Origin: Rugosibacter sp.
GTDB lineage: Bacteria; Pseudomonadota; Gammaproteobacteria; Burkholderiales; Rhodocyclaceae
Length of the DNA stretch: 64,000 bases
Reading direction: 5' to 3'
NCBI GenBank assembly: GCA_030645365.1
Contig: JAUSMB010000035.1
Coordinates: forward strand, 1 to 64,000
Part shown: piece by piece, positions 1-64,000 of the stretch
Layout of the letters: the number at the start of each line of letters is the position of its first letter
Position numbering within the stretch: the stretch's first letter is position 1
Notes under the pieces: model-generated
Databases searched by the model: none
What the model was told of the DNA's origin: nothing
Seen by the model: the letters and a program-made list of their open reading frames with translations, nothing else
Position numbers and translations under genes: made by a program

Positions 1-143
1 GTGGTGACCCGGGCCACGGTATGCTCTGCTCTGCTTCTTGATCCACGTCGAAGCCATGTCGCCCCCAGTGGTTGTGTTGCTGTGCGCTTTTTGAATCCGT
101 ATCTGGACAGATGTGGCTAGAAGTGCGAATTGCAAGAGGCATT

Positions 144-833
144 CTAGCGATTTGACAGGGCAATGCGAAAAATATCTTTGGGTGAGGTGACAATAATGTC
201 AGCACCCCAGGTAGCGATGGTCTTTGCATCGCCCGAATAGCCCCACGTGGCGGCGACTGCTTTCATGCCGGCAGCGTGAGCCGCCAGAATGTCGCGTTCG
301 TCGTCACCGATATAGATGCAATGTTCAGGCTGAATCGTTGCCAGGCGTGCCGCCATGAGCAGGGGGGCAGGATGGGGTTTGGGGTGGGATGCGCTATCAC
401 CGGCTACCAGACAAATTGCCCGATGCTGCAAGCCAAGGCCAGCAATCAGCGGGGCGGCAAAGCGCAGTGCTTTGTTGGTGACAATTCCCCAGGGAATATT
501 CAGGTTATCCAGATGATCAAGGCACTCGGCGATGCCATCAAAAAGCTGGGTTTCGTTGTGAACATTTTTTTCGTACAGCGCAAGAAACTGTTGTTGTGCT
601 GCAAGGTATGCAGGATTTTCCGGGCCGATATTCATGCCAGCAAGAAGCAATCCTTTTGCACCGGCTGAAATGTGGGGGCGCAATTCAGTCAGCGGAAGCG
701 GGGGCAAACCATGTTCACCGCGCAGTTTGTTGAGCGCGCCTGCTAAATCGGGGGCAGTGTCGGCAAGGGTGCCATCAAGATCGAAAAAAATGGCAGGAAT
801 ATTGGTTGTTGCTTCAGTCATTCCGCTGCGCAC
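144..833 (-). CDS. gph: Phosphoglycolate phosphatase (HAD superfamily)
   Basis: ORF with [15 protein letters not shown] and [18 protein letters not shown] motifs; start may be the internal Met at 821. Confidence 0.9.
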
Positions 834-1509
834 GTAACAGATAGTTAATCTGGGTATCGTTTGTCAGGTTGCATTGCCTTGTGAACGGGTTGTAGTTCAA
901 ACCAACGATTTCGGTTATAGCCAGCCCTGCCTGGCGACAATAGGTGGTTAGTTCGGAGGGTTTGATGAAATGGTTGTAGTCATGCGTGCCGCGCGGTAAA
1001 AGCTTGAGAACATACTCAGCACCTAGCACAGCAAGCAACCATGCTTTGGGGTTGCGATTGAGGGTGGAAAAAAACACTTGCCCGCCAGGTTTTGCCAGAT
1101 CAGCACAGGCTTGAACTACGCTCGCCGGGTTTGGAACGTGCTCGAGCATTTCAAGACAGGTGACGGCGTCAAAGCTAGCAGGTGCTTGCATTGCCATTGC
1201 TTCAGCAGCAATGAGCTGGTAATCGACAGTTTGCCCGCTTTCAAGCAAGTGGAGTTTGGCAACCGCTAATGCTTTCTCGGCTAAATCAATTCCGGTGACT
1301 TTGGCCCCAAACGTTGCCATGCCTTCGCTGAGTAAGCCGCCACCACAGCCCACATCGAGTACCTGTTTGCCTTTTAGACTGATATGCCGTTCAATCCACT
1401 CAAGGCGAATAGGGTTGATGTCATGCAGAGGTTTGAATTCCGAATTGGGGTCCCACCAGCGGTGAGCTAGTTCGCCAAATTTCTTTAATTCAGCAGGATC
1501 GGCATTCAT
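814..1509 (-). CDS. ubiG: Ubiquinone biosynthesis O-methyltransferase
   Basis: [40 protein letters not shown]...[16 protein letters not shown]; start moved to 1509 because the longer ORF runs through a terminator hairpin. Confidence 0.93.
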
Positions 1510-1542
1510 TGATTGCTCCATTCCATTTGCTTTCAGGTTAAC

Positions 1543-1572
1543 AAAAAAAGCCCTGCCAGGCAGGGCTTTTTT
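1543..1572. terminator. Rho-independent terminator between ompA-like gene and ubiG
   Basis: AAAAAAAGCCCTGCCAGGCAGGGCTTTTTT, perfect stem flanked by A and T tracts. Confidence 0.85.
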
Positions 1573-1587
1573 AACTGACAGGAGCAA

Positions 1588-2253
1588 TTACTGAGCTTTA
1601 GTACCGATGATTTCGATGTCAACGCGACGATCAGGCTGCAGGCAGGCAATCACTTTTTTGCTCTTCGAGCCTTTGCAATCATCAGGCTTTGTGACAGGCT
1701 GTGTTTCACCCTTGCCTTCGGCAAAGACGCGGTTAGCATCGACACCCTTACCTACCAGGTAAGTTTTGACGGCTGCAGAGCGCTTTTCGGAGAGCTTCTG
1801 GTTGTAGGCATCAGCGCCGAAACGGTCAGCGTGGCCCGTAGCGATAATCACTTCCAGATTGACGCTCTTGATGTCTTCTACGAGTTTGTCTAGTTTGGCC
1901 TTGCCTTCGCTGCGCAAAATAGCCTTGTTAAAGTCGAACAGAGCATCAGCTGACAAAGTCACCTTTTCTGCGGCAGGTTTTGGCGCAGGGGCTGGGGCAG
2001 CAGCAGGCGCGGCGGGAGCAGCGGCAACTTCTTTTTTTACCAGATCCGGATCGCATTCCTCGATTGCCATGGCAGGTGTCCAGTAACCGGTGCGCCAGCA
2101 CAGGCCGGTTCCACTTTTGGCAACGTAGCTACGCTGGTCGATGACATAACCTACGGTTCCAGCAGTATCGATGCCTGGGGTTTGGGCAAAAGCGGTGGCA
2201 GATAAGCCGAGTAATGCGGCTAACAGTACGGAGTATTTAGCATGAGTAATCAT
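1588..2253 (-). CDS. OmpA-family outer membrane protein
   Basis: Signal peptide, Ala/Pro linker and C-terminal OmpA domain (ATGHADRFGADAYNQKLSEKRSAAVKTYL). Confidence 0.9.
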   Translation of the reverse strand: MITHAKYSVLLAALLGLSATAFAQTPGIDTAGTVGYVIDQRSYVAKSGTGLCWRTGYWTPAMAIEECDPDLVKKEVAAAPAAPAAAPAPAPKPAAEKVTLSADALFDFNKAILRSEGKAKLDKLVEDIKSVNLEVIIATGHADRFGADAYNQKLSEKRSAAVKTYLVGKGVDANRVFAEGKGETQPVTKPDDCKGSKSKKVIACLQPDRRVDIEIIGTKAQ

Positions 2254-2328
2254 GGTGAGTCCTTTATATGGTTAATGAAATGGGTATGGCCAGTAAATGC
2301 CGCCAGTAGTTAAAATCAGGCTTAATTG

Positions 2329-3672
2329 TTAATAGGCTAGGCGATTATGCCATATGTTTGTGCGCGCTAATAGTTGCTGTATCTCAATGTTTGATGGCAG
2401 GCCATTTTGCATCTGGAGTTTTCCCGCGACCCAAGTATGGGTAACGTTATCTCTTCCTGCAGTGTAGACAAGATGAGAGGCGGGGTCAAAGCAGGGTTGC
2501 AGCATCCAGTCATCGAGGCGGACGGCACAAAGGTCGGCTGCTTTGCCTGGAAGCAAAGATCCAATCTGCTGATCAAGCCCTAAAGCGCTAGCGCCATTAA
2601 GCGTGGCTGCCTGTAGTGCCTGATGGGCCGTGAGTAGTGTTGCATCTTCATTCACTCCTTTAGCCAGCAGGGTTGATAGTCGCATTTCTTGAAAAATGTC
2701 GAGTCGATTATTAGAGGCGGCGCTATCTGTGCCTAGCCCAAAGTTGATTCCTCGTTGGTGTATGGGTTTTATGTTGGGAATGCCGCTGCCTAGCTTGAGG
2801 TTCGATGTGGGGCAAAAGGCAATGTGACAGCCTGTGAGGCTTAATTGATCAATTTCAGCGGCTTCGAGATGTACGGCGTGGACGGCGATGAATTGCGGCC
2901 CTAGCAAGCCGAGCGTGTGCAGCCTTTGCATAGGGCGAACCCCGTACTGTGTGATGCTTTCTGCAATCTCATGCCGAGTTTCGTGTAAGTGGGTGTGGAT
3001 CGGAATTTCCAGCTGGGCGGATAGCGTGGCGATTTTTTCGAAGGTTTTGTCGGAGACGGTGTAGGGTGCGTGTGGTGCGAGGCAAAAGCTTAGTAGAGGA
3101 TAGTCTTTGCACGCGTCACGCAAGGCGAGCCCTTTGGCGAGGTAGTCGTCTGCGTCTGCTGCGTAGTTGGTGGGGTGGTCCAGTACAACGAGACCTAGCG
3201 CTGCACGCATGCCGGATTGGCGCACGGCATCGGCTGCGGCCGCCGGAAAAAAGTACATGTCGTTAAAGGTTGTGATGCCGCCGCGCAACATTTCAGCACA
3301 AGCGAGCAACGTACCTGTATGGACGAAATCAGCGCTGAGGTGGCGGGCTTCGGCGGGCCAGATATGCTCAGATAGCCAGGTATTTAATGGTAAATCGTCA
3401 GCGTAACCACGCAAAAGTGACATGGCGGCGTGGGTATGCAGGTTAACTAATCCTGGTAATAGGACATGGCTGGGTAGCTCAACTTCCTCACGTGGTGAAT
3501 AAAGTTTTAACGCCTTCTCGCAAGGTAACAGGTCAACAATGCAGCCATCATTTATTGCCAGGGCGTGGTCGGACAAGGTGACGCCAGTGGGCTCAATCGG
3601 GATGATCCATTTTGGGTAAATCAGCAGGTCGATCGCTACTTGTGAGTTTTCTGGGTTCATGTCTGAATTCAA
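2329..3672 (-). CDS. TRZ/ATZ-family amidohydrolase (methylthioadenosine/S-adenosylhomocysteine deaminase-like)
   Basis: VNLHTHAAMSLLRGYADDLPLNTWL, HTHLHETRHE and LGTDSAASNN metal-site motifs. Confidence 0.88.
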   Translation of the reverse strand: MNSDMNPENSQVAIDLLIYPKWIIPIEPTGVTLSDHALAINDGCIVDLLPCEKALKLYSPREEVELPSHVLLPGLVNLHTHAAMSLLRGYADDLPLNTWLSEHIWPAEARHLSADFVHTGTLLACAEMLRGGITTFNDMYFFPAAAADAVRQSGMRAALGLVVLDHPTNYAADADDYLAKGLALRDACKDYPLLSFCLAPHAPYTVSDKTFEKIATLSAQLEIPIHTHLHETRHEIAESITQYGVRPMQRLHTLGLLGPQFIAVHAVHLEAAEIDQLSLTGCHIAFCPTSNLKLGSGIPNIKPIHQRGINFGLGTDSAASNNRLDIFQEMRLSTLLAKGVNEDATLLTAHQALQAATLNGASALGLDQQIGSLLPGKAADLCAVRLDDWMLQPCFDPASHLVYTAGRDNVTHTWVAGKLQMQNGLPSNIEIQQLLARTNIWHNRLAY

Positions 3673-3775
3673 TCAGATTCAGGCCATTCAGACAACTGTT
3701 AGGTTGGCCCATGCATGCTAAAATCGCCAGCTTTTATCGCTATCGCCTTGCCATTTATGGGTAAAGGCCGCCCAC

Positions 3776-6391
3776 ATGACTTCGTTCGCAAAAGAAACTT
3801 TACCCATCAGCCTAGAAGAGGAAATGCGTCACTCTTATCTCGATTACGCCATGAGCGTGATTGTGGGCCGGGCGCTCCCCGATGTGCGAGATGGTCTCAA
3901 GCCGGTGCATCGTCGTGTGTTGTTCGCCATGCACGAGCTTTCCAACGACTGGAACAGGGCGTATAAGAAGTCGGCGCGTATTGTCGGTGACGTGATTGGT
4001 AAATACCATCCGCACGGTGATACAGCTGTTTATGACACGATCGTTCGCATGGCGCAGAATTTTTCACTGCGTTACATGCTGGTTGATGGGCAAGGTAACT
4101 TTGGTTCGGTGGACGGCGATAACGCCGCTGCCATGCGGTACACCGAGATACGCATGGCGCGTATCGGCCACGAGTTGCTGATCGATATTGATAAGGAAAC
4201 CGTTGATTTTGGTCCGAACTATGATGGCTCGGAGCAAGAGCCTCTGGTCATGCCTGCTCGAATTCCCAATCTGCTCATTAATGGTTCGTCAGGCATTGCC
4301 GTTGGCATGGCGACCAACATTCCGCCACACAATCTGAATGAGGTGGTTGAAGCCTGTTTGGCTTTGCTGGCGAATCCTGCGATGACGATTGAAGAATTGA
4401 TTGCCGTCATACCAGCGCCGGATTTTCCCACTGCGGCTTTGATTTATGGCGTTTCCGGTGTGCGCGATGGTTACATGACGGGGCGTGGCCGGGTGATCAT
4501 GCGTGCGCGCACGCATATTGAAGACATTGAGCGTAATGGTCGGCAGGCCATTATCGTTGACGAGCTACCTTACCAGGTTAACAAAAAGACGCTGCAGGAG
4601 AAAATCGCCGAACTGGTACATGAAAAGAAAATAGAAGGCATCGCGCACATTCAGGATGAGTCGGATAAATCTGGCATGCGCCTGGTGATCGAGTTAAAGC
4701 GCGGTGAAGTGCCCGAAGTAATTCTTAATCATTTATACAAACAGACGCAGCTGCAAGATACGTTCGGCATGAATATGGTGGCCTTGGTTGATGGTCGGCC
4801 ACGGTTGCTTAATCTGAAGGAAATGCTGGAGTGCTTTCTTAGCCACCGGCGCGAAGTGGTTACGCGGCGCACAGTGTTTGAGTTACGCAAGGCGCGCGAG
4901 CGCGGGCACATTCTTGAAGGTTTGGCCGTTGCCTTGTCGAATGTGGATGAAATCATCGCGCTCATTAAAGCAGCACAGACGCCAGTTGAAGCCAAGCGTG
5001 GCCTGATGGGCCGCATCTGGCGCTCCGAGCTGGTTGAGGGCATGCTGGAACGCGCGTCCGCACAAGTTTCGCGGCCTGATGGCCTGGCGCCTGAATTTGG
5101 CATGTCGCCAGATGGTTATTTGTTGTCGGATGTGCAAGCACAGGCGATTCTTGAGCTGCGTCTTCAGCGCTTGACCGGCCTTGAGCAAGACAAAATTGTC
5201 AGCGAGTATCGCGAGGTGATGGCACAGATTCTGGACTTGCTCGACATCCTGGCTCGCCCTGAGCGTATTACCGCCATCATTGGCGAAGAGCTGGCCGCGA
5301 TCAAAACGCAATATGGCGATGCACGACGTTCAGAAATCGTCTTCGATACCGCAGATATCAGCCTCGAAGACCTGATCGTGCGCGAAGACATGGTGGTGAC
5401 GCTATCGCATACCGGCTACATCAAGCGCCAGCCGCTGGCGGTCTACCAGTCGCAAAAGCGCGGTGGGCGCGGCAAGCAGGCGGCGGCGGTCAAGGATGAC
5501 GATTTTGTCGACCGCCTGTTCATCGCCAATACCCACGATTACATTTTGTGCTTCTCGAGTCGTGGCCGTGTGTATTGGCTGAAGGTGTACGAAACGCCGG
5601 AAGGCGCGCGCAACTCGCGTGGCAAACCCATCATCAATTATTTCCCGCTGGAAAAGGATGAAAAGATTACCGCCATCCTGCCGGTTAAGGAATTCGACGA
5701 GCAGCATTTCGTTTTCATGGCCACGGGCATGGGCACGGTGAAGAAGACGCCGCTGACCAGCTTTGCCAATCCGCGCAAGGCCGGCATCATCGCAGTGGGC
5801 CTGGATGATGGCGATCACCTGATCGGCGTGGCGATTACCAACGGCCAATGCGACGTGATGTTGTTCTCGGACGCGGGTAAGGCGGTGCGTTTTGCCGAAG
5901 ATGATGTGCGTCCCATGGGACGTGAAGCGCGCGGCGTGCGCGGCATGATGCTGGAAGATGGGCAGAAGCTCATTTCCATGCTGGTCGCCGATAGTGAGGA
6001 ATGGGCAGTGCTGACGGCGACTGAAAATGGGTATGGCAAACGCACGCCGATTGCCGAATATACCCGCCATGGCCGTGGCACCAAGGGCATGATTGCGATC
6101 CAGACTTCCGAGCGCAATGGCCGCGTGGTGGCGGCGGTGTTGTCCGCCCCGGGCGAAACTCGCGAAGAGATTATGCTGATTTCTACCGGTGGTGTGCTGA
6201 TCCGCACGCGGGTGAATGATATCCGCGTCATGGGCCGCTCGACCCAGGGCGTGACGCTGATCAATCTCGACAAGGGCACTTTCCTTGCCGGTCTCGAAAA
6301 AGTGGTCGAGGCTGAAGAGGAGGGTGATGTGGGTGATGCGGGCGATGGCGTAGTCGAAGGCGAGGATGGCGCGGAGAGCAGTGAGAAATGA
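3776..6391 (+). CDS. gyrA: DNA gyrase subunit A
   Basis: Full-length GyrA with [32 protein letters not shown] and GyrA-box QKRGGRGKQ; acidic C-terminal tail. Confidence 0.98.
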
Positions 6392-6443
6392 GCAGTCGTT
6401 CTGAGCGTCATGCTGCCGCGCCTTGCCCTCAACAGAATCGGGA

Positions 6444-7550
6444 ATGGTGGCCTTGAGCCGGGTCTTCAACTTCAGCGCCGGCCCTGCCGTGCTACCGGAG
6501 GAAGTGCTGCGCCAGGCGGCGGCGGAGATGCTCGACTGGCACGGCTCGGGTATGTCGGTGATGGAAATGAGCCATCGCGGCAAGGAATTCACGGGCATCA
6601 TCGCCCAGGCGGAAGCCGACTTGCGCGAACTGCTGGCGGTGCCCGCCAACTACAAAATATTATTCATGCAAGGCGGAGCGATTGCCGAAAACGCCATCAT
6701 TCCGATGAATCTGCTCGGCGCGCGGAAGGCTGCCGACTACGTCGTGACCGGCTCGTGGTCGGTGAAGTCCTTCAAGGAGGCGAAGAAGTATTGCACGCCG
6801 CATCTCGCGGCCGGTGCGCTGCAGGGCCCCTTTCTCGCCGTGCCGCCAGCGCCGACTTTTGATCTCTCCGCCGATCCGGCCTACCTGTTCATCTGCACTA
6901 ACGAAACCATCGACGGTGTCGAGTGCCATGAACTGCCCGACATGCGCGCGCTGGGCCGGCCTGACCTGCCATTGGTCGCCGACCTTTCCTCGCACATCTT
7001 GTCGCGGCCTATCGACGTTTCGCGCTACGGGCTGATTTTCGGTGGCGCGCAGAAGAACATCGGCCCTGCCGGCCTGACCCTGGTGGTTGTGCGCGATGAC
7101 CTGCTTGACCGCGCCTTGCCGATTTGCCCTTCGGCCTTCGAGTTCAAGACCGTGGCCGAACATGGCTCGATGTACAACACGCCGCCGACCTATGCCATTT
7201 ACATCGCCGGCCTGGTTTTCCAGTGGCTCAAGCGCCAGGGTGGGCTGCCGGCCATGGAAGCGCGCAATATCGCCAAGGCCGAGTTGCTGTATGGCTATCT
7301 GGATTCGACGGATTTTTACCAGACCCACGTAGAAAAGGCTTTCCGCTCGCGCATGAACGTGCCTTTCTTTCTGCGCGATGAGTCGCTGAACGAAGACTTT
7401 CTGTCCGGCGCGAAAGCAGCGGGCCTGCTCCAGCTGAAGGGACACAAGTCGGTCGGCGGCATGCGCGCCTCGATCTACAACGCCATGCCCATTGAAGGCG
7501 TGCAGGCCCTGGTGACTTACCTGAAGGAGTTCGAGCGCACCCATGGCTAA
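6444..7550 (+). CDS. serC: Phosphoserine aminotransferase
   Basis: [62 protein letters not shown]. Confidence 0.97.
6837..6860 (-). repeat. 24-bp dispersed motif, copy inside serC (21/24)
   Basis: GCCGTGCCGCCAGCGCCGACTTTT. Confidence 0.6.
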
Positions 7551-8622
7551 CGAAGAAGAACTGGGCAAGCTGCGCGTCGGTATCGACGCTATTGACAGCG
7601 AACTGTTGCGTCTGATCAACGAGCGGGCCAGGCTGGCCCAGCGCGTCGGCGAGATCAAGCAGGGCAACATCTATCGCCCGGAGCGCGAGGCGCAGGTGCT
7701 GCGCCGCGTGGCTGAGACAAATCCCGGCCCGCTCCCGGCAGTGGCCATGCAGCGCATCGTGCGCGAAGTCATGTCCGCCTGCCTGTCGCTGGAACAGCCG
7801 CTGACCATTGCCTATCTCGGCCCGGCGGGCACCTATTCCGAAGCGGCTGTACGCAAGCACTTCGGCGGCGCGCCGACCTTGTTGTCGTGTGCCGCGATCG
7901 ACGACGTTTTCCGCGCAGTTGAATCCGGCAATGCCCCTTACGGCGTGGTGCCGGTGGAAAATTCCACCGAAGGCGCCGTCGGCCGCTCGCTGGACCTGCT
8001 GCTGTCCTCACCGTTGATGATCTGCGGCGAGGTGACCCTGCCCATCCACCACAACCTGATGGGCAAGGTCGACTCGTCGGGCGAAGTGCAGTGTGTGTAT
8101 TCTCATGCCCAGTCGCTGGCTCAGTGCCACGAGTGGTTGAACCGCAAGCTGCCGAACGTGCCGCGTGTTGCCGTGGCCAGCAATGCCGAGGCGGCGCGAC
8201 TGGCGGCAAGCGAAGCAGGGGCAGCAGCCATCGCCGGTGAGGCAGCCGCAGCGCTCTACGGGTTGCCCATACTGGCCGCCAACATCGAGGACGACCCGAA
8301 CAACACGACGCGCTTCGTCATCATCGCCGAGCATGACGCCGCGCCTTCCGGTGCGGATAAAACCTCGCTGATCTGTTCGACCCTGAACCGCCCCGGCGCG
8401 ATCCATCACCTGCTGGCGCCCTTCGCCGACAACGGTGTTTCGATGAGCCGCCTCGAATCCCGCCCGGCACGCCGGTTGGGTGGCAACCATTGGGAATATG
8501 TTTTCTATATCGACATCGAAGGCCATCAAGACGAACCAGCGGTGGCGAGTGCCCTGGCCGGACTGGAGAGCCGCGCCGGTTTCGTCAAGCGTCTCGGCTC
8601 TTACCCCAAAGCGGTCTACTGA
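7543..8622 (+). CDS. pheA: Bifunctional chorismate mutase/prephenate dehydratase
   Basis: N-terminal chorismate mutase, then [18 protein letters not shown] and the ACT-domain ESRP motif. Confidence 0.96.
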
Positions 8623-8628
8623 GGTTTC

Positions 8629-9726
8629 ATGATGAGCACGGCATCCCAGGCATTGCCTTATATCCGCGGCATTTCCCCGTATCTTCCGGGCAAACCGATT
8701 ACCCAGTTGTCGCGTGAAATGGGTATTCCGCAGGAACAAATCATCAAGCTGGCGTCGAATGAAAATCCGCTGGGCATGAGCCCGCTGGCGCGGCGGGCCA
8801 TCGAAGCGGCGCTCGTCGGCGCCGAGCGTTACCCGGACCAGTTCGAGTTGATCGCCGCGCTGGCCGAGCGTCATGGCGTGACGGCGGAGCAGGTTGTGTT
8901 AGGCAATGGCTCGAATGACCTGCTTGATCTGGTGGCGCGCGCATTCCTCTCGGCAGGGCGCTCCAGTGTGGTCGCGGAATATGCGTTTGCCATTTATGCG
9001 CTGGTCACTGAAATCACCGGTGGCGCGACCATTGTCGCAGCGGCAAAACACTACGGCCATGACCCGGTGACGCTGTTGGCAGCCATCCGTCCGGATACGC
9101 GCGTGCTGTGGATCGCCAATCCGAACAATCCGACGGGCACATTTTTGCCGTATGCCGATGTCCGTGCGTTGATCGAGCGTATTCCGCCGCATGTCGTGGT
9201 GGTGCTGGATGAGGCTTACACCGAATATCTGCCACCGGCCGAGCGGGTGGACAGCGTCGCCTGGGTCAGGGATTTCCCGAACCTGGTGGTGACCCGCACA
9301 TTCTCCAAAATCTACGGGCTGGCCGGGTTGCGCGTGGGCTATGCGGTGGCGCATGCCGCAGTCGCCGATCTGATGAACCGTGTGCGCCAGCCATTCAATG
9401 TCGGCAATCTCGGCTTGGCCGCGGCGCTGGCCGCGCTGGACGACCATCTGTTTCTGGCTGAAAGCTACACGCTCAACCGTCAGGGCATGGAGCAGCTCAT
9501 CAGTGGGGTGAAGCATCTGGGCGTGGAACATATTCCATCGCATGGCAATTTCATCACCATCGCCGTGCCCGATGGCGCGGCCATCAACCAGCGCCTGCTC
9601 AAACAGGGCGTGATCGTGCGGCCGCTGGGCGGCTATGGCATGCCCAATCATTTGCGCGTGACCATCGGCCGCGAAACGGAAAACCAGCGTTTTCTCGCGT
9701 CGCTGGAAAAAGCCCTGCACGGATGA
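8629..9726 (+). CDS. hisC: Histidinol-phosphate aminotransferase
   Basis: IKLASNENPLGMSPLA, NPNNPTGTFLPYADV, FSKIYGLAGLRVGYA. Confidence 0.93.
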   Translation: MMSTASQALPYIRGISPYLPGKPITQLSREMGIPQEQIIKLASNENPLGMSPLARRAIEAALVGAERYPDQFELIAALAERHGVTAEQVVLGNGSNDLLDLVARAFLSAGRSSVVAEYAFAIYALVTEITGGATIVAAAKHYGHDPVTLLAAIRPDTRVLWIANPNNPTGTFLPYADVRALIERIPPHVVVVLDEAYTEYLPPAERVDSVAWVRDFPNLVVTRTFSKIYGLAGLRVGYAVAHAAVADLMNRVRQPFNVGNLGLAAALAALDDHLFLAESYTLNRQGMEQLISGVKHLGVEHIPSHGNFITIAVPDGAAINQRLLKQGVIVRPLGGYGMPNHLRVTIGRETENQRFLASLEKALHG

Positions 9727-10604
9727 TGCTGAAAAAAGTCGTCGTCTGTGGTGTCGGGCTGATTGGCGGCTCGTTTGCGCTGGCGCTCAAGACAGCCGGC
9801 GCGGTCGGTGAAGTGGTTGGCCTTGGCCGCAGGCAGGCGTCATTGGTCGCGGCGCAACAGCGCGGCGTGATTGACCGCATCGCCAGCGATTGGGCGGATG
9901 CCTTGCAGGATGCCGATCTGGTGTTTCTGGCTATGCCCGTGGGGCAGATGTTGCCGGTGATGCAGGCGCTAGCGCTGCATTTGCCGCCAGATGCCATCGT
10001 GACTGATGGCGGCAGCACCAAACTGGATGTGGCCGCTGCGGCGCGGATCGCATTCGGCGAAAAAATCGCCCAGTTTGTGCCGGGGCATCCGATTGCGGGT
10101 GCCGAAAAAAGCGGGGTCGAGGCCGCCCAGGCCAATCTCTTTCAGGACAAGCGCGTGGTGTTGACGCCGCTGGCGGAAAATTCTGTAGCACGGGTCGCGC
10201 TCGTGCAGCGTGCCTGGGAAGCCTGTGGCGCGCAGGTGTCTCAACTGGATGCCGCAGCCCATGACCAGATATTTGCTGCGGTCAGCCACCTGCCGCATTT
10301 GCTGGCTTTTGCGCTGGTGCATGAATTCGCCCAGCGCACGGATGCCGACCAACTGTTTGGCTTCGCCGCTGGCGGCTTCCGCGATTTCACGCGCATTGCC
10401 AGCAGCCATCCGGAAATGTGGCGTGACATCTGCCTGGCCAACCGCGCTGCGCTGCTGGTTGAACTGGATGCCTATATGGCCGAATTGATGCGCACCCGCA
10501 GTTTGCTAGCCGGAGCGGATGCCCAAGGTTTGCAGGCCATGTTCGACACCGCGCGCACGCGCCGCGATGCGTGGCTCGATAGTCTCACACCCCCAGGAGA
10601 ATGA
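9723..10604 (+). CDS. tyrA: Prephenate dehydrogenase family protein
   Basis: [18 protein letters not shown] Rossmann motif; [31 protein letters not shown]. Confidence 0.93.
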
Positions 10605-12544
10605 TGGACACGCTAGTTTTGCCGCCATTGCGCACAGCATCTGGCTGTGTCCGTCTGCCGGGCTCGAAGAGTATTTCCAACCGCATGCTGTTGCTGGCGG
10701 CGCTGGCTGAAGGCACGACCGAGATTCGTGATGTGCTGGTGGCCGATGACACGCAGGTGATGCTGGCCGCGCTCGAAAAACTCGGCGTTGGCATGACGGC
10801 GATTGATGATCGTACATGGAGAATCGAAGGCTGTGGCGGTGCATTTCCGGTAAAAGCAGCTGATCTTTTCATGGGCAATGCCGGTACTGCGATCCGTCCG
10901 CTGACCGCAGCGCTGGCCTTGTCCGGCGGGCATTACCGCTTGAGTGGTGTGCCACGCATGCATGAGCGGCCGATCGGCGATCTGGTGGATGGCTTGCGGC
11001 AGGTCGGTGCGGATGTGCGTTATACCGGCGAGGCGGGTTTTCCGCCACTGGAAGTTTTCCCCGCGACGATTCAACTGGCGCAACCCATTCGCCTGCGCGG
11101 CGATGTGTCTTCGCAGTTTCTCAGCGCGCTGCTGATGGCTTTGCCATTGAGCGGTGAAGAGGCCGTTGTTGAAATGACCACCGAGTTGATTTCTCAACCC
11201 TATGTTGAAATCACGCTGAACCTCATGGCGCGCTTTGGTGTCGAGGTGCAACGTGAAGGCTGGCAGCGTTTTATCATTCCCGCCGGGCAGCGCTATCGCA
11301 GTCCCGGCGTTTTACACGTTGAAGGCGATGCGTCTTCTGCCTCCTATTTTCTGGCGGCGGGATTACTTGGCGGCGGGCCGGTGCGTGTGGAAGGCGTCGG
11401 CAAAAACAGTATCCAGGGCGATGTGCGGTTTGCCGATGCGCTGGAAAAACTGGGCGCGTGCATCACCTGGGGCGAGAATTTTATCGAGGCTGCCGCAACA
11501 TCAAATAGCGCCCGGAAAATCAAGGCATTCGACCTCGATCTGAATCACATTCCCGATGCGGCGATGACGCTGGCCGTGTGTGCATTATTTGCCGATGGCC
11601 GCTGTGTGCTGCGCAATATCGGCTCCTGGCGGGTGAAGGAAACGGATCGCATCGCCGCAATGGCAATTGAATTGCGCAAATTCGGTGCTGTCATCGAGGA
11701 GGGCAGCGACTGGCTCGCCGTCTCGCCAGCGCCGAGTTTACGTCGTGACGTGGTGGTGGATACCTATGACGACCACCGCATGGCGATGTGCTTTTCGTTG
11801 GTGGCGTTTGCAGGTGTGCCCGTGGTGATTAACGATCCGGATTGCGTACGCAAAACATTTCCGGATTACTTTGCTGCGCTGGCCGAAATTTCGGCACCTG
11901 TCATTGCCATTGATGGTCCCTCGGCCTCTGGCAAAGGGACAGTCGCGTCGTTAGTCGCGGCAAAGTTGGGCTATCACTATCTGGATAGCGGCGCACTGTA
12001 TCGGCTCACTGCATTAGCGGCCGTTCGTGCAGGCGTTGCGCTGGATGATGCACCCAGGGTGGCGGCGTTGGCGGCTACCTTGCCTGCACGTTTTGAAAAC
12101 GGAGATGTTTTCTTGAATGCAGACGATGTTACCGATGCAATTCGTACCGAAGAAGCCTCTGCAGGCGCCTCGTGCGTGGCAGCCATTGCCGAGGTTCGCG
12201 CGGCTTTACTGGCGCGTCAGCGAGCATGGCGACGCTTCCCGGGATTGGTGGCGGATGGGCGCGATATGGGCTCGGTGGTCTTCCCGTCAGCCACTGTCAA
12301 GGTGTTCCTGACAGCCTCAGCCGAGACACGGGCAGAAAGGCGTTATAAACAGTTGATCGCAAAGGGCTTAGCTGCTAATATGCTCGGCCTTTTGCAGGAT
12401 TTGCAAACACGGGATGAACGCGACGCTCAACGGAGCGAAGCGCCTCTTCGTCAATGTAAAGATGCTCACCTGGTTGATACCACCCAGATGGGGATTGCAG
12501 AAGCGGTCGATGCAGTGATGGCGCTGGTTACAGAAAGCTTGTGA
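10601..12544 (+). CDS. aroA-cmk: Fused 3-phosphoshikimate 1-carboxyvinyltransferase / cytidylate kinase
   Basis: EPSP synthase ([35 protein letters not shown]) running in frame into CMP kinase ([34 protein letters not shown]). Confidence 0.95.
11717..11740 (-). repeat. 24-bp dispersed motif, copy inside aroA (20/24)
   Basis: GCCGTCTCGCCAGCGCCGAGTTTA. Confidence 0.5.
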
Positions 12545-12697
12545 AAAGTTTGTAACTCAGGTGTCAGATATGCTGTGCAGGCCTTGTTTTAGAGTGTTTT
12601 AGTTTTATCCCGCGTGCTGGCAAGACTACCCGTTGAGCCAGCGAAGAGAAACCAACCTGTCACGTGAGTGACAAAAACTTGTAAGGTACCAAACCTA

Positions 12698-14404
12698 ATG
12701 TCAACTACTGCTATTGCCGAAAATTCATCCATGGAAAGCTTTGCCGCGTTATTTGAGGAAAGCCTCCAGCGTCAGGAAATGCGCGCCGGTGAAGTGATTA
12801 CGGCCGAAGTGATTCGTCTGGATCAAAATTTTGTCATCGTTAACGCCGGCCTTAAATCGGAAAGCGCGATTGCTATTGAAGAGTTTCAAAACGAACGTGG
12901 CGAGCTTGAAGTCGCTCCGGGCGATTTTGTTCAAGTGGCTATTGAAATGCTTGAAGACGGCTACGGCGCGACGCGTTTATCGCGTGAAAAAGCCAAGCGC
13001 ATTTCTGCCTGGAATGATCTCGACAAAGCAATGGTCGACGGTACGTTGGTCAAGGGTTTTGTCAGCGGTAAAGTCAAAGGTGGCCTCACGGTCATGGTGA
13101 ATGGCATTCGTGCCTTTTTGCCGGGCTCTCTGGTAGATACTCGCCCCGTCAAGGACACCACGCCTTTTGAAGGCAAAGAATTCGAATTCAAAGTCATCAA
13201 GCTCGATCGCAAGCGTAACAACGTGGTGGTTTCCCGCCGTGCGGTGATGGAAGCAACTATGGGTGAAGATCGTCAACAACTGCTGGAAGTGCTCAAGGAA
13301 GGCACGATTATCAAGGGCATCGTCAAGAACATCACGGATTACGGTGCGTTTGTGGATCTCGGCGGGATTGATGGTCTGCTGCACATTACTGACCTGGCTT
13401 GGCGTCGCGTGCGTCACCCGAGCGAAGTGATCAATGTCGGTGATGAAGTCACCGCCAAAGTGCTCAAGTTTGACCAAGAGAAAAATCGTGTGAGTTTGGG
13501 CATGAAGCAATTGGGTGAAGACCCATGGGTGGGCATCGCACGCCGTTACCCCGCTGGAACGCGTCTGTTTGGTAATGTCACCAATCTGACTGACTACGGC
13601 TCGTTTGTTGAAATTGAACAGGGCATCGAAGGCTTGGTGCACGTTTCAGAAATGGACTGGACCAACAAGAATATTCATCCGACCAAGGTTGTTCAATTGG
13701 GTGATGAAGTTGAAGTCATGATTCTTGAAATTGATGAAGAGCGACGCCGCATCTCATTGGGCATGAAGCAGTGCATTCCCAACCCATGGGAAGATTTTGA
13801 GATGAATCACAAGAAGGGCGATAAAGTCAAAGGCTTGATCAAGTCGATCACTGATTTTGGCGTGTTTATCGGTCTGCCCGGCGGTATTGATGGTTTGATT
13901 CATCTCTCCGACCTATCCTGGTCGACGCCTGGTGAAGAGGCCAAGCAAAACTTCAAGAAGGGTGATGAGCTCGAGGCATTGGTGCTGGCGATTGATGTTG
14001 AAAAAGAGCGTATTTCTCTGGGCGTTAAACAGCTTGATGGCGATCCATTCACCAGCTTCGTAGCGACTCACGACAAGAGCAGCATGGTGACCGGCCCGGT
14101 GAAAAGTGTTGATGCACGCGGTGCGGTGATTGATCTGGGTGATGATGTCGAAGGCTATCTGCGGGTGTCCGAGTTTTCGCGTGAGCGGACAGAAGATATG
14201 ACACAGCATCTGAAAGTAGGCGATGTGGTAGAGGCAATGATTATTAACGTGGATCGCAAAACGCGTTCTATCAATCTATCCATTAAAGCCAAGGATCAGG
14301 CTGAGCAGTCTTCCGCAATTCAGAAGCTGGCTTCAGAGAGTGCGGGTAATGCTGGCACGACGAGCTTGGGTGCTTTGCTCAAAGCCAAGCTCAAGCAGCA
14401 ATAA
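12698..14404 (+). CDS. rpsA: 30S ribosomal protein S1
   Basis: Multiple S1 repeats ([29 protein letters not shown]). Confidence 0.97.
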
Positions 14405-14416
14405 TTCGCTGTCATC

Positions 14417-14710
14417 ATGACTAAATCGGAACTTATCAACCGGTTGGCAGAGCGTTTTCCGCAATTAGGGGCGAAAGATGCCGATTACGCGGTAAAGGTC
14501 TTGCTCGATGCGCTCTCTGCGGCACTGGTCAGTGGAGATCGCATTGAAGTCCGTGGGTTTGGTAGTTTTTCATTGAACTATCGCCCGCCACGGATTGGTC
14601 GTAACCCTAAATCGGGTGAGAAGGTTAACGTGCCTGAAAAGTACGTACCCCACTTCAAAGCCGGTAAAGAGTTGCGGGAGCGGGTTGATCTTGGGCTAAC
14701 AAAGCCGTGA
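14417..14710 (+). CDS. ihfB: Integration host factor subunit beta
   Basis: [18 protein letters not shown]...[24 protein letters not shown]. Confidence 0.95.
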
Positions 14711-14730
14711 ATGTCACAGTAACGTTGTAT

Positions 14731-14764
14731 AAAAGCGGTACCTGTTAATAGGTGCCGCTTTTTT
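14731..14764 (+). terminator. Rho-independent terminator after ihfB
   Basis: AAAAGCGGTACCTGTTAATAGGTGCCGCTTTTTT stem-loop with T tract. Confidence 0.75.
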
Positions 14765-14796
14765 CATTCTGCTGCTTGCATACTGTCTGACTGATT

Positions 14797-15033
14797 ATGA
14801 TGCCGACCTTATTCCGATTTTTCCTGTGGGTGATTCGCGCCCTCCTGTTTTTTGCTCTGCTGGGTTTGGCGATCAAAAATAGCGGCACGATGCTGCTGCG
14901 GTTTTTTTTCGGTCAAGAATGGACAGCGCCTATTTCACTTGTCATTCTGACTGTTTTTACACTCGGTGTCGCTGTCGGATTAACTGCGGCGATCAGCTTC
15001 TCGCGCCGCCGCAAGGCTAAAGACAATGCGTGA
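14797..15033 (+). CDS. lapA: LapA-domain inner membrane protein
   Basis: Two TM segments with LLGLAIKNSGTMLLRFFFGQEW; located before lapB. Confidence 0.8.
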   Translation: MMPTLFRFFLWVIRALLFFALLGLAIKNSGTMLLRFFFGQEWTAPISLVILTVFTLGVAVGLTAAISFSRRRKAKDNA

Positions 15034-15064
15034 ATGCTTAAGCGCGTAAGCGCCAAATAAAACA

Positions 15065-16267
15065 ATGGAAATTGAGCTTTGGTGGTTACTCGCCATCCCC
15101 GGATTTTTTGTACTCGGCTGGATTGCTGCGCGTATTGATATTAAGCAGCTGGTCAACGAGTCGCGGGCTTTGCCCCACTCTTACTTCAAAGGGTTGAATT
15201 TCCTTCTCAACGAACAACCCGATCAAGCGATCGAAGCCTTTATTGAAGCGGCACGGGTTGATCCGGAAACAATTGAACTGCACTTCACGTTAGGCAGTTT
15301 GTTTCGCCGCCGTGGCGAGACGGATCGCGCCATTCGCATGCATCAGCATCTGATTGATCGCGATGCGCTGGATCCGGCACAGAGATTACATGCACTATCT
15401 GAACTTGGGCAGGATTATCTCAAAGCCGGTTTGCTGGATCGTGCCGAAGAAATCTTTCTCAAGTTGCGCGGCACAGAGCGCGATGAAGAAGCCCTTAAAA
15501 ATTTGCTGGAAATTTATCAGCAAGAAAAAGAATGGAAGAAAGCCATTGAAATCGCCGAAGCCTTGCCTGACCATGCAGATCATCTGTGGCAAAAGGCTGT
15601 TGCAGAGTTTCACTGTGAGATGGCTGCCAATGCCCTGTTGAGCGGACAGGTGGATGAAGCCCGGGAGCTTCTACAGACTGCGCTGACGCGTAACCGGAAA
15701 TGTGTTCGTGCACTTTTGTTATTAGGCGATTGCGAAGTAAAAGTCGGTGCTGGCAACACGCCGCAAAGTCAATATTCCTGGGGTGCGGCGATTGACTATT
15801 GGAAACGCATTGAGCAATACAACCCGATGTATGTCGGGCTGGTGGCTGACCGCTTGATGACAGCGTACACCCATCTGGGGCGCAAGGCCGAGGGTGTTGA
15901 ATTGCTGCGTGCCTGGCAAGAGCGTCACCCCTCGCTTGATTTACTTGAGGTTGTCTTGCGAGTTGAAATTGAAGAAGGTCATATTGAAGCGGCTTATCAG
16001 CTTGCGCGCGATGAGCTGCGCCGCAATCCTACTTTGCTTGGGCTGGAAAAATTTCTGGAAGCGCAGGTGCTGGTTTCGTCCGAAGCCCGTCGCCCTGATC
16101 TGGAGCTGGTCAAACACTTGATTCATAACCACACACGGCGAGTCGCGCGCTATCGTTGCGATGCCTGTGGTTTTAAAGCGCGCCAGTTTTATTGGCGTTG
16201 CCCCGGCTGTGGGGGTTGGGAAACTTACCCGCCCAAGCGGACAGAAGAATTTGATATCACGATCTAG
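15065..16267 (+). CDS. lapB: Lipopolysaccharide assembly protein LapB (TPR + rubredoxin-like)
   Basis: N-terminal TM, TPRs, C-terminal CDACGFKARQFYWRCPGCGGWETYPP zinc ribbon. Confidence 0.93.
   Translation: MEIELWWLLAIPGFFVLGWIAARIDIKQLVNESRALPHSYFKGLNFLLNEQPDQAIEAFIEAARVDPETIELHFTLGSLFRRRGETDRAIRMHQHLIDRDALDPAQRLHALSELGQDYLKAGLLDRAEEIFLKLRGTERDEEALKNLLEIYQQEKEWKKAIEIAEALPDHADHLWQKAVAEFHCEMAANALLSGQVDEARELLQTALTRNRKCVRALLLLGDCEVKVGAGNTPQSQYSWGAAIDYWKRIEQYNPMYVGLVADRLMTAYTHLGRKAEGVELLRAWQERHPSLDLLEVVLRVEIEEGHIEAAYQLARDELRRNPTLLGLEKFLEAQVLVSSEARRPDLELVKHLIHNHTRRVARYRCDACGFKARQFYWRCPGCGGWETYPPKRTEEFDITI
15746..15769 (+). repeat. 24-bp dispersed motif, copy inside lapB (19/24; coordinates approximate)
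   Basis: AAAAGTCGGTGCTGGCAACACGCC. Confidence 0.5.
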
Positions 16268-16346
16268 CGTATAGAAATCCTATGAAAATCCGCAACCATT
16301 CGCAAATCAATCACGCGAAAAAGTTTATCCCTAGTCAGGGCTGCTT

Positions 16347-17288
16347 ATGAATACCTCATTACCTGACACCTCTGCTGCACGCGTGCTCATTGTGGGCGAT
16401 GTTATGCTGGACCGTTACTGGTTTGGTGAGGTATCGCGCATTTCGCCAGAGGCGCCTGTGCCTGTCGTGAAAATTGAAAAAGTCGAAGAGCGACCCGGCG
16501 GCGCGGCTAACGTGGCGAGAAATTGTGCAGCATTGGGAGCCAGGGTTTCTTTGCTCTCAGTCGTCGGTGCCGATGAGGCGGGAAAAACGCTGGCGCAATT
16601 GATGTCTGACGCGAACATCGAATCCAGTTTGCATGAAGATGCCGGGCTGAATACCACGGTCAAACTCCGCGTGATTGGGCGGCAACAACAGCTCTTGCGC
16701 ATTGATTTTGAAAACACGCCGGATCACGAAGTGCTACGCGCGAAGCTGGCTGATTTCAGCGCACGGCTTGCAGATTGCGATGTCGTGATTTTGTCTGACT
16801 ACGGTAAAGGCGGCTTGACGCACATCACTGAAATGATACAGCGCGCAAAGGATGCAGGTAAGCCCGTGCTGGTCGACCCCAAAGGTGAAGATTACGCGCG
16901 CTATGCAGGCGCTACTTTGCTCACGCCCAATCGTGCAGAGCTGCGTGAAGTTACCGGCAAATGGCAAAACGAAGCCGAGCTCGTCGCCAAAGCGCAGCAG
17001 TTGCGTGAATCGCTTGGTCTAACCGCCTTGCTGGTCACCCGTAGCGAAGAAGGCATGACCTTGTTCTCAGCAGATGGCGTGCGCAACGAAGCCGCTGTTG
17101 CGCGTGAAGTTTATGATGTCAGCGGTGCGGGTGATACCGTAATCGCTACGCTGGCCGTGATGCTGGCGAGTGGCTTGCCGCTTGACCAGGCGCTGTTCCT
17201 GGCTAATCGCGCTGCGGGCGTGGTGGTCGGTAAATTGGGCACGGCCACGTGTTCACTGGATGAACTAAAACAAAGCACTTTGCTTTAG
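16347..17288 (+). CDS. rfaE1: D-glycero-beta-D-manno-heptose-7-phosphate kinase
   Basis: PfkB-family: VLIVGDVMLDRYWFGEVSRISPEAPVPVVK; DVSGAGDTVIATLA. Confidence 0.94.
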   Translation: MNTSLPDTSAARVLIVGDVMLDRYWFGEVSRISPEAPVPVVKIEKVEERPGGAANVARNCAALGARVSLLSVVGADEAGKTLAQLMSDANIESSLHEDAGLNTTVKLRVIGRQQQLLRIDFENTPDHEVLRAKLADFSARLADCDVVILSDYGKGGLTHITEMIQRAKDAGKPVLVDPKGEDYARYAGATLLTPNRAELREVTGKWQNEAELVAKAQQLRESLGLTALLVTRSEEGMTLFSADGVRNEAAVAREVYDVSGAGDTVIATLAVMLASGLPLDQALFLANRAAGVVVGKLGTATCSLDELKQSTLL

Positions 17289-17322
17289 AAGTAACACGCT
17301 AACCAAACCATAGAGGTTGCTT

Positions 17323-18321
17323 ATGTATTACATCGTAACGGGTGCATGTGGATTTATCGGATCTAATCTTGTCAAGGCGCTCAATGAACGTGGCATCACT
17401 GAGATTATTGCCGTCGATAACCTTGCCCAAGCAGATAAATTCAGCAATCTCACTGATTGCGACATTGCCGATTATCTTGATCAGCAAGAATTTATCGATA
17501 TGGTCACGCAGGGTCATTTTGATGGGCATCTTGAAGCGGTTTTGCATCAAGGTGCTTGTTCAGACACAATGGAAACCGATGGTCGCTACATGATGGCCAA
17601 TAATTATCGTTACTCGTTGTCTTTGCTGAATCACTGCCAAGAGCAGGAAGTGCCCTTTCTCTATGCCTCTTCCGCCTCTGTCTATGGTGGTGGCAATGTC
17701 TTTCGTGAGCAACGTGAGTTTGAAGCGCCATTGAATGTTTACGGGTATTCAAAATTCCTGTTCGATCAAGTCGTGCGTCGCCGACTAGAGTCGCATGCGG
17801 CCAGCACCGACGCGCAAATTACCGGCTTTCGTTATTTCAATGTGTATGGCCCGCGCGAGCAACATAAAGGGCGTATGGCCTCGGTGGCTTTTCATCACTT
17901 CAATCAATACCGCAGCCAAGGCAAAGTCAAACTGTTTGAAGGTTTTGATGGCTATGACAATGGCGAGCAGAAACGCGATTTTGTGTATGTGGCCGATGTC
18001 GTCAAAGTCAATATGGCATTTCTTGAAAGCGGTGTTTCCGGCATTTACAACCTGGGTAGCGGGCGCGCGCAAAGCTTCAATGAGCTCGCGGTGGCGACAG
18101 TGAATGCCTGCCGCAGCTTAGATGGATTGCCCGCTTTGCCGCTGGTTGAGCTGGTCGCGCAAGGTGCCATTGAATACATTGCCTTTCCTGAGGCCTTAAA
18201 GGGTAAATACCAAAGTTTTACCGAGGCGGATCTCACACAGCTACGCCATGCAGGCTACAAAAATGAATTTTTTTCGGTAGCGGACGGTGTGGCTGATTAC
18301 ATTCGCTGCCTGAGTCAATGA
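17323..18321 (+). CDS. hldD: ADP-L-glycero-D-manno-heptose 6-epimerase
   Basis: [56 protein letters not shown]. Confidence 0.95.
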
Positions 18322-18325
18322 GTCA

Positions 18326-19252
18326 ATGAGTCATCTGAAAGTATCCCCCATGACGTGGAAAACACTGGAAGATTTTGTTGGCAATACCCCGTTGGTTCAG
18401 CTCAAGCGTTTGCCTGGAGCAGAAAATGCTCAACGCAACAATGTGATTCTGGTCAAGCTGGAAGGCAATAACCCTGCCGGGTCAGTTAAAGATCGGCCCG
18501 CGCTTTCCATGATTATGCACGCTGAAGCGCGAGGCGAAATCAAGCCGGGCGACACGCTGATTGAAGCCACGTCAGGCAATACCGGCATTGCTCTAGCCAT
18601 GGCCGCCGCGATGCGGGGTTATCGCATGGTGCTCATCATGCCCGAGAATCAAAGCATTGAGCGGCGCCAGACCATGAAAGCCTTTGGTGCTGAGCTTATT
18701 CTGACACCCAAAGCTGGCGGCATGGAATCTGCGCGTGATCTTGCCGAAGAAATGGTACGCGCCGGTCGGGGCCGTGTGTTGGATCAATTCGCCAATGTCG
18801 ATAATCCCCAGTCGCACTTTGAGGGTACCGGGCCAGAAATCTGGCGCGATACAGAAGGACGCATCACACATTTTGTCTCCAGCATGGGTACCACCGGCAC
18901 CATCATGGGCTGCTCGCGTTTTTTGAAAGCGCAAAATCCAGCCATTCGCATTATCGGCTGCCAGCCCGAAGAAGGATCGCAAATTCCCGGCATTCGTAAA
19001 TGGCCCCAAGCGTATCTGCCCAAAATTTTTGATGCCAGCCGTGTCGATCAAGTTGAAAACGTCAGCCAGGCAGAAGCCGAAAACATGACGCGGCGCCTGG
19101 CGTGTGAAGAAGGCATCTTTGCGGGCATTTCTTCCGGCGGTGGCGTGCATATTGCCTTGCGCATTGCGGCTACCGTTGAAAATGCTGTCATCGTCAGCAT
19201 CATCTGCGACCGGGGCGACCGCTATTTATCTACCGGTGTTTTCCCGGCTTGA
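18326..19252 (+). CDS. cysM: Cysteine synthase B
   Basis: LEDFVGNTPLVQLKRLPG, LEGNNPAGSVKDRPALSMI, EATSGNTGIALAMAAAMRGY. Confidence 0.95.
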   Translation: MSHLKVSPMTWKTLEDFVGNTPLVQLKRLPGAENAQRNNVILVKLEGNNPAGSVKDRPALSMIMHAEARGEIKPGDTLIEATSGNTGIALAMAAAMRGYRMVLIMPENQSIERRQTMKAFGAELILTPKAGGMESARDLAEEMVRAGRGRVLDQFANVDNPQSHFEGTGPEIWRDTEGRITHFVSSMGTTGTIMGCSRFLKAQNPAIRIIGCQPEEGSQIPGIRKWPQAYLPKIFDASRVDQVENVSQAEAENMTRRLACEEGIFAGISSGGGVHIALRIAATVENAVIVSIICDRGDRYLSTGVFPA

Positions 19253-19309
19253 GCTTTTGTATCACCAGATGAAAAACCGGTTTGATTTTTCTCAGTTAGC
19301 AGGTGGCCA

Positions 19310-19333
19310 AAAAGTCGGTTCTGGTGATACGGC
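19310..19333 (+). repeat. 24-bp dispersed motif, cysM-ubiA intergenic (22/24)
   Basis: AAAAGTCGGTTCTGGTGATACGGC. Confidence 0.85.
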
Positions 19334-19363
19334 AAGCTGCCCTCTTCATGGCGTGATTTGTTC

Positions 19364-20248
19364 ATGAATTACACAGCGCTCATCGAAAAACTAGACACGT
19401 ACGAAAAGCTGATGCGGCTGGATAAGCCGATCGGTACGCTGCTGCTCCTGTGGCCGACACTGTGGGCCTTGTGGATTGCCACTCATGGCCAGCCGCCTCT
19501 ATTCCTGGTCTGGATTTTTACCCTGGGCACGCTCTTGATGCGCTCGGCTGGCTGCGTGATCAACGATTGGGCTGACCGTGATTTTGACCCGCATGTGGCG
19601 CGCACGAAAGACCGGCCGTTGGCCGCAGGCCGTGTCTCGCCGCGTGAGGCGCTGGTGTTGGCGGCGGCGCTCACGCTGTGCGCCGGGCTGTTGATTCTGC
19701 CGATCTGGCAAGACATCTGGCCACTTGCGTTGGTGGCGGTATTTCTTGCGGCAAGCTATCCCTTCACCAAACGTTTTTTTGCCATCCCGCAAGCCTATCT
19801 CGGCATCGCCTTCGGCTTTGGCATCCCGATGGCATTTGCCGCAGTGATGGGGCATGTCCCGCCCTTGGGATGGGCAATGCTGGGCGCGAATATTTTTTGG
19901 GCAGTGGCGTATGACACCGAATACGCCATGGTTGACCGCGAGGATGATCTCAAGATTGGTATCAAGACAGCCGCGATCACCTTCGGCTCGTTTGATGTGG
20001 CAGCGGTGATGATCTGTTATGTCATGGCCTTGCTCATCCTCGCCATGGTGGGCGAAGCGCTTGGTTTTGGCTTGCTGTATCAGTCAGGCCTTCTCGTGGC
20101 AGGGCTGATAGCCATCTACCATTTTTTTCTCATTCGTGATCGTGACCGCATGCAATGCTTCAAAGCCTTTCGCCATAACAACTGGTTTGGCGCGGCGATT
20201 TTTTTAGGCATTGTGGCAGAGCTAAATTCGAAGTCTTTTTTTTTCTGA
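19364..20248 (+). CDS. ubiA: 4-hydroxybenzoate octaprenyltransferase
   Basis: [65 protein letters not shown]. Confidence 0.95.
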
Positions 20249-20291
20249 AATGATGTCGGAAAAGACTGCTGCATCGCGCGGAGTATTTTGC

Positions 20292-20315
20292 GCCGTCTCA
20301 CCAGCGCCGACTTTT
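20292..20315 (-). repeat. 24-bp dispersed motif, intergenic after ubiA (23/24)
   Basis: GCCGTCTCACCAGCGCCGACTTTT. Confidence 0.9.
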
Positions 20316-20352
20316 CACGGGGCCTGTTTTGGCCCTGTGACCACTCAATAAA

Positions 20353-21060
20353 TCAAGCAGCAGCGCGTGGTTTGAGCTGGCGCATCTGGCGATCATGCGC
20401 GCGCGAGAGAACAAGCAACGCCGTGACTGCACCAATGAGCGCGAGAAACATGTCGGATTGCGTATCCCACGGGTCGCCCTGCGTGCCGAGGAACTGATCT
20501 GCTCCTTGCCCGATGGCTAGTGCCACCCACCATTCGATCAGCTCATACATTGCGCTGATCGCCAGCACAATGCAGACGATAATAAAAGCCAGCATCTTGC
20601 CGCCGCGCACAAACGCACCACGCAGCAAAATTTCCCGCGCCACCATCGCAGGCACAAAGCCCTGAAAGAAGTGGCCAATCTTGTCGTAAGGATTGCGGCT
20701 CAGGCCAAAGAAATCCTGCAACTGAAATCCCAGCGGCACTTGCGCATAGGTATAAGTCCCGCCGACCATCAGCACCACCGAGTGCGCAAAGATCAGCGCA
20801 TAGAGCAGATTGGTGAGCGGAAAGCGACCATATGTCGCCCACAGAATGGGTAGCGCAATCATCACCGGCAATACCTCTAAAAACCACGTCGCCCGGTCAT
20901 GCGGGTTAAAGCCGGAAAGGGCGAGGAGCGCGATGAGAGTGAGGGAGGTGACAGTTAGCGTGGTGGTGCGGGGCATGGTTGATTTGGTCTTTTGGGAAAG
21001 TTGGTTTTCTGCTTGTGGTGCGGCTGATGAATGTTTAACCTCTATGAGTCTATCAGTCAA
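20353..21060 (-). CDS. DUF2238-type multi-TM membrane protein (YjdF-like)
   Basis: Hydrophobic segments plus RNPYDKIGHFFQGFVPAMVAREILLR and WDTQSDMFLALIGA; start may be internal. Confidence 0.75.
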   Translation of the reverse strand: MTDRLIEVKHSSAAPQAENQLSQKTKSTMPRTTTLTVTSLTLIALLALSGFNPHDRATWFLEVLPVMIALPILWATYGRFPLTNLLYALIFAHSVVLMVGGTYTYAQVPLGFQLQDFFGLSRNPYDKIGHFFQGFVPAMVAREILLRGAFVRGGKMLAFIIVCIVLAISAMYELIEWWVALAIGQGADQFLGTQGDPWDTQSDMFLALIGAVTALLVLSRAHDRQMRQLKPRAAA

Positions 21061-21126
21061 AAATCATTCAGGGATCACCAGCGATGGCTTGAGAGGGTGA
21101 CTGTTGCACTGTTCTGTGTTTAACCC

Positions 21127-21150
21127 GCCGTATCACCAGCGCCGACTTTT
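21127..21150 (-). repeat. 24-bp dispersed motif, intergenic near dinB (consensus copy)
   Basis: GCCGTATCACCAGCGCCGACTTTT. Confidence 0.9.
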
Positions 21151-21181
21151 TGGGCGTTGACTGTCTTATCGCGTCGCGCTA

Positions 21182-22315
21182 TCAAGCCAGCGGCAATTGC
21201 CCTTGCGATGTGCTTTTTTCTTGCGGGGTAGTGAGTCCACCAACACGCACGCCGATGAGGCGCAGGCGTTGTTCCAGCGGAACGCGGCGCAGGCATTCGC
21301 CGGCGGCGCGGCGGATGGTTTGGGCGTTAGCGGTGGCCTCAGGCAGGGTCACATCGCGCGTGATGGTGGAAAAATCGGCATAGCGCAGCTTGATGCCGAT
21401 GGTGCGGCCGATATAGCCTTTTTTGTTCAAGTCGTCCGCCACGCGATTGCATAGCGCGGTAAAAATTTCGCCCAGCTGGGCTTTGTCGTCGCGCGGGTGC
21501 AGGTCGCGCTCAAAGGTGGTTTCTCGGCTGGTGGATTTTGGTTCGCGGTGGGTCACGATCTCTCTGTTATCTCGCCCGTGCGCAGCTTCCAGTAGCCAGT
21601 GGCCATAGCTGCGGCCAAAATGCTGCTGCAAGAAAATCAGCTCGGTGCGGGCGAGCTCGCCAATGGCCTGAATGCCTAGCGCGGCGAGCTTTTCACCCGC
21701 GCGCGGGCCGATGCCGTTGATCTTTCTCACCGGCAGGGGCCACAACTGCGAGGCGATGTCGTCCATGGTGAGGAACGTGATGCCATTTGGTTTATTCAGG
21801 TCAGAGCAGATTTTAGCGAGCAGTTTGTTGGGGGCAACACCGACCGAGCAGGTAAGGCCGGTGGCCGCATGCACTGCGGTTTTGATTTGTTGCACCAGCG
21901 CCAGCGTGTCTTCAGCGAGAAGTGTTAAATCGATATAAATTTCATCAATGCCACGGTCTTCGATTTCGGGTGCGATGGTGGCTACGGCGGCTTTGAAGCG
22001 CTGCGAGGCGATTCGATAAGCATCAAAGTTGGCGGGCAGCAAAATCGCATGGGGCGCAAGCCGTGCAGCTTGCATCACGCCCATGCCAGAATGGATGCCT
22101 AAAGCGCGGCCTTCATAAGTGGCGGTGGTGAGTACGCCACGGCCGGTGTACTCGCCCAAACGCATGAATTGCCAGCTGCCGTTAGCCTGACGCGTGGGCT
22201 GCGGTACAGAGCGTCCGCCCACGGCGACGGGCAGGCCGCTTAGCTCGGGGTAGGTGAGCAACTCGACAGAGGCAAAAAATGCATCCATGTCGAGGTGGGC
22301 AATGCGACGCGGCAT
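21182..22315 (-). CDS. dinB: DNA polymerase IV
   Basis: HLDMDAFFASVELL; SVGVAPNKLLAKICSDLNKPNG; INGIGPRAGEKLAALGI. Confidence 0.95.
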   Translation of the reverse strand: MPRRIAHLDMDAFFASVELLTYPELSGLPVAVGGRSVPQPTRQANGSWQFMRLGEYTGRGVLTTATYEGRALGIHSGMGVMQAARLAPHAILLPANFDAYRIASQRFKAAVATIAPEIEDRGIDEIYIDLTLLAEDTLALVQQIKTAVHAATGLTCSVGVAPNKLLAKICSDLNKPNGITFLTMDDIASQLWPLPVRKINGIGPRAGEKLAALGIQAIGELARTELIFLQQHFGRSYGHWLLEAAHGRDNREIVTHREPKSTSRETTFERDLHPRDDKAQLGEIFTALCNRVADDLNKKGYIGRTIGIKLRYADFSTITRDVTLPEATANAQTIRRAAGECLRRVPLEQRLRLIGVRVGGLTTPQEKSTSQGQLPLA

Positions 22316-22324
22316 GACAGTTGG

Positions 22325-23497
22325 TTAGGCTTGGAGCACGCTCACGGCATCGAGCAGCTGTGCGAAAGCCGCATCGGGCAATGCGGAGGAGAGCGAAAAA
22401 CGTAATCGGCATCCGCCCGCTGGCACGGTAGGTGGACGCATGGCAACGGCCAGTACGCCGCGATCTTCAAGCCGCTGTTGTGCCGCCAGTGCAGCAGTTT
22501 CGCTGCCCAGTACGGCAGGAATGATTTGCGTGGTGGATTGAAGTGTATCTATGCCCAACGCAGCAAGACGATCGCGCAAGGCATCGCCACGTTGCGCGAG
22601 CAGGGCGCGTTCGGCGTCCAAATGCGGCATCAATTCTAGTGCCGCTTGCACCGCGCCACACGCTGCAGGTGGTGGGGCAGTTGAATAGATGATGCCCGTG
22701 CAGCGATTGACCAAATAGTCGATCAGCGCCTGCGAGCCTGCGATGTAAGCCCCGGCCGCACCAAAGGCTTTGCCCAGCGTGCCCATGATGACAGTCGATG
22801 GATTACTGTCATGTAAACCATAGGCCAGCCCGCGCCCCTGAGGGCCGAGCACGCCGCTGGCATGGGCTTCGTCAAGATACAGCACCGCGCCGTGGCGTGA
22901 GGCGAGTGCATTGAGCACCGTGACATCGGCGCGGTCGCCATCCATGCTGAAGACAGATTCGGTGACAATGAATGCGGGGCGGCCTTGGGCGTGTTGCGTG
23001 AGTAATTCGTCAAGATGGGTTACGTCGTTGTGGCGAAACTGAATTTGCTTCACTCCCGCCGCACGACAGCCGGCATGCAGGCTGGAGTGATTGAGCGCAT
23101 CGGTAAACACCAGGGCTTCACGTCCGCCAGCCAGTTTGAATAAAGCGGGTAAAACGGTGGCATTGGCCTGGAATCCGGAATTGAAAATCAGCGCCGCCTG
23201 GGTACCTTTGAATGCGGCAAGCTGCGCTTCTAAGGAAATCATTTCTTCAAGCGTGCCGGTGACCAGGCGGGACGCCCTAGCGCCTGCGCCAAAGCGCTGC
23301 ACCCATTCAATGGCACGCGACTTTAACGCCGGATGTTGTGTGAGGCCAAGGTAGTCGTTGGATGACGCATCAATCAACTGGCGGCCATCGGCCATGACCA
23401 GGTGTGCGCCAGGAATGGCAATCTGCCGCAGACGACGCCGGTGTTGTGTTGCATCAAGCGTGGTTAGCGCGTCGTCGAGTGCTTGTTCAAGCCACAT
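22325..23497 (-). CDS. bioF: 8-amino-7-oxononanoate synthase
   Basis: DASSNDYLGLTQHP; DEAHASGVLGPQGRGL; GTLGKAFGAAGAYIAGS. Confidence 0.93.
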   Translation of the reverse strand: MWLEQALDDALTTLDATQHRRRLRQIAIPGAHLVMADGRQLIDASSNDYLGLTQHPALKSRAIEWVQRFGAGARASRLVTGTLEEMISLEAQLAAFKGTQAALIFNSGFQANATVLPALFKLAGGREALVFTDALNHSSLHAGCRAAGVKQIQFRHNDVTHLDELLTQHAQGRPAFIVTESVFSMDGDRADVTVLNALASRHGAVLYLDEAHASGVLGPQGRGLAYGLHDSNPSTVIMGTLGKAFGAAGAYIAGSQALIDYLVNRCTGIIYSTAPPPAACGAVQAALELMPHLDAERALLAQRGDALRDRLAALGIDTLQSTTQIIPAVLGSETAALAAQQRLEDRGVLAVAMRPPTVPAGGCRLRFSLSSALPDAAFAQLLDAVSVLQA

Positions 23498-23643
23498 GGC
23501 ATATCTGATGGGTGAGGAGTAGAAGAAAAATCATGGTGCGTGGATATTGTAGGGGGGCGCGTATTGTGCCTTGGTTTTGATCTGCAAAGCACGCTGGTCT
23601 GCCAGCTACAATGGCATATTGCATGGGTAATAAGGCATACCGA

Positions 23644-25113
23644 ATGAAGTATCACGATTTGCGCGACTTTTTGCAGCAGCTCGAAGCCATGGGGGAACTC
23701 AAACGCATCGTTGTTACGGTCGATCCGCATCTGGAAATGACTGAGATTGCCGACCGCGTGTTACGCGCAGGCGGCCCGGCGCTGCTGTTTGAAAATCCTA
23801 CAGGACACGCTACTCCCGTATTGGCAAATCTTTTTGGGACGCCGCAGCGTGTTGCCTTGGGTATGGGGCAGACTGGTGACTGGAAAAAATCCCTGCGCGA
23901 AGTGGGTCAGTTACTGGCGATGCTAAAAGAGCCGGAGCCACCACATGGGATCAAGGATGCCTGGGAAAAACTGCCGCTGTTAAAACAAGTATTCAACATG
24001 CGGCCGAAGCTGGTTACTTCTGCGCCTTGCCAGGAGATTGTCTGGGAAGGACGGGATGTTGATTTGTCTCGTTTGCCGATACAAACCTGCTGGCCAGGCG
24101 ATGCCGGGCCCTTGATTACCTGGGGGCTTACGGTGACGCGCGGGCCACAAAAGAAACGGCAAAATCTGGGCATTTATCGGCAACAAGTGATTGCACCGAA
24201 AAAAGTGATCATGCGCTGGCTGGCACATCGTGGCGGTGCGCTGGATTATCAGGATCATTGCGCGGCATGCCCAGGCGAGCCGTTTCCTGTAGCCGTCGTG
24301 CTGGGGTGTGATCCGGCGACGATTTTGGGTGCGGTAACGCCCGTACCGGATGCCTTGTCCGAGTATCAATTCGCGGGCTTGTTGCGGGGTAGTAAAACGG
24401 AGCTGGTGAAATGCATCGGTTCGGATTTACACGTGCCCGCACGCGCCGAGATTATTCTGGAAGGCGTGATTCATCCGGGTGAGACGGCCCTCGAGGGGCC
24501 ATTTGGCGACCACACCGGGTATTACAACGAGCAGTCCGAGTTCCCCGTGTTCACCATTGAGCGCATCACCATGCGGCGAGATCCGATCTACCACTCAACC
24601 TACACCGGCAAACCACCGGATGAACCGGCCATGCTGGGCGTGGCGTTAAATGAAGTGTTTGTGCCGCTGTTGCAAAAGCAGTATCCGGAGATCGTGGATT
24701 TCTACCTGCCGCCAGAAGGTTGCTCGTATCGGCTGGCGGTGGTGTCGATCAAGAAGCAATATCCAGGGCATGCCAAACGGGTCATGTTCGGCATCTGGAG
24801 TTTTCTGCGTCAGTTCATGTATACCAAATTTATCATCGTGACCGATGATGACGTGGATGTGCGCGATTGGAAAGAAGTGGTTTGGGCTGTGACCACGCGC
24901 GTGGATGCGGCGCGTGATACGCTGATCGCTGAAAATACACCGATTGATTATCTCGACTTTGCCTCGCCGATGGCAGGATTGGGCAGCAAGATGGGGATTG
25001 ATGCTACCAACAAGTGGCCGGGCGAGACGGCGCGCGAATGGGGGCGACCGATTGCGATGGATGCCACCGTCAAGCAACGGGTTGATTTACTTTGGGGAGA
25101 GCTGGGACTATGA
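23644..25113 (+). CDS. ubiD: 4-hydroxy-3-polyprenylbenzoate decarboxylase
   Basis: [43 protein letters not shown]. Confidence 0.95.
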
Positions 25114-25526
25114 GTAACGACATTGAAGTCATTACAAATCGTGATAGCGGATTGGAAGGCCCGCGTGCCTGGGCGCATGTGATGTATGGGCTGCATGCCG
25201 TGTCGGCGTTGTCGGGCATCTTGACTTCGGCCACGGTGGTCGGCGCGTTTGTGTTTGGCTGGCCGTCGATTATTGCCATCATTATTAATTACTTTACGCG
25301 CGAACAAGTGCGAGGCACTTGGCTGGAGACCCATTGGCGCTGGCAGTTACGCAGCTTTTGGTTTGCTGCTTTATGGCTGCTGATTGCCGGGCTGTTGTTC
25401 GTCACCTTGATCGGGATTCCGGCAGCTATATTGGCCATCATCGGCACGGGCGTTTGGGTGCTCTATCGAGTGATACGCGGCTGGATGGCGTTGCTGGATC
25501 GCCGCGCCATGCCGTTGCCGGATTAA
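25110..25526 (+). CDS. DUF4870-like integral membrane protein
   Basis: Multiple TM segments; [45 protein letters not shown]. Confidence 0.7.
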
Positions 25527-25549
25527 ACCTCACTGCGAATTGATGTTGC

Positions 25550-26341
25550 TCAGGGCGTGCTAAACAGGTACGCATCCATTGCCAAGGCACCCAGGGTCAT
25601 GCCGCGATGCACGACTTCAAATGACGCGTTCTCGTCTGCTGCGCCCAGCGCAACGTAGATCGGCAGCAGGTGATCGTCGGTTGGGTGCACGCGCACGGCA
25701 TGTGGGGCTTGCCGTCGATAATCAAATAGCGCGGGCAGATCGCGATGATTTAGCGCGTCAACAAACCAATTGCAAAATTCGCCAATGTGGGGCAGCGCCA
25801 CGCCCTCGGGGGCATCCCGCATTATGTCGCGCAGATTATGCGTGATGGCGCCGGAGGCCATGATGAGAACGCCATCTTCGCGCAGCGAGGTGAGTTGCCG
25901 ACCGAGATTAAAGTGAGCCTCGGGCGTGTCATTGGGCTGAATCGCGAATTGCACGACGGGAATATCTGCCTGGGGATACATGTAGCGCAAGGGCACCCAG
26001 GCACCGTGGTCCAACCCGCGATCCGCATCAACGGCGATGCCGGGGATGAGCCGACAGATTTTTTCTGCCAGATCTGGCGCGCCGGGTGGGGTGTATTGAA
26101 CTTCATATAACGGGGCGGGAAATCCATAAAAGTCGTGAATGGTTTCTGGATGTTTGGCGGCACTTACTGCAGGCGTGTGAGTCATCCAGTGGGCTGAAAC
26201 GGAAAGTATCGCGCGCGGGCGCGGCAGCCGTGCAGCGAGTCGCGCCCAGGCGGGCCCTGTGCTGCCCGGCTCGATAGACATCATGGGTGAGCCGTGTGAG
26301 ATAAATAATGTTGGAAACGGAATAGTAGCGGTAGGAGACAT
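25550..26341 (-). CDS. ygiD: 4,5-DOPA dioxygenase extradiol (class III extradiol ring-cleavage family)
   Basis: LFISHGSPMMSIEPG; GLDHGAWVPLRYMYPQADIPVVQ; ASGAITHNLRD. Confidence 0.92.
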   Translation of the reverse strand: MSPTATIPFPTLFISHGSPMMSIEPGSTGPAWARLAARLPRPRAILSVSAHWMTHTPAVSAAKHPETIHDFYGFPAPLYEVQYTPPGAPDLAEKICRLIPGIAVDADRGLDHGAWVPLRYMYPQADIPVVQFAIQPNDTPEAHFNLGRQLTSLREDGVLIMASGAITHNLRDIMRDAPEGVALPHIGEFCNWFVDALNHRDLPALFDYRRQAPHAVRVHPTDDHLLPIYVALGAADENASFEVVHRGMTLGALAMDAYLFSTP

Positions 26342-26412
26342 GGGGTGTCTTTCGTGATCAATAGCTTTGGTTATGGTAACTGGTGCTGAGGAATTTTCAA
26401 AAATCATTCTTT

Positions 26413-26436
26413 AAAAGTCGGCGCTGGTAATACGGC
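26413..26436 (+). repeat. 24-bp dispersed motif, ygiD-GNAT intergenic (23/24)
   Basis: AAAAGTCGGCGCTGGTAATACGGC. Confidence 0.9.
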
Positions 26437-26469
26437 GGCAATAGGCGTTCATGCAACGGTAAATCAAGC

Positions 26470-27012
26470 TTAGTGCCTAGTCAGCCAGAGGACACCACGT
26501 TTTAAGCGATGATCTTCAGGGTGGGTTGATAACTTAAACCCCAAACGGGAAACAAAGTTCAGCATGCGCGTGTTGTCCGCAAGAAAGTCACCAGTCATGC
26601 GCAAGAAGCCTTCCTCCTTTGCCGCAGCAATGAGTCGAGTCATCAGATGGTGGCCGATTCCCTGGCTTTGCCATTCATCGGCCACTACGATGGCAAACTC
26701 GCAGACTCCCTGTGTTTTTTCTGCAGGGTCTGCGGCGTAGCGGCAAACACCGATTTCTTCGCCTGTTTCCTTGAGCAAGACAATGAAGGCCATCGTGTGG
26801 TGGTAGTCGATATGTGTGAAGTGGTGCAGTTGTGCTGAGGAGAGTTCATTGAGTGTGCTCATGAAGCGTCGATAGCGAGTTTCAGGCGACAAATTTTTGA
26901 TGAACGCCTGTTCGCGCTCAATGTCTTCTGGCAGGATGGGCCGCGAGGTGACCCAGACGCCATGATTGGTTTTGAAGCTTGATGGCAAAAGATGCGCTGG
27001 GCAAGCGTGCAC
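26470..27012 (-). CDS. GNAT-family N-acetyltransferase
   Basis: ADEWQSQGIGHHLMTRLIAAAKEEGFLRMTGDFL; GTG start overlaps the upstream stop. Confidence 0.85.
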   Translation of the reverse strand: MHACPAHLLPSSFKTNHGVWVTSRPILPEDIEREQAFIKNLSPETRYRRFMSTLNELSSAQLHHFTHIDYHHTMAFIVLLKETGEEIGVCRYAADPAEKTQGVCEFAIVVADEWQSQGIGHHLMTRLIAAAKEEGFLRMTGDFLADNTRMLNFVSRLGFKLSTHPEDHRLKRGVLWLTRH

Positions 27013-28403
27013 TAGATGCTTTCCTTGATGACGCGTTCGCCGGGGTATTCAGCGATGCGGTCGACAGTACGTCCGTTCAGGTGATGCGCAAAGTGACGAT
27101 CGGTATTGAGAACATGATTGATCAGCCAGTCTTTGAGCATGTTTTTGACTCGAAAACCCAGATAAATATGATCTGCGCCATCGTTCTCAATTTCGCCCTG
27201 GAGTTCCTTGAGGTAATCGAAAAACCGCAGGTGTTGCCGCGTATGTAGTTCAAGAAACGGGTAGTTTTTGTCTTGCATTATTTGTTCTTGCAGTAAAAAA
27301 GCGTGTGTGGCGGCGGTACGTATTTGCGTCAATAGTGGCGATATCAGCGCCGATTTTTCTGCGTCAAAAGTGCGCGTTTGAATAGCGTGGATAAGACTGT
27401 TTATGTCATTGAACAAGTCTTGGTGTGCGGCATCCAGCGTAGCGATGCCCAAGGCGTATTCGTCATGCCACGCAAAGCTTGTTTCTTTGGCAGGTATGTT
27501 CGTCTGGTTAGGCAATTGCATGGCAGCTGCGCAGCGAAGCAGGTAAGCGCGAGCAGCACTATCGTCTGGAACATCTGCAAGGCAGCGCGAAAAATGTGCA
27601 TGGGCCGCAGAAAAATTTCCCAGGTGATAGTGCGCCAGCGCTTGCTGGAATATGCCCAGTGTGTTTTTCTTGGCAACGCGTAGCGCCGGAGGATCAGCAT
27701 CAACGACCTCATAAACGGATTGGTTGTCATGCTTGCCGCGTACGTGTGTACGATCGAGAAAACGCAGCGACCAGGGCTTGGTATTCTCAAGGCTGCTCAG
27801 GGTGTATTCGCTGATCAAAATCGGTACTTCGTATTCTTTGGTCAGACGTTCCAGCCGCGAGGCGAGATTTACGGCGTCGCCAATCACGGTGCCATCCATG
27901 CGGCCCTCGCCGCCGACCGTGCCAAGGATGACGATCCCGGTATTGATGCCGATGCCAATCTTGATGGGTTGGTAACTGGCACGTTCCCGGCCGGCGTTGT
28001 ATTCGTCAAGCTTCGCCAGCATGGCAAGACTGCAGCGCAGGGCATCGTCCGGCGAGTTGGGAAAGAGTGCCATGATGGCATCCCCGATATATTTGTCGAT
28101 GATGCCGCCATGCGCGGTAATGACGGGTTCCATTTGCACCAGGTAGGAGTTGAGGAAATTGAAGTTTTCCTGTGGGCTCATGCTCTCGGATAGCGAGGTG
28201 AAATCGCGAATATCGGAAAACAGAATGGTCATGGATTGCTCAACCTGCTGGCCGAGTTGTACTGTACGAATGTCATCTACACCAAGTAATTGGAGAAATC
28301 TCTTGGGTACAAAGCGGCTGTAAGCCGCTTCGGTTTCGGTGAGCTGTGCGGCTTCCCCGTGTGCAGCAGCTGGCGAGTGACTGGTGCGTGGCAGAGTGGT
28401 CAT
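27012..28403 (-). CDS. Class III adenylate/guanylate cyclase fused to a C-terminal hemerythrin domain
   Basis: Cyclase: ILFSDIRDFTSLSE, IIDKYIGDAIMALF, DGTVIGDAVNLASRLE; hemerythrin: AAHQDLF, HAFLLQEQ, HTRQHLRFF, HVLNTD iron-ligand pattern. Confidence 0.88.
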   Translation of the reverse strand: MTTLPRTSHSPAAAHGEAAQLTETEAAYSRFVPKRFLQLLGVDDIRTVQLGQQVEQSMTILFSDIRDFTSLSESMSPQENFNFLNSYLVQMEPVITAHGGIIDKYIGDAIMALFPNSPDDALRCSLAMLAKLDEYNAGRERASYQPIKIGIGINTGIVILGTVGGEGRMDGTVIGDAVNLASRLERLTKEYEVPILISEYTLSSLENTKPWSLRFLDRTHVRGKHDNQSVYEVVDADPPALRVAKKNTLGIFQQALAHYHLGNFSAAHAHFSRCLADVPDDSAARAYLLRCAAAMQLPNQTNIPAKETSFAWHDEYALGIATLDAAHQDLFNDINSLIHAIQTRTFDAEKSALISPLLTQIRTAATHAFLLQEQIMQDKNYPFLELHTRQHLRFFDYLKELQGEIENDGADHIYLGFRVKNMLKDWLINHVLNTDRHFAHHLNGRTVDRIAEYPGERVIKESI

Positions 28404-29068
28404 GATTTTTTTGCGGGCGTTAATTCAAGCAAGGGGAGCAAGGGCTTCCAAATGTGATCCAGTATTTTCGGTTGTGCTTTGGCGGTTGGATGTAAACCGT
28501 CGGCTTGAAAGGCCTGGCTATCTGTGGCAATGGGCTCGAGCAGAAAAGGTATCAAATTGATTTTTTCGCGTTTGGCTAAACGGCGAAAAACGGCTTCAAA
28601 GTGCTGTGTGTAGTCGCTGCCATAGTTGGGTGGCAGACGCATGCCGACGAGCAGGACGCGCGCTTGGTGTTGTTTGGCCCTCTTTATCATCATGGCAAGA
28701 TTGTCCTGCATTGTCGAGACGGGCAAGCCGCGTAGCCCGTCGTTGGCACCCAGGGCGAGGATGACGATGGCGGGGTGTGCTTGCTCTAATGCTGCGGCGA
28801 AGCGGGCGTTCCCGCCGGCTGTGGTTTCACCGCTGATGCTGGCATTGAGCACAACATAGGGTTTTTTGTTCTGCTTTAGCCGTTCGCCAAGCAAGGTCGG
28901 CCAGCTTTCGCTGACGGCGATGCCGTAGCCGGCAGACAGGCTGTCGCCAAAGACGAGAATGGTGTGTGGGGCGACTGCAGGAATTGCAGCAAGTTGTGTA
29001 GCATGCGCGTTTAAGGCGGCAACCAGGCTGATCAGCAACAGGATGAAAAAGGAAAAACGCTTGAACAT
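28400..29068 (-). CDS. tesA: GDSL-type arylesterase / acyl-CoA thioesterase I
   Basis: ILVFGDSLSAGYGIAVSESWPTLL; LGANDGLRGLPV; DGLHPTAKAQ; start MFKRFSFF at 29068 preceded by GGAG. Confidence 0.92.
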   Translation of the reverse strand: MFKRFSFFILLLISLVAALNAHATQLAAIPAVAPHTILVFGDSLSAGYGIAVSESWPTLLGERLKQNKKPYVVLNASISGETTAGGNARFAAALEQAHPAIVILALGANDGLRGLPVSTMQDNLAMMIKRAKQHQARVLLVGMRLPPNYGSDYTQHFEAVFRRLAKREKINLIPFLLEPIATDSQAFQADGLHPTAKAQPKILDHIWKPLLPLLELTPAKKS

Positions 29069-29741
29069 GAAAACTCCAGTGATTGAAGTACGGGCTTTGA
29101 ACAAAACGGTACCCAGTGGTGAGGGCACATTGTCGATTCTGCATGATATTTCGTTTGCCGTGAGCGCGGGTGAAGCGGTGGCCATCGTGGGTGCATCGGG
29201 TTCGGGTAAATCAACCTTGCTCGGCTTGATGGCAGGTCTTGATGTTCCAACCGCAGGCAGCGTACGTTTGCTGGGTGAAGATCTCGGGCCATTGGATGAA
29301 GATGCGCGCGCTGCGTTGCGCGGGCGGACGCTGGGTTTTGTGTTCCAGTCGTTTCAATTGCTGCCTGCGCTGACGGCACTGGAAAATGTCATGCTACCGC
29401 TGGAGCTGGCGGGGCAGGGCGAGGCACGCCCCATGGCGCAAGCGATGCTTGCACGCGTCGGTTTGGGCGCACGTCTGACGCATTATCCGAAACATCTATC
29501 GGGTGGTGAGCAGCAGCGGGTGGCATTGGCGCGGGCTTTCGCCCTGCGGCCGCAATTACTCTTGGCCGATGAGCCGACGGGAAATTTGGATGCCGCCACA
29601 GGGGCGCAGATTATTGATCTGATGTTTGCCATGAATGCCGAAGCGGGAACCACATTGATTCTGGTCACGCATGACAACCAATTGGCAAGCCGTTGTGGTC
29701 GCACGTTGCGGCTTGCCGAGGGGCGCTTGGTGGGTGCTTAG
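29067..29741 (+). CDS. ABC transporter ATP-binding protein (YbbA/LolD-like)
   Basis: VGASGSGKSTLLGLMAGLD; LSGGEQQRVALARAFALRPQLLLADEPTGNLD. Confidence 0.93.
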   Translation: MKTPVIEVRALNKTVPSGEGTLSILHDISFAVSAGEAVAIVGASGSGKSTLLGLMAGLDVPTAGSVRLLGEDLGPLDEDARAALRGRTLGFVFQSFQLLPALTALENVMLPLELAGQGEARPMAQAMLARVGLGARLTHYPKHLSGGEQQRVALARAFALRPQLLLADEPTGNLDAATGAQIIDLMFAMNAEAGTTLILVTHDNQLASRCGRTLRLAEGRLVGA

Positions 29742-29743
29742 TT

Positions 29744-29900
29744 ACCACTTATCAATCGCAGGCCGAACCGTCCGATATGAAAGCCCGCTGAGCTTCACGA
29801 TTTGCATCACGTCATATCCCTTGCGATGCAAGCGCATCACTTGTTTGCGTTGTCTTTTTCTATCTGCTCAGCATGGAAACTGATTCAGCTTTTTCAAAAT
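29744..29900 (-). pseudogene. IS630-type transposase N-terminal remnant (left flank of island)
   Basis: Minus strand encodes KRQRKQVMRLHRKGYDVMQIVKLSGLSYRTVRPAIDKW (IS630-type HTH); about 90 bp similar to 41990-42130. Confidence 0.8.
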
Positions 29901-29911
29901 CGAATCCACAC

Positions 29912-30784
29912 CTACGAGGCACGGTTCATGAACACGCCGCGATGGAAATTTAATCGCGCGATCCCACCGGGGCCATGACGACAACTCAGTGCATGCACAT
30001 GAGCGATTTCCGGTGGCTCATCTTTAATCGGGTAGTAGTAGTTTTCTCGATACAGCATAAGCAGCAAATCTGGCGATGGACATAACAAGCCCGCAGGTGC
30101 GTCCCCGGCACGTGGCCATTTGAATTTGCGTTTTTCAGGCTTCCTCAAGAGCCCGGATGTCAGTATGACCGCTACACCGGTATCCTTGATGAGCGCTCTG
30201 ATCTGTTTGACGATTTTTGATACTTTGCTTTTGCTGAGCAATGGCGCGAGCTCTGAAAGGGTGTCAATAATTACTATCTCTGGTTTGATGTCTATCGAGA
30301 TGTACTGATCAATTTTTTCCTTTATTGCTATTACAGTCAGCATGCCATCTTCGATGAAAAGCGGTGATGATTTGATCTCGTCCGCAGCACGGGTGATTTG
30401 CTCTTGATGTTCAGTAGCCACGTGGTTATATCGCAAATGGGTTTGTTCGACACCACTACGCAAGGCCAACAACCGTTGGATGATGATGCGTTTTTCCTTT
30501 GCCAAGCTGAATATTGCGCATGGGCGTTTTTGATCGACGGCAGCACTCAGTGCAATGGATAGCGCTAATGAAGTGGCCCCCATGCCAGGGCGACCAGCAA
30601 TGACATTGAAAGAATTCGGCATGATGCCGGTCGTTTGCTGGTCCAAATCTGAAAAGCCCGTTGAGATACCGCCCCATAGCGGGTAATTCTTTTGATCCTG
30701 CAAGTCTTCAATGCAGTTGTCTATGCAACCATCGATTGGCTCAACGCCATACGCTGCCCATCTAGATTTATCGATCATCATCAA
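29912..30784 (-). CDS. DnaB C-terminal-domain-like (RecA fold) protein lacking key catalytic residues
   Basis: STGFSDLDQQTTGIMPNSFNVIAGRPGMGATSLALSIALS aligns with DnaB STGFxDLDxxTxGxxPxxLxIxAxRPxMGKTxxA; later SLAK vs SLEM and SGLLR vs SQLNR. Confidence 0.85.
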   Translation of the reverse strand: MMMIDKSRWAAYGVEPIDGCIDNCIEDLQDQKNYPLWGGISTGFSDLDQQTTGIMPNSFNVIAGRPGMGATSLALSIALSAAVDQKRPCAIFSLAKEKRIIIQRLLALRSGVEQTHLRYNHVATEHQEQITRAADEIKSSPLFIEDGMLTVIAIKEKIDQYISIDIKPEIVIIDTLSELAPLLSKSKVSKIVKQIRALIKDTGVAVILTSGLLRKPEKRKFKWPRAGDAPAGLLCPSPDLLLMLYRENYYYPIKDEPPEIAHVHALSCRHGPGGIARLNFHRGVFMNRAS

Positions 30785-30938
30785 AAATACTCAAGCGAAA
30801 TGCAGTTGGCTGCGTGTCTGAATTGGTACTTGCTGTATTCGCGTTAAGCAGCAAGTTGTGCGCTAACTCGATTGATCGCATGGTGATTTACGTTACAACG
30901 CTGGTTGTCAAATCAGGGAATGTCGAGTAATCGATTGC

Positions 30939-32795
30939 TTATAAGGCAGCCACTGCGACATTGTGCTCTGCGCATATTGAAATCAAATCCGCTTGATCAA
31001 GAATCGGATCAGTCAGCAAGTGGGTCGCTATCGAATCCAGCATGTCACGATGGCCGCTTATCAAATCGACGACGTTGCGGTATTCATCCGCAAGAAATGA
31101 ACGCGTCAGGGATTCGACATGCGCGTACTCGGAAGGTGTGGGTGTGCCAAACACGATGGCAAGGTTCGATCCGGCATTGGCCGAATCATCCATTCCCGGA
31201 GCAAACCCGTATTTGCTGAACGCCTGCGTGGCATATCGTGTGGCTTCCTCCAGATCACTTATCGCGCCAACCGATACATTCGCCGATCCCGCAAAGACCT
31301 GCTCAGCGGCACGACCAGCCAACGCAATGCGAACCTGATGCAAAAAGTTCCGATACGTTGATTGTGACTCCAACGAATGCAGGTACCCATAAGACTCGAT
31401 GACCACGCCCTTGAAGGTGATCCCTTCTATGATCGTGGAATATTCGGGAATATTGCGACCACTGGAATCAAGCACCGCAACCAGGGCATGCCCAGCTTCA
31501 TGATAGGCAACCTGACGACGTATTGGCTCGTCATCGAGCGGTGCCTTATCGGATTCAACCGTGCCCCGCGCCCCAAAATCAAGCAGATCCAGAAACGTCA
31601 GTGGGCGATTCACTTGCCGTGACAGGCGCTTCATTGCCAGCGCTGCAAGACTTTTGGCGCGCTCTGAGTGATGGCCTGAAATTAACTTGCCAACCTTTGC
31701 TGTCGAACCGGTCAGCGAATCGCCGCATAGCGCCAAGCCAATGCCTTCAAGAAATTTTCTGCCAATCTGCTCATGCGACCATTTCGGCACAAAAAATCGT
31801 CGATCAAAGGCGCCAACTGCCCGAAGTGATTCGGCCAGGTCATCAATCTCATAGGCTGCAGTGGCGAAGATGACAGGTTTAGCAGGATCAAATCCCTTCA
31901 TGTAGCTCACCAGCTTTTTCCGGAAATCAGAGCGAGTGGCAATATCCTCCTCATCCGCATCTTTTTCTGCCTTTTCCAGCATCCAGTCGCCCGGTTCGAG
32001 AAAAATCATGATGGGTGCGTTATCGCTATAGGGATCTGATTCATTCAATGGAATACTCATGACTGCATCATCCGGAATTGAGACAAACGCCATTCCTGCA
32101 TCGCAGGCGATACGCTTGACTATCGATTCAGCGCGCTTCATGTTGTTGTGAGCAATGACGACGCCATGACCAAGAATTTCCCAGTTGTCTGCGCTGGCGC
32201 CATGGGCAATTGCCTCTTGAATCTCTGCCGACCAGCGTTGCAAACAGGCTGTCCCCGGCAAGGATTCCCAGGCAGGCAGGTCTGCATCGGCTAGCGATGT
32301 GGTGACCAATGGCTCTGGCGACTTAGACTTACCAAGGAGGCTCGCCAGCGCACTGGATGCTGTCTTGCCGGCATATGCGACTGCCGCAATGGCTGGCGCA
32401 TAGTCATCGAGTGTCGTGCAGGCCAATTGATCCATATTCTTGAGCATCGCTACGCTCAATTCACTGCCTTCAATATCGAGCCCGTATCTGAACCGAAAGC
32501 GCCCATCGTCCATCAGCAAATCGAGCGAACCTTGTTTGCAATTGGCGTTGATACGGGTAAAGAGCTCGGCAAGCTCACTGCGACGATTTGGTGGGATAGT
32601 TTGTTTCGAATACTGGTACAAGCAAACCCACTGCTTCTCAGTATCCATGTCAATAAACACGGAATAATTACCTGACCCCGCGTTGGATTGGTATCGGCAC
32701 TGCGCCTGCTTGCCATCCTCTGCGACATCGAGCGAATTCCCTTCAAATTGAGGTTCGCTCATCCATTCTTTGGTCACATCGATCAGGCTGCGCAT
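30939..32795 (-). CDS. YbjN-domain / degenerate FtsH-like AAA / M41 peptidase fusion protein
   Basis: C-terminal YHEAGHALVAVLD (M41 HEXXH) and GAISDLEEATRYATQ; middle GVVIAHNNMKRAESIVKRIACDAG aligns to FtsH Walker A, APIMIFLEPGD to Walker B; N-terminal ~130 aa YbjN-like; no TM segment seen. Confidence 0.85.
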   Translation of the reverse strand: MRSLIDVTKEWMSEPQFEGNSLDVAEDGKQAQCRYQSNAGSGNYSVFIDMDTEKQWVCLYQYSKQTIPPNRRSELAELFTRINANCKQGSLDLLMDDGRFRFRYGLDIEGSELSVAMLKNMDQLACTTLDDYAPAIAAVAYAGKTASSALASLLGKSKSPEPLVTTSLADADLPAWESLPGTACLQRWSAEIQEAIAHGASADNWEILGHGVVIAHNNMKRAESIVKRIACDAGMAFVSIPDDAVMSIPLNESDPYSDNAPIMIFLEPGDWMLEKAEKDADEEDIATRSDFRKKLVSYMKGFDPAKPVIFATAAYEIDDLAESLRAVGAFDRRFFVPKWSHEQIGRKFLEGIGLALCGDSLTGSTAKVGKLISGHHSERAKSLAALAMKRLSRQVNRPLTFLDLLDFGARGTVESDKAPLDDEPIRRQVAYHEAGHALVAVLDSSGRNIPEYSTIIEGITFKGVVIESYGYLHSLESQSTYRNFLHQVRIALAGRAAEQVFAGSANVSVGAISDLEEATRYATQAFSKYGFAPGMDDSANAGSNLAIVFGTPTPSEYAHVESLTRSFLADEYRNVVDLISGHRDMLDSIATHLLTDPILDQADLISICAEHNVAVAAL

Positions 32796-32800
32796 GATGG

Positions 32801-32824
32801 CTTCTCCATGGTGGTATGGAGAAG
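32801..32824 (-). promoter_or_regulatory. Perfect 9-bp hairpin enclosing the Shine-Dalgarno sequence of the FtsH-like gene
   Basis: mRNA 5'-CUUCUCCAU-ACCACC-AUGGAGAAG-CCAUC-AUG; SD GGAGAAG forms the 3' arm. Confidence 0.65.
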
Positions 32825-32838
32825 ATTATCAGGCTAAG

Positions 32839-32859
32839 GTGCGACATATGGTGTCGCAC
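32839..32859. promoter_or_regulatory. Dyad symmetry, candidate operator upstream of the FtsH-like gene
   Basis: GTGCGACA-N5-TGTCGCAC perfect 8-bp arms. Confidence 0.5.
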
Positions 32860-33212
32860 TATTTGCAAAGGTTGATTCAGGAATGTTACGACAAGGATTA
32901 CAACGGCAGCGTTGGCCATGAGGTCAACCTATGATCGGCTCCAATCAATCGAAATCAATTCAGGTGCCACCTTTGTTCCCGAATGGCGCTAGGCGCAAAT
33001 AGCTGAGCTTTGCCGGTAGTGAGGCAATTGCCTCTGCATCACCTATCGGGATGACACCCGATTCGAGTGCGAAGAGGTGGGGGTATTGGCCTTGCGTGAC
33101 CTGGGTGAGCCGTCGCTACTGACGGGTATACATGCGGAGGAGGAGATCTGTCGCTTGCACCATAATATGATCAAACGCTTTTGCGCTTATCGGAGGAGCA
33201 TCGTGAGGCTAC

Positions 33213-34709
33213 CTATTCTTTGTTACTTATGGACTGGCCATCATAATTTTGGATAACTTGCTTTAACAACTGTTCAAAAGTTTCAACGACGTGATCATCC
33301 TTTAACTGGTCCAGGAATTTATTTAGCAAGTCCTTTGCAGTGTTGCTGGGCCCTAGCTTCCCAGATTTGGTCAATATCGAGAAGTAACGATTCGAGAATG
33401 GTCGCGCCACCGGGGTTCCGCCGCTATTTAATCGATTTCTGTAGAAAGCTCCTGGGAAAACCGGTTGCAGTTCGCCATTGGTGCAAATCGTAGTCGCTAG
33501 TTCTCGCCTTGCGTGTACCCACTGATCCTTAGCGTGATCACCCAGATCATTGATTGCAAGTGCTAAGGATAACTGCTCAGGGCGATTACTGAGGGAAAAC
33601 CCAATTAGCATATCGCTGCTACTATCCTGTTTCAAAAGAAGCTGTTGATATTTCTTGTTTAACGACCACTTACTGGGCAAAAATCGAATCCATGCAGAAG
33701 TTGTCCCTAGCACGGTGTAACCGCGATCCTGTAAAACGGTTCGAAGCACTTTAGCCCGATTGGCGGTGTCGGAGTCCACTGCGTCTAGGACATAATCCAA
33801 AATTTCCTTATGGCGGAAATATAGGCGCTCAATTGCATGGGTTGTATCATCACCCTGTGAATGGTCAGACTTCGATAACTGTTCGCTTAAATATTTCTTT
33901 AAGCCAGTCTGGCCTGACAATTGACTGGAATAGTCAGTCGCGATTTCACCGGCCAATTGTGCTACTGATCCCTCTTCAGTCGTCGCATACCGCTGCAAAT
34001 TTCTTATGTATGCCTGAATGAACTGAATCTGTGGACTATTGAATACGCTACTGTAATCCCGCGCATTAATTACTTGCTCTAATGGGTCAATTACATTTTC
34101 TGACCAACTGGCGGTCTTCCATTCCGGTTGCGAGGGCTGGTCGGTGTTAGGATCGACGACAAGAAACAGCATAAGCAAACTGCGTGTGCCACGCCACCTT
34201 TCAAGCATGCTGCCATAGCTTGCTAATTGATCTTGTCCTTCGCTCGAGTTGATCTTCGCCTCTATGGCCACTGCCCAAGTGCCCCCATCAATCAATAGGT
34301 CTAACGATCTCCTTTGGGGCTGACTGCCTCCATGCTCGTCCTCTTCCTGAGCGCCGACTGTCAGTCCTTTTTTCAGGTATGTCTCATTGACCTCTCTCCG
34401 TACTACTACAGTCCTATCAGCTGAGGTTTCAAACAACTCAGGCACGGATATTTCATAACTCCCTTCGCTAAAACTAGGAACGAACTTATTCAAGAACGCC
34501 CGCAAAAAAGATTCATTCAATCCATGGTTCTGATTGGGGTCAAGTAGCCATGCCAGAGTGTTGACATGGCGAAGCTCATAGTGACCGACCTTCAAAACAT
34601 CAAATGGGCTGAACCAGCGTAGCTCAGCAGCCAGCCGCATTGCCTTAGGTGACTGCACGATGGTGACAAGATTGTGCAGATGCAAATCTGCCAGATTTTC
34701 ATTACTCAT
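33213..34709 (-). CDS. PD-(D/E)XK nuclease superfamily protein (PDDEXK_4-like)
   Basis: HYELRHVNTLAWLLDPNQNHGLNESFLRAFL; RSLDLLIDGGTWAVAIEAKINSSEGQDQLASY (D...ExK core). Confidence 0.8.
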   Translation of the reverse strand: MSNENLADLHLHNLVTIVQSPKAMRLAAELRWFSPFDVLKVGHYELRHVNTLAWLLDPNQNHGLNESFLRAFLNKFVPSFSEGSYEISVPELFETSADRTVVVRREVNETYLKKGLTVGAQEEDEHGGSQPQRRSLDLLIDGGTWAVAIEAKINSSEGQDQLASYGSMLERWRGTRSLLMLFLVVDPNTDQPSQPEWKTASWSENVIDPLEQVINARDYSSVFNSPQIQFIQAYIRNLQRYATTEEGSVAQLAGEIATDYSSQLSGQTGLKKYLSEQLSKSDHSQGDDTTHAIERLYFRHKEILDYVLDAVDSDTANRAKVLRTVLQDRGYTVLGTTSAWIRFLPSKWSLNKKYQQLLLKQDSSSDMLIGFSLSNRPEQLSLALAINDLGDHAKDQWVHARRELATTICTNGELQPVFPGAFYRNRLNSGGTPVARPFSNRYFSILTKSGKLGPSNTAKDLLNKFLDQLKDDHVVETFEQLLKQVIQNYDGQSISNKE

Positions 34710-34810
34710 ATGTAGCTCTGCGCCTCAAGTCAACAAGCATTTTCTTTCAAAGGCTGAATTTTTCTGCACCTTGCAGTACCAGTGCCTGAACAGGAATTCT
34801 ATTAATCCTA

Positions 34811-35884
34811 TTACGTTCCACCAGAGACACGCTTTCTGATTTTATAGCGAGCAGCGGCGCGATCCATATTCTCGGAAATGCTTGCCCGCAGTGATTCCGG
34901 CGCCATGACCTCAACACCGTCGGCAAACCCCTGCAGCCACCAGCGTAACTGAAGGCTATTCGGCACCGTCGCTTTCAACTCCAGCCGGCCATCAGGCAAT
35001 TCACTGAGTTCTTGCTGCGCTGAAATGGGGGTGTCGTACAAATGTTCACCAGCGGCATGCTCAAAACGCGCGACCAGATCAATCATGGCTGCGGCTTCAA
35101 ACCCCATGCCGCCGCTGCTAATGAAATCGGCAAGCTTGAATCCTTTGGGGCGGCGTATTTTTTCTTCCAGAATTTCGACATTTCTCATGCGATGAACAAC
35201 CAGAAGTTTGCTGCCCGGATAATCAAACAAGGTGCAGACGAGATACAGCACGCTGCCACGTTGTATCAATCCCAGCGGATGGGCGATGTATTCGACGTCC
35301 GAGGTGTCACCGCGTTTTCGGTAACGCAGCTTTACCTGACGATCTTGAAACAGCGCATCCTGAATTTTTGCCTGAACGCCTTCCACCAATTTCGGCGCGA
35401 GCAATGGTTGGGTCGGCGGCACAACGGCAATCTTTTTACTCCAGGCGCTTGACGCGGCTTCCTGGCCAAGTGCATTCAGCCGTTGTTCAGCCATGCCGAA
35501 ATAGGGAGCGAGTTGTTCCAGCATGCTCGGGGGCATCAAGTTTGCTAAAAACTGACGAGTCATCGCAAATGTCATGGCCTCCGATGTACTCAACCCGGGA
35601 ACGTCAATTGCCGCAGCTCCTTTTTCCCAGCTCCAGCCATAGGGAATGGAGCGTGTATCTACAGTCAGCGGGAAACTTGCTGACAGCGATTGCAGATCAC
35701 GCTCTATCGTGCGCTTGGTGACTTCAAAGCCTTGGTTTCTGAGCTTTTCGACGAGATCTCTCGCGGACAGACGACGCGGGTAACGCGGAATCAGTCGCAA
35801 GGTCTGCCATTGGCGGAGCAAGGTATCGCCTGAAATTGACACGGATGAATCCCTCTGCTGAGTATTGGTTGGTTGTGTCAGCAT
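34811..35884 (-). CDS. HTH/WYL-domain transcriptional regulator
   Basis: N-terminal HTH (LRLIPRYPRRLSARDLVEKLRNQGFEVTKRTIERDLQSLSASFP); HPLGLIQRGSVLYLVCTLFDY WYL-type region; WCX-like C-terminus. Confidence 0.87.
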   Translation of the reverse strand: MLTQPTNTQQRDSSVSISGDTLLRQWQTLRLIPRYPRRLSARDLVEKLRNQGFEVTKRTIERDLQSLSASFPLTVDTRSIPYGWSWEKGAAAIDVPGLSTSEAMTFAMTRQFLANLMPPSMLEQLAPYFGMAEQRLNALGQEAASSAWSKKIAVVPPTQPLLAPKLVEGVQAKIQDALFQDRQVKLRYRKRGDTSDVEYIAHPLGLIQRGSVLYLVCTLFDYPGSKLLVVHRMRNVEILEEKIRRPKGFKLADFISSGGMGFEAAAMIDLVARFEHAAGEHLYDTPISAQQELSELPDGRLELKATVPNSLQLRWWLQGFADGVEVMAPESLRASISENMDRAAARYKIRKRVSGGT

Positions 35885-35975
35885 AATTCATTTTGCATCG
35901 TAAAGTCGGCTACCTCGAATGACCAGGTGAAGTTATCAGTTGTTGGCGCGATGAGTTTCACGATGCCTGATTGAT

Positions 35976-36224
35976 CTACAGTGATGTGCTACCTGCGGAT
36001 GCCAAACTTGAGAATCGATAGATCATTTTTCTGTCTGGTCGCGGATTACTGTGCGGCCCGACCAGCACCCAGATTTCATCACCATGAATTTGCACGCCAT
36101 GCACCTTCATGGCAGTTGTGCTCAGGTTGGTGCAATGAATGTAGCGAGGCGTGTTCTCGCCTGGCCGCACGACCTCCAACTGATTCTTGTTTTCCAGATA
36201 AATGGCGTAGCCCTCTGAGGTCAT
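35976..36224 (-). CDS. Small hypothetical protein, second gene of an operon split by IS5
   Basis: Starts MTSEGYAIYLENKNQLEVVRPGE after AAGGAG RBS; the RBS overlaps the IS5 target-site duplication. Confidence 0.6.
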   Translation of the reverse strand: MTSEGYAIYLENKNQLEVVRPGENTPRYIHCTNLSTTAMKVHGVQIHGDEIWVLVGPHSNPRPDRKMIYRFSSLASAGSTSL

Positions 36225-36241
36225 AGCGAATTGCTCCTTAA

Positions 36242-37467
36242 GGAAACCCTGAATAAGTGGCATTTACTGTGAACGATTTTGATGTCATGCGGTCAGATGC
36301 TGAGTATCGAACACTGGGATGGGAATGATGAAGCAGATGACATTGGCGACTGGGACGGGCTTTGATCTGCACGCGCGGGCGACACGGAAGGCTGAGTTTC
36401 TGGCGAAGATGGAGCGCCTGATGCCGTGGTCGGAGTTGTGTGCCTTGGTTGAGCCGCACTACCCGAAGGCTGGCAACGGCCGACCGCCGATCGGACTGGA
36501 GCGGATGCTGCGCATGTACTGGGTAGCCAACTGGTTCAATCTGGCCGATGAAGCCTGCGAGGATGCGATGTACGACACGGCGGTATTTCGGGAGTTCTGC
36601 GGCTTTGATTTGGGCCGGGAGCGGATTCCGGACGCCACGACCCTGCTGAAGTTTCGGCATCTGCTCGAAGAACACGACTTCGGCAAGGAGATGTTTGCCC
36701 GTGTCGGCGCGTTGTTGCAAGCCAATGGTGTCAAAGTTTCCGGCGGCACCATGGTTGATGCCACCCTGATCGCTGCGCCGCCTTCGACCAAGAACGAGGA
36801 GAAAGCCCGCGACCCCGAGATGCATCAGACCAAGAAGGGCAACCAGTGGTACTTTTTGAATCCGTTTCTGGACGGCATGAAGCTGCATATCGGCGCGGAT
36901 AGCAAAACCGGTCTGATTCATAGTGCCAGCGTGACGGCCGCGAACGTCCATGACAACCAGCAAGTGGAGAACCTCCTGCATGGCAACGAAACTCGCTTCT
37001 ACGGCGACAGTGCCTACCGGGGCAAGGTGCAACGGGAGCGTCTCAAGGAACTGGCACCGAACGCCAAGGACTTCACCAACAAGCGAGCCTACCGCAATGC
37101 GCCGTTGTCGGATGCCGACAAGGAAACGAACCGTCGCAAGTCGGGTATCCGCGCCAGGGTCGAGCATCCCTTCCTGATCCTCAAGCGCCTGTGGGGCTTT
37201 GCCAAGGTGCGCTATCGGGGTTTGGCGAAGAACGCCAACCGGGCCTTTGTCCAGAAACGGATTCAAACCATGCTGGCAGCAATCAACATGCTCAAGCATG
37301 GCAGACCGCTGACGGGAGAGGTGCGTCCAGCATGAGCGCAATACGGGGGAATGCCCCAAAATCTCCCGCCCATGGGGCTGGTAGTTGATGAACTTTGCCC
37401 GCTTCGCGTCATTTCGTCTCAATTCATCGCCCCCAGGGGAAATCTCGGTGGCTTGTTCAGCGTTTCC
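36242..37467 (+). mobile_element. IS5-family insertion sequence, apparently intact
   Basis: Imperfect terminal inverted repeats GGAAACcCTGAAtAAG / GGAAACgCTGAAcAAG, TTAA duplication at 36238-36241 and 37468-37471, single full-length transposase ORF. Confidence 0.9.
36319..37335 (+). CDS. IS5-family transposase
   Basis: GGTMVDATLIAAPPSTKNEEKARDPEMHQTKKGNQWYF; YGDSAYRG; RARVEHPFLILKRLWGFAKVRYRGLAKN (DDE). Confidence 0.93.
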   Translation: MGMMKQMTLATGTGFDLHARATRKAEFLAKMERLMPWSELCALVEPHYPKAGNGRPPIGLERMLRMYWVANWFNLADEACEDAMYDTAVFREFCGFDLGRERIPDATTLLKFRHLLEEHDFGKEMFARVGALLQANGVKVSGGTMVDATLIAAPPSTKNEEKARDPEMHQTKKGNQWYFLNPFLDGMKLHIGADSKTGLIHSASVTAANVHDNQQVENLLHGNETRFYGDSAYRGKVQRERLKELAPNAKDFTNKRAYRNAPLSDADKETNRRKSGIRARVEHPFLILKRLWGFAKVRYRGLAKNANRAFVQKRIQTMLAAINMLKHGRPLTGEVRPA

Positions 37468-37484
37468 TTAACTGATCGGAATCG

Positions 37485-37904
37485 TTAAAAATTTTCGGCC
37501 CATTGATCCCAGAAACCCGGTTCGTCGTGATGGGCGTTTTTCATGGCCTCTTGCAAAGGGAAGTAGCAAAAATAAATGCCTTTAATTCGGTTGCTTTCGT
37601 CTGGCAGCTCAAAGTGTTCCGCTAGCTTTTGGTAATCCGGATCATTCAGGTCGAATGGAACATCGAGGTAAATATCGCCCTTATAGGGGCGAATCGAGTT
37701 TTCATCCGCCTCGCGGAAACAGGGGGCCCAGGAAATCCCGACACTATCGAGCCATTGGATGGCATCCGCTCTGTTGGGGTCATCCTCGTATTCGTGAAAT
37801 GTAATCAATTCTGGTGAGTAGGAACTATCTCTAAAAAGCAAGTAGAGAACATCACGTTGCTTGATCCGTGCAATGTGATCGATGTGTCGCAAATATCTGG
37901 CCAT
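37485..37904 (-). CDS. Hypothetical acidic protein, first gene of the IS5-split operon
   Basis: 139-aa ORF MARYLRHIDHIARIKQRDVLYLLFRD...; no family recognised. Confidence 0.6.
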   Translation of the reverse strand: MARYLRHIDHIARIKQRDVLYLLFRDSSYSPELITFHEYEDDPNRADAIQWLDSVGISWAPCFREADENSIRPYKGDIYLDVPFDLNDPDYQKLAEHFELPDESNRIKGIYFCYFPLQEAMKNAHHDEPGFWDQWAENF

Positions 37905-38271
37905 AGAGAGCTTCTCCGATTTCTAGTGATGTTGATCATCTGTTTTTACGATGCCTAATTGATCTACTACAACCAGCAATGATTCGCGGGATATTGATAC
38001 GGAAAGGCATTCGGTAATACCGGTGAATATGAGATCAATGACTTTGGCATGAATGCGTGGCCGGAGTGTTCGATGAGATTTCATGGGTGCCTTCATTAAC
38101 ATGTCAAAACAGGCCAATGGTGTGCTGGCCGACTTGATGAAAAGCAGTTTGCCCTTCGACCACGACGATCCATGTCGCACTAAATCAGAAATGGTTGGTA
38201 GCTGGGCTAGCGGTGATGCATTAGCCTAATATACTGACGCTATCAAACGGGCAATCAAAACGGATAGTCAC

Positions 38272-41200
38272 ATGCATCGACAGAACGGCACGACCTTTTA
38301 CTCTGCCAGCGATCTCGCTGATTTCGTTGAATGTCGTCATATCGCGACACTTGGCCTGAAAAATCTGGTGACACCATTGCCTAAAAAGGCAGCGGGAGAA
38401 GAAGCAAAAATTCTTCAGGCTCACGGTATTGACCATGAAACTGATTACTTGAACCGTTTGCGAAGCCGTGATCTGGAGATAGCCGACATACCCACTACCG
38501 GTACTCATGACGAGCGTGTACAGCAAACCCTCAATGCCATGCGGAATGGCGCTGACGTCATCTATCAGGCAGCATTTGAATTGGGTTCTTTTCGGGGCTA
38601 TGCTGACTTTCTGCTCAAGGTAGCCATTCCGTCCAATCTGGGCAATTATTCTTACGAAGTAGCGGATACCAAACTGGCAAGGAAGGGTAAAGCCAGGTAT
38701 CTGGTCCAGATCGTTTTGTATTCCGACATGCTTGAAGCCGCTCAAGGATTGGCGCCCGCTTACGCCCATCTTGAGCTGGGCGATGGCACAGAAAAATCCT
38801 ATCGTCTGGATGACTTCCGACACTATGTTGCTGCGCTGAAACAGCGTTTTCTGGCGTTCATGGTGAATCCGCCGGAAACACAGCCGGAAAAGTGCAGCCA
38901 CTGCGGGCTTTGCCCCTGGGAAGATCTGTGCAAAGCCGAGTGGGTGCGCCAAGACCATCTCAATCAGGTAGCTAACGTTCGCGCCGGTGATATTCGTAAA
39001 TTGCACGCGGCCGGCATCAGCACATTGAAAGCACTGGCAATGGCCGCTGAAGACGTCAAAGAAATTGCATCATTCGCCACCATCAAAACTCAGGCTGCAC
39101 TCCAGCTCAAAAAGCGCGATACCGGCATTGATGCGGTAGTGTGCAAGACGCCCGACCCCGAGACACAAAACGGCTTCTTTCAGTTACCGATTCCAGACGA
39201 GGGTGACCTGTATTTCGACATGGAGGGGTATCCCCATGACCCGGGTGGCCTCGAATATCTGTTTGGTGTGTGTTATCGCGAAGGCAGTAGGCTTGCCTTC
39301 AAACCATTCTGGGGCCACACCCGGCAGGAGGAGAAGCTGGCTTTTGAGCAATTTATCGACTTTGTGATGGAGCGTATCGCGCTGAATCCCAGGCTGCATA
39401 TTTACCACTATGCCGATTACGAGCGCCGCGCCCTGAAAAAGCTGATGGCTGTTCATGGCACACGGGAGGCCGAAGTGGATCAATTGCTGCGCGACCAGCG
39501 ACTGGTGGATCTGTATGCCGTTGTTCGCCACGCGATACAGACCTCGGAACCACGGTACTCGATCAAGAACCTTGAAACCTTCTACATGAAGGGAGAACGT
39601 GCTTCCGACGTTAAAAATGCCGGCGCCAGCATTGTCTATTACGAACACTGGCGAACCCAAGGTGATCAAAAATGGCTGGAAGACATCGAGCGCTATAACG
39701 AGGAGGATTGTGTCTCGACAGAAAAACTGCACGTCTGGTTACTTCAGTTGCGCGAACGAGCTCAACAGGAATATGCGTTGGCCATACCGTGGATGGAGAC
39801 AGCCGTTCCAGATATTGAGAATCAAGCCGAAGCCACCGAACGATCGGCCAAGGCATTGGCGGCTGAAGCACTGCGCAACACCCTTCGGGAGCGCTTGACG
39901 TCCTTGCTGGCTTCTCTGCCAACGGACTCACCTCAGCGAGGCGCAGCAGAATTGAACTTGCACTTGCTCGATTTTTACTGGCGCGAGGCCAAGCCCGCTT
40001 TCTGGAAAATGTTTGAGCAGCAAAAACGCTCGGTAGAAGAATTGATCGATGATCTCGACGTCATCGCTGGATTGACACTGGATCCAACCGCTGAGGTGGT
40101 GAAGGATAAGCAATCCTTTATTTATCACTACCGCATGCCACCTCAAGAATACCGCCTGAAGATGGGTGATGGCGTTCGAGATACCCAGTCCTTGGGTGGC
40201 GTCGGGACGATTGCTGCTATTGATCCAGCTAACCAGCGCATCGCATTGCGCATTGGTGGACTGACACTCAAGAGAGTGTGGGATGAGCAGATGCCTGGAT
40301 TGCTTTCGATCAGTGCTTCCGGCCGAGTCGACATGGGAATTTTGCAGTCGGCAATCATGCGCTATACCGCTGCCCGCTACGCGGATGATGCCGCTCCAGA
40401 TCGCTATCGTGCGTTGGCATCCTTGCTGGAAAGACAGCTCCCGCGAATCAGCGATTTACCTTCCGGGGCTCCGGTATTGTCCGGTAACGCTTCAACCGAA
40501 GCGGTAATCGATGTTGTCCAGCGGCTGCAGGAGAGCTACCTGATTGTGCAGGGGCCACCCGGCACGGGCAAAACGTATACCGGTGCTCGGGTGATCTTGA
40601 GTTTGCTGGAGGCGGGTAAACGGGTTGGTGTCTGTGCCATGAGCCATAAGGCAGTGTCTAACCTGCTGAATGCGGTAACTGACGCAGCGATAAAAAACAA
40701 GAAGTCATTCGTTGGTGCCCGCAAAGGTGACAAGGATGCGGCACTGATCGATGATCGCTTCATCAAGGATGTCGATAAGCCCGAAGATACCCTGGACCCG
40801 GCATTGCGTCTGGTAGGTGGAACGGCGTGGGTATTTGCCAGAGAGGATGCCGACCAGACATACGATTATCTGTTCGTTGATGAGGCGGGGCAGGTGTCAT
40901 TGGCTAATCTCGTGGCCATGGGGTGTGCGGCGCGAAATATTGTTTTGCTGGGCGATCAGATGCAGTTGGGACAACCGCTGCAGGGAACGCACCCAGGCGA
41001 CTCTGGCTTGTCAGCTCTGCAATATCTGTTGCGAGACCATGCCACGGTTCCCCAAGCGCTTGGCGTGCTGCTGAATGTGTCTTACCGGATGCATCCCGAT
41101 GTTTGTGGCTTCATATCCGACGCTGTCTACGATTCACGATTGACCAACCATCCCGATACCGCCAATCAGCAACTCGTTCTGAATGAAAAGGCGGATCGTG

Positions 41201-41784
41201 TTTTGAAATCAAGCGGGATTGCCTTCGAGCCGGTCACACATACTGGCTGTGCTCAAACCTCGACAGAAGAAGCGGTTCGTATCCGCGAAATCATCGCATC
41301 GCTGTGCTCGCAATCGTTCATCGATACTGACCAGGTCAAGCATTCAATCAAGGCCGAAAATATCTTGGTGGTGGCTCCTTACAACGCGCAAGTACGCGTG
41401 CTGAAGGAGCTTCTTCCTGAGACGATTGCCATTGGTACGGTCGATAAGTTCCAGGGGCAAGAGGCAGAGGTGGTGATCATTTCCATGACAACCTCCAGCG
41501 GTGAGGAAATGCCACGAAACATGGAATTCCTCTTTGATCCGCATCGATTGAATGTCGCCATTTCACGGGCGAAGATTTTGGCGATATTGGTGGCAAGCCC
41601 GAAATTGCTTGAAATTGACTGCACGACGCCGGAGCAGATGGCGCTGGTAAATACGCTTTGTTGGGTGGCGGATCTCGGCAATTCAGGAACGACGCTGTCA
41701 GCCGCCTCCAGCGTGTCTTACCCTGATTCGTTACCGTGGCAATCACCAACAGTTTCTGCCGAGTGCCACTCACCGTGTAGGTAA
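38272..41784 (+). CDS. TM0106-type RecB-like nuclease fused to SF1 (Dna2/Upf1-like) helicase
   Basis: YSYEVADTKLARKGKARYLVQIVLYSDML nuclease core, CSHCGLCPWEDLC cysteine cluster, QGPPGTGKTYTGARVI Walker A, VDEAGQ, RLNVAISRAK; last ~25 codons lie in the IS630 remnant. Confidence 0.88.
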   Translation: MHRQNGTTFYSASDLADFVECRHIATLGLKNLVTPLPKKAAGEEAKILQAHGIDHETDYLNRLRSRDLEIADIPTTGTHDERVQQTLNAMRNGADVIYQAAFELGSFRGYADFLLKVAIPSNLGNYSYEVADTKLARKGKARYLVQIVLYSDMLEAAQGLAPAYAHLELGDGTEKSYRLDDFRHYVAALKQRFLAFMVNPPETQPEKCSHCGLCPWEDLCKAEWVRQDHLNQVANVRAGDIRKLHAAGISTLKALAMAAEDVKEIASFATIKTQAALQLKKRDTGIDAVVCKTPDPETQNGFFQLPIPDEGDLYFDMEGYPHDPGGLEYLFGVCYREGSRLAFKPFWGHTRQEEKLAFEQFIDFVMERIALNPRLHIYHYADYERRALKKLMAVHGTREAEVDQLLRDQRLVDLYAVVRHAIQTSEPRYSIKNLETFYMKGERASDVKNAGASIVYYEHWRTQGDQKWLEDIERYNEEDCVSTEKLHVWLLQLRERAQQEYALAIPWMETAVPDIENQAEATERSAKALAAEALRNTLRERLTSLLASLPTDSPQRGAAELNLHLLDFYWREAKPAFWKMFEQQKRSVEELIDDLDVIAGLTLDPTAEVVKDKQSFIYHYRMPPQEYRLKMGDGVRDTQSLGGVGTIAAIDPANQRIALRIGGLTLKRVWDEQMPGLLSISASGRVDMGILQSAIMRYTAARYADDAAPDRYRALASLLERQLPRISDLPSGAPVLSGNASTEAVIDVVQRLQESYLIVQGPPGTGKTYTGARVILSLLEAGKRVGVCAMSHKAVSNLLNAVTDAAIKNKKSFVGARKGDKDAALIDDRFIKDVDKPEDTLDPALRLVGGTAWVFAREDADQTYDYLFVDEAGQVSLANLVAMGCAARNIVLLGDQMQLGQPLQGTHPGDSGLSALQYLLRDHATVPQALGVLLNVSYRMHPDVCGFISDAVYDSRLTNHPDTANQQLVLNEKADRVLKSSGIAFEPVTHTGCAQTSTEEAVRIREIIASLCSQSFIDTDQVKHSIKAENILVVAPYNAQVRVLKELLPETIAIGTVDKFQGQEAEVVIISMTTSSGEEMPRNMEFLFDPHRLNVAISRAKILAILVASPKLLEIDCTTPEQMALVNTLCWVADLGNSGTTLSAASSVSYPDSLPWQSPTVSAECHSPCR

Positions 41785-42130
41785 CCGGCGTCTTGCCTGC
41801 TGACGCGTAGCTGCGGCCGCGCACATCGGTATTGATCGGGGCTGTCTCATCGCCCCAGTGAATCTCGCCGCTTTCGGCCTTGGCACGCTTTTCAATTTCC
41901 GGGTATTGCTCGGTGAACCAGGCTTGTACGGCTTGCGGCCGCTGCTCGCAGGTCTTATTGATCGGCTTCTGTGGGGTGAAACCCCGGAGCGACAGATAGT
42001 TGCATCACGCCATATCCCTTGCGATGCCACCGCACTACTTGCTTGCGCCGTTCGTGCAGTTGCTCCAGTGTCGAATAGCTTGTGTCGTCTTTTACTATCT
42101 GCTCAGTATGGAGACTGATTCGGATGTTTC
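41708..42130 (-). pseudogene. IS630-type transposase remnant with internal deletion (right flank of island)
   Basis: Minus strand fragments STLEQLHERRKQVVRWHRKGYGVMQ / YLSLRGFTPQKPINKTCEQRPQAVQAWFTEQYPEIEKRAKAESGEIHWGDETAPINTDVRGRSYASAGKTPVTYTVSGTRQKLLVIATVTNQGKTRW. Confidence 0.88.
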
Positions 42131-42168
42131 AATATTATCGTGCCGAGTCAAGAGTTGTCATTTGTTTG

Positions 42169-43458
42169 CTACCTGGTAGCGGCTGAATCAAGTATTGATC
42201 TGGCGGCGTTGACGCCGCTGCGCACCGCACCTTCGATCGTTGCGGGATAGTCGCTGGCGACCGAAGGAAGTGCAGAGTCGACATAGTCCCCCGCCAGGCA
42301 TAAACCTGGCAGCGTGGTTTGCGTGGCAGGACGGCGTAAATTCGGCGTGCAGGCGAACGTGGCGCGTTTTTCGGTAATGGTTTGGGTGCGTAATGGCGCA
42401 GGCAGGTGCGGAACGATTCGCGCAATTTCGGCGTGAATGCGACTTTCCAGTTCTGCCATCGGCAAATCCAGATGTCGGCCGTGCGCGCTGATGACTGCTG
42501 CGATCAACCCTGCTTGTCCACAAAGCTGGCCGCGATCGAACAACCATTGCGCTGTGCCATCGGCCACGCCCAGCATGGGTTGCGGCAGGCGGACGCTGGC
42601 TGGGTAGGTGAGATAGCTGGTGACAATGGGTTCCCATGCAAAGTGTTGCACTTCCGCTTGCAGTTCGGGCACCAGCGCAGCGAGGTGATAGGCGGCAACC
42701 GCTAGCACGACGTGGGTAAACGGCCCTTGACCATTGATGCGCCAGCCCTGATCGGTGCGCTGCAAATCGGTAACGCGCTGGCCGCGATGGATGACGCTGC
42801 CGCATTGCGTGATGAATTTTGCCGCAGGTTCGGGAAACAGTGCCGATAAATCAACTTGCGGCAGCAGCAAATCGCTGGCCTCGCGTGAGGCGGCAAGGCT
42901 GTCTCTGAGGACATTGGCCAGAACTTGGGCCGAGGCATTTTTGGCGGGCGTATTCAATGCAGCGACGCACAAGGGCTCCCATAAAAGTCGGCGCTGGCGA
43001 GACGGCGTTTTATTGTTTTCCAGCCACGTTGTGACGGAAACGTCCGGCGTAACGCGAAACTGCTGACGTTGCAGGCGATGCATGAGACGGATGGCCGCCC
43101 ATTTTTCGTGCCAGTCAAGACCTGTGGCGAGCAACAGGGCGGCCAGCATATGCAAGGGTGCGGGCAGGCGCGGTGCGACGAGGCGCATTTCGCCGGGGAA
43201 TTCAAGGTGCAGGGTTAAGCGCTTGAGCAGATGCTGCGGGTCGGCGCCGACAATGCGCATCAGGCGCAGGGTTTCGCTGTAGGCACCGAGCAGGATGTGC
43301 TGGCCGTTGTCGACAGTGAATCCATCCATTTCTACGGCGCGGGCGCGGCCGCCAAGGCTGCGAGACGCTTCAAAAACTTCGACTGATTGCCCGTTGCGAA
43401 CCAGTTCGACCGCTGCTGCGAGACCGGCATAACCGGCGCCAATGACGGCAATGCTCAT
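42169..43458 (-). CDS. hpnE: Hydroxysqualene dehydroxylase
   Basis: MSIAVIGAGYAGLAAAVELVRNGQSVEVFEASRSLGGRARAVE; LWEPLCVAALNTP. Confidence 0.93.
   Translation of the reverse strand: MSIAVIGAGYAGLAAAVELVRNGQSVEVFEASRSLGGRARAVEMDGFTVDNGQHILLGAYSETLRLMRIVGADPQHLLKRLTLHLEFPGEMRLVAPRLPAPLHMLAALLLATGLDWHEKWAAIRLMHRLQRQQFRVTPDVSVTTWLENNKTPSRQRRLLWEPLCVAALNTPAKNASAQVLANVLRDSLAASREASDLLLPQVDLSALFPEPAAKFITQCGSVIHRGQRVTDLQRTDQGWRINGQGPFTHVVLAVAAYHLAALVPELQAEVQHFAWEPIVTSYLTYPASVRLPQPMLGVADGTAQWLFDRGQLCGQAGLIAAVISAHGRHLDLPMAELESRIHAEIARIVPHLPAPLRTQTITEKRATFACTPNLRRPATQTTLPGLCLAGDYVDSALPSVASDYPATIEGAVRSGVNAARSILDSAATR
42983..43006 (+). repeat. 24-bp dispersed motif, copy inside hpnE (22/24)
   Basis: AAAAGTCGGCGCTGGCGAGACGGC. 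Confidence 0.85.
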
Positions 43459-44288
43459 GCGGTGATCCAGGTTTTGCCAGCCAGCCATAATTTGCGCAAC
43501 GGCGTGAGCGAGATGCGTTGATGCAACACATGGGAACCATCACGCGCGATTTCCATAAGCAAGGTGCGATAAATGGCAGCCATGGCCAGCCCGGCGCGTT
43601 GTGCTTTGCGGTCAGCGGCGGGAAGTTGGGCCAGCGCTTGATCGTAAGTGGCCTGTGCGCGGTCGATCTGGAATGCCATGAGGCGCTGAAAATCAGGCGT
43701 GTACCTCGCTTGAAGAATGTCAGTTTCTGTCACGCCAAAGCGGGCGAGGTCTTCTTGCGGTAGGTAAATGCGGCCGCGTCGCGCGTCTTCGCCGACATCG
43801 CGGATGATGTTGGTGAGCTGAAAGGCGAGGCCCAGATCATGTGCGTATTTCAGCGTGCGGCGATCGGTGTAGCCAAAAATCTCCGCCGCGAGCAGGCCGA
43901 CAATGCTGGCGACGCGGTAACAGTACAAATGCAGCGCGCGAAAATCGGGATAGCGCACGGCATCAATGTCCATTTCCATACCGTCAATGATTTCCAGCAG
44001 CTGTTCTTGCGGCAGGGAAAAGCTTCTCAGCGCAGTCGCCAGTGCCTGTGTGACCGGATGGCTGGGGTTGCCTGCGTAGAGGTGCGCAATTTCGGTGCGC
44101 CACCAGGCAAGTTTGGTGCGCGCCAGATGCGGGTCAGGACATTCATCGACAATATCGTCGACTTCGCGACAAAAAGCATACAAAGCGGTAATCGCCTGAC
44201 GTCGTAAGGGTTCCAGAAAAACAAAGCTGTAATAAAAAGAAGATCCGCTGGCGGCGGCGCGTTGCTGGCAGTAATCGTCGGGGGTCAT
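43455..44288 (-). CDS. hpnD: Presqualene diphosphate synthase
   Basis: SFYYSFVFLEPLRRQAITALYAFCREVDDIVDE; AFQLTNIIRDVGEDARRGRIYLPQEDLARFGV. Confidence 0.94.
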   Translation of the reverse strand: MTPDDYCQQRAAASGSSFYYSFVFLEPLRRQAITALYAFCREVDDIVDECPDPHLARTKLAWWRTEIAHLYAGNPSHPVTQALATALRSFSLPQEQLLEIIDGMEMDIDAVRYPDFRALHLYCYRVASIVGLLAAEIFGYTDRRTLKYAHDLGLAFQLTNIIRDVGEDARRGRIYLPQEDLARFGVTETDILQARYTPDFQRLMAFQIDRAQATYDQALAQLPAADRKAQRAGLAMAAIYRTLLMEIARDGSHVLHQRISLTPLRKLWLAGKTWITA

Positions 44289-45130
44289 GACTGAAAGAAT
44301 GCACGCCAGCCGATCAATGGCCAGTCAAGCGTTTGGAGTTGAGGACGGTGATTGAATACATCATAGTCAACTGCTTCGATTTTTTCCAGAATGCGCAGCC
44401 CGCTAGCGACGATGGTGCGAATTTCCAGCCCGATGCGGCCGGGTAGCCTGCGTCCGAGCGGTGCGCCTTGTTGCATCAAGGTGCGGGCGTGGTCGACCTG
44501 AAAGCGCATCAGCGCGCAAAAGTCGGCGCTGGTAATACGCCTCAGGATGTCGTTTTCGCTGACATTGAAGCGCGCCATGTCCTCGGCAGGCAGGTAAATG
44601 CGGCCTTCTGGCCCTTTGTGGCTATCAATGCCGACATCCTGCCAATGGTTGATGAGTTGCAAGGCCGAACAAATGGCGTCGGAGCAGATGACATTCTCTT
44701 CAGTCGCTGCAGCGAAAAGGTGCAGCAATAGCCGCCCCACCGGATTCGCCGAGCGGCGGCAATAATCGAGGAGTTCAGAATAGCTGGCATAGCGATTGCA
44801 TGATATATCCTGAATGAAGGCGTCCAGCAGATCGTGAAACAGGGACAGCGGCAGTTGGTAATGCGCAATGATGGGGCGTAGCCGCAGGAAAATCGGATGG
44901 GTTGTTGGCCGCTCTTCCGTAATGGCATTCAGTTCGCGCTGGTAACCGCGTAGCAGGGCTAAGCGTTCATCGGCGGTGAGATCGCCTTCATCGGCGAAAT
45001 CGTCTGCGCTACGGGCGAAGGCATAGATGGCGGCAATCGGTTCGCGCAGGTGCTTGGGCAGCAAAAGGGAGGCGACAGGAAAATTTTCGTAGTGTCTATC
45101 GCAGGGTTTATTGTGGTCTTCGGACGCCAT
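44285..45130 (-). CDS. hpnC: Squalene synthase HpnC
   Basis: HYENFPVASLLLPKHLREPIAAIYAFARSADDFADEG; LQLINHWQDVGIDSHKGRIYLP-type motif. Confidence 0.93.
   Translation of the reverse strand: MASEDHNKPCDRHYENFPVASLLLPKHLREPIAAIYAFARSADDFADEGDLTADERLALLRGYQRELNAITEERPTTHPIFLRLRPIIAHYQLPLSLFHDLLDAFIQDISCNRYASYSELLDYCRRSANPVGRLLLHLFAAATEENVICSDAICSALQLINHWQDVGIDSHKGPEGRIYLPAEDMARFNVSENDILRRITSADFCALMRFQVDHARTLMQQGAPLGRRLPGRIGLEIRTIVASGLRILEKIEAVDYDVFNHRPQLQTLDWPLIGWRAFFQS
44518..44541 (+). repeat. 24-bp dispersed motif, copy inside hpnC (22/24)
   Basis: AAAAGTCGGCGCTGGTAATACGCC. Confidence 0.85.
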
Positions 45131-45257
45131 AATGTGTCGAAGTATAGGCGGGAGGTGAGAAAGAATTGATTAAAGCAGGTAAAATCGCCCGTTCATTACG
45201 TATTGTCTGACTGACTTTTGGCGTGTAATGTGAGCCACAGGTTATTCAGCACGTAAT

Positions 45258-45342
45258 GCCCAGGTGGCGGAATTGGTAGACGCACCAGATTTAGGTTCTG
45301 GCGCCGAGAGGCGTGGGGGTTCGAGTCCCTTCCTGGGCACCA
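45258..45342 (+). tRNA. tRNA-Leu (anticodon TAG)
   Basis: gcccaggtggcggaattggtagacgcaccagatttaggttctggcgcc...ggttcgagtcccttcctgggcacca; encoded CCA, long variable arm. Confidence 0.95.
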
Positions 45343-45461
45343 TAGATGCATGTGATGGATATTGAGCAGCAAGCCATTAGGGTTGCCCGCAATAAATGCT
45401 GATTCAGTGCAGATTCATTCAATGCAGATTCACTTGGCTTCACAAATTTGACGGATAAAAA

Positions 45462-46799
45462 ATGACGGATATGACAACGGCAGATACGCAAGAAAATACA
45501 ACAACGACTCCTGTGGTAAATCCACTTGAGCGGCAAATTGATATTTCAATATCGTTAGCTGAGATTGAAGGCGAGATTAGCGCGCGCCTTAAAAATATCG
45601 CACGTACGGTCAAGATGCCGGGTTTTCGTCCAGGCAAGGTGCCGATGAGTATGGTTGCGCAAAATTATGGCGGTCAAGCACGTAATGAGGTAATCGGGCA
45701 AGCTGTTGAAGCGGCTTTAGAGGCGAAACTCAAAGAGCAAAACCTGCGTATGGCCGGTTATCCGAACATTCAGCCGGTAGCCGATGCGGGTGAAGGAAAG
45801 CTTGGCTTTACGGCGACCTTTGAAGTGTACCCCGCAATAACTCTGGGGGATATTTCCGGGCAGAGCATTGAGCGGCCAGTACTTGTTGTAACGGATGCTG
45901 AAGTCGATCAAACCCTGGATGTGCTACGCAAGCAGCGTGTGAGCTATAGCGAAACTGCTCGTCCGGCACAGAAAGATGATCGTGTGGTGATTGATTTTGT
46001 TGGCCGCAAAGAGGGTGTTGAGTTTTCTGGTGGCAAGGCAGATGACCATTCCATGGTTGTTGGCGCTGGCACGATGCTGCCTGACTTCGAGCAAGCAATC
46101 GAAGGTGTCAAGCCAGGTGATAAAAAAACGTTCGACGTTAAATTTCCCGATGATTATCAAGCCAAAGATCTGGCCGGTAGCACAGTTCAGTTTGATATTT
46201 TGGTCAAAAAAGTTGAAGTGGCCCAATTGCCTGAACTGGATGCTGAATTTGCAAAATCACTGGGTTCGGCTGATGGTGATGTTGCAGCGATGCGTGCTGA
46301 AGTGCGCGCTAATCTTGAGCGCGAAGTGTCTAAGCGTTTGGAAGCCAAAACCAAGCAGCAAGTGATGGATGCCTTATTGGCGGTGAATCCGCTGGATGTG
46401 CCTAAAGCTTTGGTCGAGGCAGAATCCAAACAAATGGCAGATGCGGCGTTGCGTGATATGGAATCACGTGGCATGAACGTGAAAGGTTTTCCGATTGAGC
46501 CGGCATGGTTTACCGACAAGGCAATGCGCCGCGTCAAGTTGGGTTTGTTATTGACCGAAGTGGTTAAAACGAACAATCTATATGCCAAGCCAGAGCAGGT
46601 ACGTGCCGTGGTGGATGAGTTTTCTGCTTCATTTGAAGATCCAAAAGAGGTTGTGCGTTGGTACTATTCCCAACCGCAACGCCTGGCCGAGGCAGAAGCG
46701 TTGGCCGTTGAGGCGAATGTTGTGCAATGGGTTTTAAGCAACGTGAAGGTCAGTGAAAAATCAGTAGCTTTCGATGAGTTAATGGGTAACGCAGCATGA
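45462..46799 (+). CDS. tig: Trigger factor
   Basis: [57 protein letters not shown] domain. Confidence 0.95.
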
Positions 46800-46816
46800 T
46801 TGTTTCAGGAGGCTCT

Positions 46817-47473
46817 ATGTACGGTGCAAAATACACGGGTGGTGTCGATGCTTCGATGAATGACACTCAGGCTTTGGGTCTTGTGCCCATGGTGATTGAG
46901 ACCAGTGGCCGGGGTGAACGTGCGTACGATATTTACTCGCGTTTGTTGCGTGAGCGCGTGATTTTTCTGGTTGGGCCAGTGAATGATGCAACGGCTAACT
47001 TGATTGTTGCACAGCTACTTTTTCTTGAGTCTGAAAATCCTGATAAAGACATCTTTTTCTATATCAACTCCCCTGGCGGCTCTGTGTCTGCGGGGATGGC
47101 GATTTATGACACCATGCAATTCATCAAGCCGAATGTATCGACGCTGTGCATTGGTCAAGCGGCAAGTATGGGGGCATTTCTGTTAACAGCGGGCGAAAAA
47201 GGCAAGCGGTATTGTTTGCCTAATTCACGCGTGATGATTCACCAGCCTTTGGGTGGGTTTCAGGGCCAGGCATCGGATATCGAGATTCATGCCAAGGAAA
47301 TTTTATTCCTCAAGCAAAAGCTGAATAATATGCTGGCAATGCATACTGGTCAGTCCATAGAGCGTATTGAGCGCGATACGGATCGTGATAACTTTCTTTC
47401 TGCCGATGCTGCGGTTGAGTATGGCTTGGTTGATAAAGTGCTGACGAGCCGTGCCGAGGTTGTTGCTGCCTGA
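46817..47473 (+). CDS. clpP: ATP-dependent Clp protease proteolytic subunit
   Basis: [65 protein letters not shown]. Confidence 0.97.
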
Positions 47474-47478
47474 ATCTA

Positions 47479-48762
47479 TTGACGGAGACGACGATTGTGG
47501 AAAAGAAAACGGCTGGCGGTGAAAAACTTCTATATTGCTCATTTTGTGGCAAGAGTCAGCACGAAGTAAAAAAACTGATCGCTGGCCCGTCCGTTTTTAT
47601 TTGCGATGAGTGTATTGATCTGTGCAACGACATCGTTCGTGATGAGATTGCGGGCATGGATGCAGAAAAACAGAGCGGTGGGCTGCCTACCCCAAAAGAA
47701 ATACGTCATATGCTTGATCAGTATGTGATCGGGCAGGATGATGCGAAAAAAATTCTTGCGGTTGCCGTTTATAACCATTACAAACGCATTCGCCATAAAG
47801 AAACTGGAAGCGATGGCGTAGAGCTGGCAAAAAGCAACATCCTGCTCATCGGCCCTACGGGTTCTGGCAAAACCTTGCTGGCGCAGACGCTTGCCCGCAT
47901 GCTGAATGTGCCATTTGTGATGGCCGATGCGACAACCTTGACCGAGGCAGGTTATGTTGGCGAAGACGTCGAAAATATCATCCAGAAATTGCTGCAAAAC
48001 TGCGATCATGATGTCGAAAAGGCTCAGCAAGGCATAATCTATATTGATGAAATTGACAAAATCTCGCGCAAGGCCGATAACCCTTCGATTACTCGTGATG
48101 TGTCGGGTGAAGGTGTGCAACAGGCATTGCTCAAACTAATCGAAGGCACAGTCGCCAGTATTCCCCCACAAGGCGGACGGAAACATCCGAATCAGGATTT
48201 TGTGCAAATTGATACAACAAACATATTGTTCTTTTGCGGTGGCGCGTTCGACGGCCTGGATAAAGTCATCCGTAGCCGTTCCGAAAAGGGTGGCATAGGG
48301 TTTGGTGCGGAAGTAAAAAGCCGTGATGCAAGCAATGTTTCTGATGTTCTTAAACAGGTTGAGCCAGAAGATTTGATCAAGTTTGGATTGATCCCCGAAT
48401 TAATTGGCCGTTTGCCTGTATTAGCGACTTTACGTGAGTTGGATGAAGTTGCTTTGGTTGAAATTTTGATTGAACCAAAAAATGCTTTGGTTAAACAATA
48501 TCAAAAGCTTTTTTCCATGGAGGGTGTAGAGCTTGAAATTCGCCCTTCCGCATTGCAGGCAATTGCCAGAAAAGCGCTAAAACGCAAAACTGGTGCCCGT
48601 GGTTTGCGTTCTATTCTGGAAAATGTACTGCTCGACACTATGTACGAACTACCGACAATGGAGAATGCAACTAAAGTGGTCGTTGATGAAACAACGATAG
48701 AAAACGGTGCTCAGCCGTTGGTAATTTACGCGGATCAACCAAAAGTATCGGGTTCAAACTGA
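47479..48762 (+). CDS. clpX: ATP-dependent Clp protease ATP-binding subunit ClpX
   Basis: [28 protein letters not shown] zinc finger; [28 protein letters not shown] start. Confidence 0.97.
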
Positions 48763-48805
48763 TCTGTTTGGTGCATCAAAAGTAAACTATTGCTTACTTC
48801 CGCAT

Positions 48806-48831
48806 CTTGAATTTCTTTCATATCGCCCCAA
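48806..48831 (+). promoter_or_regulatory. Candidate sigma-32 heat-shock promoter of lon
   Basis: CTTGAA-N14-CCCCAA, close to the sigma-32 consensus, about 35 bp before the lon start. Confidence 0.7.
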
Positions 48832-48865
48832 ATAGGGGGGTGTGATTCATAACTTAAAGGACACG

Positions 48866-51283
48866 ATGATGTCTGATCTGACTACTTCTTCTGTGGAAAA
48901 GCAAACTATTCCACTGCTACCTTTGCGCGATGTGGTAGTTTTTCCGCATATGGTGATACCGCTGTTTGTTGGGCGGCCAAAGTCTATAACTGCACTTGAA
49001 ACTGCCATGGAGGGAGGGAAGAGTATCCTTTTGGTGGCACAAAAACATGCAGCCAAGGATGAGCCTGCACCTGAGGATATGTACGAAATCGGGTGTGTTG
49101 CCAACATTCTGCAGATGCTGAAGCTCCCTGATGGAACCGTTAAAGTTCTGGTCGAAGGTGTTGAGCGGGCGCGAGTTTTAACTGTGGAAGATAAAGGCGA
49201 TTTATTTACCGCTGACATTACAGTCATTACTGGCGAAGATGTTGCAAGCCATGAAGTTGAAGCCATGCGCCGTACTGTGCTTGCCCAGTTCGATCAATAC
49301 GTCAAGCTTAATAAAAAAATTCCTCCTGAGGTGCTGACTTCGTTAGCGGGGATTGATGAAGGGGGGCGTCTGGCAGATACTATTGCGGCCCATTTGCCTT
49401 TGAAACTCGAACAAAAGCAAGAGGTTCTCGAAGCGATTGGCGTTGCAGATCGTCTGGAGAGACTTCTTGGGCAACTGGAAACCGAGCTGGATATTCTGCA
49501 AGTGGAAAAGCGGATTCGTGGTCGCGTCAAGCGGCAGATGGAGAAGAGTCAGCGTGAATACTATTTGAATGAGCAGGCTAAGGCGATTCAGAAAGAGCTC
49601 GGTGAAGGCGAAGAAGGTGCTGACATTGAAGAACTGGAAAAGAAAATAAAGACAATTGGTATGAGCAAGGAAGGCCTGCTCAAAGCGACAACCGAATTGA
49701 AAAAACTCAAGCTCATGTCGCCGATGTCGGCCGAAGCTTCAGTTGTCAGAAACTATATTGAAACTTTAGCTGGACTACCTTGGCGTAAAAAATCACGTAT
49801 AAGCAAAGATCTTTCTTCAGCCAAGAAATTGTTGGATAAAGATCATTACGGTCTTGAAAAAGTCAAAGAACGCATTGTTGAGTATTTGGCTGTTCAGCAA
49901 CGGGTAGATAAAATTAAAGCGCCTATTTTGTGCCTCGTGGGGCCACCTGGCGTGGGTAAAACATCGCTGGGGCAATCGATTGCCAAAGCGACTAATCGCA
50001 AGTTTGTGCGTATGGCCCTAGGGGGTGTGCGTGATGAAGCTGAAATTCGTGGGCATAGACGTACCTACATTGGCTCAATGCCGGGCAAGATTTTGCAGAA
50101 TATGGCTAAAGTGGGTGTCAAGAACCCATTATTTTTGCTCGACGAAGTCGACAAAATGGGGCAGGATTTTCGCGGAGACCCTTCTTCAGCGTTGCTTGAG
50201 GTATTAGATCCGGAACAGAACCACACGTTTGAGGATCACTATATTGAAGTCGACTTTGACCTGTCCGATGTGATGTTTGTCGCAACAGCCAATACACTCA
50301 ATATCCCGAATGCTTTGCTGGACCGTATGGAGGTGATTCGGCTGTCTGGCTATACCGAAGACGAGAAAGTAAGCATTGCCATGAGTTACCTGTTGTCAAA
50401 GCAGATCAAAAACAATGGTATCAAGCCAACAGAAATGGTGGTTACTGAAGATGCGGTTCGCGATATTGTGCGTTACTACACGCGTGAGGCAGGGGTTCGT
50501 TCTTTGGAGCGCGAAATATCCAAAATTTGCCGAAAAGTTGTGAAGTCGTTAGTTATGAAGCCACGTAAAAATAAAATTGTGGTGAATGCTAAAAATCTTG
50601 ATAAATTTCTTGGCGTACGTCCATATAGTTTTGGTATGGCAGAGAAAGAAAATCAGGTGGGACAGGTTACTGGTCTGGCTTGGACCGAGGTGGGTGGCGA
50701 GTTACTCACCATAGAATCGATAGTTTTGCCTGGTAAAGGTAAAACTATGACAACAGGCACGCTTGGTGATGTGATGCAGGAGTCAATTCAAGCGGCGCTT
50801 TCTGTTGTTAGAAAACGTAGCAAACAGTTGGGGATCCCAGAAGATTTCTATCAGAAGAGTGATCTGCATATTCATATGCCTGAAGGTGCTACGCCGAAAG
50901 ATGGGCCAAGTGCTGGTGCGGCAATTTGTACTGCCTTGGTTTCCTCTCTAACAGGCATTCCTGTTCGCGCTGATGTGGCAATGACTGGGGAAATTACCTT
51001 GCGTGGCGAAATTTTGCCTATTGGCGGTCTGAAGGAAAAATTGCTCGCCGCAGTGCGCGGAGGAATACGTTTGGCTTTAATTCCTGAAGAAAATGTTAAA
51101 GATTTAGCCGAAATTCCTGACACCATAAAAAATCGTATTGAAATTCAGCCAGTAAGATGGATCGATAAGGTTCTTGAGTTAGCGCTAGAAAGGGTGCCTG
51201 AGCCACTGCCAGAATCACTCATCGCGCCTGCAGAAACCGTCCCCATTGTAGAAGTTGGAGCAAATACTGTTTTGACGCACTGA
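48866..51283 (+). CDS. lon: Lon protease
   Basis: LVGPPGVGKTSLGQSIAKATNRKFVRMALGGVRDEAEIRGHRRTYIGSMPG; KDGPSAGAAICTALVS catalytic Ser. Confidence 0.97.
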   Translation: MMSDLTTSSVEKQTIPLLPLRDVVVFPHMVIPLFVGRPKSITALETAMEGGKSILLVAQKHAAKDEPAPEDMYEIGCVANILQMLKLPDGTVKVLVEGVERARVLTVEDKGDLFTADITVITGEDVASHEVEAMRRTVLAQFDQYVKLNKKIPPEVLTSLAGIDEGGRLADTIAAHLPLKLEQKQEVLEAIGVADRLERLLGQLETELDILQVEKRIRGRVKRQMEKSQREYYLNEQAKAIQKELGEGEEGADIEELEKKIKTIGMSKEGLLKATTELKKLKLMSPMSAEASVVRNYIETLAGLPWRKKSRISKDLSSAKKLLDKDHYGLEKVKERIVEYLAVQQRVDKIKAPILCLVGPPGVGKTSLGQSIAKATNRKFVRMALGGVRDEAEIRGHRRTYIGSMPGKILQNMAKVGVKNPLFLLDEVDKMGQDFRGDPSSALLEVLDPEQNHTFEDHYIEVDFDLSDVMFVATANTLNIPNALLDRMEVIRLSGYTEDEKVSIAMSYLLSKQIKNNGIKPTEMVVTEDAVRDIVRYYTREAGVRSLEREISKICRKVVKSLVMKPRKNKIVVNAKNLDKFLGVRPYSFGMAEKENQVGQVTGLAWTEVGGELLTIESIVLPGKGKTMTTGTLGDVMQESIQAALSVVRKRSKQLGIPEDFYQKSDLHIHMPEGATPKDGPSAGAAICTALVSSLTGIPVRADVAMTGEITLRGEILPIGGLKEKLLAAVRGGIRLALIPEENVKDLAEIPDTIKNRIEIQPVRWIDKVLELALERVPEPLPESLIAPAETVPIVEVGANTVLTH

Positions 51284-51345
51284 TTACTGGTGTAAAATGG
51301 TAGAATGGTTACCTGATTCACAGCAAGTAGTTGTGTTGTCATAAC

Positions 51346-51421
51346 GGGTGCTTAGCTCAGTTGGTAGAGCGTCGCCCTTACAAGGCGAATGTCGGCGGTT
51401 CGACCCCGTCAGCACCCACCA
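51346..51421 (+). tRNA. tRNA-Val (anticodon TAC)
   Basis: gggtgcttagctcagttggtagagcgtcgcccttacaaggcgaatgtcggcggttcgaccccgtcagcacccacca. Confidence 0.95.
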
Positions 51422-51442
51422 GTTTATAGTCCAAAGCAGTCC

Positions 51443-51489
51443 AAAAAAGGCCAGAAAACCTAGTAGTAGCAAGGTTTCTGGCCTTTTTT
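51443..51489. terminator. Bidirectional terminator after tRNA-Val
   Basis: AAAAAAGGCCAGAAAACC...GGTTTCTGGCCTTTTTT. Confidence 0.8.
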
Positions 51490-51551
51490 ACGTCCAGGGT
51501 AGTCCATGCGTAATCTGATGGTAAAACCATGACGGACAGCTAGTTACGGTC

Positions 51552-51665
51552 ATGGCGCTTACTGATATAGCTGTTAGAAATGCAAAGCCGCAAGTTAAGT
51601 CCATCAATCTATTTGTTGTCAATGGTATCTATTTGCTACTTAAGGCGAGGAAAAACGTGAACTAG
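51552..51665 (+). pseudogene. P4-type integrase N-terminal remnant
   Basis: MALTDIAVRNAKPQVKSINLFVVNGIYLLLKARKNVN*, similar to the P4-type integrase N-terminus MALTDxAIRNAKPxxKxYKLxDGxGLYLLVK. Confidence 0.8.
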
Positions 51666-51694
51666 CATAAGCACTCCTTGCCTGAGCCTGGATG

Positions 51695-51860
51695 CCGTAG
51701 CCTGTCGCAGATCATCGACAACTTAAAACTTCGTTGACTGTCAGCCAGTCGAACTGGTGGGCTGACGTTAAATCGGGTCGCTATCCTCAGCCTGTGCGAA
51801 CACTAGGCGAATGCATTACGGCGCGGCGGGTAGAGGATATTCGCAGCTTGATACAATGTG
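51695..51860 (+). pseudogene. AlpA-family regulator remnant (frameshifted)
   Basis: LSQIID in one frame, then VSQSNWWADVKSGRYPQPV...ITARRVEDIRSLI in another. Confidence 0.75.
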
Positions 51861-51973
51861 CCGCAGGGCATAATCAGGCTCAATGTGATGTAAAATTATT
51901 GGTAGTACAGCTGTCTTGCCAGTAACTTTGGCGGTAACTGTAAAGTTCGAATCCTTTAATTTTTGTATATAAG

Positions 51974-52007
51974 GGTGTTACGGGTTAGGGTTCGACCCGT
52001 AAGCACC
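51974..52007. repeat. Hairpin containing a tRNA-Val 3'-end-like sequence (candidate decayed att site)
   Basis: GGTGTTACGGGT-tagggttcg-ACCCGTAAgCACC; ggttcgacccgtaagcacc resembles tRNA ggttcgaccccgtcagcacc. Confidence 0.5.
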
Positions 52008-52014
52008 ATAGAAT

Positions 52015-52042
52015 AAAGGCGAGCTTAAGTTCGCCTTTTTTT
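52015..52042 (+). terminator. Rho-independent terminator before ppiD-like gene
   Basis: AAAGGCGAGCTTAAGTTCGCCTTTTTTT. Confidence 0.75.
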
Positions 52043-52060
52043 CATCCGGGGTTTCCAGAT

Positions 52061-53956
52061 ATGTTTGATAGCGTTCGTAACAACAAAAGAATTGTTCAGG
52101 GGTTTCTTATTCTAATAACAATCCCATTTGCGCTCTGGGGGGTTGAGTCTTACATTCAAGATAGTGTAAGCGGGGATGAGGTAGCTACCGTAGGCAAGGT
52201 TAAAATTTCGCAGCAAGAATTTGTTTCTGCATTGAGCCAACAACAAGAACGCTTGCGTGTTCGATCCGGCGGTAACTTTGACTCTGCACTGTTTGATACG
52301 CCGCAAGTCCGTCTCCAGTTGCTGGAATCGCTCATTACCAGGGAGCTATTAACGCAGCAAGTGAGAAAAGCCCAACTTACCGTGAGCGATGGGGCGCTAG
52401 TAAACGCTATCGCGAGCATCCCTGAGTTTCAGGAAAATAATCAATTTTCCAAAATCAGCTACGAAACTGCTCTCTCATCGCAGGGCCTAAATAAAGAGTT
52501 GTTTGAAGCGCGAATGAGGCAAGACCTTGCAGTACAACAGCTTGTTTTGCCAATTGCCGCAGCAAGTATCCCTGGCGTTACGCCGACAGGTCGTTGGCTA
52601 TCGATAAAGTTAGAGCAGCGTGAGGTTGTTGAGGCTCAGATCCCTTACGCCAACTATATTAACCAAGTGAAATTGGCCCCTGATGCAGTCAAGAAATATT
52701 ATGCTGAGCATGCTAAGGAATTTGAGCTACCCGAGCAAGTTCGTGCAGAGTTTTTAGTACTGAGTACGAATGCGTTGTTGACGCAACTATCCGTTAGTGA
52801 AGAAGAAGTCAGAGCTCGTTACACCGCAGATATTAATCGTTATAAAGAAACTGAGTCGCGTCGGGCAAGCCATATTTTGATTGCCGTGGATAAAAATGCA
52901 CCTACGGCTGAAGTCGCGAGTGCTAAGGCTAAAGCCGAGGATTTGCTGGCTAAGCTCGGTAAAAACGCTGGCAGTTTTGCTGCGTTAGCCAAAGAATATT
53001 CTAAAGACACTCAGTCAGCGGACAAAGGTGGGGATTTGGGCTGGTTTGGCCGTGGTCTGATGACAAAGTCATTTGAAGATGCTGTGTTTGAATTGAAAGA
53101 AGGGGCTACATCTCGCGCAATTCGCACAGAATTTGGGTTTCATATTATTCGCGTTACTGGGGTAAAACCGGAACATGTTCAGTCTTTTGATGACGTAAAA
53201 CTTACTATTGCTGATGAACTAAAGCGCGAATTAGGCGCTAAGCGATATGCTGAAGCAGCAGAACCATTTGGCAATTTGGTCTATGAGCAGCCAGATAGCT
53301 TGACTCCCGCGGCAGAAAAATGGAGGTTGCCGATTCAGCAGACAGGTTGGCTTTCAAAATTAGATAAGTTGTCTTTTCCGCTAAATAATAAAAAATTGGC
53401 TGATGCTTTGTTTGGTGAGGATGCGGTTAAGAAAAAGCATAACACCGAAGCCGTGGAGGTTTCTCCCGGTACGCTTGTTGCTGCACGAGTGCTGGAATAT
53501 AAATCTGCTGCTTTGCAAGATTTTGCTGCTGTTAAAGAAAAGATTGAGAAGGAGTTGATCCATGAAGCGGCCCTTAAATTAGCCATAAAAGATGGTGAAG
53601 ACAAATTGTCCCGCTTGATGAAAGGCGAAGCAGTCGATATGAAATGGTCAACGTCGAAGACTTTGAGTCAAGATAATGCACATGATCTTTCCTCACAGGC
53701 TGTGCAAGCGATTTTTAAGGCGAAAACCGATAAATTACCGGCTTATGTTGGCCTTACTTCGCACAATAATGGCTATGTTGTCTATCGTATTAACGAATTA
53801 AAAACTGCTAGACCAAGTCAAGAAGATGCGGAGAGTCATAAGCTTCTCGAGCGTTATAACCAGTCAGTGACCGAAGAGGAAGTCGCTGCGTGGATGGCGA
53901 CTTTAAAAGAACAATTTCCAGTAGAAATTAAAAAGTCGGCGCTGGAGAAACGCTAA
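52061..53956 (+). CDS. ppiD: SurA N-terminal-domain / parvulin peptidyl-prolyl isomerase PpiD
   Basis: MFDSVRNNKRIVQGFLILITIPFALWGVESY; ESRRASHILIAVDKNAP; GGDLGWFGRGLMTKSFEDAVFELKEG. Confidence 0.92.
   Translation: MFDSVRNNKRIVQGFLILITIPFALWGVESYIQDSVSGDEVATVGKVKISQQEFVSALSQQQERLRVRSGGNFDSALFDTPQVRLQLLESLITRELLTQQVRKAQLTVSDGALVNAIASIPEFQENNQFSKISYETALSSQGLNKELFEARMRQDLAVQQLVLPIAAASIPGVTPTGRWLSIKLEQREVVEAQIPYANYINQVKLAPDAVKKYYAEHAKEFELPEQVRAEFLVLSTNALLTQLSVSEEEVRARYTADINRYKETESRRASHILIAVDKNAPTAEVASAKAKAEDLLAKLGKNAGSFAALAKEYSKDTQSADKGGDLGWFGRGLMTKSFEDAVFELKEGATSRAIRTEFGFHIIRVTGVKPEHVQSFDDVKLTIADELKRELGAKRYAEAAEPFGNLVYEQPDSLTPAAEKWRLPIQQTGWLSKLDKLSFPLNNKKLADALFGEDAVKKKHNTEAVEVSPGTLVAARVLEYKSAALQDFAAVKEKIEKELIHEAALKLAIKDGEDKLSRLMKGEAVDMKWSTSKTLSQDNAHDLSSQAVQAIFKAKTDKLPAYVGLTSHNNGYVVYRINELKTARPSQEDAESHKLLERYNQSVTEEEVAAWMATLKEQFPVEIKKSALEKR
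53931..53954 (+). repeat. 24-bp dispersed motif, copy at 3' end of ppiD (20/24)
   Basis: AAAAGTCGGCGCTGGAGAAACGCT. Confidence 0.65.
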
Positions 53957-53998
53957 CCTCATGGCTTCAGGGATTAGCTCATATGATTCTCTTAAGCG

Positions 53999-55744
53999 AT
54001 GATTATCGATCCAACGCCTGAGCTGATAGCAAAAATTATATTGGCGGGTTTTAACAAGCACTACAGCTTGTTTCGTGAATGTTCATCAGGAGCAAAACAG
54101 CGCTTTGAAGAAATGCGCTGGATTGATGGGCAGCAAGCAATTAAGGATCGTATTCAGTTTTACGATGATCGTGTAAGTGAAACGACAACTCAATTGTGTG
54201 ATGAGTTTAATGCTGAGGGTTTAGCAGAGAACATCTGGCAGCAAACCAAACTGAATTACATCGGATTTTTATCTGAACATCGGCAACCTGAGTTGGCTGA
54301 GACTTTTTTTAACTCGGTATGTTGTCGGATCTTACATCGAACTTATTTTCATAACGATTATATTTTCGTGCGTCCGGCTGTGGCGACAGAATATATCGAA
54401 TCAAATCCACCAACTTATCGATGCTATTACCCCACTCAGATTAATTTAAAAGCCTCTATTAGAAAAATATTCCTTGATTTTTTGTGGGCTAAAGAGTTTG
54501 AGGATATTGATCGCGATGTGGATTTTATTTTGCGCACTTTTACACAGCATTTGATTCGCTTGCCTAAGCAAGAGGCTAATTTTCAAATTCAAGTATTAGG
54601 CTCTGCTTTTTATAGAAATAAGGCGTCTTACGTTATTGGTAAAGTAATCAATGGTGGCATGGAGTATCCATTTGCTTTACCCATACTGCATGCGCCAAGC
54701 GGTAAGATTTACATAGATACGATTATTTTGGATACGTGGCGAATTGGTTTGCTATTTTCTCTCTCTCGGGCATATTTCATGGTGGATATGGAAGTTCCTT
54801 CCGCCTATGTCCAGTTTCTGCGGACGATAATGACGAATAAGTCTCGGTCTGAGCTCTACACTATGCTTGGGTTAGGGAAGCAGGGGAAAACGATGTTTTA
54901 TCGTGACCTTGTCTATCATCTGCATCATTCAGCAGACCAGTTTATTGTTGCGCCAGGTATTCGAGGCTTGGTCATGATGGTATTTACTTTGCCATCCTAC
55001 CCATATGTTTTTAAAATCATTAAAGACGTCTTTGGTAGTTCAAAAGAGGTTGACCATGAAACCGTCCGCAGAAAATACCAGTTGGTGAAGCAGGTTGATC
55101 GAGTGGGGCGCATGGCGGATACGCTTGAGTTTTCACATGTAGCTTTGCCACGAAAAAGATTCTCGCCAGAATTGATTGATGCACTGCAGGAGTCTGCGCC
55201 GTCTTTAATTGAAGAGGATGGCGACAACTTGGTGATTAAGCATGTCTATATTGAACGGCGCATGCAGCCGCTTAATTTATTTCTTGAGGAAATGACCAGG
55301 GCTGGTGACGACGAGCAAATGGAGCATGCTGTGATCGAATACGGAAATGCGATTCGTGAGTTAGCTATTGCTAATATTTTTCCTGGTGACATGTTGTGGA
55401 AGAATTTTGGAATTACTCGGTATGGTCGAGTTGTTTTTTACGATTATGATGAAATCGAATATATGACAGCCTGCAAGTTTAGGCGTTTTCCCCCCCCCCC
55501 TGACTTTGAAGCGGAAATGGCTGGCAAGAGTTGGTATTCGGCAGCAAAAAATGATGTTTTCCCTGAAGAGTTTGCTACCTTTTTATTGACATCTGAGAAA
55601 ATTCGAGCGGTTTTTATGCGCCATCATAAAGATATTCTTGAACCTGACTTTTGGCAGACTACGCAGGAAGATATTCGCCAAGGCGTAGTGAGAGATTTTT
55701 TCCCTTATCCAAAATCATTACGATTTTGCAATCGTTTTTCGTGA
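53999..55744 (+). CDS. aceK: Isocitrate dehydrogenase kinase/phosphatase
   Basis: APGIRGLVMMVFTLPSYPYVFKIIKD; HVYIERRMQPLNLFLE; DMLWKNFGITRYGRVVFYDYDEIEYMTAC. Confidence 0.95.
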   Translation: MIIDPTPELIAKIILAGFNKHYSLFRECSSGAKQRFEEMRWIDGQQAIKDRIQFYDDRVSETTTQLCDEFNAEGLAENIWQQTKLNYIGFLSEHRQPELAETFFNSVCCRILHRTYFHNDYIFVRPAVATEYIESNPPTYRCYYPTQINLKASIRKIFLDFLWAKEFEDIDRDVDFILRTFTQHLIRLPKQEANFQIQVLGSAFYRNKASYVIGKVINGGMEYPFALPILHAPSGKIYIDTIILDTWRIGLLFSLSRAYFMVDMEVPSAYVQFLRTIMTNKSRSELYTMLGLGKQGKTMFYRDLVYHLHHSADQFIVAPGIRGLVMMVFTLPSYPYVFKIIKDVFGSSKEVDHETVRRKYQLVKQVDRVGRMADTLEFSHVALPRKRFSPELIDALQESAPSLIEEDGDNLVIKHVYIERRMQPLNLFLEEMTRAGDDEQMEHAVIEYGNAIRELAIANIFPGDMLWKNFGITRYGRVVFYDYDEIEYMTACKFRRFPPPPDFEAEMAGKSWYSAAKNDVFPEEFATFLLTSEKIRAVFMRHHKDILEPDFWQTTQEDIRQGVVRDFFPYPKSLRFCNRFS

Positions 55745-55769
55745 TCTGTGCTGTGGTTGATTTCAGTGC

Positions 55770-56336
55770 ATGAGCCGCCTTATTCTTTTTAATAAGCCCT
55801 ATGGCGTGTTAACTCAGTTTACAGACCCGAGCGGACGTCTGACGCTTGCTAACTTTATAAAAACACCACATGTTTATGCCGCCGGGCGCTTGGACTCGGA
55901 CTCAGAAGGACTTGTCTTACTGACAGATGATGGCAGCTTGCAAGCAAGAATTGCGCATCCTCGGTATAAGCTGCTCAAGGTTTATTGGGCTCAGGTAGAA
56001 GGCATTCCGAAGGCGGCTGATTTAGAGCTTTTAAGGCGGGGGGTAGACTTGGGCGACTTTATTACTCAACCTGCGAAAATAAACTTGATTGACGAGCCAT
56101 CGAGCTTATGGGAGAGGCGCCCACCTATTCGCTATCGGTCAAATATTCCGACTTCTTGGCTAAAAATTGTTATAGCTGAGGGAAAAAATCGGCAAGTCCG
56201 GCGCATGACAGCAAAAATTGGATTCCCGACACTGAGACTTGTTCGCTGGTCAGTGGGGGAGTGGACGCTAGAGGGGCTACCACCAGAGAGTTGGCGCGAA
56301 ATTACAGTTACGCGTCGACCTGACATTAATCCATGA
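55770..56336 (+). CDS. rluE: 23S rRNA pseudouridine synthase (RluE-like)
   Basis: LILFNKPYGVLTQFTD; VYAAGRLDSDSEGLVLLTDDG; GKNRQVRRMTAKIGFPTLRLVR. Confidence 0.92.
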   Translation: MSRLILFNKPYGVLTQFTDPSGRLTLANFIKTPHVYAAGRLDSDSEGLVLLTDDGSLQARIAHPRYKLLKVYWAQVEGIPKAADLELLRRGVDLGDFITQPAKINLIDEPSSLWERRPPIRYRSNIPTSWLKIVIAEGKNRQVRRMTAKIGFPTLRLVRWSVGEWTLEGLPPESWREITVTRRPDINP

Positions 56337-56580
56337 GTCCTATGGTAGGCCCGCCGGGAAGTCGGCAGTTATCAGACCTACTCGTAATAATCGAAAAAAT
56401 TTACCATGAACAAACTGATCGCTACTCTGGATGCAGATTTTATTGCTACTCCCGCTACTGCTGAAGAAGCCATGTGATTTTGCGTGAATGATAAAAAACA
56501 GCGGGTTACCCCGCCATTTTTGTTTTTATTTGTGTCTTTTGTAATTGCTACTGTATGAGATATTCTTTTAAGGGTGTGTT

Positions 56581-57039
56581 ATGAGAAGTCGGATATTAAC
56601 GCTGCTCAGTGGTGCATTGGCAATAGCATTTTTTACGGCATTTGTGAATGCAGAGCCGAGTATGCCTCGGCCTGTCAGTTTATTTGCGGGTATACACCAT
56701 GTTGAAGCGGAGCTTGCCGCAACGCTTGATAGTCGAACTTCTGGTTTGATGCACCGAAAATCGATGCCTACACAGCATGGGATGTTATTTGTATTTCCAG
56801 TGTCGGCAAAACACTGTATGTGGATGAAGAATACTTATCTTCCACTTTCGGTCGCCTTTTTAAATGAGCAGGGCACTATTATCAATGTTGAAGAAATGGA
56901 ACCGCAAACTGAGAACAATCACTGTGCTTTGAAGCCAGCGCGTTATGCTTTGGAGATGAATGCAGGCTGGTTTAAAAATCGAGGCTTGGAACCTGGTTCC
57001 AGAATAGCTGGGGTTAGTAAGCTAACCGCTAGCTATTAA
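56581..57039 (+). CDS. DUF192 family protein
   Basis: RTSGLMHRKSMPTQHGMLFVFPVSAKHCMWMKNTYLPLSVAFL. Confidence 0.88.
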   Translation: MRSRILTLLSGALAIAFFTAFVNAEPSMPRPVSLFAGIHHVEAELAATLDSRTSGLMHRKSMPTQHGMLFVFPVSAKHCMWMKNTYLPLSVAFLNEQGTIINVEEMEPQTENNHCALKPARYALEMNAGWFKNRGLEPGSRIAGVSKLTASY

Positions 57040-57147
57040 TTCATCAAATTTCACTCCCAACAAGATTGGGTCTGAGTCGGATGATGCTAATGATAAGAAG
57101 GCAAGCGTTGCCTTGATTTAATCACTTAGGCACAATGAATAAAAAAT

Positions 57148-57173
57148 AAAAAAGCTGCCTTAAGGCAGCTTTT
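57148..57173. terminator. Bidirectional terminator between DUF192 gene and rpsT
   Basis: AAAAAAGCTGCCTTAAGGCAGCTTTT. Confidence 0.75.
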
Positions 57174-57212
57174 GAACGATTATTCGAGTTTCTTGATGCT
57201 ATAGGTAATAAC

Positions 57213-57473
57213 TTACAGTGCTTTAATCGCAGCAGACAAACGACTTTTTTGACGGGCAACAAGGTTCTTATGAACAATTTTTTTGTCAGCAATCGAGTCT
57301 ATAATTTTTTGTGACTCAACAAAAACAGCCTGTGCTCCAGCCTTATCGCCCGTTGCGATTGCTTTACGTACTTTTTTGATGGCAGTACGCAATGACGAGC
57401 GTTGATCCATATTATGGATGCGTTGATTAGCAGATTGGCGTGCGCGCTTGCGAGCTTGTACTGTGTTGGCCAT
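57213..57473 (-). CDS. rpsT: 30S ribosomal protein S20
   Basis: [39 protein letters not shown]...[18 protein letters not shown]. Confidence 0.96.
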
Positions 57474-57633
57474 AATGATTATCTAATGAGGTAAAAGCAT
57501 GGAAAGAACTATTATAAAAGATTCTTTTATTCGGTGCAAGGTTAAATCAGGTTAAAGAAGTGATGTGCTGAATAGGATTTAGTGCTTTTTGCCATGATCG
57601 ATTGGTTGAATTTTTATAAGGTTTATGGGTGGT

Positions 57634-58983
57634 TTAGAGCTCGCTTTGAGAGTCTTCAAACGAGCATGCTGTCAGCACTTTTGCTGTTATGTGGCCTGTT
57701 GCCAGTTCAACCGCGATTTGGTTTCCTGAGCGTAGCGCGTCGGCATGACTTACTACCGCTCCCTGCGCGTTACGGACAATGGCGAATCCACGTGCTAACG
57801 TATTGTGGGGATTAAGATGTTCCAGAGCTTTGAGAAGAGGATGCAGTGCGCTATGCTTTTGTAAAAAAAGACTATTTTTTTCGGCGTTTAAACGCCGCTC
57901 AAGCAACGCCAGTTGTCCTTGGCGGCTTTCTATACGCGGGGCGAGATAGTTAAAATGCATTTGAATGCGGTTAATGCGGTCGTGATGTCTGTGCAGATGA
58001 CCTGCCAGTACAGCAGTCAGTTTGGAGCCGAGTAATTGCATCTGATCCTGCCGACGATTTATAGTATTGGCTGGGTGTGTCAGGCGAAGTGTCATATGGT
58101 CAAGTCGTTGCTGATCACGTGACAGGCGATACTGTATTGCGTTATTGAATTTTTGACGCAGGCCAATAACTTTTTGTGGCATGTCATGCCAGTGTTGTGT
58201 TGCTAACTCAGCTGCTGCGGTAGGTGTTGGTGCACGTAAATCGGCAACAAAATCAGCAATTGTGGTATCCGTTTCGTGGCCAACACCGCTGATAATTGGT
58301 AAGGTGCTGCTAGCAATAGCGTAGGCGACAATTTCTTCATTGAATGCCCATAAATCTTCGATGCTTCCGCCGCCACGGACTAGCAGTAAAAGATCGCACT
58401 CATTGTGCTGTGTTGCGGAGGCAATTGCTTGAGCAATACCCCTAGCTGCTATTTCACCTTGTACCAGGGTTGGGTAGATAGTAATGGTCAAATGGGGTGC
58501 GCGACGGTTGAGTACTGATAAAACATCGTGTAACGCCGCCGCATGGAGGGAGCTGATAATTCCGATTCGACTAGGTAGGCGCGGTAGAGGTTTTTTTCTC
58601 TCGACTGCGAACAAGCCTTCCATTTCAAGCTTTTGTTTCAGGCGCGAGAATTCCTCAAAAAGTCGCCCCAACCCTGCGCGGCGAATCGCCTCAATATTTA
58701 ACTGAAAATCACCACGCGGTTCATAAAGTGATACTAACGCCCGCGCTTCAACCTGTTGTCCATTTTCCAGGCGCCAAGGCACTATTTGCGCACGCGTACG
58801 AAACATAATGCAACGTGCCTGAGCTGTAGCGTCCTTCAGCGTGAAATAAACATGTCCCGACGCTGCGCGTAGCAGATTTGAAATTTCGCCGGTTACCCAA
58901 AGTAAAGGAAAGGCTTGCTCTAATGTTTGGCGGGTGAGGTGGTTCAATTCACTAATACTTATCACTGAATAAGGTGTAGTCAT
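57634..58983 (-). CDS. xseA: Exodeoxyribonuclease VII large subunit
   Basis: SISELNHLTRQTLEQAFPLLWVTGEISNL; GHVYFTLKDATAQARCIMF; VGHETDTTIADFVADLRAPTPTAAAE. Confidence 0.95.
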   Translation of the reverse strand: MTTPYSVISISELNHLTRQTLEQAFPLLWVTGEISNLLRAASGHVYFTLKDATAQARCIMFRTRAQIVPWRLENGQQVEARALVSLYEPRGDFQLNIEAIRRAGLGRLFEEFSRLKQKLEMEGLFAVERKKPLPRLPSRIGIISSLHAAALHDVLSVLNRRAPHLTITIYPTLVQGEIAARGIAQAIASATQHNECDLLLLVRGGGSIEDLWAFNEEIVAYAIASSTLPIISGVGHETDTTIADFVADLRAPTPTAAAELATQHWHDMPQKVIGLRQKFNNAIQYRLSRDQQRLDHMTLRLTHPANTINRRQDQMQLLGSKLTAVLAGHLHRHHDRINRIQMHFNYLAPRIESRQGQLALLERRLNAEKNSLFLQKHSALHPLLKALEHLNPHNTLARGFAIVRNAQGAVVSHADALRSGNQIAVELATGHITAKVLTACSFEDSQSEL

Positions 58984-59242
58984 GCGTAGAGCCTGTTTTT
59001 TAAAAGGAGGAATACTAAACCATCAAGGATTGTTGACGTAGCTGTTTGAATTTTATCCGGCCAAAAGAATTGCCTTTATTTAAAGTGAGTTAGATGAAAA
59101 ACTGCGCTGTTTTCCACTGAATTATCCACAGAATTTGGGGATAACCCAGGAACTTTTCTGCAGGCCCCGTCCTGACTGTGTTGCTGAAGTTAGCCGTTCC
59201 GGCTAAAGTGCGGCTTTCGTTGTTCACTGGGAGTTTGTCCAC

Positions 59243-59848
59243 GTGTTTGCAATTATTCAAGCGGCTGGATGGCCTATATGGCCATTGTTATTTGCTTCCG
59301 TTATTGCGGTTGCATTGATTATTGAGCGCGCAATGGTTTTGCGTCGTGTGAAAGTATTACCCTCAGGCGTTCTGCAAGGTGTTATCGCAGAATATCGGCA
59401 GAGTGGTGTAAGTGAAACTTTGATCGCCAGGGTAGAAAATAACTCCCCTTTGGGTCGCGTACTTGCCTCAGGGATACGTAATGCTAAAAGCGCGCGTGAA
59501 GTGATGAAAGAGGCCATTGAAGAGTCAGGCCGTGCGGTGGCGCATGACCTTGAGCGGTATCTGACAACGCTGGGGACGATTGCGACGATTGCTCCGCTGA
59601 TGGGTCTTTTCGGTACAGTCATCGGCATGATCGAAATCTTCGGTTCACCTACATCATCGGGTAATAACCCGCAGGCCCTTGCTCATGGGATTTCTGTGGC
59701 ACTCTATAACACAGGGTTTGGTTTGGTTATTGCGATTCCGAGCATGATTGCCTATCGTCATTTTCGAGCACTGGTAGATGGATTTTTGGTTGAAATGGAA
59801 CAAGAAGCCATTAAGCTGGTTGAAATAATTCATGGCGATCGTAGCTAG
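59243..59848 (+). CDS. exbB: ExbB/TolQ/MotA proton channel family protein
   Basis: RYLTTLGTIATIAPLMGLFGTVIGMIEIF; ISVALYNTGFGLVIAIPSMIAYRHF; GTG start. Confidence 0.9.
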   Translation: MFAIIQAAGWPIWPLLFASVIAVALIIERAMVLRRVKVLPSGVLQGVIAEYRQSGVSETLIARVENNSPLGRVLASGIRNAKSAREVMKEAIEESGRAVAHDLERYLTTLGTIATIAPLMGLFGTVIGMIEIFGSPTSSGNNPQALAHGISVALYNTGFGLVIAIPSMIAYRHFRALVDGFLVEMEQEAIKLVEIIHGDRS

Positions 59849-59857
59849 AGGTCTGAG

Positions 59858-60277
59858 ATGAACTTTCAACGCAGTCGGCAACGTGAGATGCCGGAAATAA
59901 ATCTTATTGCAATGATCGATGTGTTGTTGGTTATTTTGATTTTTGTCATGACTACCACTACCTACTCAAAGTTTGCCGGCCTTGAAATCAATCTGCCCAC
60001 GGCTGATGTACAGCAAAACAAAGCGCAGCCTGATGAAATTAATGTCGTCATCACCGCAGCAGGCGAGACGATGATCAATAAGGTACCTGTTGTCGGGCGC
60101 GATGTAGCTAGCTTACAGCAGGCATTGCAGAGCGCCACTTCCTCGGGGAAAGAGTCTGTAGTGATTATCAATGCAGATGCCAAGGCCACGCACCAAACGG
60201 TGATTGATGTGATGCAGGCTGCCCAATCTGCTGGGCTTTCGCATATTTCCTTTGCTACCCAGCAAGCCCAGCGCTGA
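59858..60277 (+). CDS. exbD: ExbD/TolR family protein
   Basis: EINLIAMIDVLLVILIFVMTTTTY followed by periplasmic domain. Confidence 0.9.
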   Translation: MNFQRSRQREMPEINLIAMIDVLLVILIFVMTTTTYSKFAGLEINLPTADVQQNKAQPDEINVVITAAGETMINKVPVVGRDVASLQQALQSATSSGKESVVIINADAKATHQTVIDVMQAAQSAGLSHISFATQQAQR

Positions 60278-61325
60278 GTCGGTAGGCAGCCCTGCTTTCT
60301 GGCAGCATCGCGGCCTGTTTTCCTATTTGCTGTATCCAGTATCGCTGATTTTTTCAGCCGTTACTGCACTACGTTTGTTGCTTTATCGTGCGGGCTTTTT
60401 GTCGATACAGCGCGTGTCGGTGCCTGTCATTGTGATTGGTAATCTGACCGTTGGTGGTACAGGTAAAACACCGCTCATTCTGCATGTGGCGAGCTTGTTG
60501 CGTGAACGAGGCATGCATCCCGGGATCGTGAGTCGCGGCTATCGTGGGTCGGCAAAAAGTGTGCTTGAAGTGACTATCGATAGTGATCCGTTGATTGTGG
60601 GAGATGAGCCGCTATTGCTCGCACAGCGCAGCCTTAGCCCACTATTTATTGGTCGTGATCGTGTGCGTGCAGCGCAAGCTTTGCTGTCTCGATATCCTGC
60701 CTGTGATGTGATTTTGTCTGACGACGGATTGCAGCATTATCGGTTGGCGCGCGATGTCGAAATTGCGGTTTTCGATCAGCGAGGCATGATGAATGGTTGG
60801 CAGCTTCCTGCTGGCCCGTTACGTGAGCCAATCAGTCGATTGCGGCAGGTGGATGCCGTGGTTTTCAATGGGGCCACAAGACACCATGCTGCGTTTTCAG
60901 GGGTGGATTCAGCATGTCGCGCCGTATCACCAGTGCCGACTTTTGGGCGCCCTGTCTTTGCTATGCACCTTCAAGGGCTGAGTTTTTATCGCCTTGGTCA
61001 AAAGCAAACAACCTGTCGCGCCGAAGATTTTCTCGGTAAGCAATTACATGCCGTTGCAGGGATAGGCTCGCCCCAGCGTTTTTTTGATCATTTACAGGCG
61101 ATGGGCTTAGTATTTGAACCCCATCCATTTGCTGACCATCATGACTATCACCGCGAAGAACTGAATTTTTTTGGGGATGCGATTCTGACCACAGAGAAGG
61201 ATGCCGTAAAATTTACCGGACTGAATTTGGCTTTGCCTGTTTGGGTACTCCCCGTGACCGCAAACGTGAGCCCTGATCTTGCGGCTTTTATTTTGGAGAA
61301 AATCAATGGATGCCCGTCTACTTGA
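60252..61325 (+). CDS. lpxK: Tetraacyldisaccharide 4'-kinase
   Basis: [47 protein letters not shown]. Confidence 0.94.
60921..60944 (-). repeat. 24-bp dispersed motif, copy inside lpxK (23/24)
   Basis: GCCGTATCACCAGTGCCGACTTTT. Confidence 0.9.
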
Positions 61326-61482
61326 AATACTTGTTTGCCCTATCTGCAAGAGTCCATTGGATTATCGTAAAGCGGCATCCGAATTGGTGTGTAAAGGGTG
61401 CAAGCTGGCTTTTGCTATTAAAGATGACATTCCCGTGATGCTGGAAGAAGCGGCGCGTAAAGTCACGGCTGAAGAACTCTGA
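61306..61482 (+). CDS. Trm112 family protein (YcaR-like)
   Basis: [51 protein letters not shown]. Confidence 0.92.
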
Positions 61483-62261
61483 TGCGTTTGCGCGTGCCTT
61501 TTCGGGTCGTGATTCCGGCACGCTGGGCCTCGACCCGTTTGCCCGGCAAGCCATTAGCGGATATCGCCGGAAAACCGATGGTGGTGCGTGTGGCCGAGGC
61601 AGCGGTAAAAAGTGGCGCCATGGAAATATGCATTGCAACTGATGATGAGCGAGTAATGCACGCCGTTTTAGCGCATGGTTTTGATGTCATCATGACCCGT
61701 GTTGATCATGCCTCAGGAACTGATCGGTTGGCTGAAGTGGCCAAGCTGAAGTGTTGGGATGGCGAAGCGATTGTTGTTAATGTGCAAGGCGATGAGCCGT
61801 TGATCGATCCTGCGTTGATTGCCCGTGTGGCGAGTGCCTTAGCAGATGACGCACAAGCATCTATCGCCACCGCCGCACATCCTTTGAGCGAGTTGGCTGA
61901 ATTTATAAATCCGAATGTAGTTAAAGTCGTTGTTGATGGACAAGGTCGGGCACTGTACTTTTCGCGCGCGCCTATTCCTTGGCCACGGGATGCTTTTGCA
62001 ACAAATCCGAGTGACTTCCCTTCTGGGTTGCCGGTCCGTCGCCATATCGGTTTATATGCTTATCGCACGGATTTTTTGCGGCAATACAGTCAACTATTGC
62101 CAAACGTGCTCGAGCAGTGGGAATCTCTTGAGCAATTGCGTGCGTTGGCAAATGGATTTGTTATTCGTGTTGTCGATTGCCTTGATGCGCCAGTAGCGGG
62201 CGTCGATACGCCAGAAGATTTGGCGCGCGTCAGACAGGCGTTTGACCGTACTGTGAATTGA
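61482..62261 (+). CDS. kdsB: 3-deoxy-manno-octulosonate cytidylyltransferase
   Basis: [43 protein letters not shown]. Confidence 0.96.
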
Positions 62262-62326
62262 CGGTATCTTCGCGCAGATAGAAAAATGCTTAAAAAATAT
62301 TTTCAATATAATTTTCCGGAGCTTGA

Positions 62327-62986
<660 letters not shown>

Positions 62987-62995
62987 GTGTCTACT

Positions 62996-64000
62996 ATGGT
63001 TATTAAAAATGCTTTTTATGCGCAGTCGGGGGGCGTTACCGCCGTCATTAATGCTTCTGCTTGTGCCGTTATTGAGACAGCACGCGCACATCCTGATCGT
63101 ATAGGTAAAGTGCTGGCCGGGCGCGATGGCATTATTGGTGCGTTGACGGAGGATTTGATTGATACATCGCTAGAATCCGCTATCGACATTGCACGCTTGC
63201 GTCATACGCCGGGCGGCGCATTTGGTTCATGTCGCTATAAGCTCAAAAGTCTGGAGCAGAGTCGGCGTGAATTTGAGCGATTGATTGAGGTCTTTCGCGC
63301 TCATGATATTGGTTATTTTTTTTACAATGGTGGTGGTGACTCAGCGGATACCTGTCTCAAAGTATCCCAGCTTTCAGCTGCCCTTGGTTTTCCATTGCAA
63401 GCCATTCATATTCCTAAAACTGTTGATAACGATTTACCACTGACTGACACCTGCCCTGGTTTTGGTTCGGTGGCGAAATATGTTGCAACCTCCATGCGCG
63501 AGGCCGGACTTGATGTTGCCTCAATGGCAAGAACCTCAACCAAGGTATTCGTGTTTGAAGTCATGGGCCGCCATGCAGGATGGATAACTGCTGCATGTGC
63601 CTTGGCCGCCAAAAATGAAGGTGAAGCACCCCATTTGTTGTTGCTACCGGAAGTTTTGTTTGATGAAACACGGTTCTTGGCTCGTGTCAAAGAATGTGTT
63701 GATCGTTATGGTTACTGTGCCATTGCCGTGTCAGAGGGGTTGCTTGGGCCCGATGGCAAGCTGCTAGCTGGCGCGGGCACTACCGATGCCTTTGGGCATG
63801 CGCAGCTGGGAGGTATCGGGCCGCAGATCGCACAACTGGTTAAAGAGCAGCTTGGCTATAAATTTCACTGGGCTGTTGCCGATTACCTGCAGCGGGCTGC
63901 ACGGCATATTGCCTCGAAAACGGATGTCGAACAAGCGTATGCAGTGGGCAAGGCAGCAGTTGATATGGCCCTTGTCGGCAAGAACGCCGTGATGCCGGCG
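62996..64000 (+). CDS. pfp: Diphosphate/PPi-dependent 6-phosphofructokinase, truncated by window end
   Basis: MVIKNAFYAQSGGVTAVINASACAVIE...; GGGDSADTCLKVSQ; PKTVDNDLPLTDTCPGFGS; open to base 64000. Confidence 0.85.
   Translation, partial: MVIKNAFYAQSGGVTAVINASACAVIETARAHPDRIGKVLAGRDGIIGALTEDLIDTSLESAIDIARLRHTPGGAFGSCRYKLKSLEQSRREFERLIEVFRAHDIGYFFYNGGGDSADTCLKVSQLSAALGFPLQAIHIPKTVDNDLPLTDTCPGFGSVAKYVATSMREAGLDVASMARTSTKVFVFEVMGRHAGWITAACALAAKNEGEAPHLLLLPEVLFDETRFLARVKECVDRYGYCAIAVSEGLLGPDGKLLAGAGTTDAFGHAQLGGIGPQIAQLVKEQLGYKFHWAVADYLQRAARHIASKTDVEQAYAVGKAAVDMALVGKNAVMPA

Follow-up and report, generated by a model that had tools for sequence, protein, structure and literature searches.

AAA proteases are generally regarded as machines that need a motor to feed the protease chamber. 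The plastid FtsHi members, which are relatives of FtsH, have no protease motif and serve a motor. In LonC of Meiothermus taiwanensis, the AAA-like module has no ATPase motifs, and unfolded substrates are reported to be degraded independently of ATP (PMC3391209). YbjN proteins have a type III chaperone-like fold, as described for AmyR (PMC5398634), and they have been linked to stress and DNA repair (PMC3575483, PMC3181261). Chaperones of the YbjN type, known as TY-chaperones, are reported to lie next to WYL regulators in operons predicted to act against phages (PMC9503650). Dead-AAA proteases such as LonC, YbjN chaperones and M41 proteases are thus each already known kinds of protein.

Here we describe a soluble protein (P0002) in which a chaperone-like YbjN domain is joined to an AAA-like module that has neither P-loop nor Walker B and to an M41 part with an intact zinc-protease site. 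It is encoded next to a DnaB-like pseudo-ATPase (P0001). Both genes are found in the window, i.e. the whole 64,000-nucleotide stretch of Rugosibacter sp. DNA analysed. Neither an M41 lineage whose AAA module is dead throughout the family nor its fusion to YbjN was found described in the literature searched. The open-licence literature held no paper joining YbjN, FtsH and M41, none of relevance on a DnaB decoy defence system and no described system with this pairing, as an earlier note made from the sequence had anticipated.

The island

The two genes belong to an island that extends from ~29.8 to 42.1 kb and is flanked by core genes (Table 1). Its boundary repeats are 84-88% identical and have no other copy in the genome. 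Transposase fossils are present in the island. Upstream of the M41 gene, a gap of 417 bp (32796-33212) holds a plus-strand fossil reading ITYRDDTRFECEEVGVLALRDLGEPSLLTGIHAEEEICRLHHNMIKRF, with stops present, which is possibly a mobile-element remnant. At the other end of the island, the nuclease-helicase fusion (38272-41784) shows similarity to PADLOC MkoA.

Table 1. Positions in the window of the island boundaries, the genes between them and the zinc motif of P0002.
Feature	Position	Strand	Basis or remark
Left island boundary repeat, IS630-like transposase gene fragment	29802..29900	+	Direct repeat of 42000-42135
P0001, DnaB linker-helix and RecA-domain pseudo-ATPase, about 289 aa	29912..30784	-	DnaB_C, lost catalytic signatures, AF2 model
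P0002, YbjN / dead-AAA / M41 zinc-protease protein, 618 aa	30939..32795	-	Pfam, AAA-part model, family alignment
HEAGH zinc-binding/catalytic motif of P0002, residues 432-436	31488..31502	-	
PD-(D/E)XK_4 nuclease, PADLOC candidate PDC-S26, 498 aa	33213..34709	-	PF14281 E 4e-18; PDC-S26 E 5e-43
WYL/WCX transcription regulator, 357 aa	34811..35884	-	
IS5-type transposase inside the island	36319..37335	+	Pfam DDE_Tnp_1 / DUF772; DNA match to IS5 elements
RecB-like nuclease/superfamily 1 helicase, 1170 aa	38272..41784	+	RNase_H_2 and AAA_12
Right island boundary repeat, same orientation, 12.2 kb from left copy	42000..42135	+	

P0002: a zinc protease on an AAA module without a motor

Pfam identifies a YbjN domain at residues 38-136 of P0002 (E 4e-7; 30.7 bits versus a cutoff of 22) and a Peptidase_M41 domain at 426-606 (E 1e-21), with no Pfam domain between them and no match of any AAA model. 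The zinc site is complete, with HEAGH at 432 and the third-ligand Asp motif VGAISDLEEAT / ISDLEEAT (match start 509). Stand-alone YbjN relatives occur at 34% identity. No transmembrane stretch was found in P0002, the highest 19-residue hydropathy mean being 1.26 versus 2.48 in a true FtsH, and no hydrophobic 19-mer above 1.5 occurs in four members of the dead-AAA M41 family. The FtsH model TIGR01241 gives P0002 75.6 bits, for a cutoff of 600. A ribosome-site-like GGAGAAG precedes the ATG of the gene.

The AAA module covers residues 180-405 (AlphaFold pLDDT ~75). By both sequence and fold, P0002 matches FtsH structures best, and a Foldseek search with the AAA part places FtsH at the top of the PDB matches, with other AAA proteins also retrieved. 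In the model, strand 211-215, helix 219-233, strand 236-240 and strand 262-266 follow one another, and the place expected for the P-loop is a 3-residue turn between the first strand and the helix. Where FtsH has the Walker A sequence GPPGTGKT, P0002 has an HNNMKRAE-type sequence; the P-loop has been exchanged as a whole rather than just mutated. The Walker B sequence IFIDEID of FtsH (4ww0) aligns to IFLEPGD. The model is usable for the AAA part only, since much of the YbjN and M41 parts falls below pLDDT 50 owing to an underlying alignment of 4 sequences.

A rare family with the same losses

A class-level search with full-length P0002 returned 263 genomes, nearly all with ordinary FtsH, and queries restricted to the N-terminal or AAA part were those that separated the true family. 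P0002 has four relatives (30-36% identity), from Burkholderiales and one Gemmatimonadota MAG. The search with the N-terminal part gave the G442 protein (464 aa; 36% identity across AAA and M41) and a Rhodocyclaceae MAG with two copies (G461; ~30%). Two peptide patterns, which may have missed diverged members, were scanned against 84,980 species genomes and gave this same Rhodocyclaceae MAG (L116, L117) and the Gemmatimonadota MAG (L115). The known family consists of five proteins in four genomes, so that context statistics are thin, and within the order three genomes in a sample of 399 have it, that of P0002 included. Viral contigs examined with the patterns used contain no family member, the loci retrieved, if any, being FtsH-like (23-29%); phage records give FtsH-like matches alone (22-32%), and plasmids give no match to the AAA part. 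PHROG phrog_30773, of unknown function and probably a viral FtsH, matches the AAA-M41 part of P0002 (30939-32795) and the G442 protein (L048:9702-11093).

In the five-protein alignment, P-loop and Walker B are absent from all members, P0002 included. Unrelated sequence occupies the P-loop position in the four relatives, and in place of Walker B there is a hydrophobic strand that leads into a conserved G-x-W turn, of the form hhhh-x-x-G-x-W in the relatives. The alignment retains L-R-x-x-G-x-F-D-R, several Trp/Gly positions and HEAGH, and of the four members whose frame is complete, three keep both zinc motifs, HEAGH and SDxxxAT. Local decay of the AAA module in P0002 was rejected as an explanation, the same motifs being lost across all four relatives. 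The dead AAA module is ancestral to an M41 family.

The Gemmatimonadota member (L115, 2930-4429) has HEAGH, and the third-ligand motif SDxxxAT is absent from it. Judging from this motif, its protease may be changing, and the conserved function may not be protease activity in every member.

P0001: a DnaB-like pseudo-ATPase

P0001 matches DnaB_C (PF03796, E 1e-42). It begins in the DnaB linker, probably at ATG 30781 rather than TTG 30784, and ends at the normal DnaB C-terminus; with about 289 aa, versus 455-537 aa in DnaB frames, it lacks the N-terminal domain. An alignment with seven DnaBs and a motif listing of DnaB relatives revealed losses at many sites. Walker A reads GRPGMGATS (K to A), FSLEM has become FSLAK (catalytic Glu gone), DYLQ has become DTLS (Tyr and Gln gone) and SQL has become SGL (Gln gone). 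The DNA loop LRESGAIEQDAD is replaced by -APAGLLCPSPD, with loss of the loop Arg/Glu; the Walker A Lys, catalytic Glu, motif Gln and RESGxIEQDAD loop are all present in the compared DnaBs. The Lys preceding the arginine finger is also lost; the finger Arg itself (R267) is kept, as is the Asp of Walker B. Across 37 viral DnaB domains, 48 positions show conservation of 90% or more, and P0001 retains 27 of these; the worst of the 37 domains keeps 83% of them and the median is 98%.

The AF2 model of P0001 is of high quality (pLDDT 91, pTM 0.86). Its top fold match is 6kza, a crystal structure of an E. coli DnaB fragment together with DnaC, followed by other DnaBs. P0001 shares 30% identity with the organism's own DnaB fragment and 29-33% with other DnaBs, and is therefore not a recent copy. 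Viral scans with P0001 and with a DnaB P-loop carrying Ala for Lys yielded no second dead DnaB. Chance or recent decay is unlikely for the two genes, because a neutrally drifting frame of 289 codons at ~32% identity would be expected to carry many stops and because the AAA losses recur throughout the M41 family. No near relative exists, and the losses at many separate sites, together with an intact predicted fold, argue against local decay of P0001. As read from its residues and model, P0001 is a DnaB C-terminal domain of predicted RecA fold in which ATP- and DNA-site residues have been lost.

The earlier note had described the two full-length, same-strand frames as a soluble YbjN/FtsH-like M41 protease with a dead AAA module and an intact protease motif and as a dead DnaB-like ATPase. 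Both descriptions are borne out by the domain matches, motifs and hydropathy, and the AlphaFold models it had called for give a DnaB fold for P0001 and FtsH matches for the AAA part of P0002. Its proposal of selection on non-ATPase functions is supported. Close relatives with intact Walker motifs, which it would have taken as evidence against its reading, did not appear for the M41 protein, all four relatives lacking these motifs.

Pairing of the two genes

The two genes are on the same strand, 154 bp apart, with the protease gene first and both frames uninterrupted. No terminator-like site was found between them, and the ribosome-site signal there is weak. A 37-aa ORF on the minus strand (30768-30881; MRSIELAHNLLLNANTAS...) lies between them, and its stop overlaps the P0001 start, which may reflect chance or translational coupling.

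The available flanks of the four relatives contain no DnaB-like gene. The downstream flank is informative in two of them (G442 and G461:C25), where other genes follow; the other two loci (L115 and G461:C22) stop at a contig edge. No YbjN domain is present in the four relatives either. Within the family, the YbjN fusion and the DnaB-like neighbour are both unique to the genome of P0002. The association of an M41 protein with a dead DnaB is a single case and the pairing is not conserved, so that the 'two-gene cassette' of the earlier note is not supported.

Whether the two genes are unrelated cargo of one island, with the M41 protein acting alone and the DnaB-like gene being an independent remnant or regulator, is evenly balanced. 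The missing pair in every relative with usable flanks, the two features unique to one genome and the other insertions in the island (the IS5 element and the transposase fossils) speak for it, whereas the shared strand, the short gap free of a terminator-like site and the fact that just two relatives have a usable downstream flank speak against it. Because this explanation concerns the pairing only, it is compatible with a motorless protease as part of the best explanation given below.

Genomic context of the family

Defence-type genes occur within about 10 kb at all four loci checked, a number too small for statistics. In G442, the neighbour of the M41 gene encodes a GIY-YIG nuclease that matches PD-T4-3 (E 2e-19). 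A WYL regulator and a DUF2779/Cas4-like nuclease come next, and the whole block sits between the terminase and portal genes of a phage; a type I restriction subunit (HsdR) and AbiE are also nearby. The WYL regulator of the Rugosibacter island shares 36% identity over 328 aa with this G442 regulator, which lies two genes from the M41 gene. At the L115 locus, two WYL regulators precede the M41 gene on the same strand and are the sole defence-type genes there. At G461:C25, an HsdR subunit is encoded ~6 kb upstream, and the immediate neighbours are not defence-like. Across these four loci, the setting of the dead-AAA M41 family is consistently defence-like.

The G442 segment L048:5348-11093 carries an uncharacterised 288-aa protein, the DUF2779/Cas4-like nuclease, the WYL regulator, the PD-T4-3-like GIY-YIG nuclease and the dead-AAA M41 protein, and is a candidate prophage defence hotspot.

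The interpretation of the earlier note is thus partly supported. Two dead ATPase derivatives are found in a defence-like setting, with the WYL regulator and the PDC-S26 nuclease in the island and defence-type genes at the loci of the relatives. Lack of a conserved neighbourhood among homologues, which the note had named as evidence against its reading, applies to the pair and not to association with defence genes in general.

A role in defence is, however, not the sole reading of the M41 family. It could consist of general proteostasis or stress enzymes that clear unfolded protein without ATP, as proposed for LonC (PMC3391209), and the stress and DNA-repair links of YbjN proteins would fit, as would the G461:C25 copy that is not directly beside defence genes. 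This explanation is unlikely given the very rare and patchy distribution in the order and the fact that in G442 and in the P0002 island the gene is cargo with known or candidate defence genes as neighbours.

Proposed mechanism

The best explanation for P0002, held tentatively and at somewhat less than even confidence, is that of an ATP-independent, conflict-related chambered protease. P0002 belongs to a rare FtsH-derived lineage in which the ATP motor was lost and the AAA scaffold and zinc protease were retained. It most likely forms an FtsH-like ring, the protease chamber of which would be accessible without ATP to unfolded or presented polypeptides, in the manner of LonC. ATP independence is proposed because LonC persists with a dead AAA module as an ATP-independent chambered protease. 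The YbjN domain would stand in for the FtsH membrane anchor and serve as substrate receptor, since YbjN is type III chaperone-like and such chaperones are reported to accompany WYL regulators in operons predicted to counter phages. The dead-AAA M41 gene, being cargo of defence-type islands, would probably act in phage-host conflict.

The role of P0001 and any physical link with P0002 are speculative. P0001 might be a bait or binding partner that, for example, catches phage or host helicase loaders and presents them to P0002, an argument from its anatomy because it keeps the part of DnaB crystallised with a loader and has lost the enzymatic signatures. A working two-protein device, in which a DnaB decoy captures helicase loaders and the motorless YbjN-FtsH protease is activated by, or destroys, the complex, is doubtful at best.

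Another two-protein scheme resembles a toxin-antitoxin pair. P0001, acting as a dominant-negative subunit in host or phage DnaB hexamers, would stall replication in abortive infection, and P0002 would be the antidote that degrades it in the absence of phage. In its favour, P0001 keeps the linker helix, the R267 arginine finger and the DnaB fold despite its lost ATP and DNA sites, as would be expected of a poison of the ring, and the protease gene comes first. It is nevertheless improbable, since 30% identity to the organism's own DnaB leaves little expectation of co-assembly, P0002 has no motor to extract a folded substrate and no second case of the pair was found. Least probable of all is that the two genes descend from a once functional FtsH-like protease and from the DnaB of a plasmid or phage and are now in decay, for although catalytic ATPase residues are gone from both and the island holds transposase fossils, frames of 618 and about 289 codons remain open at 30-36% identity to relatives, the P0002 zinc motif is intact, P0001 is modelled with high confidence and the same type of loss in every M41 family member largely refutes decay for P0002.

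If P0002 is indeed an ATP-independent chambered protease, its placement among phage-defence genes would make the motorless M41 protease a new type of protease effector. This raises the question of whether an M41 ring can function without ATP and, if so, what opens the ring.

Comparison with known systems

P0002 shares with FtsH and other M41 AAA proteases the M41 domain with HEAGH and SD(L/M)xxAT and an AAA-like scaffold with LRxxGxFDR. Unlike FtsH, it has no P-loop, no Walker B acidic pair and no membrane anchor, and the first arginine of the FtsH sequence GRFDR is replaced in its family, FDR being kept. P0001 has the full RecA fold and linker helix of DnaB, and its top fold match (6kza) is the domain of DnaB that interacts with DnaC; it differs from DnaB in the absence of the N-terminal domain, the Walker A Lys, the catalytic Glu, the motif Gln and the DNA-loop Arg/Glu.

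With YbjN and TY-chaperone proteins (AmyR, TY-Chap and DR1245, the last in PMC3575483), P0002 shares a YbjN domain above the Pfam cutoff, but in P0002 this domain is fused to a dead AAA-M41 part, an arrangement absent from other family members. The plastid FtsHi proteins and the Ycf2-FtsHi motor, with a weak sequence match (8xku), also illustrate an FtsH relative in which one of two activities is dead. They are the opposite case, as in P0002 the motor is dead and the protease is kept. Like P0002, LonC combines a protease with an AAA-like module that has no ATPase motifs. The Lon fold and the zinc M41 fold are unrelated proteases, and the likeness is an analogy of working only, in which an FtsH-derived lineage that lost its motor and kept its protease would be LonC's counterpart among M41 proteases.
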